From: Candidatus Poseidonia sp.
GTDB taxonomy: Archaea; Thermoplasmatota; Poseidoniia; Poseidoniales; Poseidoniaceae
Reading direction: 5' to 3'
NCBI GenBank assembly: GCA_016779705.1
Contig: JADHNB010000005.1
Coordinates: forward strand, 1 to 36,058
Length of the DNA: 36,058 nucleotides
Shown: positions 1-36,058 of the stretch, piece after piece
Layout of the letters: every line of letters starts with the position of its first letter
How positions within the stretch are numbered: position 1 is the first letter of the stretch
Translations under genes and position numbers: made by a program
The notes under the pieces: model-generated
The model's input: only the letters and a program-made list of their open reading frames with translations
Databases searched by the model: none
What the model was told of the DNA's origin: nothing

Positions 1-7
1 GTTTTCT

Positions 8-1042
8 TCATCCGTCAAACGAGAACAACGAGGTTTGACCGCCTTCTCGTAAATAGCCGCCCTCGGTGAGTTTCTCAAAGGCCTGGTCCATGCGACGCTG
101 GCTGAATTGGCGCTCTTCCTGAAGGAAGCGAATCAAGCCCTTTCGGTCAACTTGCCCCTGCACCAGGTCGGCATCGTCGACCTCCACGGCAGGATGGTTG
201 AGGAAGATTTCACGGATCTCGGCAAGGCGTTCGGGCACGTCTTGCCCCTTGGCTTCACACACCGCCTCCAACGTGCCGTGCTGCTTGATGAGTTTCAAAC
301 CCGTTTTCGGCCCAATGCCCTTGACGCCCGGGTGGTAATCGGTGCCGATCATGATGGCGAGGTCCACGAGTTGTTCTCGACTCAGACCCGTTTCGTTCAG
401 CAGGTGTTGAAGGTCGATGGATTGAGCGTGAACCATGCGCCCGTAGCGCTTGGTGCCCTCGTCCATCAGGTTTCGAACCAGCACCGGTGAACCGTACAGC
501 AACGCGTCCCAATCTTGGGTTGCTACCACGTCCAACTGCCCCTTGGACGCCATCACCGCCGCTTGAGCCTCGCCCTCCGCCGCCGCCGTCACCCAAGGCA
601 CGCCCATCAAATCGAGCAACTGCTGGGTTTCCTCGACCATTTGCGGCGAGTAATGCATGATGCGGGCCGCCATTTTCTGGGCGAGCGCAAAATCACCCGC
701 CTCCAAAGCTTCCTTGTGGACGGCCTCGGCCTCCAAACGGCGTTCTCGTCGCGCCGCCATCTCGTCGGCCTTGAGTTCAGGCGATTGCCCGTCAAAGATG
801 TACACCGGTTTGATGCCGGCGGCGAGCAAGGTGGCGGTTCGGTGCAAGAAGCCCATCAGGTGGGAGACCGGGTTGCCGTTGTCGTCTTTCAGCGGCATGC
901 CGTCGCCTTGGGGCGAGCGGTCGCGCATGGTGGTGAGAAACTGGAACGCCGTCAGGAACGCATCAATGCCGACGCGTTTGCCAGCGAGCGCCTTCAAGTT
1001 GGTCTGTTCTGCGGGAGCGATGTCCTTGAGATTGCAGCCCAT
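8..1042 (-). CDS. fen: Flap endonuclease 1 (FEN1/XPG family)
   Basis: 344 aa; N-term GKRVGIDAF..FQFLTTMRD, KPVYIFDGQSPELK, AEGEAQAA, TQDWDALLYGSP, IMIGTDYHPGVKGIGPKTGLKLI (H3TH); degenerate PIP-box-like C-terminus QTSLFSF. Confidence 0.95.
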   Translation of the reverse strand: MGCNLKDIAPAEQTNLKALAGKRVGIDAFLTAFQFLTTMRDRSPQGDGMPLKDDNGNPVSHLMGFLHRTATLLAAGIKPVYIFDGQSPELKADEMAARRERRLEAEAVHKEALEAGDFALAQKMAARIMHYSPQMVEETQQLLDLMGVPWVTAAAEGEAQAAVMASKGQLDVVATQDWDALLYGSPVLVRNLMDEGTKRYGRMVHAQSIDLQHLLNETGLSREQLVDLAIMIGTDYHPGVKGIGPKTGLKLIKQHGTLEAVCEAKGQDVPERLAEIREIFLNHPAVEVDDADLVQGQVDRKGLIRFLQEERQFSQRRMDQAFEKLTEGGYLREGGQTSLFSFDG

Positions 1043-1117
1043 GAAACCAACACAAGGTCACCCTATGTAGCCGTTCGCCTGCGAGAGCATCAAGAAGGCC
1101 AAGGCGCAGGCGAGGGT

Positions 1118-2263
1118 ATGGGGGACCTGTTGGCGTGCTTGCGCGGTTGGCACCCCGCCTTGGCCAAAGCCGAACTCAGTGCCCTGCTCCCCGAGGCCGA
1201 CCTTTCACCAACTCCGTCCGCCCGATGGTGGCGTGTGGGAGGCGTCGAGAAATTGGAGGGGCTTGAAGCCCTTGATGTGGCGAGCGGGCTCCAATGTTAC
1301 TTGGTCGATGGCGTGGTGACCTCCGTTGAGGAAACGGACCAGACCGCCTGGCTCGAAACCGTCCGCACCTACCTTAACCATCACCCGGTGTCCGGCAGCG
1401 TGGCCGTTCGCGGCTGGAGACAGGGCGGGAAGATCCCCGAATGGAGTCTTTCGGCGCTCTGCGGACGATTGGGGGCGGTGTTGCACGGGCGGGGATGCAC
1501 CATCGATTTGGAGCATCCCGACCATGTTCTGGCCCTCATCGCCGACGGCCCGGCCGCCTCGTTGGCTTGTGGTTGGATGGTGGGTGACGGACAAGCGGCC
1601 TTCTCAAACGGTGAACGACGAGCCGGTGAACGGCCGTTTTTCAAACCGGTCAGCCTTGACCCCATGCTGGCACGTCTGGCGGTGAACCTGGCCACGGGCC
1701 CGGTCTCCAGAGGCCCGGTGGTTGACCCTATGACGGGAACGGGAGGATTCATCATCGAGGCGGCCCTCAGCGGTCGGCCGGCCTTGGGCATCGACATTCA
1801 TTCGGAAATGGTGCAGGGCGCCCAAGCCAACGTGGACTGGGCGTGCGAAGGTGCGCCCGACCACGCCCGTGTGGTCCGCGGCGACGCCATGCGCCTGGAG
1901 GACATCGTCCCCGAAGAGTGGAACGGTCAGGTTGCCGGGTTCGTTCTCGACCCGCCCTACGGTCGCAACTCCCACGGAAGTCTGGACAACGATGCGTTGC
2001 TGGCGGCGTGTTTGCGAAGCGCGCGGGCCGTTGCGGCGCCGTTGGCGGGATTTGTGCTCATCCTTCCCGTTCACCCGATGGACCCCCATCCCGTGGATGA
2101 GGTCAACTTGGAGGAGGCGCTTCCGTTGCTCCGAGGGGAGTGGGAGGCCATGAAAACGCTGATCGCCGAGGCGGGTTGGCATCTCCAATCAGGGCACGTC
2201 GAGCGGGTTCATCGAAGCCTCAGTCGGCTGATCCTTCACGCACGATGCGCTCCTCAAGGTTGA
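1118..2263 (+). CDS. THUMP/Rossmann tRNA methyltransferase, Trm-G10 (N2-guanosine-10) like
   Basis: C-terminal DPMTGTGGFIIEAAL..GIDIHSEMVQGAQANV..VLDPPYGR motifs. ATG at 1118 (MGDLLACLRGW) chosen over the long upstream ORF extension, which is antisense to fen. Confidence 0.85.
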   Translation: MGDLLACLRGWHPALAKAELSALLPEADLSPTPSARWWRVGGVEKLEGLEALDVASGLQCYLVDGVVTSVEETDQTAWLETVRTYLNHHPVSGSVAVRGWRQGGKIPEWSLSALCGRLGAVLHGRGCTIDLEHPDHVLALIADGPAASLACGWMVGDGQAAFSNGERRAGERPFFKPVSLDPMLARLAVNLATGPVSRGPVVDPMTGTGGFIIEAALSGRPALGIDIHSEMVQGAQANVDWACEGAPDHARVVRGDAMRLEDIVPEEWNGQVAGFVLDPPYGRNSHGSLDNDALLAACLRSARAVAAPLAGFVLILPVHPMDPHPVDEVNLEEALPLLRGEWEAMKTLIAEAGWHLQSGHVERVHRSLSRLILHARCAPQG

Positions 2264-2633
2264 GCAACACCGCATCCGTTCCTTCGGGCGGAGGAGGGAA
2301 TTGGGCTCGATGCGGGCAACCCTCGTCCAGGACCGCTTGGTCGTGGTCGTTGAGCACGTAGGGATAGGTCTGGCACCCTTTGGGTCGGATTTCGTACACC
2401 GAGCACAAGCCCTCGGCGTTCGCATTGGCAGAATCCGTCAGCAAGAACACGCAGGCTCGGGTTTCCGCGTTGTTTAGCAGGGTGAGCACCCCGTCGTTCA
2501 CCACGGCAAAATCCGCTTCGTTCATGCCCGTTCGGCGAGCCAGACGAGCCGCCTCGGCTTTGGTGATGGGCATCGTGGTCTCCCTGCAGCACGCCGAACA
2601 GCCGCTAGGAATGCACGGGAGCGAGCGCGCCAT
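2220..2633 (-). CDS. YkgJ-type cysteine cluster (putative Fe-S/Zn) protein
   Basis: CIPSGCSACCR ... CSVYEIRPKGCQTYPY Cys pattern; 3' end overlaps the upstream convergent methyltransferase by 44 bp. Confidence 0.75.
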   Translation of the reverse strand: MARSLPCIPSGCSACCRETTMPITKAEAARLARRTGMNEADFAVVNDGVLTLLNNAETRACVFLLTDSANANAEGLCSVYEIRPKGCQTYPYVLNDHDQAVLDEGCPHRAQFPPPPEGTDAVLLNLEERIVREGSAD

Positions 2634-2689
2634 GGACAAGCCACGCCACCCGCCTTCTTCAAGAAGGGGGGGCCTCTCGGGAGGTCAAC

Positions 2690-2766
2690 GGGCGATTAGG
2701 GTAGTCTGGATATCCTTCCGGCCTTCGGAGCCGGAGACGGGGGTTCGAATCCTCCATCGCCCGCCA
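2690..2766 (+). tRNA. tRNA-Arg (anticodon TCG) with genomically encoded CCA
   Basis: Acceptor GGGCGAT/ATCGCCC (7 bp), anticodon stem CCGGC/GCCGG with loop CTTCGGA (TCG at 34-36), T arm GGGGG-TTCGAAT-CCTCC, discriminator G then CCA. Confidence 0.93.
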
Positions 2767-2776
2767 TCCTACGCAG

Positions 2777-3322
2777 TTACTCACCGTTGGCCAGTTGGAA
2801 CAGAAACGCCCGTTGGCGGGGGTTGATGGCGTGCGGACTGCGCTCCTCACGCACCCGCTGAATCGCTTCCGCCATGTCCATGCCACGGAGCCACAAGTAC
2901 ATCGAAGCGAACGTGCCCGCTCGAGAAAGCCCACCCATGCAGTGAACCACCACCACCTCACCCTCAGGGATGCTGGCGATGATGTGCTGGAGAACCGGTG
3001 TTCCCCGGTCCATCCACGCATCGGTGGGCGCCGTCGTGTCAGGTAGCGGTAGATGGTCCCAGGCCAGGCCAAATCGCCTCGCTTCTTCACCGAGGTTCTC
3101 GACGCGGAGCATGGTCATGTCTTCTACCGTGATGAGGCTGATGAGCCGATTGACGCCCATGTCCACCAAGGCTTGGAGGTCGACGTCGAGTTGGCGGTCC
3201 CAGCTCCCGGTTGAGGCCACGGGTTGGTACTTGCCGGGGCACAGCGTGATGCCGAGTTGGCCTTGGTCGCCCTCAAGGGGAAGCCAAGAGATGTAGAGCG
3301 GATGGGTGGTGCTCGTGCGCAC
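2777..3322 (-). CDS. Dual-specificity/CDKN3-like protein phosphatase
   Basis: P-loop VHCMGGLSRAGT (HCX5R); N-term MRTSTTHPLYISW..CPGKYQP..SWDRQLDVDLQAL; probable GTG start abutting the upstream TGA. Confidence 0.8.
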   Translation of the reverse strand: MRTSTTHPLYISWLPLEGDQGQLGITLCPGKYQPVASTGSWDRQLDVDLQALVDMGVNRLISLITVEDMTMLRVENLGEEARRFGLAWDHLPLPDTTAPTDAWMDRGTPVLQHIIASIPEGEVVVVHCMGGLSRAGTFASMYLWLRGMDMAEAIQRVREERSPHAINPRQRAFLFQLANGE

Positions 3323-3649
3323 TCAAACACCCCCGTTGCCGTAGCGGTTACCATAAGCCCACATGGTTCGCCACACATCAAGGCACACGTCGTGGTATTC
3401 GTCATCGTCAATGCTGTTCTTGAAGTTGTCATACGGCATGCTCAACAGGTACTCACCCACGGCTTGCTGAACGACCTCACGCGGCAACACCGACCGGTAA
3501 GGATAGTCAGCGGCGCGCATGAACACCACCTGAGCATTGGGAAACACCGCTTGGATGTGATCAGGGTGACGCGCTCGCACAAGGAGGTCGTCGGGCTGAT
3601 GACGGTGGGCCACGATGGACAAGAAGCCGCCGGAAACGAAGAGCCACAT
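3323..3649 (-). CDS. Conserved small protein of unknown function (MWLF..FLSIV...YDNFK type)
   Basis: 108 aa; ATG directly abuts the TGA of the upstream gene; motifs MWLFVSGGFLSIV, VRAR, YPYR, YDNFK, YHDVCLDVWRTM. Confidence 0.7.
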   Translation of the reverse strand: MWLFVSGGFLSIVAHRHQPDDLLVRARHPDHIQAVFPNAQVVFMRAADYPYRSVLPREVVQQAVGEYLLSMPYDNFKNSIDDDEYHDVCLDVWRTMWAYGNRYGNGGV

Positions 3650-4123
3650 TCAGGCCACCTCCATGCCATAGGAATCTTGGGTTCCGTGAAGCGGTTTCGT
3701 TTCATCGGTACCGGCCTCGAGCGAGGCTTCGGTCCCATGGGTTAGGGCGAAAATGAAGCCTTCGGTTGAAACCAACACCGCATACGGGGCAATTTGGATG
3801 ATGCAGCCAACGGCGTGAACGGTCTCTGCAAAGATGGCGAGGTTGAGAAGGGCTTTGGGGTCACGGTCGACGAGGAGACAACGTAGAACGCCTTCGGCAA
3901 CCGTTTGTACCACAAACCCAAGTTCGGTAAAGCTGGCAAGCGACCCCACTCGCTCCTCCGATGTGAGAAACATGACGAGCTGTTTGTTTTGATGAGCGTG
4001 GGCGAAGTTGATTTCATCTTGGAGTAAGGATGGGAGAAGCGTGAGGTCCCTTTCACCTCCTTCTGCCTCATGGGTATTCAGGGGGCTGGCTACAATGTGT
4101 CGGCTGTCTTTATCGTTCTGCAC
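3650..4123 (-). CDS. Hypothetical protein, first gene of the phosphatase operon
   Basis: 157 aa ORF with GTG start, zero-gap coupling to the downstream ORF; no family recognised. Confidence 0.55.
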   Translation of the reverse strand: MQNDKDSRHIVASPLNTHEAEGGERDLTLLPSLLQDEINFAHAHQNKQLVMFLTSEERVGSLASFTELGFVVQTVAEGVLRCLLVDRDPKALLNLAIFAETVHAVGCIIQIAPYAVLVSTEGFIFALTHGTEASLEAGTDETKPLHGTQDSYGMEVA

Positions 4124-4202
4124 ACCTTACTAAAGATTCACAAAATTTGGGCTCTCGTGCCCCTCTCACAGGAATAATAAAGTGTACCCACATCCAATCC
4201 AC

Positions 4203-5162
4203 ATGGACCTCCATCCCGAACTGTCAAAGCCAACGCTAACCACGGTTCAAACACATCAAACAGGGTATTTTTATTACCCAAGAAAGCAAACCAATGGCTG
4301 GAAAACGATCAAATCAATTGTTCATCCAAAATGGTTTGAGCAAAAGGAGTTCACAAAACAATACACCATCTCCTTGGACAGTCGAGTTGTTGCCGCCTTG
4401 GACCAAGAACATGGTCGACGATGGACATCAAAGGAACCAAAGTGGGTGATGAAGAAAGATGACCCTGAAGGGGTTGGGTTCTGGCTCTACCATGTACGTA
4501 CGGGGATGAAAGGGAAAGAGCGATGGGTCCGCTCTGAGGACATCCATCGGTTTCGGGACAAACAAAGCAAAGTAGGGCGGCCAGCAAGCGGCACGGCGTA
4601 CAAAGTCCGGCGAGCCGTTTGGAGAACCCTTGTATCTTCGAATTTGTCTTCAGCCTTGAAGCACTATGGGCACCGAACACGAGGGAGAAAAGAGGTGATT
4701 TCGCTTCGTCTCCCCGACCTTTCCCTTGCCGTTTTTGAGTTATTGAAAGCACATTTTCCATTTACAGAGGAGCATGTTCATGTCCTTACTGCTTGGTCTA
4801 AATTGAAGAATGTCAATTGGTTTGAGTCGCACGATGTGAATCCGCTTCTTTATGCCGAGCGAACGGAGCAATTGGCATTTTTGAAGCATGTGTCGGATAC
4901 GAGTTGGAAGGCAGTGCTTGCTGGATTAATTGAGGGTCGGTATGCTGATCAAACGGTTGTTTTGGACAATGTACAGCAAAAAGAAGAGAACGGTTTGTTA
5001 CTATTGAATGGCCATTTGGGAAGCAATGTCACAATTCCAGAGTATAAGTCTGAGTTGGCAGAAGCCTGTAAGCATTGCAAGAGTAAGGCTTGGACGTATT
5101 GCAAACCTAACGAGTTCGGATTTGCAAGATGCGGAGATTGTGGGCTTGTCATCGATGTTTGA
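4203..5162 (+). CDS. AT-rich orphan protein with C-terminal zinc ribbon
   Basis: ORF 4182-5162 (GTG at 4182, ATG at 4203). TATA-like GAATAATAAA at about 4171-4180 lies about 27 nt before ATG 4203. C-terminus CKHCKSKAWTYCKPNEFGFARCGDCGLVIDV. Base composition clearly more AT-rich than neighbours. Confidence 0.75.
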   Translation: MDLHPELSKPTLTTVQTHQTGYFYYPRKQTNGWKTIKSIVHPKWFEQKEFTKQYTISLDSRVVAALDQEHGRRWTSKEPKWVMKKDDPEGVGFWLYHVRTGMKGKERWVRSEDIHRFRDKQSKVGRPASGTAYKVRRAVWRTLVSSNLSSALKHYGHRTRGRKEVISLRLPDLSLAVFELLKAHFPFTEEHVHVLTAWSKLKNVNWFESHDVNPLLYAERTEQLAFLKHVSDTSWKAVLAGLIEGRYADQTVVLDNVQQKEENGLLLLNGHLGSNVTIPEYKSELAEACKHCKSKAWTYCKPNEFGFARCGDCGLVIDV

Positions 5163-5240
5163 GTTCCTCTGGAAGAGGGACCCCACGGACATCCCGACCG
5201 GCCTTTATGGTCTGCCGCAACCAACTACAATACGAGCAAC

Positions 5241-5492
5241 ATGAGAGGAAAAGGTTCCCAAAAGAAAGCTCGCTTGGAGCGGTTGAAGAGCGAAATCGTC
5301 GACTACGTGTCGAACACCCCCGGCGCATCGGCGGCGGACATCGTCGCCTTCTTGTCCAACGAACGCAAGATGCGAAACCACGGTTTGACCACCCGCAAAG
5401 TCGGGTTGTTCATTCCCTTGCACCTGGCCGATTTGATCTGTTTCCGTTTGGACGCTTCGACGGGCAAGCGAATCTACCACGCAGCGGCCTGA
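5241..5492 (+). CDS. Small conserved-looking protein, possible winged-helix fold
   Basis: 83 aa; LKSEIVDYVSNTPGASAADIVAFLSNERKMRNHGLTTRKVGLFI resembles an HTH pattern. Confidence 0.6.
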   Translation: MRGKGSQKKARLERLKSEIVDYVSNTPGASAADIVAFLSNERKMRNHGLTTRKVGLFIPLHLADLICFRLDASTGKRIYHAAA

Positions 5493-5533
5493 GCGAACAC
5501 CATCTTCATGCCACAGAGCCGCTTGGCTAGGCC

Positions 5534-6220
5534 ATGGACTGGGACGAATGGGCATCGGCAGCCGTGCTGTTCCCCTCCTTCACGGGCGAGGAAGACGGTG
5601 ACGTTCCGTCCCTTCCGACCTCCGGGCCAGCGTGGGCTGTGCTGAACCCCGACGCCGACGACGGCTTGAAGGCCCAGATGCGGCGTTTCGTGCAATCATT
5701 GGCATCGGTTGAGGACTTCCCTGAAGGGGTTCACGCCCGTGGACCGGGCATCATCGTCCATCCGACCGCCGTGATCGAAGCCGGCGCTTCGCTGGTCGGT
5801 CCCTGCTACATCGGACCCCGCGCCACCGTGCGAAGCGGCGCCTATGTTCGAGAATTCTCGTGGATTTGTGCCGACGCGGTGGTCGGTCATGCCACCGAAG
5901 TGAAGCATTCCATCCTGCTTCCCGGCGCCAAAGCGCCGCACTTCAACTACGTGGGCGACTCCATTCTGGGAAAGGGCGTTAATTTGGGCGCTGGAACCAA
6001 GCTAAGCAACCTTCGAAACGATGGCGGTGAGGTCCACCTCCGCCTTGACGGTGAACGAATCCCCAGCGGTCTGCGTAAGTTCGGCGCCCTGCTTGGCGAA
6101 GGCGCCGCCTTGGGCTGCAACAGCGTGACCAACCCCGGCGTCGTGTTGGGTTGCAACAGCACCGTTTGGCCCAACGTGACCGTGACTGGCGTTCACGGCG
6201 CCAACAGTCAACATCGTTGA
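5534..6220 (+). CDS. Left-handed beta-helix acyltransferase, GlmU C-terminal-domain-like
   Basis: Hexapeptide repeats (VHPTAVIEAGASLVGPCYIGPRATVRSGAYVRE...) and GAKAPHFNYVGDSILGKGVNLGAGTKLSNLR; immediately upstream of glmM. Confidence 0.82.
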   Translation: MDWDEWASAAVLFPSFTGEEDGDVPSLPTSGPAWAVLNPDADDGLKAQMRRFVQSLASVEDFPEGVHARGPGIIVHPTAVIEAGASLVGPCYIGPRATVRSGAYVREFSWICADAVVGHATEVKHSILLPGAKAPHFNYVGDSILGKGVNLGAGTKLSNLRNDGGEVHLRLDGERIPSGLRKFGALLGEGAALGCNSVTNPGVVLGCNSTVWPNVTVTGVHGANSQHR

Positions 6221-6223
6221 GGG

Positions 6224-7861
6224 ATGGTCGTGTCGGGCTCGTTTTTTGGCACCGACGGCATTCGAGGCGAAACGTCGCTGGCCGTCGTGGATGAAGAAAA
6301 AGCCATGCTGATGCTGGAAGAGCAACGCACCCTCACACCGGCCTTCATGCGGGTGTTGGGCGAAGCCTTGTCCCACGCTCAACCCGCCATGCCTGGCATC
6401 GGCGAAACCGTGGTGATCGGCTGGGACCGACGCCCTCACAATCCGGAATTGGTGGCGGCCCTCACGCTGGGACTTCGATTGACCGGCAGTCGGGTGGTCC
6501 ATGTCGGCGAGTGCGCCACGCCGACCTTGCACCATGCCGTGCTCGCCTTTGGGGCACGCATGGGCTGCATGATCACGGCCAGTCACAACCCCGTCAGCGA
6601 CTCGGGCATCAAGGTCTTTGATGCACACGGCTACAAATCCAACCCCGAATTGGAAGCGGACATCAGTCGGACGCTGCGCCAGCTGGCCTGTGAAGACCGA
6701 GAAGTGGACCGAACGGACCTTGAAGCGATGGCACAACCCGACGAAATGCACGTCGAATGGGCCGAGCAGACCCACCGAGGGATGCTCACCGCCCGCTGGG
6801 CGACCTTCGCCGCCGAATTTGGCGGATGCAGCGCTGCCGTCGAAAACGGGCGCCTCGCCTCACCGTTCCTGCTCGACACCGCCGGTGGCTTTGGGCGGAC
6901 CTGGTTGGCCGATTTCTTGACCGAGCACGGCGTCGTCACCGAGGACGTGAGTCGAGCGGCGGTCGTGTTGAACGAGGGATGCGGGGCTGGCGATTTTTCA
7001 CCGACGCAAACGTGGTCACACGAGGAAGCGCAAACTTCCAACCACGCGCTGATTCAGCGCTTGACATCGGCGCCCGCAGGACGATTGGTGGCCGCGGCCT
7101 TGGACGGCGACGGGGACCGATGCCTGTTCATCGAAGCCACGGAAACCGGGTTTGCCGTGGTGGACGGGGACGGGATGGCTGCACGCTTGATGGGGGCGGC
7201 CTCGTCCTCAGCCTGGCGATTTGCGGCCAGCATCGAATCGGACGTGGCGCTTCCCGGCCATGTTCAATCGCTTGATTCGTCCTCGTCCACCCATGAAACG
7301 GCGGTGGGTGACCGATGGTTGGCCTTCACGTTGCGTCCGGAGGACGGCGGTCTGCTCAACGCCACGACCATGCCGCCGCGGCTGGGCGTGGAGGACTCGG
7401 GCCATCTCATCCTTTCTGCCCCTCACCCTCTGGAGGAAGGAACGTGGAGTTTGGTCGGAGACGGGGCCGCCACGTTGTGTGCGGTGCTCAATGCGCTTGA
7501 CCGTCCCGCTCCCTTCCCGTTTGAACGCGGTTGGAAACAGCGCGTGTCCATCCCAGACACCGTACGGGAACGATGGCACAACGAAGCCGCAGTGTTCGAA
7601 GCGACGCGTGCACGTATCGTTGAGCGTCTCAGCGAACGGTGGACAACGGTGGAGCGGCGAGCCGTTCCCGGAGAGCCCCATCTGTTGCTGATGCATGCAG
7701 CAACCAACGGAAAGGTCGCCTCCATCGGGATTCGCAACAGCGGCACCCAAGCCAAAACCAGCCTCTCCATTCGTTTGTCGGCCGGGGTCGACCGCGCCCC
7801 CTTCGAAGCGCTGATGGACGAGTTGGTGGCGTTGCTCACACCGGTTCTGTGCGACGCTTAG
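6224..7861 (+). CDS. glmM: Phosphoglucosamine mutase (phosphohexomutase family)
   Basis: FFGTDGIRGE, MITASHNPVSDSGIKVFD, ALDGDGDRCLF, IRNSGTQAKTSLSIR. Confidence 0.88.
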   Translation: MVVSGSFFGTDGIRGETSLAVVDEEKAMLMLEEQRTLTPAFMRVLGEALSHAQPAMPGIGETVVIGWDRRPHNPELVAALTLGLRLTGSRVVHVGECATPTLHHAVLAFGARMGCMITASHNPVSDSGIKVFDAHGYKSNPELEADISRTLRQLACEDREVDRTDLEAMAQPDEMHVEWAEQTHRGMLTARWATFAAEFGGCSAAVENGRLASPFLLDTAGGFGRTWLADFLTEHGVVTEDVSRAAVVLNEGCGAGDFSPTQTWSHEEAQTSNHALIQRLTSAPAGRLVAAALDGDGDRCLFIEATETGFAVVDGDGMAARLMGAASSSAWRFAASIESDVALPGHVQSLDSSSSTHETAVGDRWLAFTLRPEDGGLLNATTMPPRLGVEDSGHLILSAPHPLEEGTWSLVGDGAATLCAVLNALDRPAPFPFERGWKQRVSIPDTVRERWHNEAAVFEATRARIVERLSERWTTVERRAVPGEPHLLLMHAATNGKVASIGIRNSGTQAKTSLSIRLSAGVDRAPFEALMDELVALLTPVLCDA

Positions 7862-10800
7862 TCGTCGAGCAGTTGCCGTTCATTGGCTTGCGTGAGCGTG
7901 GTGACGGCGAACAACAGCACCGCCGTGGCCACGAGCAAGAGCAGCACGTGAGTTGACCCGAGGCCGCTGACCAAGGCCACGGCGGCGAACAACCACGCCA
8001 CGACCAAATCAACCGCCCCAATGACCCGCCAGGACTTGCGACGGGTCACGATTCCGCTGATCCACGATGTGGTCGAGACGAGCAGCCCCACCAAACTCAA
8101 CACGACCAGCGAGGCGGTGAACAGGGCGGCTGGGTAGAGCAGCAAATGACTCGCCCAGAGGGCCGATGCCAACCACGCTCCGTGCCCCTGACGCACCGCC
8201 ACCACGACCCACAGCAACGCCACGCCACCCATGGCGGCGGCGTTCACCGAAGGGGAGAGGGGAGGCGCCACGGAGCTGAGGACCCAAGCGGTCAGCGATT
8301 GCAGAACGAACGGGGCGAGGACCATCGCCGTCAGGGCCACGGCGGGTTGCTGCCAGGTTCGGCCGCGACGAAGCCCAGCGACCAAGGCGGCGGCGGCGGC
8401 AATGCCCAGCGACAGCAAGACGACGCCCATCATCCAAACGCTTCGGCCGCCGGCGGTTCGGTGGTCGTCCAGTTGGCGCTTCAGACGTTCCCCCTCCACC
8501 CAATCGTACACCAACACCATGCCCAACAGGGCGACTTCCATGGTGAGCAGCGGCGCCGTCCAAGCAACGGTGCCAGAGAGCGGGTCGGTGGACAACGGAA
8601 GCGGCACTTCACCGCCCACCATCAAACACAGCAAGCGGTCGACCAACAAGCCGGCCAACAGCATCTCCAAAGCGCTGGGTATACGAAGACCCAGGTCGTT
8701 TCGACCGGCCAGCCCCATGCCCACCAGCACCGTGAGGGTCAACATCAAGATGGCTTGATGGACGGCATCGTCATCCAACACGCCGACGGTCATCCTCCCT
8801 GCCACGTGCACCAGCACCAAACCGACGACCGCCACCGCGATGGGCATCTCAACCCCAAACACATCGGGCAGACGCAGGCCGATGGTGTTCGCACGAAGGC
8901 GAGCCAACCCGACCATCAACACGGCGAAGAACGCACTGAAGGCCAAGGCTTGGAGGCCGTACGGCGTCGCGTAGGCCATCCATGCTGAGGCCAAGAAAGC
9001 CACCCCAAGGAACACCAAGAGAACGATGGGGCGATAATGAAGGTCGCCGATGAGAAGGTCGTCGCTCTCCGTCGTTATCGAGCGTTTGGAGCGGCGTTGT
9101 TGCCCTTCGGCCAGCGCCAGCAATTCGGCGTCCAGTGCCTTGAGCGTGGTGGAGGCCTCGCCCTCATTGGAAGCCAACAGTTGGTGGACCCGTTCTCGTT
9201 TTTCGGCGAAACGAGCGAGGCGTTCTTCCCTCGTCGCCACGGCGCGAAGGCCGGACCGGACGTCGCCTTGAAACGCCAAATAGGCGCCGACCAGCACGAA
9301 CAACACCACCGAAGCGCTGACCACGCCCGAGGCGTCTTCGGATTGCCCGGCCAAGGCCAGGCTGGTCAGGACCCCCACCGCTGCAAGCGACGGTGTCAAG
9401 ATCGCATCATAGACCCCCAGTCGCTGAAGGTACATGGCCAACGAAATGGCGCCCATGACGGTCAAGGCCCAAAGGTTCGCTGGACCGTCGAGCAACACGG
9501 AGGGGCTCAAGGCCTCGGGGCGGAGGGGCGAAAGGGCCACGGTCAACAGCAACCCCGTGATGACGGCGAGATGAAGGGTCACCAACCGCCCGGGCAAGGC
9601 ACGAAGGTAGGCTTGTTCGGCGTGGTTGTCAATCGCGACCTGCAAGCGCTTGACCGAGGCCATCAACAGCACCGCCATGCCGAGGGTGGCCAGGGTGGCC
9701 CATGCCGCTTCTTCGCCGAAGCGCCAGGCAAGAACAAGGGCGCCCGTCGACCACACCACGACGAGGGTTTGCGGTCGGCCTCGATGGCGACCAGCGTGGA
9801 CCATGGCGGCATGGGTCAACAGCAACAGACCCATGCCCGTCAGCAACCCGTTCATGGTCAGGCCGCCCGGATGCGCCATGGCGAGGAAAGTGAGGGTGGC
9901 CGCCACGAACCCAAGGGTCCACAGGTTCAGGGCATCGCTGTCGCGCAGACGGCTGGTGATTTCGCTTCGACCCGCCCAACCCGACCCAAGGTTGAGGGAG
10001 GCTTCGCCCAACCGTGCGCAAACGCCCACTTGACCCACCACCAGCAGCACCATCCACCAGCCGACGTCCCCGCCAGCAAGGGTCAACGGCACCAAATCGG
10101 CGTTCACCAAGCGCGTTTCCAAATCCGTCGCGAACATCATCAGCCAAGCGTACGGAGCGAGCACCGCCACGCCGGCCATGCTTGGCGAAGCGCGCAGCAC
10201 GGCCAAGGTCCCCAAACCCGTCCAAACCAGACCTTGGGACACCAAGAGAAGGCGCGCTTCGGACCCGCCGTCTTCGGCCGGAATGAGCAGGGTCAACAGC
10301 ACCACGACGGTGATTGAACCCATCCAGAGAACGTGGTCCGACACTTCGGCTTGATGCATCAACAGCACCGTCACGCACAACGTCGCCGCCAACACGGCGA
10401 ACAGGGAATATTCGGACAACGCAAACGGCAAGCTCACCTCGAAGGTCCCCGTGTTCAGCAACGCCACCAGGAGGATCATGAAGGGCAACGGAGCGAGCAC
10501 GTACGGCATGAGCGAAGGCCACGCCACCCCACGGACCACCAAGTACGAGGCGACGAAGGCCAGCGTCAGCAACATCAACTGAGCCAGCGCATAGCCCGTT
10601 TCATCACGATGAGCCGCGATGGTCATCAAGGCCCCGACCATGCCCAGCGAAACGGAGACCGCCCAAAGACCGGGTTTGCCCAAACCAACCGCTTCCACGG
10701 CTTGACTCAACCAGTTCTCATGGTGAACAAAACGAGCGGCCATGGCCGCATTGGCAGCGGTCACGACCGCCAACAACAGGAACAACACGAGCCCGTCATC

Positions 10801-11679
10801 GATGCGGACGAGGACCAAGGAACCGACGGTCCAATCGTTGGTCAGCGCGTGGACACCAACCCAGAGGTAGGAAAACGAAATCCCGAGACTGGCCAAGTTG
10901 CCCGATGACCGAACCAGCGCCAGGCCGTGCATCAACGTCATGGCCATGACCATGAAGACCGAGATGCCCACTTCACCGTAGACCGCCCCGGCGGAACTGC
11001 CAACGGCAAAAAGCACCAGAGCCGATTGAGCGGCGATGGCGTCTTCGTTGTGCCGAAAGGCCAAGGCCACGTTGAGGCCCACCAAGGCGACCAGAAGCGC
11101 CCCCAAACTTTCGCTGGCACCGGGCCCGAGGCCGTCAAGCCACCCCCAGCGCCACATGTCCAACGCCAAACCGTAGAGCAGTTTCATCGAAATGATGACC
11201 CACGTCAATCCAAGCAAGTGCATTGCGTCGCGCTGAATCCATCGCTCACCGAGCACCAAGCCGACAGCGGCCATCGCCAGGAGGCCCACGGCGCCCAACA
11301 CCGGCGGCAGGACCGTGCCCACCAAAGCCCCAATGGCCGTCCAGACGAGGACCATCGCCACGGCCAACCCTTTCCCGATTTGTTGTTCAGCATGAACGGC
11401 CAAATGGGTGGTCGGGTCGTCGAGCGGCTCCTGATCGGTTTTCATGGAAAAGAGGTCCTTCACGTCGCCGACGGCAGCGTCCGTTGACGGGGACGGGGCG
11501 GTCTCTCCGTCGGCCGTGGATTCCTGCAATTCATACGACGATTCATCGGGTTCTGGGGAGGGGTCGCCGACCATGAACGAGCCGAAATTGATGGACGTGG
11601 CTCGCTTGAACGATTGCGCTCGAAGCACATCGTCTTCGGCGGACGAGGGGGGGGTCGCCGTGCTTCGGTCCTCCCCCAT
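7858..11679 (-). CDS. Giant polytopic integral membrane protein of unknown function (1273 aa)
   Basis: Long continuous ORF with dozens of hydrophobic segments, an acidic soluble N-terminus (about 100 aa) and a central charged segment (VATREERLARFAEKRERVHQLL...EGQQRRSKRSITTESDD) dividing two membrane blocks. Confidence 0.85.
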   Translation of the reverse strand: MGEDRSTATPPSSAEDDVLRAQSFKRATSINFGSFMVGDPSPEPDESSYELQESTADGETAPSPSTDAAVGDVKDLFSMKTDQEPLDDPTTHLAVHAEQQIGKGLAVAMVLVWTAIGALVGTVLPPVLGAVGLLAMAAVGLVLGERWIQRDAMHLLGLTWVIISMKLLYGLALDMWRWGWLDGLGPGASESLGALLVALVGLNVALAFRHNEDAIAAQSALVLFAVGSSAGAVYGEVGISVFMVMAMTLMHGLALVRSSGNLASLGISFSYLWVGVHALTNDWTVGSLVLVRIDDGLVLFLLLAVVTAANAAMAARFVHHENWLSQAVEAVGLGKPGLWAVSVSLGMVGALMTIAAHRDETGYALAQLMLLTLAFVASYLVVRGVAWPSLMPYVLAPLPFMILLVALLNTGTFEVSLPFALSEYSLFAVLAATLCVTVLLMHQAEVSDHVLWMGSITVVVLLTLLIPAEDGGSEARLLLVSQGLVWTGLGTLAVLRASPSMAGVAVLAPYAWLMMFATDLETRLVNADLVPLTLAGGDVGWWMVLLVVGQVGVCARLGEASLNLGSGWAGRSEITSRLRDSDALNLWTLGFVAATLTFLAMAHPGGLTMNGLLTGMGLLLLTHAAMVHAGRHRGRPQTLVVVWSTGALVLAWRFGEEAAWATLATLGMAVLLMASVKRLQVAIDNHAEQAYLRALPGRLVTLHLAVITGLLLTVALSPLRPEALSPSVLLDGPANLWALTVMGAISLAMYLQRLGVYDAILTPSLAAVGVLTSLALAGQSEDASGVVSASVVLFVLVGAYLAFQGDVRSGLRAVATREERLARFAEKRERVHQLLASNEGEASTTLKALDAELLALAEGQQRRSKRSITTESDDLLIGDLHYRPIVLLVFLGVAFLASAWMAYATPYGLQALAFSAFFAVLMVGLARLRANTIGLRLPDVFGVEMPIAVAVVGLVLVHVAGRMTVGVLDDDAVHQAILMLTLTVLVGMGLAGRNDLGLRIPSALEMLLAGLLVDRLLCLMVGGEVPLPLSTDPLSGTVAWTAPLLTMEVALLGMVLVYDWVEGERLKRQLDDHRTAGGRSVWMMGVVLLSLGIAAAAALVAGLRRGRTWQQPAVALTAMVLAPFVLQSLTAWVLSSVAPPLSPSVNAAAMGGVALLWVVVAVRQGHGAWLASALWASHLLLYPAALFTASLVVLSLVGLLVSTTSWISGIVTRRKSWRVIGAVDLVVAWLFAAVALVSGLGSTHVLLLLVATAVLLFAVTTLTQANERQLLDD

Positions 11680-11852
11680 GGCGTAAGGTCACGCTTTGCC
11701 GCCTTCAACTTCACCGAGCCGGACGGGCGTTGCAAGCGGTTTTGCGACCAACGGGCCAAGGGTCGTTTGCCGGCAGAAAAAGACGATTTGAACGGTGTTG
11801 GCGCTCATCGCGGGGCCAAAAGGGACAAAGAGGGGCGGTGGAAACGGTCGGC

Positions 11853-13454
11853 ATGGGCGGCATCGTCGGGACCCCCTCCGGGGACCTTCAACAACACGGC
11901 CTTTCCCCTTCGGGAACGGTGTACTGGAACCTACCTGCGACCGATTTGGTCAACCTGGCCATCGAGCGCAACGAAGGCGTGTTGAGCGCCCACGGCGCTT
12001 TGGTGACCGAAACGGGTGAACGCACCGGCCGCTCGCCCAATGACAAATTCATCGTTGACGAACCGTCGGTTTCCGGTGACATCAACTGGGGCAACGTGAA
12101 CGTCTCCACCGACGAAGCCACCTTCCAGAGGATGCGAGCCAAAGTGGTGGATTTCTTGTCCAAGCAAGAAGCGTTGTTCGTCCAAGACCTGTATTGTGGC
12201 GCCGATTTCTCCGAAGCCTTGCCCATCCGAGTCATCAACCACAACGCCTGGCACAACACCTTTGCTCGCAACATGTTCATTCGTCCCGATGCCGCTCAGC
12301 TTGAGAAGCATGAGCCTGAATTCACCGTGCTCCACGCCCCCCACCTGGAAGCCGAACCCGAGGTCGACGGCGTGAACTCCCCGTGCTTCGTGATCGTGAA
12401 CTACGCCGCCAAGGAAGTCATCATCGGTGGAACGCGCTACGCAGGGGAGATCAAGAAATCCATTTTCTCGGTCATGAACCTTCTTTTGCCCAAGAAAGGC
12501 ATCTTGCCCATGCACTGTTCAGCCAACACCAACGGTGACAATACGGCCATTTTCTTCGGCCTTTCCGGCACCGGCAAAACGACCCTTTCCGCCGACCCCA
12601 AGCGCGCTCTCATCGGTGACGACGAACACGGCTGGGGGGCGAACGGCGTGTTCAACTTTGAAGGCGGCTGCTACGCCAAACTCATCGACCTTTCCGAAGA
12701 GGACGAGCCCGCCATTTTCTCAACCACCCGTCGATTCGGGACCGTTTTGGAAAACATCGTCCTCAACAGCGAAGGCGTGCCCGACTTCCACGACACGTCC
12801 AAGACGCAGAACACCCGCGGCTCCTACCCCATCGAATTCATCGACAACCGTACCGCCGATTCCAAGGGCGGCCACCCTCAAAACGTGATCTTCCTGACCT
12901 GCGATGCCTTCGGTGTGTTGCCCCCCATCTCCCGGTTGACGCCCTCGCAAGCCGCCTATCACTTCATTTCCGGGTACACCGCCAAGGTCGCCGGCACCGA
13001 AATCGGTGTCAAAGAGCCCCAAGCCACGTTCTCGGCTTGCTTTGGTGAACCGTTCATGCCCATGCATCCTGGCGTCTACGCCGACTTGTTGTCCGACAAG
13101 ATGGCGGAGCACGGCTCCACCGCTTGGCTCATCAACACCGGTTGGTCCGGTGGCACCTACGGCGAAGGGAGCCGAATGAAGATCAAGTATACCCGAGCCA
13201 TGCTTAACGCGGCGCTTGACGGTGACCTCGATGATGTTGAATTCATCACCGATGCTCGGTTTGGCTTTGAGGTGCCCACCTCCTGCCCCGGCGTGCCCGC
13301 TGAAATCCTCCAACCCAGGACGACGTGGTCAAACGGCGAAGCCTACGACGCCACGGCCGACAAGTTGGCCGCTATGTTCAACGAGAATTTCCAGCGATAC
13401 GCTGCCGGTGTTTCCGCCGACGTGAACGCAGCCGCTCCTGCACCGTTGGCGTGA
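11853..13454 (+). CDS. pckA: Phosphoenolpyruvate carboxykinase (ATP)
   Basis: P-loop FGLSGTGKTTLSADP, GDDEHGW, NFEGGCYAK, RTADSKGGHPQNVIFLTCDAFGVLPP, TGWSGGTYGEGSRMKIKYTRAM; start at MGGIVGTP. Confidence 0.95.
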   Translation: MGGIVGTPSGDLQQHGLSPSGTVYWNLPATDLVNLAIERNEGVLSAHGALVTETGERTGRSPNDKFIVDEPSVSGDINWGNVNVSTDEATFQRMRAKVVDFLSKQEALFVQDLYCGADFSEALPIRVINHNAWHNTFARNMFIRPDAAQLEKHEPEFTVLHAPHLEAEPEVDGVNSPCFVIVNYAAKEVIIGGTRYAGEIKKSIFSVMNLLLPKKGILPMHCSANTNGDNTAIFFGLSGTGKTTLSADPKRALIGDDEHGWGANGVFNFEGGCYAKLIDLSEEDEPAIFSTTRRFGTVLENIVLNSEGVPDFHDTSKTQNTRGSYPIEFIDNRTADSKGGHPQNVIFLTCDAFGVLPPISRLTPSQAAYHFISGYTAKVAGTEIGVKEPQATFSACFGEPFMPMHPGVYADLLSDKMAEHGSTAWLINTGWSGGTYGEGSRMKIKYTRAMLNAALDGDLDDVEFITDARFGFEVPTSCPGVPAEILQPRTTWSNGEAYDATADKLAAMFNENFQRYAAGVSADVNAAAPAPLA

Positions 13455-13462
13455 ACCGCAGT

Positions 13463-14980
13463 TCAACGACGGTCGCGATTTTGCTGACGGTGGCGATTTG
13501 GACGTCCGCCTCGTTGACCCTGTTGTTGGCCCGAGCGTCCGCCTGGTCGTGATTGATTGGAGCGTCCACCCGACGGATTTCGGCCGCTGGAAGGGCGTTG
13601 TGGCGACCCGTTTCGTGGACCCCCTCCGCCGTGCTGTGGACGGCCGCTGGAGCGACGGTCGCCGGGCTTGGAAGCCTGCTGAGGTCGATTGGGTTGCGTG
13701 CTGCGACGTTGCTGTTGGTTTCGCTTGGGGGCGCCGCGGTCATAGCGACGCATGTTGCTGCCTCGGCCCGTCCCCTTCTTCTGATAGCCGCCGCCCTGGA
13801 AGCCTTTCACGCGACCGGGTTTCTGGTCGGGACTTGGAATGGCCTTCGGGTGGTGATAGGGATGGTCTTCCATGACCTCAATCTCCTCCTCGAGGAGGCG
13901 CTGAATCCCCACGAGGTACCCCGATTCGGTTTCGTCGCAAAACGAGTAGGCGAGCCCTTCTTTGCCGGCTCGTGCAGTCCGCCCGATTCGATGCACGTAG
14001 ACCTCGGGTTCGTTGGGGAGGTCGAAATTGAACACGTGGGTCACGTCATCAACGTCAATGCCTCGGCTGGCGATGTCGGTGGCGACCAAGATGAAGACCT
14101 CACCGTTTCGAAAGGCCTCCAGCGCTCGGGTACGAGCGGTTTGGCTTTTGTCGCCATGAATGGAATCGGCGGGAATGCCCGCCTTGCTCAACTGCTTGGC
14201 CAGGCGATGGGCCCCGTGTTTGGTCCGTGTGAAGACGATGCCGCAAGCCACCATCTGCCCTTCGAGCAGATCGATGAGCAGAGCGCTCTTGTCCTGTTTC
14301 TGCACGAACGCCACGTACTGCTCGATGCGGCCCGTGGTGGATTCGTCGGGCTGAATCGCCACATGAAACGGGCGATGCAGCATGTTGTTCGCCAGCGTTT
14401 CAATGCTGGTTGGCATCGTGGCGCTGAACATCAGGTTCTGCCGACGAGAGGGCATCAAGGCGAGAATACGCTCCACGTCGTTGCTGAACCCCATGTCAAG
14501 CATGCGGTCAGCCTCGTCAAGCACGAAGTGTTCAACTTGACTCAAGTCGACAAAACCTTGGTCGTGAAGGTCGAGCAAACGACCGGGCGTCGCCACCAAA
14601 AGATCCACGCCTCGGCGAAGCGCTTTGACCTGAGCGGACTGCCCAACGCCACCAAAAATCACCGTGGAGAACAGCGGAAGGTGGCGCCCGTAGACCCGTA
14701 ATCGGTCGCCAATTTGCGCCGCCAACTCGCGAGTTGGGGTCAACATCAGGGCGCGAATGGGTCGAGGACGCCCTCCGTCCGTGGCGGCCAACTGGTGAAG
14801 AATGGGCAGGGTGAACGCAGCGGTCTTCCCCGTGCCGGTTTGCGCCACGCCCAGCACGTCCCGTCCGTTGAGCAAGGCGGGGATGGCCTGGGATTGGACG
14901 GGGGTGGGCGTTCGATAGCCTTCGTCGTCAAGTGCTGTCAGCAAGCGGGGGTCCAAATCAAGGTCTGCAAAGGTCGTCAT
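13463..14980 (-). CDS. DEAD-box RNA helicase with long RG/Q/N-rich C-terminal tail
   Basis: [56 protein letters not shown]; the last ~110 aa are low-complexity G/R/Q/S/N/P. Confidence 0.95.
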
Positions 14981-15142
14981 GTTCTCGCCTCAGGTCCGAA
15001 CACCCCGGGACCGTGGCCCGCGGACCAACCGATCCACCCCGTCCTCCGACCTCCTCCATATGAACACCGAGGGTGGCTCAGCTGATGGAAGGAGGCTTCG
15101 ACCGGTGGGTTGGATGAGTCGATACCCGTGATTCCACACAGC

Positions 15143-15153
15143 TTTAAAAAAAA
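15143..15153 (+). promoter_or_regulatory. TATA box-like element for the 15173 operon
   Basis: TTTAAAAAAAA centred about 26 nt upstream of ATG 15173 in otherwise GC-rich DNA. Confidence 0.65.
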
Positions 15154-15172
15154 TCACCACAACGAATCACTG

Positions 15173-15694
15173 ATGAGGATTCATAGGGTCGTTTTGGCGT
15201 ACGTGACCCTGACGACCCTTTCCCTCGTTTCAGCCCATGGAGGCGAGACGGACGACACGGCAACGATGTCGTCGAGCCAAGTGCTTTTCCTGGCGACCAT
15301 CGGGGCCGCTTTGGTGTGGCAATTGACCGGAGCTGTGTGGCCTGCCAAGTCGGCCATGCTCTCCCCCGTGATGGCGGGTCTCTCCACCTTTACCGGCGTG
15401 GTCCACCTTTTGCTGGGCCGTGAGGACCCGTTGCTCTTCATGGGCGGTCTGGGGGTGATGGTCATCACCGTCGCTCTCCTCGTGTGGAACATCAAGCCTC
15501 AGCGAGAACGGCAACTGTTCTTGGCCATGAGCGGCCTGTTGGTGGTGATGTTTGTGGGGTATTTTGCAGCGAACCACGACCCTGGCATGATCACGGAAGA
15601 CCGTTTGGGCGTTGCGACCAAACTCGCTGAGGTGGCCTTTTTGATTCTTCTGTACCGTGCGTGGCGCCTGAACAGCAAACCATCCTCGAGGTGA
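15173..15694 (+). CDS. Small membrane protein with signal peptide (LVSA-HGGET mature N-terminus), unknown function
   Basis: ATG 15173 lies about 26 nt after TTTAAAAAAAA; several TM segments. Confidence 0.7.
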   Translation: MRIHRVVLAYVTLTTLSLVSAHGGETDDTATMSSSQVLFLATIGAALVWQLTGAVWPAKSAMLSPVMAGLSTFTGVVHLLLGREDPLLFMGGLGVMVITVALLVWNIKPQRERQLFLAMSGLLVVMFVGYFAANHDPGMITEDRLGVATKLAEVAFLILLYRAWRLNSKPSSR

Positions 15695-15698
15695 AAAC

Positions 15699-16307
15699 GT
15701 GAGATTCACCTTCCGTCATGTGTTGCTGCTTGTGGCGATCGTGGCCCTGCTGATGCCCGTCATGGAAGGCACCGCCTCCTCTCATGGCATGGAGGGGCTC
15801 TCGGAGGCTGGCTGCACGTGCCACGGCGAAAACCCCGGTGAAGGAGTGGAAGTGGTCATCGAAGGGTTGCCCACCACTTACACGGCTGGCCAGTCCTACG
15901 AACTGGAAGTCTCGCTTCGAGGAGGACCCGCAGCGGCCACCCAAGGTCACCAAGGGGGTTTCAACCTCAAGGCCAGTTCGGGGACATTGGCCCCACTGGA
16001 CGCGAGCACACACGTCATCAAATCCGGAGAGATCACCCACGAACACAGCGGCGCGAACCAGCGGTCGTGGACGGTGGTCTGGGAGGCCCCGTTGGACGAC
16101 AAGACCGTGAAATTCACCGTTGCAGGAAACGTGGTTGACGGCGACCACGAACCCACCGACGGTGACGATTGGGCGTTGGCTTCGTACACCGCATCTGGAG
16201 AGCCGTTGGCCTTTGGCGAACGAGTGATGTTGCATCTACCCAAAATCGTCGCCGGATTGCTCTTTGCTGTACCATTGGTGTACTTGTGGAACAACAACCG
16301 AGGTTGA
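15699..16307 (+). CDS. Secreted, C-terminally membrane-anchored Reeler/choice-of-anchor-V-like protein with CTCH motif
   Basis: Signal peptide; SSHGMEGLSEAGCTCHGENPGEGVEVVIEGLPTTYTAGQSYELEVSL..; C-terminal TM IVAGLLFAVPLVYLW; starts 4 nt after the upstream stop. Confidence 0.68.
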   Translation: MRFTFRHVLLLVAIVALLMPVMEGTASSHGMEGLSEAGCTCHGENPGEGVEVVIEGLPTTYTAGQSYELEVSLRGGPAAATQGHQGGFNLKASSGTLAPLDASTHVIKSGEITHEHSGANQRSWTVVWEAPLDDKTVKFTVAGNVVDGDHEPTDGDDWALASYTASGEPLAFGERVMLHLPKIVAGLLFAVPLVYLWNNNRG

Positions 16308-16313
16308 CGCGTT

Positions 16314-16766
16314 TCAAACGGGGAGGGCATCGGGGGCAATCCGAGTGGAGAACCGTTGAACGTTGCCAGCTTCGTCAATGAGGAACTTCTCGAAATTCCA
16401 ACGCACATCGCCGCTCACCCCGTCAGCATCCGCCGCTTGCGAAAGACGTGCGAACAGGGGCGTGCGCCCCGGTCCGTTCACCTCGACCTTGGCCATGAGC
16501 GGGAAAGTGACGGCGTATTTCGAGGCGGCAAACTCGCAAATTTCGTTGTGCGTGCCAGGTTCTTGGCCCCCAAATTGATTGCACGGGAAGCCGACCACGG
16601 TCAAGTCCTCGTGCGCCTCGTGGAGATGTTGCAAGCCAGCGTACTGGGGCGTAGCGCCGCAAGCACTGGCCACGTTCACCACCAACCATCGGTTGCCGCC
16701 AAGTTCGCGCAATGTGGTGGTTTGTCCGTCCATGGTAGCAAACGGAAGGTCAAGGGGGGAGGTCAT
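16314..16766 (-). CDS. Glutathione peroxidase family (Cys-type thiol peroxidase)
   Basis: NVASACGATPQYAGLQ, GFPCNQFGGQEPG, VRWNFEKFLIDEAGNV. Confidence 0.9.
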   Translation of the reverse strand: MTSPLDLPFATMDGQTTTLRELGGNRWLVVNVASACGATPQYAGLQHLHEAHEDLTVVGFPCNQFGGQEPGTHNEICEFAASKYAVTFPLMAKVEVNGPGRTPLFARLSQAADADGVSGDVRWNFEKFLIDEAGNVQRFSTRIAPDALPV

Positions 16767-16853
16767 GGCCGTAACTCAATGGCTCGGATTATGAAGGATT
16801 GCTTTGGGGCAAAGCGTGCAAATCCTCTTGAAGTGTCACCCGATGGTCCCCCC

Positions 16854-17336
16854 ATGCAAGTCCTCATGGAAACCAGCGCCGGCAACATCACCATTGACCT
16901 CTTCCACGGCAGTGCCCCCGACACCGTGGCCAATTTCGTCAAACTCGTGAACATGGGTCACTACGACGGTCTCCACTTTCACCGAGTCATCGAGGATTTC
17001 ATGATTCAAGGCGGCTGCCCTCATTCGAAAGACCCCATGTCCCGTCGTGCGGGTACCGGCGGCCCTGGCTGGCAAATCCCCTGCGAACCTTCCGCTCTCG
17101 CTCTCAAGCACGACAAACCCGGTGTACTCTCCATGGCCAACGCCGGTCGCAACACCGGCGGCTCCCAATTCTTCCTGACCACCGTCCCCACCCCGTGGCT
17201 CAACGGCAACCACGCCGTCTTTGGAGCGGTGAGCGAAGGCATGGACGTGGTTCACACCATCGAGCGCTGCCGAAAACTCCCCGGCGACCGCCCTGCAGAA
17301 CCTCAACAAATCATTCGCTGCACCGTCATTGAGTGA
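16854..17336 (+). CDS. Cyclophilin-type peptidyl-prolyl cis-trans isomerase
   Basis: LMETSAGNITIDLFHGSAPDTVANFV, FHRVIEDFMIQGG, GVLSMANAGRNTGGSQFFLT, LNGNHAVFGAV. In-frame ATGs also at 16779 and 16791. Confidence 0.93.
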   Translation: MQVLMETSAGNITIDLFHGSAPDTVANFVKLVNMGHYDGLHFHRVIEDFMIQGGCPHSKDPMSRRAGTGGPGWQIPCEPSALALKHDKPGVLSMANAGRNTGGSQFFLTTVPTPWLNGNHAVFGAVSEGMDVVHTIERCRKLPGDRPAEPQQIIRCTVIE

Positions 17337-17345
17337 GGTGAACCC

Positions 17346-18305
17346 TTGGTCCTGCTCGCCGTCCACGGTGGCGCAGGAGGGGACGGGGCGTGGCGCGGCA
17401 TGACCGACGCCGATCCGCAACGCTTGCGATGCATGTTCGTCCTTTTGGAGCGGTTGGGGGCTCAATTGGCCGACGGTTCGCTTGACGCCCTTGAGGCCGT
17501 GACGCTCGCGGTGGAAGCCATGGAAGACGAGGCGCTGTTCAACGCCGGACGCGGCTCCGTGCTCGATGCCGAAGGACGCATCACGATGGATGCGAGCGTC
17601 ATGCGCGGAACGGACCGAGCGGCCGGGTCAGTGGTCGCTCTGACCCAATCGCGACATCCTGTTCGCGTCGCCCACCACCTCCTCCAGCAAGGTTGGCCCG
17701 TGATGTTGGTGGGCCAAGCGGCCGACGACTTCGGTGGTGCGGCGGGCGTTGAACAGGTGGGTAACGACTGGCTGAAAACCGAGTTGCGACAAGCCCAATG
17801 GCAAAAATGGCGGGACGCGAAATTGCACCCGGGTGCCACCGACGAAGACGATGCCCTGCTGGACCACGACGGCGAAGAAGACGGATGGGGGACGGTGGGC
17901 GCCGTGGCCCTCGACGCCAACGGCCAACTCGCCGCCGCCACCTCGACGGGCGGCATGACGGGAAAACCGCTGGGTCGTGTCGGCGACACCCCCATCATCG
18001 GAGCCGGAACCTGGGCCGACGACCGAGTGGCGGTGTCGTGCACGGGGGTGGGTGAAGCCTTCATTCGGACGGCAGCGGCGCACACGACCGCGGTGAACCA
18101 TCGTACGATGTCGCTTCAGGAAGCATCGAAGCGCGTGCTGGACGACGTGGCGCCACTGGGTGGCCGCGGCGGCCTTATTGCCGTCTCTGCCCAAGGCGAA
18201 GTCGTCGTGCCCTTCCAGACGATGTTGATGTATCGGGGCGTCTATCGTGACGGAGTGGTCTCGGTAGGCATTGGGCCCGACATGGAGGAAGGGTTTCGCC
18301 CCTAA
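17346..18305 (+). CDS. Isoaspartyl peptidase/L-asparaginase (Ntn-hydrolase family)
   Basis: LAVHGGAG; NAGRGSVLDAEGRITMDASVM; nucleophile region DGWGTVGAVALDANGQLAAATSTGGMTGKPLGRVGDTPIIGAGTWAD; TTG start likely. Confidence 0.9.
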   Translation: MVLLAVHGGAGGDGAWRGMTDADPQRLRCMFVLLERLGAQLADGSLDALEAVTLAVEAMEDEALFNAGRGSVLDAEGRITMDASVMRGTDRAAGSVVALTQSRHPVRVAHHLLQQGWPVMLVGQAADDFGGAAGVEQVGNDWLKTELRQAQWQKWRDAKLHPGATDEDDALLDHDGEEDGWGTVGAVALDANGQLAAATSTGGMTGKPLGRVGDTPIIGAGTWADDRVAVSCTGVGEAFIRTAAAHTTAVNHRTMSLQEASKRVLDDVAPLGGRGGLIAVSAQGEVVVPFQTMLMYRGVYRDGVVSVGIGPDMEEGFRP

Positions 18306-18335
18306 GTTCAAGGATTGTTTGCAAAAGCCACCGGT

Positions 18336-19520
18336 ATGCCTGTGGATGCTGACGAAGCGCTCCGCAGAGCCACCCTTGTGCGAAGCGACCCCAGTCTCGC
18401 CGGCGTCACCCGAGAAAACGTGGCCGAAGGGGAGGGAGAGGTGCAGTGGGCCTACGTTGCGCCCGACGGAAACCCCGTTGAGGAAGAAGACCGCGTGGCC
18501 CGATGGAATGCATTGGGCCTGCCCCCCGCATGGACGGATGTCTGGATTTGTCCCAACCCACGCGGCCACATTCAAGCGACGGGTCGGGACGTGAAAGGTC
18601 GGTTGCAATACCGCTACCACCCCGACTGGACCGAGATCACGGCGGAAATGAAGTACGATGACGTGGCCTACTTTGCCGCTCAACTTCCGCGTTTGCGAAA
18701 ACAGGTGGCCATCGACATCGAGGACAACACCATGTCGCTCAACACCGTGGCCGCCCTGGTCGTCCGGTTGATGGATTTGTACAACATCCGCGTCGGCTCC
18801 GATGAATACGCACGTTCCAACGAATCCTACGGCCTCACGACCCTGAAATCCATGCATGTCAAACACATCAAGGGCGACCAAGCTGAAGGTCGCCACGACG
18901 TGGTGTTCACCTTCACGGGCAAATCGGGCAAGGATTGGGACATCACCATCGAAGATGACCATTTGGTTGATTTGATTCTCCGGACCAATCGCCTGGGGGC
19001 GAAGGACGCTGATTTGTTCATGTACATCTCCGAAGCGGGTAACGAAGTTGACCTCAAGGCCGAACACATCAATCAGTACATCCGGGCAACCAGCGGCGAG
19101 GGGTTCACGGCCAAGAATTTCCGCACATGGGCCGCCACATCCCGCTGTGCTGAGCGTCTGGCCTTCCTGTCTACGCCTCGCACCGCTGCGGAAATGAACG
19201 CCTGGCTGAAGCGGTTGCCCGCCGTTGAAAGCCTCGAGAAACTCTGGGACGGTGGCGACTGGGTACCGCCCACCGCCGAAACGGCACTCAACAAGGCCAT
19301 GTTGACGGTGATCGACACCGTGGCGGCGGATTTAGGGAACACGCGCACGGTGTGCCGTTCATCCTACATTCACCCTTGGTTCCTCGATGCGTGGATGGAA
19401 CAACGCCTCGGGGAGGCTTGGGCCGAAGTGGAGGGCATGCGGGCCGTTCCCAATCTTTCGAAGGGCGAAAGTTCAACGCTGCGCCTCCTGAAGAAAATCG
19501 TGGCTGGCGACGCCTCGTAG
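18336..19520 (+). CDS. DNA topoisomerase IB (poxvirus/bacterial type)
   Basis: LPPAWTDVWICPNPRGHIQATGRDVKGRLQYRYHPDW; IRVGSDEYARSNESYGLTTL; FTGKSGKDW; FTAKNFRTWAAT; VCRSSYIHPWFLDA (Tyr nucleophile context). Confidence 0.93.
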   Translation: MPVDADEALRRATLVRSDPSLAGVTRENVAEGEGEVQWAYVAPDGNPVEEEDRVARWNALGLPPAWTDVWICPNPRGHIQATGRDVKGRLQYRYHPDWTEITAEMKYDDVAYFAAQLPRLRKQVAIDIEDNTMSLNTVAALVVRLMDLYNIRVGSDEYARSNESYGLTTLKSMHVKHIKGDQAEGRHDVVFTFTGKSGKDWDITIEDDHLVDLILRTNRLGAKDADLFMYISEAGNEVDLKAEHINQYIRATSGEGFTAKNFRTWAATSRCAERLAFLSTPRTAAEMNAWLKRLPAVESLEKLWDGGDWVPPTAETALNKAMLTVIDTVAADLGNTRTVCRSSYIHPWFLDAWMEQRLGEAWAEVEGMRAVPNLSKGESSTLRLLKKIVAGDAS

Positions 19521-19556
19521 GCGGTCTTGATTCGTCGGTGAATCTCGTTTCACCAA

Positions 19557-19577
19557 ATTTATTAATAAGTAATTAAT
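19557..19577 (+). promoter_or_regulatory. AT-rich promoter with TATA-like ATTTATTAAT and repeated ATTAAT-N5-ATTAAT upstream of the RHH-fumarase gene
   Basis: ...CACCAAATTTATTAATAAGTAATTAATGCCGCCTCCATGG; TATA-like centre about 26 nt before ATG 19587; ATTAAT (self-complementary) at 19561-19566 and 19572-19577, centres 11 bp apart. Confidence 0.7.
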
Positions 19578-19586
19578 GCCGCCTCC

Positions 19587-21191
19587 ATGGTCAAACACCG
19601 TGCCGGCGACCGCCGCATCATCAGCATCAGCCTCCCCGAAGACCTCGCCAAGAAACTTGACCGAAAAGTGGGGAAAGGGCGTGACGATGGGCGCTCGGCA
19701 ACGATTGCCAAAATGATTCAAGACAGCCTCGAAGGAGGCCAAGCGCCGACGCCAACAACCCACACCGGGCCCTCAAGAGCCGCTAACGCCCCCGCAGGCG
19801 AAGTGCGGATTGAGACCGACACGATGGGTGAACTCGAGGTTCCCGCTGACCGGTACTACGGGTGCCAGACCGCCCGTTCACTCATCAATTTCGACATCGC
19901 CGACGACACGATGCCCGTTGGCGTGATTCGGGCCTTCGGTGTGCTCAAGCAAGCGGCGGCCAAGACCAACGTGGCCCTCAAACAACTCGACCCTGAGGTG
20001 GGCGACCTCATCATCGCCGCCTCGCAAGAAGTGTTGGAGGGCCAACTCAACGATCATTTTCCGCTTCGAGTGTGGCAAACGGGCTCCGGGACGCAATCAA
20101 ACATGAACGCCAACGAAGTGATTGCCAACCGAGCCATCGAGATGGCGGGCGGCGTCTTGGGTTCCAAAGCGCCGGTTCATCCCAACGACCACGTGAACCG
20201 AGCTCAATCCTCCAACGATACGTTTCCTACCGCTATGCACATTGCTGCGGCTGAAGCGATGACTCATCGGCTCCTCCCAAGCGTTCGGGCCCTTCGAAAC
20301 GCGCTGGCTGAAAAGGCTGAGGCGTGGTCGGGCATCGTCAAAATTGGTCGAACCCATCTCATGGATGCGGTTCCGTTAACCCTCGGGCAAGAAGCTTCGG
20401 GCTGGGTGGCTCAACTCGATGCCGACCTTCGTCGATTGGACTTTGCGATGGACGATTTGTTTGAATTGGCGCTCGGAGGAACCGCCGTGGGCACGGGGCT
20501 CAACGCCCACCCGTTGTTTGCGCAGATGGTGGCCGATGAAATCGCCAACATCACCGGCCTGACGTTCTGTTCTGCGGAGAACAAGTTCGCCCAATTGGCC
20601 GCCCACGACGCCATCGTCGCCGCCTCCGGCGCCTTGAACACCTTGGCGGCCTCCTTGATGAAAATCGCCAACGACGTGCGATGGTTGGGCTCGGGACCCC
20701 GTTGCGGATTGGGCGAGCTGGCCCTGCCGGCGAATGAACCCGGTTCGTCGATCATGCCGGGTAAGGTGAACCCGACGCAATCGGAAGCCATGACCATGGT
20801 GTGCTGCCAGGTCATGGGCAACCACACGGCGATCACCATCGGTGGCAGTCAAGGCAACTTTGAGTTGAACGTGTTCAAGCCGATGATGATTCACAATTTC
20901 CTCCATTCGGTTGACCTCTTGACCGACGCTTGCCGAACCTTCCGGACGCGGTGCGTCGAAGGATTGGAGCCGGTCGAAGCCAACATCCAAGCCCATCTTG
21001 AAAATTCACTGATGTTGGTCACGGCCCTCAACAACCACATCGGGTATGACAAAGCGGCCAAGATTGCGAAAAACGCCCATGAAAAGGGTTCAACGCTTCG
21101 GGCATCGGCGTTGGAATTGGGCTACTTGACCAACGAGGATTTCGATGCTTGGGTTCGCCCTGAAGACATGACGGGGCCAAAGCGCGCATGA
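19587..21191 (+). CDS. fumC: Class II fumarate hydratase with N-terminal ribbon-helix-helix domain
   Basis: N-term [43 protein letters not shown] (RHH pattern), then [60 protein letters not shown]. Confidence 0.94.
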
Positions 21192-21205
21192 GCGCACGGC
21201 GTGGT

Positions 21206-22282
21206 TCAGGCCTGTCGTAGCGCCCGAAGTTTGGCCTGCAAGGCCGATGCTCGCTCGTCCTCGGGTTCGTCGTTCGTTGACGGGGCTTGCTCAAGGCGAC
21301 GGTGCAGCAGGCTTTGGTCCCACACCACCACCTCGCCGTCCTCGCAACCCACCACCGCTCGGTCAGCACGATGGTGCATGGAATGGACCCGACCCAAACT
21401 TGCATGGGCAAGCCTTCCGGACCGATCGGAGCGCCACACCTCAAGCAAACCCCGTTGGCCTTCCTTTCGAGCGAGCCAAACCATCGCCACGTCACCATCG
21501 ACGAAGGCTTCCATTTGACACGTGACCGTTTCGCCTTTGGCTGACCAACACTCGATTCCCTCATCGGTTCGACCCACGGCATGACCCGTGTCGGTGGTGG
21601 CCACGTACCCTTTCACCATGCACGTGAGGTGTTCTACCGAAGCCGATTCGGTGGACAAAACGGTGCCATCAAGCGACCGCACCGTGCCGTCGGTTTGGCC
21701 AAAATACGCACGACCGTGTGCGGCAGAACCGCACGTGGTGGGCGAATCGGTCGGCGGAAGCACGTGAGTGAACGGGGGGGAAGAAAGCACCAAATGGCCG
21801 CAACGCGGGCGACCGAGTCCGGCAAACACGCCTTCCGCCGTGACCAGCACCGACCAAGGTCGTTCGTCCAAGCGCTCGACCCAACGAACCTCCCCCTCCT
21901 TCGTGCAACACCAAACGGCCGACTCGATGAAATCGTTGTGCTCAATGTCGTACACGGAGGACACGGCCAAGAGGGCGTCGTTCTGCCACACCACGGTATC
22001 GGCGCTTCCTTCCAAAGCGTGGCGCCATCGCTCTTGCCCCGTTGCACGGTCAAGCGCCACCAAATGGAGGCCGCTGGTCACGACCACGAGGTCGGCGTTG
22101 ATGGCAAAAGCGCTGATACGGTCTTCGGTTTGAACCGTCCAAAGGCTGGTCCCCTCACCGTCCCAACACGCCACGCGACCGTTCCACCCGCCGGCGAAAA
22201 CGGTCCGGTCCGAGGTCGTGTGGACACAGGACACGGGTTCTCCCAGCGAACGGACCATCCACGTGGCTGAGGTAAGGTCCAT
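21206..22282 (-). CDS. Beta-propeller (WD40/PQQ-like repeat) protein
   Basis: Repeated GxVxCWDGEGTSLW / LVALDRATGQERWRHAL / GTVRSLDGTVL / GEVVVWDQSL blades. ATG 22282 (MDLTSATW) has a TATA-like CTTATGAT about 29 nt upstream. Confidence 0.75.
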   Translation of the reverse strand: MDLTSATWMVRSLGEPVSCVHTTSDRTVFAGGWNGRVACWDGEGTSLWTVQTEDRISAFAINADLVVVTSGLHLVALDRATGQERWRHALEGSADTVVWQNDALLAVSSVYDIEHNDFIESAVWCCTKEGEVRWVERLDERPWSVLVTAEGVFAGLGRPRCGHLVLSSPPFTHVLPPTDSPTTCGSAAHGRAYFGQTDGTVRSLDGTVLSTESASVEHLTCMVKGYVATTDTGHAVGRTDEGIECWSAKGETVTCQMEAFVDGDVAMVWLARKEGQRGLLEVWRSDRSGRLAHASLGRVHSMHHRADRAVVGCEDGEVVVWDQSLLHRRLEQAPSTNDEPEDERASALQAKLRALRQA

Positions 22283-22399
22283 GGGTAAAGGACAGGACCG
22301 TCCCATCATAAGTTGGTCGCTCGTTCGCTTCACGAAGCGACCATCAGGGGCCGTGCCGACCAAGCAAGAATCAAGGGCTACCGATGGGGCTTACAGGCC

Positions 22400-22903
22400 A
22401 TGAACGGTGAGCCGGTTTTGCTCAGCCAATTGCGAGCCGCCAACGCAGCCTATGCTGAATCGTTTGAGGCGGAAGGCGTACCCGGGCGAGCGGGTCAACG
22501 CTTGTTGCTGCTCACTTGCATGGATTCACGGATCGTTCCCCACGCCGTGTTTGGCTTGAAAGAAGGCGACATGAAGGTGATTCGTAACGCCGGCGGCCAA
22601 CTCAATCCCGAAGTGGTGAACGACGTCGTGCTGGCCAGCCACGTGCTTGATTGCGAATGCATCGTCATCATGCCCCACACCCGCTGCGCCATGGCCCGTC
22701 GAGGCTTGGAGGAATTGCGAGGGATCTTGGAAGACGCCAGCGGGCTGGACTTCTCTTCGTTCACGCCGCGGCTCATCGAGGAACCGCTGGAGAAATTGGC
22801 CAGCGACGTCGCCGCCTTGCGAGCCCACCCGTTGTTGAAAGCGGGGGCCACCGTTCACGGCGCCATGTACGACGTTGATACCGGAACCGTGGCGTGGGTT
22901 TGA
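22400..22903 (+). CDS. Beta-class carbonic anhydrase
   Basis: LLTCMDSRIVPHAVFGLKEGDMKVIRNAGG; HTRCAM; start MNGEPVLL. Confidence 0.88.
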   Translation: MNGEPVLLSQLRAANAAYAESFEAEGVPGRAGQRLLLLTCMDSRIVPHAVFGLKEGDMKVIRNAGGQLNPEVVNDVVLASHVLDCECIVIMPHTRCAMARRGLEELRGILEDASGLDFSSFTPRLIEEPLEKLASDVAALRAHPLLKAGATVHGAMYDVDTGTVAWV

Positions 22904-22908
22904 CGCCC

Positions 22909-23793
22909 TCAACCCGTCAATGGAAGTTGACGGCGGGGGACGGCGAACGTGAGCAGGAACGCCATCAGTCCGAAAATGCAGGCCGAATAGTAGTGCCCCA
23001 TCGTGAAAAACGAGAGGATGGCCGAGGTGCGGAGGATGAGCACCGAACCCGATTTCAGGGACCAGAGTGAAAATCCTGCGGCAATGAGAGCCAAGCCCAT
23101 GAAACCGAAGCCCACGAGGATGTAGCCCGTGGCTGCACTGGGGTCCATCAAGGGGTGATCCATCTGCGTGGAGGTCAAGTCGATGGTACGAATTTCGCAA
23201 TCGGATTGGTTGGCGTTCTCGCAGGGGGCTGCTGCAAACGCCGCTGATGAAGGGAAGGAAAAGTCGAGCGTGGTGAACCCAATCGGTTCAATCAGCGCTG
23301 GTGGGGAAAGAAGAACTCGGTTGGAATACACGTCTCGGTGGCCATCGCGGGTGACGATGATGTCAACACGAACCAGCCCCGGGTCAAGGCCTTCGAGAAG
23401 ATAGGCGCCCTGTTCGTCCGTCACGTTTTCATCGGACACCCAAAACTGCGAAGCGGCGTCCATCCAGGAGACGTAAACGGTCGCGTTCACCAAAGGAGAG
23501 CCGGTGTCGTCCACCACCACGCCTCTGAACGTGGCCGTGTCGTCCGGAGCGCTTTGCGCCAAGCGGTAGACGAATTCGTCCGGACGAACCAAACCGTCGT
23601 TGGGCGAAGCGTAATCCAGTCCGTTGAGAAAGCCCAGAAGGCAGGTGAACAGCAAAAACACCGCCGTTGCCTTTCCAACCGGATGCATACGAGGGTCGTC
23701 GATGGTGAGCACCGCTTCGGACGAGGCGAACAAGAGCGGCGTTTCCTCCACCATTTCTTCAAGGTAGGCCGCTTCACTCGCCTCCTCGGCCAT
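22909..23793 (-). CDS. Membrane protein with carboxypeptidase-regulatory-like (Ig-like) extracellular domain
   Basis: TM near N-term (ATAVFLLFTCLLGFLNG), FRGVVVDDTGSPLVNATVYVSW..TDEQGAYLLEGLDPGLVRVDIIVTRDGH, several C-terminal TMs. Confidence 0.7.
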   Translation of the reverse strand: MAEEASEAAYLEEMVEETPLLFASSEAVLTIDDPRMHPVGKATAVFLLFTCLLGFLNGLDYASPNDGLVRPDEFVYRLAQSAPDDTATFRGVVVDDTGSPLVNATVYVSWMDAASQFWVSDENVTDEQGAYLLEGLDPGLVRVDIIVTRDGHRDVYSNRVLLSPPALIEPIGFTTLDFSFPSSAAFAAAPCENANQSDCEIRTIDLTSTQMDHPLMDPSAATGYILVGFGFMGLALIAAGFSLWSLKSGSVLILRTSAILSFFTMGHYYSACIFGLMAFLLTFAVPRRQLPLTG

Positions 23794-23813
23794 GGTGGCG
23801 GGTAGCGACGGTC

Positions 23814-25193
23814 CTACTTGATGTCAATGCGTTGGAGCCAGCGAGCGCACAAACGAGCCTGATGCTCAATCGACAACCACGCTTCAAGGCGAATCGGTCC
23901 GCCATCGATGCGGTCCACACGCTCCACCATCCCGCGTTCGTAAACGTCGGCGACGATGCGCTCACTCGCCTCATCCGTTGCCGTCGTCGGCGGGTTCACG
24001 ACCACGGTGACGGGGGCTCCGTACAAGCGCTCACGTACCGTCCGTTGCAACGCTTCCAAGCCGAGGTCCTGATGGGTCGAAATGCAGGTCGGAGAGGCAA
24101 ATCCAAATTCGGCGACCGCGGCTTTGGCGTTGGACAACCCAACCTCATCCACCGCATCGATTTTGGTCAACACCAGGTGCAAGGAAGGCAGTTCGGACCC
24201 CAACGTTTCGTCGTGATCTTGGCGTTCCATCACCTCTCGACGGGTGGTTTCCACCTTTCGTCGAAGTTCCGGGAGAGAGTCAGAGGCGTCGACCAAGATG
24301 AGAGTTAAATCAGCATCTATTGCTTCCGCAATAGTTGCTTTAAATGCTGTTAAAGTAGCATTTGGTATATTGTCAATAAATCCGATGGTGTCCACCAACA
24401 AAATTCGGGGGCTTTTCTCCATCCTTCCCACCGTGGTTTCCAGCGTGGAGAACAATTTGTCTTCGACCAACACCGATTTTCCCGATAATCGTTGAAAGAG
24501 CGAGGATTTGCCAGCGTTCGTGTAGCCGACAAAGCCCACGGTCATGGCCCCGCTTCTCGTCCGTTGCCGTCGGTGCTCACGCTGTGCGTTGACGTGGTTG
24601 CGCTGGCGACGGCGAAGGTTCGTCAATTCACGATTGAGGTTTGCCAGCACGTTTTGCAGGGCCGTGACACCGCCCCCACCGTAACCGGCTCGCTCGCCCG
24701 TGGTTTGTTGATTCGCCAATTCACGCAAGACGGTCCGGTCCGATTGAAGGCGTGCAATTCGAACCTGCGTGCGTGCTTCGACCGACGAAGCGTGGGAGGT
24801 GAACAAGGAGAGCAACAATCGTACCCGGTCCCAGATTTCCACACCGAGCAAGGCATTGACGCCGACCAACTGCCGGGCGGTGGCGTTGGTATGGAGCAGA
24901 ACAAGGTCCACGCCTTGCCAAGGGTGGCCGTCCACCAAACTTGCGAATTCCTCCGCAATGTCCAACAAGCGACCTTTGCCGAAATACGCCCGAGGGTCCA
25001 CTCGTCCCACCTGCGTCAACGTTTCGACGATGGTGATGCCCATCGTGCGGGCCAAATCGACCATTTCCTGCGTGTTCTCATCGCCTCGAACGAGCAAAAT
25101 GGCGCGGCGCCCTTCGTGCGAGGTTCGCCCCTCACCGAGGACCACCCCGCCCGCACCCGCCAACACGTACGGGTCATCGAGCGGCTGCGCCAT
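23814..25193 (-). CDS. hflX: GTPase HflX
   Basis: DPRAYFGKGRL, GERAGYGGGGVTALQ, VGFVGYTNAGKSSLFQRLSG, DTIGFIDNIPN, VLTKIDAVD; ATG 25193 has a TATA-like element centred 24.5 nt upstream. Confidence 0.93.
   Translation of the reverse strand: MAQPLDDPYVLAGAGGVVLGEGRTSHEGRRAILLVRGDENTQEMVDLARTMGITIVETLTQVGRVDPRAYFGKGRLLDIAEEFASLVDGHPWQGVDLVLLHTNATARQLVGVNALLGVEIWDRVRLLLSLFTSHASSVEARTQVRIARLQSDRTVLRELANQQTTGERAGYGGGGVTALQNVLANLNRELTNLRRRQRNHVNAQREHRRQRTRSGAMTVGFVGYTNAGKSSLFQRLSGKSVLVEDKLFSTLETTVGRMEKSPRILLVDTIGFIDNIPNATLTAFKATIAEAIDADLTLILVDASDSLPELRRKVETTRREVMERQDHDETLGSELPSLHLVLTKIDAVDEVGLSNAKAAVAEFGFASPTCISTHQDLGLEALQRTVRERLYGAPVTVVVNPPTTATDEASERIVADVYERGMVERVDRIDGGPIRLEAWLSIEHQARLCARWLQRIDIK
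24317..24363. repeat. Two adjacent perfect inverted repeats inside hflX
   Basis: CTATTGC-TTCC-GCAATAG (24317-24334) and AAATGCT-GTTAAAGT-AGCATTT (24342-24363). Confidence 0.85.
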
Positions 25194-25213
25194 GCTTGGT
25201 GGGACGGTTAGCC

Positions 25214-25221
25214 TCATATCA
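25214..25221. promoter_or_regulatory. Putative shared bidirectional TATA-like element between hflX and the pcc1-like gene
   Basis: TCATATCA with ATAT core centred at 25217.5; 24.5 nt from the A of the hflX ATG (25193, minus) and from the A of ATG 25242 (plus). Confidence 0.5.
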
Positions 25222-25241
25222 GCCCACCCCAAGGTCACGAC

Positions 25242-25469
25242 ATGACCGAGGAGCACGTGATGGACGTCCGGTGGTCGGGCGAGCACGACATGGCTCACGC
25301 GCTGAAGGAAGCCGCCGAGGAACAGGGCCACGACGTGACCATGGAGACGCTCAACGGCCAGGCCTCCCTTCGCATCAGCGTGACCGACCATGACTTGCAA
25401 TCACTCCGGGATCGCGTGGATGCCTTGCTCGTGGTGCTTGGCGATGTGGAAGAGCATCACAACGGGTGA
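25242..25469 (+). CDS. Pcc1-like (KEOPS subunit-like) small protein
   Basis: 75 aa; pattern VRWSGEHDMAHALKEAAEEQG..TMETLNGQASLRISVTDHDLQSLRDRVDALLVVLGDVEE fits the Pcc1 fold; short and divergent. Confidence 0.6.
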   Translation: MTEEHVMDVRWSGEHDMAHALKEAAEEQGHDVTMETLNGQASLRISVTDHDLQSLRDRVDALLVVLGDVEEHHNG

Positions 25470-25473
25470 GGAT

Positions 25474-25833
25474 GTGACGGCCACCACCCTGCTGATCGAT
25501 GCGCACTGCGTGATGTGCAACGGTCTCGCGAAGTTCCTCCGAAAGCGTGCGGCGCCCTCAGCAGAACTGACCATTCAAGGCATCCAATCCGAAGAAGGCC
25601 AGGCCCTCATCGCCACCTTTCCTCAGCGTTTACAAACGATGGACACCCTCTATGTTGTTCGCAACGGCAAGACGTACATCCGCTCGGCGGGGGCGATTCG
25701 TTTGCTATTGACCATGCGCTGGTACTACGCCGCCTTGTTTCCCGTTGCATGGCTGGTGCCACTTCCGCTCAGGGATGCGGTGTATTGGGGCGTTTCGAAA
25801 ATTCGCCACCGGTTTGGACGGATGGACGACTAA
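25474..25833 (+). CDS. DCC family (DUF393) thiol-disulfide oxidoreductase-like protein
   Basis: TTLLIDAHCVMCNGLAKFLRKR...YVVRNGKTYIRSAGAIRLLLTMRWYYAALFPVAWLVPLPLRDAVYWGVSKIRHRF; GTG start. Confidence 0.82.
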   Translation: MTATTLLIDAHCVMCNGLAKFLRKRAAPSAELTIQGIQSEEGQALIATFPQRLQTMDTLYVVRNGKTYIRSAGAIRLLLTMRWYYAALFPVAWLVPLPLRDAVYWGVSKIRHRFGRMDD

Positions 25834-26609
25834 AGGTCCAAATCCAAGACAAGCGGAGCGTGGTCGGAAACGTCCAAACCCCCTTGACGCACAATGCTGC
25901 AGTCAACTAAATGGGCCATGGCTGCGGCGTTGAGAAGGAAATAATCGATTCGCCAGCCACGGTCCTTGGCGCGAGCTTGCCCTCGGTTTGACCACCAAGA
26001 ATAGGTCTTCACGCCTTCACCCACGACGTGTCGAAACGCGTCGGTCCATCCGTCGCCCAGCAGCTCGGTGAACCACGCTCGTTCATGGGGCAAGAAGCCG
26101 GAATTCTTGGCGTTCCCTTTTGGGTTCCAAATGTCGTCTTCGGTGTGGGCAATGTTGAGGTCGCCGCACACCACCACCGGCCGAGGGTCGTCAAGGTAGG
26201 GTTTGAGCCATGCCCGCCATTCCGCCATCCAGCCTTCCTTGAAGGTTTGACGCTCGTCTTTGTTTGACCCGCTGGGCAGGTAGGTGTTGATGCAGACCAC
26301 GCCCGCCACCTCACAGGTCAGAACGCGCCCTTCGAGATCGTTGGGGTCGAGTGCACCGCCCGTTCCACGACCCAAAACGGTGTGCGGTTGCACGGAAGCG
26401 GTGGCAACCCCCGAGTAGCCTTTCTTTTCCGCCGGGTGAAGGGTCACGTTCCACTCCGACGGCCACGACCAATCAGCGGGAAGTTGGTCGGCCAAGGTTC
26501 GGGTCTCTTGGAGCATGGTAACATCGGCCTCAAACGAAGAAAAATAGCCGTCAATGCCCTTTCGAATCGCCGCCCGCAGCCCGTTGACGTTCCAAGTAAC
26601 CAAGCGCAT
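25830..26609 (-). CDS. xth: Exodeoxyribonuclease III / AP endonuclease
   Basis: MRLVTWNVNGLRAAIRKG, LQETRT, KKGYSGVAT, CGDLNIAHTEDDIWNPKGN, WRIDYFLLN, SDHAPLVLDL. Confidence 0.93.
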   Translation of the reverse strand: MRLVTWNVNGLRAAIRKGIDGYFSSFEADVTMLQETRTLADQLPADWSWPSEWNVTLHPAEKKGYSGVATASVQPHTVLGRGTGGALDPNDLEGRVLTCEVAGVVCINTYLPSGSNKDERQTFKEGWMAEWRAWLKPYLDDPRPVVVCGDLNIAHTEDDIWNPKGNAKNSGFLPHERAWFTELLGDGWTDAFRHVVGEGVKTYSWWSNRGQARAKDRGWRIDYFLLNAAAMAHLVDCSIVRQGGLDVSDHAPLVLDLDL

Positions 26610-26641
26610 GGTGTTGGGAACAGAAGGCGGTGAATAAGCGT

Positions 26642-27739
26642 TCAATTCAACGCCCGTGCGATGTTTTGACCGACCAATCGCCCCGTCTCAACCGCTGCGT
26701 CGGCCAGCGAATGGTCGCTGGCCACCCATTCGCCGGCGAACAGAAGACCGTGTTTCGCACAGGCATCGAAGCTCGGTTTTCGTCCCGTGGTTTGGACCTC
26801 CACCGAGCGTTGCCGCCGCTGATGCAGCACGTGGGCGTCCCACCCCGTGGCATGCCGATGCAAAAAGCGGTCAAGTCGGTCCAACCGTTCGTCGGCGGAT
26901 TCCCCCTCCCGCTCGGCCATCACCGCCGAGAGATAGGCGCCTTCGAGTTGAAGGCGAGGTTGCACGTTGCTCAGGTCAAGCACGTAGGCGCCCTCTTCGG
27001 GATCCACCACTCCATGAAGGGACCCCAACGGCCGGGAGCCAAGGGTGACATCGACGGTGCTGGCCTTGACGGTGGCCAACCCCTCAAGAAGCGAAGGTGC
27101 GATGGGTTTGAGCAAGGTGCGGGCTTGTTGGAAGCCGCAGGCCAACACCACAACGTCGCTCTCAAAGGTTCGACCGTCCTCCAATTCAACGCGCCCGTGG
27201 CTCACCGAAGATACGGTGCAGTTGGACTCCATCAAGACTCCCACTTCATCCAGAGCAGCGGCCATCCGGCCGGCAAGCCCTGCCCAGCCTTCACCCACCC
27301 AAGCAAGACGATGCTTTTGCAGCGCTTGGTAACGAGGACCGTGTTCGGGTAAGCCCGAACCCGCAAGGAGCGATGCTGCTTGAACAACGGGTGCCTCGTG
27401 CTCGACGGACCGAAGGGCACGGCGATGCGAAACCGCCTGTTTCACATCGTTGCGTGGACGAACCATCCCGTGGCCGGGAATCATGAGACGATCGTTGCGT
27501 GGCGAGGCGAGGACCATGGGCAGTCGGCTGATGGTTCGGACCAGTTTCATCAAGGGGCCTTTCTTGAGCAACAGATGGAGTCCGTAGCCGAAGGGGGCAC
27601 CATCGACGGTTTGAGACGTGCCTCGGCCGCCAAGTCGCTCCGTGCGCTCGAGGACGACGACGTGATGGCCGGCCGTGGTCGCATACAACGCCGTTGCCAA
27701 GCCCGCAAGGCCCGCACCCACCACCGTGACCCGAACCAT
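26642..27739 (-). CDS. FAD-dependent amine-oxidase/phytoene-desaturase-like oxidoreductase
   Basis: MVRVTVVGAGLAGLATALYATTAGHHVVVLERTERLGGRGTS (dinucleotide-binding); C-term GLLFAGEWVASDHSLADAAVETGRLVGQNI. Confidence 0.85.
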   Translation of the reverse strand: MVRVTVVGAGLAGLATALYATTAGHHVVVLERTERLGGRGTSQTVDGAPFGYGLHLLLKKGPLMKLVRTISRLPMVLASPRNDRLMIPGHGMVRPRNDVKQAVSHRRALRSVEHEAPVVQAASLLAGSGLPEHGPRYQALQKHRLAWVGEGWAGLAGRMAAALDEVGVLMESNCTVSSVSHGRVELEDGRTFESDVVVLACGFQQARTLLKPIAPSLLEGLATVKASTVDVTLGSRPLGSLHGVVDPEEGAYVLDLSNVQPRLQLEGAYLSAVMAEREGESADERLDRLDRFLHRHATGWDAHVLHQRRQRSVEVQTTGRKPSFDACAKHGLLFAGEWVASDHSLADAAVETGRLVGQNIARALN

Positions 27740-27813
27740 GGTGGGTCGAGGGGGCCCGCCCCAAAAGGTCGTCGGGGAGGTGCTTTCAAGTGGTGGCCCG
27801 ACCTCCATCCCAC

Positions 27814-28758
27814 ATGGCCGAGACCCCGCCACTCCCCCACGACCGTGGCCACGAATTGTGGACCATGGAGGACGGGCCAAGTCGGAAATTGATGGCCAGC
27901 ATCGACCGCTGGGTCGGTGCCATGGTCGGGGACGACGGCATTGACATGCCTTTGTCAAGCGATTCTCCCCCTGTCGAAGCGGTGATCACCGCGAAGCAAG
28001 ATGGATTGATCGTCGGCGCTGCCGTGGTGGATTACGTGCTCCAAATTTGGGCACCGAGCGTCCGAGTAACGTGGTTGGCAGGCGATGGAAAACGAGTAAA
28101 CACAGGTGATGAAATCGCTCTTCTCACCGGGGACCGGGGTAGCGTGCTCGCCATTGAGCGAACCGTGCTCAACGTGCTTGGCCAACTCTCCGGCATCGCC
28201 ACCGAAACCAAACGCTGGTCGGCCTTGGCACCAAAACAAATCGCCGCCACGCGCAAAACCGTTTGGGGGATGTTGGACAAGTGGGCGGTCCACATGGGCG
28301 GCGGCTTGACGCATCGCCTGTCCAAGGACGACGCCATGATGGTCAAAGAGAACGACTTGGCTTCGATGCACACGGACCTGCAGGGCCACGAACAACGGTT
28401 GGCTGCCTTCCTCCAAACCGTGGACCTGACGGAAACGGGCGCCTTTTTGGAAGTGGAAGTGCGCACTGAAAAAGAGGCGTTGATCGCCGCCATGCTTTGG
28501 TCCCAACGACGGGCAACCGAGGCCATTGACCGGTTGGTCATCATGCTTGACAACATGGGCCCCGAAGCATGCCGCTCGGTCAGTGAGCAACTGGTCGAAC
28601 AAGGTGTGCGCGAACACGTCGTTCTCGAGGCCAGCGGCGGCATCGTCTTTGACGACCTGAAATCATGGCACGAATGCGGCCTTGACGTGGTGTCGACCAG
28701 CGCCATCAATCGCGGGGTGAGACCCCTGGACCTCTCCATGTTGGTTCGCGGTGCCTGA
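27814..28758 (+). CDS. nadC: Nicotinate-nucleotide pyrophosphorylase (quinolinate phosphoribosyltransferase)
   Basis: AIERTVLNVLGQLSGIATETKRW, ATRKTVWGMLDKWAVHMGGGLTHRLSKDDAMMVKEND, EVEVRTEKEA, LEASGGI, DVVSTSAI. Confidence 0.92.
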   Translation: MAETPPLPHDRGHELWTMEDGPSRKLMASIDRWVGAMVGDDGIDMPLSSDSPPVEAVITAKQDGLIVGAAVVDYVLQIWAPSVRVTWLAGDGKRVNTGDEIALLTGDRGSVLAIERTVLNVLGQLSGIATETKRWSALAPKQIAATRKTVWGMLDKWAVHMGGGLTHRLSKDDAMMVKENDLASMHTDLQGHEQRLAAFLQTVDLTETGAFLEVEVRTEKEALIAAMLWSQRRATEAIDRLVIMLDNMGPEACRSVSEQLVEQGVREHVVLEASGGIVFDDLKSWHECGLDVVSTSAINRGVRPLDLSMLVRGA

Positions 28759-28767
28759 GGGGTTGTC

Positions 28768-29517
28768 ATGGGCGACATCGCGGCCGACCCGAGTCATCCA
28801 CGCTATGCCTCGTTGCTGATGCGCCACCGCCTTGAAGAGGCGGCTAAACGTGGGATGTTGGCTGGAAGTGCGATGATCGCCCACGGTCGCGGTGAAGCGT
28901 TTGATTACTTGTTGGGCGAGCGAACCACGGACAGCGCTCGAACGGCAGCGGCTCAGGCGTTGGCGTGCCTGGTGGAGGCGACGCACCCGGTCTTGAGCGT
29001 GAACGGCAACGTGGCCGCCTTGGCGGGCGATGAAATCCTTCGCTTGGCCAGCGCCCTTGGATGTCCGGTCGAGATCAACATCTTCTACCGGACACCGGAA
29101 CGAATGGAAGCCCTGTTGGGCTTCATGAACGAGCGAAAAGCAGCCCTTGGCCTTGACGTGGTGGTGCTTGGCGACGCTCCCAACGCCACCATTCCCGGAC
29201 TCAAAGGACCGAGAGCGGCTTGCCACCAAGAGGGGATTCTCGACAGCGACGTGATCTTGGTGCCGCTGGAAGACGGCGACCGATGCCAAGCGTTGGTCGC
29301 CATGGGCAAGACGGTCATCGTCATCGACCTCAATCCACTTTCGCGCTCGGCCCAAGGGGCCACCATCACCATCGTTGACGAACTTTCGAGGGCGCTCAAC
29401 ACCATGCTCGAAATGGTGGAGGGGGGCGCGAACGCGAGCGACCCAGCCTACAACAACAACGCCGTTTTGGAGGCAGGCTTGCAAGCCATGCTTCAGGGGC
29501 TGAACCAAAGCGCCTAA
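28768..29517 (+). CDS. 4-phosphopantoate--beta-alanine ligase (archaeal phosphopantothenate synthetase)
   Basis: SHPRYASLLMRHRLEEAAKRGMLAGSAMIAHGRGEAFDYLLGE..HPVLSVNGNVAALAGDEILRLASALGCPVEINIFYRTPER. Confidence 0.92.
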   Translation: MGDIAADPSHPRYASLLMRHRLEEAAKRGMLAGSAMIAHGRGEAFDYLLGERTTDSARTAAAQALACLVEATHPVLSVNGNVAALAGDEILRLASALGCPVEINIFYRTPERMEALLGFMNERKAALGLDVVVLGDAPNATIPGLKGPRAACHQEGILDSDVILVPLEDGDRCQALVAMGKTVIVIDLNPLSRSAQGATITIVDELSRALNTMLEMVEGGANASDPAYNNNAVLEAGLQAMLQGLNQSA

Positions 29518-30695
29518 CGTTCTTGCAATTTTTGAGCCAATCGAGAGGCGATGCTCTCACCCACCGCTGAACACGAGGCGGACCCGCCCAAATCGTAGGT
29601 GAGCATCTTACCGTCCTTGAGGTGGTCAGCGACGCTGTCGTCAATGAGGCGCCCGATGGCGACCAAATCGTCGTCGTTGTTCTTGCGGCCGAGGTAGTCC
29701 ATCATCATCTGAATGGAGTTGATGGTGGCGATGGGATTTACTTTGTTCTGTCCCGCGTGTTTGGGGGCGGAACCGTGCACGGGTTCGAAGAAGGCATGAT
29801 GGTCGCCGACGTTGCCCGATGCGGCCATCCCCATGCCGCCCTGAAGGACGGCGCCAAGGTCGGTAGCGATGTCCCCAAACATGTTCGAGGTCACGACGGT
29901 GTCGTAGTGCTCGGGGGAGCGCGTGATCCATTGCATGAACGCATCGATGTAGCCGTAATCGACTTCGGTCCCCGGATAGGAAGTCGCCACGTCCTCAAAG
30001 GTCGCCCGGAACAACTGGCAGCCTCGAGTGACGTTGGATTTGTCAATGCATGAAACCCGTCGAACGCCATCTCCCGGAGCACCGTTCCGTGTCTGAGCGA
30101 TTTCAAAGCCCATACGAATCAAACGTTCGGAGCCTCGTCGGGAAATCGGACGCGGGTCGTACGCAACCTCGCCTTCGAGACCGGGGAAGGTCATCGGTGC
30201 CGGTTCATACTCTGGGCGACCTTGGGCTCGGTCGGCGCTACGACGGAGAAGGGCGTGGTAGAGGCCTTCCGTGTTTTCTCGAAGAATGGTCATGTCCACC
30301 ATTCCAGGTTCCCAAATTTGACGGAATTCTCCGTGAATCTTGTGCGGCACGCCCTCGTAGAGTTTGATGGGACGAACATTTGCATACAAGTCAAGGCCGC
30401 TTCGCAGGCCTAAAATCACCGAACCACCGGCGAGGTCCCCGTTTGGCAAACGAGCGCCGGGATGACCGATGGCGCCGAGGAAGATGGCATCGGTCGCCTC
30501 TTTGCAGAACTCAAAAGAGCCCTCGGCCCATTCTTCGCCCGTCTCGAGGTAGTGTTGACCGCCGCAGGGAATCACGGTTTGTTCGAAGCCGTGATTGGTG
30601 TGAGCCTGGATGGTGTCGAGGATGCGCTGAGCTTCCAACGCCACCTCTCTGCCCGTCCCGTCGCCTGGAAGAACCGTGATGCGATGGTCACTCAT
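29514..30695 (-). CDS. Isocitrate/isopropylmalate dehydrogenase family
   Basis: ITVLPGDGTGREV, GAIGHPGARLPNGDLAGGSVILGLRSGLDLYANVRP, ILRENTEGLYH, CIDKSNVTRGCQLFR, NMFGDIATDLGAVLQGGMGMAASGNVGD, EPVHGSAPKHAGQNKVNPIA. Confidence 0.9.
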   Translation of the reverse strand: MSDHRITVLPGDGTGREVALEAQRILDTIQAHTNHGFEQTVIPCGGQHYLETGEEWAEGSFEFCKEATDAIFLGAIGHPGARLPNGDLAGGSVILGLRSGLDLYANVRPIKLYEGVPHKIHGEFRQIWEPGMVDMTILRENTEGLYHALLRRSADRAQGRPEYEPAPMTFPGLEGEVAYDPRPISRRGSERLIRMGFEIAQTRNGAPGDGVRRVSCIDKSNVTRGCQLFRATFEDVATSYPGTEVDYGYIDAFMQWITRSPEHYDTVVTSNMFGDIATDLGAVLQGGMGMAASGNVGDHHAFFEPVHGSAPKHAGQNKVNPIATINSIQMMMDYLGRKNNDDDLVAIGRLIDDSVADHLKDGKMLTYDLGGSASCSAVGESIASRLAQKLQER

Positions 30696-30870
30696 GGTTC
30701 GGCCCAAAGGACACGCCTACATGAACAAAACCCACGGTCATGAACGGGCCACTTCAACGGACGGGCCTTTTGTTCCGTGGCGTGTTTTGCCGGAAGAGGT
30801 TGGAAAAAGCAGCCGGGATTGGCGCTGGGGAAGGGCAGGTTTCATAGGCTGTCAAGCGGGAAGGTTGACC

Positions 30871-31518
30871 ATGGCAGACGATGGGCAAAATGAACAGGAA
30901 AGCCGTGTGTCTGCGGAGGACATGCCTGCGGAAGTTCGCCAACTGGCCGACACCATGATGGGCATCAATCCGAACTGGAACGTCCATGACTGGTTGGTGG
31001 AGCAAGCCAACATGGCGATGGACCTGTTGGCCGTTGATTTACTACGGGAAAAGATCGTGATTGACCAACGGCTGCAACGCCTTGACGACCTTGGTCGACG
31101 CCTTGAACTCGGAGAGGAAGAGGGCGAGGAAGAAGACCCCCATCAGCGGAACCTCTTCGATTGTTTTGACCTCAACGAGCCCCACCCTCTGCGGGGCTTG
31201 GGCGAACGGGTGTTGGAGGCTACCGACCAAGAACACGCTGAGGAGGTTGAGCGCCATCCTTCGAACGTCTTCCTTGACCTTTTGCCGCACGATAACACCG
31301 ATGACCCCTTGTTGGCCATCGCCTGCCAAACCATCGTGATGGGCATCGAGCGAGAATTGGCAAAGGGCGAGCCCGTGGCCACGCTCGAAGCGATTTTTGA
31401 ACACGCTCGCTCATCGAACATCGACGACGAAGAAGCTGACGAAGCGTTGGACCACTTGCTATCGACCGGGATGTTGCTTGAAGTGGACGACGATTGTTTC
31501 ATTCTGCTTCCCTTGTAG
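30871..31518 (+). CDS. Acidic hypothetical protein with possible C-terminal winged-helix
   Basis: 216 aa MADDGQNEQ..; TATA-like TTCATAGG about 27 nt upstream; C-term IDDEEADEALDHLLSTGMLLEVDDDCFILLPL. Confidence 0.65.
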   Translation: MADDGQNEQESRVSAEDMPAEVRQLADTMMGINPNWNVHDWLVEQANMAMDLLAVDLLREKIVIDQRLQRLDDLGRRLELGEEEGEEEDPHQRNLFDCFDLNEPHPLRGLGERVLEATDQEHAEEVERHPSNVFLDLLPHDNTDDPLLAIACQTIVMGIERELAKGEPVATLEAIFEHARSSNIDDEEADEALDHLLSTGMLLEVDDDCFILLPL

Positions 31519-31575
31519 GGGTCCCACGGCTGTCCCGGCGTGGGGCTTTATCCTACGGCGTCGTATCAACAATGC

Positions 31576-32184
31576 ATGGGATTGATTCGCTCGGTGGTTT
31601 CAGGAAGTTTGACGTGGATATTGGCAACCTCGATGATGGTCAATCCGGAAATGGCGCTCGGCATGGCGATCGTGGTGGCCTTCCTGACCGAATCAACCCA
31701 TCACAGTTCGGCGATTCGCCGCATGCATCGTCACACCGCAACGATTTCAGGACAATTGCAACAAGCAAATTCGCAGGTTGAACAACTTCAGCGCGCCCTC
31801 TCGAAACGGCATCTGGAATTGAACAAAGCCATCGAAGAATTGCACCGTCGTGACGCCGTGGGCAGCCCCGCAGCCAGAGAGTTGTTGCAACGCCAAGAGG
31901 AAGCCATGACGGCGGCATCAAAGGCACTCGAAGCCCGACAAGAACGCAACGATGTGGTGTTCAACAGCATGGAACGCCTGCTCAACGTCCAAGTGGAACA
32001 AACCGCCAAAATGCAAGCGGCTATGAGCGACGTGTTGCAGCACTTGATCGCTCAGCCACGAGGTCATTTCACGATGAATGACAGCGTCTTGGTGTCGGAA
32101 TCAGCGACGGAAAGCAACGCTCAACACGATCACCTTCAAGAAATCAACGAGTGGCTGCGACTCCAGGCGGCATCTTCACCATGA
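31576..32184 (+). CDS. Membrane-anchored coiled-coil protein, unknown function
   Basis: N-terminal TM then long heptad-like helix (ISGQLQQANSQVEQLQRALSKRHLELNKAIEELHRR); TATA-like CTTTATCC about 27 nt upstream. Confidence 0.65.
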   Translation: MGLIRSVVSGSLTWILATSMMVNPEMALGMAIVVAFLTESTHHSSAIRRMHRHTATISGQLQQANSQVEQLQRALSKRHLELNKAIEELHRRDAVGSPAARELLQRQEEAMTAASKALEARQERNDVVFNSMERLLNVQVEQTAKMQAAMSDVLQHLIAQPRGHFTMNDSVLVSESATESNAQHDHLQEINEWLRLQAASSP

Positions 32185-32203
32185 GGACGCTCATGCAACG
32201 GTC

Positions 32204-32521
32204 ATGGGCGGCATGACCAAGCGAGAGGGGGCGCAACGAATTCTGGACGCCCACGCCACCCGCTCGAAGGTCAAGGGGCGCATCGTCATCGGTTCCATCG
32301 TCATCGCGCTGCTCTCGCTGGGCGTCGGCTGGCTCTCGCGCTGGGAATTCGGTGTCGCCACGCTTCTCGCGTGCGGCTTGTTGTTTCAATACGCCATTGA
32401 GCGAATGGAAACCATCGTTGATGCCAGCATTGCCAACGGACTGAAAGCGATGGGGTGGTCAAGCGACACGGAACTCGACGAAGCCACGCTTGAAAACATT
32501 CGAGCCGTGGCGCAACGCTAG
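32204..32521 (+). CDS. Small two-TM protein, unknown function
   Basis: GRIVIGSIVIALLSLGVGWLSRWEFGVATLLACGLLFQYAIERM; co-directional, tightly spaced. Confidence 0.6.
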   Translation: MGGMTKREGAQRILDAHATRSKVKGRIVIGSIVIALLSLGVGWLSRWEFGVATLLACGLLFQYAIERMETIVDASIANGLKAMGWSSDTELDEATLENIRAVAQR

Positions 32522-32531
32522 GTGAACGTCC

Positions 32532-33242
32532 ATGTCGAGCAACAAGGAATTGGTCCAGCAATTCTTTGTCAAGGAACGAGCAGCCCAGCGTCGCGCCATC
32601 GTGATGACGTGGACGCTGGTAGGCCTCGCGAACGTTCTGGCCTTGGTAATGGATTTCCAAGGTGCGACGCTGCGGTTCATTACCATCGGGTTGGCTGGAG
32701 CCTTGGTCGCCATCCTGTTCCTGCTCTTTTGGCGAGTGCGCCAGCGCAACACCCTGCAAGAACGCTTAACCAAATTGCTCGACAGCGTTGAGTTCGGATG
32801 GGAAGAATTGCACGGGCTGGACCTCAACCCCTCGGAAGCGGACCATCTCCACATGGCCTTCAGCACCACCGCTGGACGAATCGCCACCAACGAGATCCAG
32901 CTTCGCCCTCGGGGCAGCGATGAGAAAGGCCCCGCTTTTGACCGCAGTGAAACGGCCGTTGACCCTGCCAAGCAGCGGGTGGACCCGGCGATTCATGAAG
33001 CCGATTACATCGGCCTGGAAGGGGACTTGGGCGTGGCCGAAACGCTGGTCGAAGAGGCCAACCACCGCTATGCGCAAGAAGCCCATCGTCAATGGGCGAA
33101 AGCCGAAGCGCGCGACATGGACAACATCGAAGCGGGCGTGAAGCGGCTGGGTGACCTCGTGGCCTCAGGGTGGTTTGAGGCCAACGCCGAGGACGGAGCC
33201 CTTGCCAAACTCATGGAGAGGCCCTCGGAAAACGACGCTTGA
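32532..33242 (+). CDS. Two-TM protein with helical cytoplasmic tail, unknown function
   Basis: RAIVMTWTLVGLANVLALVMDF / ATLRFITIGLAGALVAILFLLFWRVRQRN then charged helical region; 10 nt after the previous stop. Confidence 0.65.
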   Translation: MSSNKELVQQFFVKERAAQRRAIVMTWTLVGLANVLALVMDFQGATLRFITIGLAGALVAILFLLFWRVRQRNTLQERLTKLLDSVEFGWEELHGLDLNPSEADHLHMAFSTTAGRIATNEIQLRPRGSDEKGPAFDRSETAVDPAKQRVDPAIHEADYIGLEGDLGVAETLVEEANHRYAQEAHRQWAKAEARDMDNIEAGVKRLGDLVASGWFEANAEDGALAKLMERPSENDA

Positions 33243-33280
33243 GGAGCACCTTCTAAAACCGCCTCGCTCTGTTCCGGTTC

Positions 33281-34027
33281 ATGACCATGAAAGCCATCCT
33301 TGTCGCTGGTGGCCACGGTCGTCGCCTTCATCCATTCACCACCTATGCGCAGAAGACCATGCTGCCCTTGTATGACCGGCCCGTGATCGATTATGCACTC
33401 GGGACCATTCGGCGTGCAGGCATCAACGACATCACCATCGTCGCCAATCGTTTTGTTGAGCAAATTGCCCTTCACATCGGGCAAGGGTTGCCCGGCGAGC
33501 GTGTGCATTACGTCATTGAGGAAGAACCTCTGGGTGTCGCCCACGCCCTTTCGCTGGCTCGCCCCTACAACGAAGGAGATCGCTTGATGGTCTATTTCTC
33601 CGACAACATCACGACTTTGGAATTCGCCGACCACGTCAACGCCTTTCTTCAGGCACCCGACCCGCCGGGGTGCGTCCTCATCGCGCGTGAAGAAGCCAAA
33701 CCCGAAGCGTTTGGTGTCGCGGTTCTCGACGATGAGGGCGTGGTCCGTGACGTGGTCGAAAAACCCGCTGAGCCTCCCTCAAACTTGGCCATTGGCGGCA
33801 TTTACTTGTTTGATGAACGGTTTTGGGAGCGTTTGGACCGTGCCGTTGAAACAAACCGTGAGGCCTTTTCCATCACCGACGTCACCCGTCAATACGTGAG
33901 GGAAGGGGAAGCGACCATCCTCACCGTCGGGGCCGAAACGTGGGTGGACTGCGGAACGCCGGCGTCGTTGCTCTATGCCTCGACCATGGCCCGGGATGGA
34001 AAATTAAACCCAAACCCGCACAGGTGA
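33281..34027 (+). CDS. Sugar-phosphate nucleotidyltransferase (glucose-1-phosphate thymidylyl/uridylyltransferase-like)
   Basis: [79 protein letters not shown] about 26 nt upstream of ATG. Confidence 0.9.
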
Positions 34028-34032
34028 CTGAG

Positions 34033-34857
34033 ATGAAAATTGGGATCATCGGTGCGGGCATGGTGGGAAGCGCGATTGAACATTGCTTTGCTTCAGCCCA
34101 CGAGCTCTACGTCCACGACCCGGTTCGAGGGACCTCCCTTGATGACGTCGTCGCCAACGTAGACATGGCCTATATCGCAGTCCCGACACCTTCTGACCCG
34201 GCCACCGGAGCCTGCGACACCAGCATCGTGGAAGAGGTGTTGGACGCGTTGCCAAGCGGATTCACAGCGGTCATCAAAAGCACCGTCGTCCCGGGAACCA
34301 CGCAGCGCTATCATGACGCATATCCGCATTTGAACATCGCTTATTCGCCCGAGTTTTTGGTCGAGCGCCAACGTCTGGAGGATGCAGCGAATCAGCACGT
34401 GCTCGTCGTCGGAACCCACCACGCCGAGGTCGCAGAACAGGTGTTTGAACAGCACCGACAAGCGGGCGTTTTACGCACCGAACAACTCTACCATGTCACG
34501 CCAACCCAGGCTGAACTGGTGAAATACACCAAGAACACGTTCTATGCCCTCAAAGTCACCTTCGCCAACCAAATGTACGACCTCTGCCAAGCGATGGGCG
34601 AGGATTGGTACGTCATTCGAGACATCATCACTGCGCAACAACCGCAACCCATCGGACCTTCCCATCTCGACCCCATCTTCGGACTTCGTCGCGGCTTTGG
34701 TGGGAAATGCTTGCCAAAAGACAGTTTGGCGTTGACGGTGCTGGCCGAACAATTGGGCGTCAAATACGCATTGCTGGATGCGATGCAGCAGGACAACGCC
34801 GCCTTGCGCACCCAATTCACCGGCAAACCCAGCGATGTGGTCACCAATGACGATTGA
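34033..34857 (+). CDS. UDP-glucose/GDP-mannose 6-dehydrogenase family, short form lacking C-terminal UDP-binding domain
   Basis: [80 protein letters not shown]; 274 aa. Confidence 0.88.
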
Positions 34858-35308
34858 AATCGGCCGTCAGGTGGTGTTTGAACGCCTCGCCCCGCGAGGT
34901 TCGTTGATTCGTTTCGGCATGGTTGGAGCGTTCAACAGTTCGATCTTTTTTGTCGGCTGGACCGTTTCGATGGTCCTCTTCGCCTCGGTTGATGTCCGCG
35001 TCTTGTGGGGCATTGCGTGGGGCTTGACGGGCGTGTTGGCCCACTTTGTTCATCGCGCATTCACCTTTGACGACCACCTGCCCCTCTCGTGGACGTTGCC
35101 GACGGCGGTACCCGTTTACATCGGCAGTTTGGTCGGCTCCAGCCTCACCCTTGGGTGGCTTGATGCTGCCTTTCCAGAGGCGATCCACTGGATGGGAGGG
35201 ATCAACATGCTGGCGTGGGGCGTGATGATTTGGGCCACCATGCGTTTGGTGGTGTTTCAGTTTTCACCAACTACAGCGCATGCGTCTCCAGAACGTCCAG
35301 AGGAATGA
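34847..35308 (+). CDS. GtrA-family membrane protein
   Basis: [43 protein letters not shown]..; start overlaps the previous CDS by 11 bp. Confidence 0.78.
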
Positions 35309-35633
35309 CCTCCAACGCCCGACGGTGAGTGGACTCCAAATCCACGGGACAGGCTTGACCCGCATTCACGGCTTCCAGCCATGTCCGGGCGCAAACGCAC
35401 CAGGAATCCCCCGCTTTGAGACCTGGAAAGTTGAACTGGGGGGCGGGCGTGATGAGGTCGTTGCCTTGGCTACGAGCAAATTCCAGGAAGGCATCGTTGA
35501 CCACACAGCACACCGTGTGGGAGCCTCGGTCGCTGTCATCGGTGTTGCAACACCCGTCGCGATACCAACCGGTGAGCGGGTCGTTGGAACACGGTTCGAG
35601 TTCGCCGCCGAGGACGTTGACGCTGGGGTGCAT
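35271..35633 (-). CDS. DUF2237 family protein
   Basis: NVLGGELEPCSNDPLTGWYRDGCCNTDDSDRGSHTVCCVVNDAFLEFARSQGNDLITPAPQFNFPGLKAGDSWCVCARTWLEA. Confidence 0.85.
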   Translation of the reverse strand: MHPSVNVLGGELEPCSNDPLTGWYRDGCCNTDDSDRGSHTVCCVVNDAFLEFARSQGNDLITPAPQFNFPGLKAGDSWCVCARTWLEAVNAGQACPVDLESTHRRALEVIPLDVLETHAL

Positions 35634-35681
35634 GAACAGGCAACGTTCACGTTTGCTAATGAAGGGTTGTTCGCTGCGTTT

Positions 35682-36011
35682 TCAGAAGCCCAGCCACCGA
35701 ACGAATCGCTTGAGAGGCGAACGGTGAGGAAGCCCCTCAGCACGCCCCAACAAGACGTCCAGTTCACCTGATTTTTCAACTTGAACCAAATCGTCAAAAC
35801 CGCCAACATGAACACCGCCCACGATGATTTGCGGCACGGTTCGTGCACCTCCCGTCGCTCTCGCAAAGGCTTGCTGAGTCCTCGGGTCGGCTTTCAATCG
35901 CCGTTCGGTGAACGCCACATCCTTTCGGCTCAGAAATTGTTTGGCCCGAGTGCAAGCGCCACAACCTCGATTGGTCCACAAAACGACCTCGGCGTCCGTT
36001 GGACGTCCCAT
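35682..36011 (-). CDS. Glutaredoxin family protein
   Basis: VVLWTNRGCGACTRAKQFLSRKDVAFTERRLKADPRTQQAFARATGGARTVPQIIVGGVHVGGFDDL (CGAC active site). Confidence 0.88.
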   Translation of the reverse strand: MGRPTDAEVVLWTNRGCGACTRAKQFLSRKDVAFTERRLKADPRTQQAFARATGGARTVPQIIVGGVHVGGFDDLVQVEKSGELDVLLGRAEGLPHRSPLKRFVRWLGF

Positions 36012-36058
36012 GGTTTCCGCTGGTCCATGCGGGTTTCAAGATTGGGGTTTGATGCGGG

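What the first reader, a model, noticed from the sequence alone, without database searches (positions are those of the whole stretch)
4075..5165. AT-rich orphan gene with C-terminal zinc ribbon embedded in GC-rich chromosome
Seen: composition and codon usage change sharply from about 4.1 to 5.16 kb. The single ORF (ATG 4203) is lysine/tryptophan-rich with a CxxC-X14-CxxC ribbon (CKHCKSKAWTYCKPNEFGFARCGDCGLVIDV), and no family is recognised. Inference: recently acquired gene, possibly viral, plasmid or defence-related.
Basis: partly seen in the sequence, partly recalled or inferred. Interest (0 to 1): 0.6.

Follow-up and report, generated by a model that had tools for sequence, protein, structure and literature searches.

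The report
Variable gene in tRNA-linked archaeal cassette
The odd AT-rich gene is not a lone newcomer: it is the most changeable member of a four-gene cassette that marine Group II archaea keep, swap between species and lose next to a tRNA gene, and it probably makes a DNA-binding protein that controls that cassette.

Summary
The AT-rich ORF is real: GC 46.6% and GC3 47%, against 60% and 69.5% for the other window genes. It has a C-terminal TFIIB-like zinc ribbon and matches no family above a curated cut-off. The spacing is CxxC-X17-CxxC, not X14, and the start may be GTG 4182. It is not an orphan. Homologues occur in 22 Poseidoniales genomes. In all 21 that can be judged, the homologue is transcribed divergently from a small acidic protein gene, usually followed by a 108-aa gene and a dual-specificity phosphatase. 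In this genus the cassette sits between tRNA-Arg(TCG) and an 83-aa gene. Nine of 22 assembled loci hold it, ten are empty, and three "empty" ones keep a remnant of this gene, so loss explains at least those. Alleles are exchanged between species: cassette genes share 70-83% of third positions where flanking genes share 34-49%. The AT-richness is a family trait. The intergenic region carries a subtype-specific motif found once per carrier genome. Best reading: a basic DNA-binding protein that regulates the cassette's divergent promoter (shown: cassette, exchange, motif; inferred: function). No viral or named defence relative was found.

The parts
2690..2766 (+). tRNA-Arg (anticodon TCG), left border of the variable site
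   Evidence: ARAGORN and Rfam RF00005; the same tRNA borders the site in filled and empty relatives
2777..3322 (-). DSP: dual-specificity / PTP-like phosphatase with a Cys-x5-Arg active-site motif (HCMGGLSR), last gene of the leftward operon; its stop lies 10 bp from the tRNA 3' end
   Evidence: Pfam PF22784 PTP-SAK E 1e-12; cassette linkage
3323..3649 (-). orf3323: conserved 108-aa protein, no Pfam family; relatives also on a few large phages and plasmids
3650..4123 (-). orf3650: acidic (pI 4.7), hypervariable 157-aa protein; its conserved C-terminal GMEVA also encodes a Shine-Dalgarno-like GGAGGTG for orf3323, so the two are probably translationally coupled
   Evidence: sequence
4157..4185 (+). 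Intergenic motif GTGCCCCTCTCACAGGAATAATAAAGTGT in the divergent promoter region; candidate operator or promoter element
   Evidence: 27/29 identical to the same place in G001 (local score 48, shuffled maximum 21); the 19-mer CACAGGAATAATAAAGTGT occurs once in G000 and once in G001 at 0 mismatches, nowhere else in six genomes at up to 3 mismatches
4182..5162 (+). The gene in question (FAM, long zinc-ribbon subtype): 326 aa from GTG 4182 or 319 aa from ATG 4203; basic (pI 9.4); family found in 22 Poseidoniales genomes
5067..5159 (+). C-terminal TFIIB-type zinc ribbon (residues 289-319 counted from ATG 4203), present only in the three long homologues
5177..5209 (+). Conserved GGGACCCCACGGACATCCC element kept at filled and empty sites: right border of the variable site
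   Evidence: alignment of 10 empty and 12 filled or partial sites
5241..5492 (+). Conserved 83-aa gene, right flank (82-95% identical to ten relatives), not part of the cassette

Best explanation
The gene is the divergent, fast-changing member of an exchangeable accessory cassette of Poseidoniales: FAM(+) facing orf3650-orf3323-DSP(-), with further variable genes at the DSP end in some genomes. In this genus the cassette sits in the slot between tRNA-Arg(TCG) and a conserved 83-aa gene. Alleles are swapped between species there by recombination, and cassettes are lost there. The gene product is a small basic DNA-binding protein that most likely binds the divergent intergenic region through a subtype-specific motif and sets transcription of its own gene and of the orf3650-orf3323-phosphatase operon. 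In the long subtype a TFIIB-like zinc ribbon may contact the archaeal RNA polymerase or DNA. Shown here: the cassette and its linkage, the common site, allele exchange, remnants at three empty sites, purifying selection, the basic charge, and the single-copy motif that follows the FAM subtype. Inferred: DNA binding, the regulatory role, the purpose of the zinc ribbon, and that the operon works as a phosphatase-based accessory (stress or conflict) system.
For: Linkage: in 21 of 21 assessable FAM-bearing genomes the gene faces orf3650 divergently (G170 is cut by its contig end). Homology of long and short forms: hhalign E 2e-5 over the N-terminal half; the A1 profile finds short forms in G199 and G241 at 2e-6 to 6e-6; shared invariant residues P10, H41, E46, R73, G125, R136, P171, L173, A176, W235, E244. 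Site: filled and empty versions of the tRNA-Arg/83-aa interval. Loss: remnants of the FAM C-terminus at the same position in empty G010 (E 7e-6) and G013 (E 5e-5), weaker in G009 (E 0.05); G017 has no FAM and a split DSP. Exchange: G021 and G023 share 0.74, 0.83 and 0.70 of third positions in FAM, orf3650 and orf3323, against 0.34-0.49 in three flanking core genes; sister species G001 and G023 (GlmM 93%, two flanking proteins 96-100% identical) carry FAM alleles alignable at only 24-32%. Selection: dN/dS 0.06-0.15 for FAM in close pairs. DNA-binding traits: pI 8.9-10.8 in 20 of 20 aligned homologues, while orf3650 is acidic in 18 of 19. Motif: AATATTRTATCGSTTTT occurs once, in the FAM/orf3650 gap, in all six short-FAM genomes drawn; the only other hit among 29 genomes is a one-mismatch match inside an unrelated gene of G025. 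G011, with a short FAM but an orf3650 of another type, carries the short-FAM motif, so the motif follows FAM. The viral structure-library matches include an annotated ribbon-helix-helix protein of an archaeal filamentous virus, though not significantly.
Against: No fold was assigned: no significant PDB or viral match for the models searched, the long model is moderate (pLDDT 74.6, pTM 0.65), and a test for an internal repeat, as a tandem ribbon-helix-helix protein would have, was negative. The motif lies next to FAM's own start, so physical linkage, promoter or translation signals could explain its conservation without FAM binding it. The zinc ribbon is absent from 17 of 20 aligned homologues, so it is not part of the core function. 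No expression data exist.
Confidence: 0.5

Rival explanations
1. FAM and orf3650 are a toxin and its acidic antidote, or an effector with its immunity protein, kept by addiction or used against mobile elements; the hypervariability comes from arms-race selection.
For: Basic FAM against acidic orf3650; both far more variable than orf3323 and DSP (mean identity in the genus: FAM 46%, orf3650 39%, orf3323 68%, DSP 69%, flanking genes 78-87%); patchy gain and loss.
Against: They are divergent, not an operon. orf3650-orf3323 pairs persist without FAM in several genomes (G065, G079, G060, G219). FAM and orf3650 subtypes are not strictly paired (G011). dN/dS is low between close pairs. No PADLOC match.
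Confidence: 0.2
2. The cassette is a shortened or satellite form of larger integrated elements of the same archaea that carry a PRTRC-like ThiF gene and a T7-type RNA polymerase; FAM is their replication or transcription initiator.
For: orf3650 and orf3323 lie beside a 1,282-1,429-aa T7-type RNA polymerase in five genomes (G161, G235, G173, G336, G339), and in three of them (G173, G336, G339) it occupies the divergent position that FAM holds elsewhere; in G241 FAM lies near a gene shared with the larger elements.
Against: In the genus of the window no polymerase, ThiF gene or integrase is in the cassette. No homology between FAM and the polymerase was seen.
Confidence: 0.15
3. FAM is a DNA- or RNA-modifying or cleaving enzyme of unknown fold; the phosphatase and orf3323 act in the same pathway.
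For: Invariant H41, E46, R73, R136, W235 and E244; no known DNA-binding fold recognised.
Against: The invariant residues are few and scattered and form no known catalytic motif.
Confidence: 0.12
4. A recently acquired single gene, perhaps from a virus or plasmid.
For: Low GC; the FAM and orf3650 alleles here are unlike those of close relatives, while orf3323 is 88% identical to that of G007.
Against: The gene always comes with orf3650; homologues are at the same site in nine genomes of the genus; remnants at three empty sites; low GC is shared by homologues; no viral relative found.
Confidence: 0.06

Closest known systems
TFIIB/TFB and other TFIIB-type zinc-ribbon proteins (Pfam PF08271)
   Same: Ribbon motif ending CxxCGLVI; E 0.04 in the window protein and 4e-5 in the homologue of G046
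   Different: Ribbon is C-terminal and present only in the three long homologues; no Pfam cyclin-fold match; weak match below the curated cut-off
Charybdis elements of Poseidoniales (PMC12324425)
   Same: Accessory DNA of the same archaeal order, sometimes integrated next to tRNA genes, mostly unknown genes
   Different: About 4.6 kb circular elements with about ten genes and a double-Greek-key protein, described from IMG/VR; FAM and orf3650 queries found no related IMG/VR contig, orf3323 one distant relative
PRTRC (ParB-related, ThiF-related) plasmid cassette
   Same: Larger elements carrying the same orf3650-orf3323 pair have a ThiF protein matching TIGR03736 PRTRC_ThiF (E 1e-12 and 4e-17)
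   Different: ThiF scores are below the curated cut-off; no other PRTRC model matched; the window cassette has no ThiF gene
tRNA-linked integrative elements such as tycheposons (from general knowledge; papers located)
   Same: Variable DNA at the 3' end of a tRNA gene in a marine microbe
   Different: No integrase in the cassette, no clear flanking repeat, and several cassettes of other genera lie at non-tRNA sites
Swiss-Army-Knife PTP-type phosphatases (Pfam PF22784)
   Same: The operon's DSP matches above the cut-off (E 1e-12)
   Different: Here linked to orf3323, orf3650 and FAM; substrate unknown

Membership tests
TFIIB/TFB transcription factors | TFIIB zinc ribbon | tested here: inconclusive
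   Below the curated cut-off in the window protein (13.9 of 29 bits) and in the G046 homologue (23.4 of 29 bits)
TFIIB/TFB transcription factors | Ribbon at the N-terminus followed by two cyclin folds | tested here: not met
   Ribbon at residues 289-319 of 319; no cyclin-fold match in Pfam; no whole-fold match
Ribbon-helix-helix DNA-binding proteins | Beta-alpha-alpha unit recognised by sequence or fold | tested here: inconclusive
   Predicted strand-helix-helix order twice; one non-significant viral match annotated RHH (E 1.6); no Pfam RHH match; internal repeat test negative
Anti-phage defence systems | Match to a known or candidate defence protein | tested here: not met
   No PADLOC-DB match at E<=1 for any cassette protein
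Toxin-antitoxin pairs | Toxin and antitoxin genes side by side in one operon and inherited together | tested here: not met
   Divergent genes; orf3650 persists without FAM; subtypes not strictly paired
Toxin-antitoxin pairs | Toxicity and neutralisation | not testable with these tools
   Needs expression tests
Integrase-bearing tRNA-targeting elements | Integrase gene and duplicated attachment site | tested here: not met
   No integrase seen among the ORFs of the interval; no convincing flanking repeat in the window; only an 11-nt imperfect tRNA-like stretch in G023
Charybdis elements | Shared genes with IMG/VR Charybdis contigs | tested here: not met
   No IMG/VR relative of FAM or of one orf3650 by peptide-pattern scans; the double-Greek-key protein itself was not searched for
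PRTRC system | ThiF, ParB-like and the other PRTRC proteins | tested here: not met
   No ThiF in the window cassette; in larger relatives ThiF only, below cut-off

The most novel reading that the evidence does not exclude
FAM is an element-private transcription initiator for archaea: it occupies the slot, divergent from orf3650-orf3323, that in sibling elements of the same order holds a T7-type single-subunit RNA polymerase, and it gives each cassette subtype its own promoter through a matching DNA motif.
Probability: 0.12. Interest if true: 0.8.

Novelty: new variant of a known kind. Interest (0 to 1): 0.5.

Why it matters
Marine Group II archaea are abundant in the surface ocean and uncultured, and little is known of how their accessory DNA moves. 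This locus is a compact, countable case: one tRNA-linked slot with species that keep, exchange or lose a small cassette of undescribed protein families. If FAM reads a subtype-specific motif, it gives a private regulator-operator pair testable in vitro without culturing the host. The linked elements with T7-type polymerases would be an unexpected transcription system in archaeal chromosomes.

Tried and rejected
Viral origin: scans of viral contigs with FAM (long protein, short alignment), orf3650, orf3323, the large polymerase and ThiF gave nothing except one distant orf3323 relative. These scans use exact peptide patterns and can miss divergent relatives. Defence family: no match. Known fold: Foldseek against the PDB found only zinc-ribbon fragments for the long model and nothing for the short one. 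Tandem ribbon-helix-helix: suggested by the secondary-structure order, but profile comparison of the two halves gave probability 1%. Attachment-site repeats: nothing convincing in the window; a shared tRNA end in G023 is only 11 nt and imperfect. The profile A4 could not be used to scan genome contigs. Papers: no description of this cassette found; Charybdis elements were considered and not supported.

Full report
What is there. The window is a contig (C15) of a 68%-complete genome of the order Poseidoniales, marine Group II archaea; several relatives of the same genus are recorded as Poseidonia. The ORF at 4203-5162 stands out: GC 0.466 and GC3 0.473 against 0.600 (sd 0.024) and 0.695 (sd 0.042) for the other window ORFs. 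It ends in a TFIIB-like zinc ribbon with spacing CxxC-X17-CxxC, not X14. It has no match above a curated cut-off in Pfam, and none in NCBIfam, PHROGs or PADLOC.

It has relatives. A search of relatives found a 39% identical homologue in G001 (same genus) and one in another genus, G046. G001's copy lies at the same locus. Shorter ORFs (172-194 aa) in the same position in other genomes are homologous by profile comparison (E 2e-5), and intermediate sequences bridge the two. I call the family FAM here. The class-wide profile searches (244 genomes with the long forms, 340 with the short) give 22 FAM-bearing genomes, all Poseidoniales. A phylum-wide sample of 243 genomes added none outside the order.

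The unit is a cassette. In all 21 FAM-bearing genomes where it can be judged, FAM faces an orf3650 homologue divergently; orf3323 and a DSP phosphatase usually follow in the same operon. Over the order as sampled, orf3650 is in 37 of 244 genomes and orf3323 in 32 of 194, so the pair also occurs without FAM. The conserved C-terminal GMEVA of orf3650 encodes a Shine-Dalgarno-like GGAGGTG directly before the orf3323 start, so the two are probably translationally coupled.

The site. In the genus the cassette lies between tRNA-Arg(TCG) and a conserved 83-aa gene. Of 22 genomes where the locus is assembled enough to judge, 9 hold a FAM cassette (G000, G001, G007, G011, G020, G021, G023, G027, G029), 2 hold the cassette without FAM (G008, G017), 1 has other cargo (G024) and 10 are empty. 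In three empty sites the sequence just before the right border encodes a remnant of the FAM C-terminus (for example ERWEPAVCRLIQLH in G010, E 7e-6). G015's empty site and some filled ones share a sequence at the tRNA end that matches, by eye, the end of a cassette gene in G007. So loss explains at least those sites; whether all empty sites lost a cassette is not shown. G017 lacks FAM and has a split DSP, as expected for decay. In other genera the cassette is elsewhere, sometimes by other tRNA genes: tRNA-Arg(TCT) in the single-contig genome G039, and tRNA-Ala in G134.

Exchange. Between G021 and G023, FAM, orf3650 and orf3323 share 74%, 83% and 70% of third codon positions, while GlmM, the hexapeptide protein and the 83-aa gene share 34-49%. 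DSP (42%) behaves like the core, which places a breakpoint inside the cassette. Conversely, sister species G001 and G023 are 93-100% identical in those flanking proteins but carry FAM and orf3650 alleles alignable at only 23-32%. In the window, orf3323 is 88% identical to that of G007 while FAM is 22-25%. Mean identity within the genus falls from the flanks (87%, 78%) through DSP and orf3323 (69%, 68%) to FAM and orf3650 (46%, 39%). dN/dS in close pairs is 0.06-0.15 for FAM, so the protein is under purifying selection. NG86 estimates are saturated for distant pairs and are used here only as contrasts.

AT-richness is a family trait. FAM is the lowest-GC gene of the four cassette genes in all nine genomes of the genus and lower than orf3650 in nearly all others, including hosts of about 40% GC. 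It is therefore poor evidence for a recent foreign origin.

Mechanism. All 20 aligned FAM proteins are basic (pI 8.9-10.8); orf3650 is acidic in 18 of 19. The divergent gap carries a conserved motif that depends on the FAM subtype. For the long form it is a 29-mer with 27 identities between G000 and G001 (score 48, shuffled maximum 21), whose 19-nt core occurs once in each of those two genomes and not at all in four others with up to 3 mismatches. For the short form it is AATATTRTATCGSTTTT, once each in the six short-FAM genomes drawn and otherwise only as a one-mismatch hit inside an unrelated gene. G011 carries a short FAM with an orf3650 of another type and has the short-FAM motif, so the motif follows FAM. 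The simplest explanation is that FAM binds its own divergent promoter region. The alternative, that the motif is only a promoter or translation signal travelling with FAM, is not excluded. Models (pLDDT 75 and 81) gave no significant fold match; the best viral-library match has E 0.012 and probability 0.99 to an unnamed 106-aa protein, and an annotated archaeal-virus ribbon-helix-helix protein is seventh. A direct test for a tandem repeat was negative.

Wider links. In other Poseidoniales the orf3650-orf3323 pair lies beside larger genes: a T7-type RNA polymerase of 1,282-1,429 aa (G161, G235, G173, G336, G339), a ThiF protein with a PRTRC_ThiF match, and a helicase similar to the Mokosh protein MkoA (G179). 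PF00940 polymerases occur in 21 of 332 genomes of the class and in none of 14 control genomes; some shorter ones may come from phage contigs binned with the genome. orf3323 has 32-47% identical relatives on eight phages and 29-42% on seven plasmids. The cassette thus draws on genes of the mobile pool, but I found no virus or plasmid that carries FAM.

Verdict. The gene is not an orphan and need not be recent. It is the variable, probably regulatory, member of an undescribed exchangeable cassette. The cassette and its exchange are well supported (about 0.9); the regulatory function is my best inference (about 0.5).

Noticed in passing
L183 2860-6744, L186 7279-11565, L187 1263-5462, L195 6585-10430, L196 249-4115: T7-type single-subunit RNA polymerases of 1,282-1,429 aa (PF00940, E 1e-43 to 1e-50 where scanned with hmmscan) beside orf3650-orf3323 in contigs of Poseidoniales; the family is found in 21 of 332 genomes of the class and none of 14 controls.
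   Followed up: partly
L195 (G161:C20), L196 (G235:C28), L197 (G336:C12), L198 (G339:C6): Elements of about 10 kb with the polymerase, Cys-rich 404-489-aa proteins in some, a PRTRC-like ThiF, a 165-180-aa protein, orf3650 and orf3323 (with DSP and a calcineurin-like phosphatase in L195 and L196); in L195 one end abuts a gene that looks like ftsZ.
   Followed up: partly
L185 1462-4119 (G179): An 886-aa superfamily 1 helicase similar to the Mokosh defence protein MkoA (PADLOC E 5e-101) occupies the position divergent from orf3650.
   Followed up: no
L124 and L125 (Aeromonas phage ST4, Yersinia phage fHe-Yen8-01): Phage relatives of orf3323 lie three genes downstream of an annotated ADP-ribosyltransferase gene; in ST4 a NUDIX hydrolase gene is directly upstream.
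   Followed up: no
L047, just upstream of the 83-aa gene (G023): A stretch ATCGCCCGCCA resembling the tRNA-Arg 3' end borders extra cargo between FAM and the 83-aa gene, a possible old attachment site.
   Followed up: partly
Contig ends in G134, G160, G043, G192, G046 and others: Many assemblies break inside or beside the cassette, as expected if alleles differ within a population.
   Followed up: no
window 24001-24750: A second, milder GC dip (0.52-0.53) not examined further.
   Followed up: no
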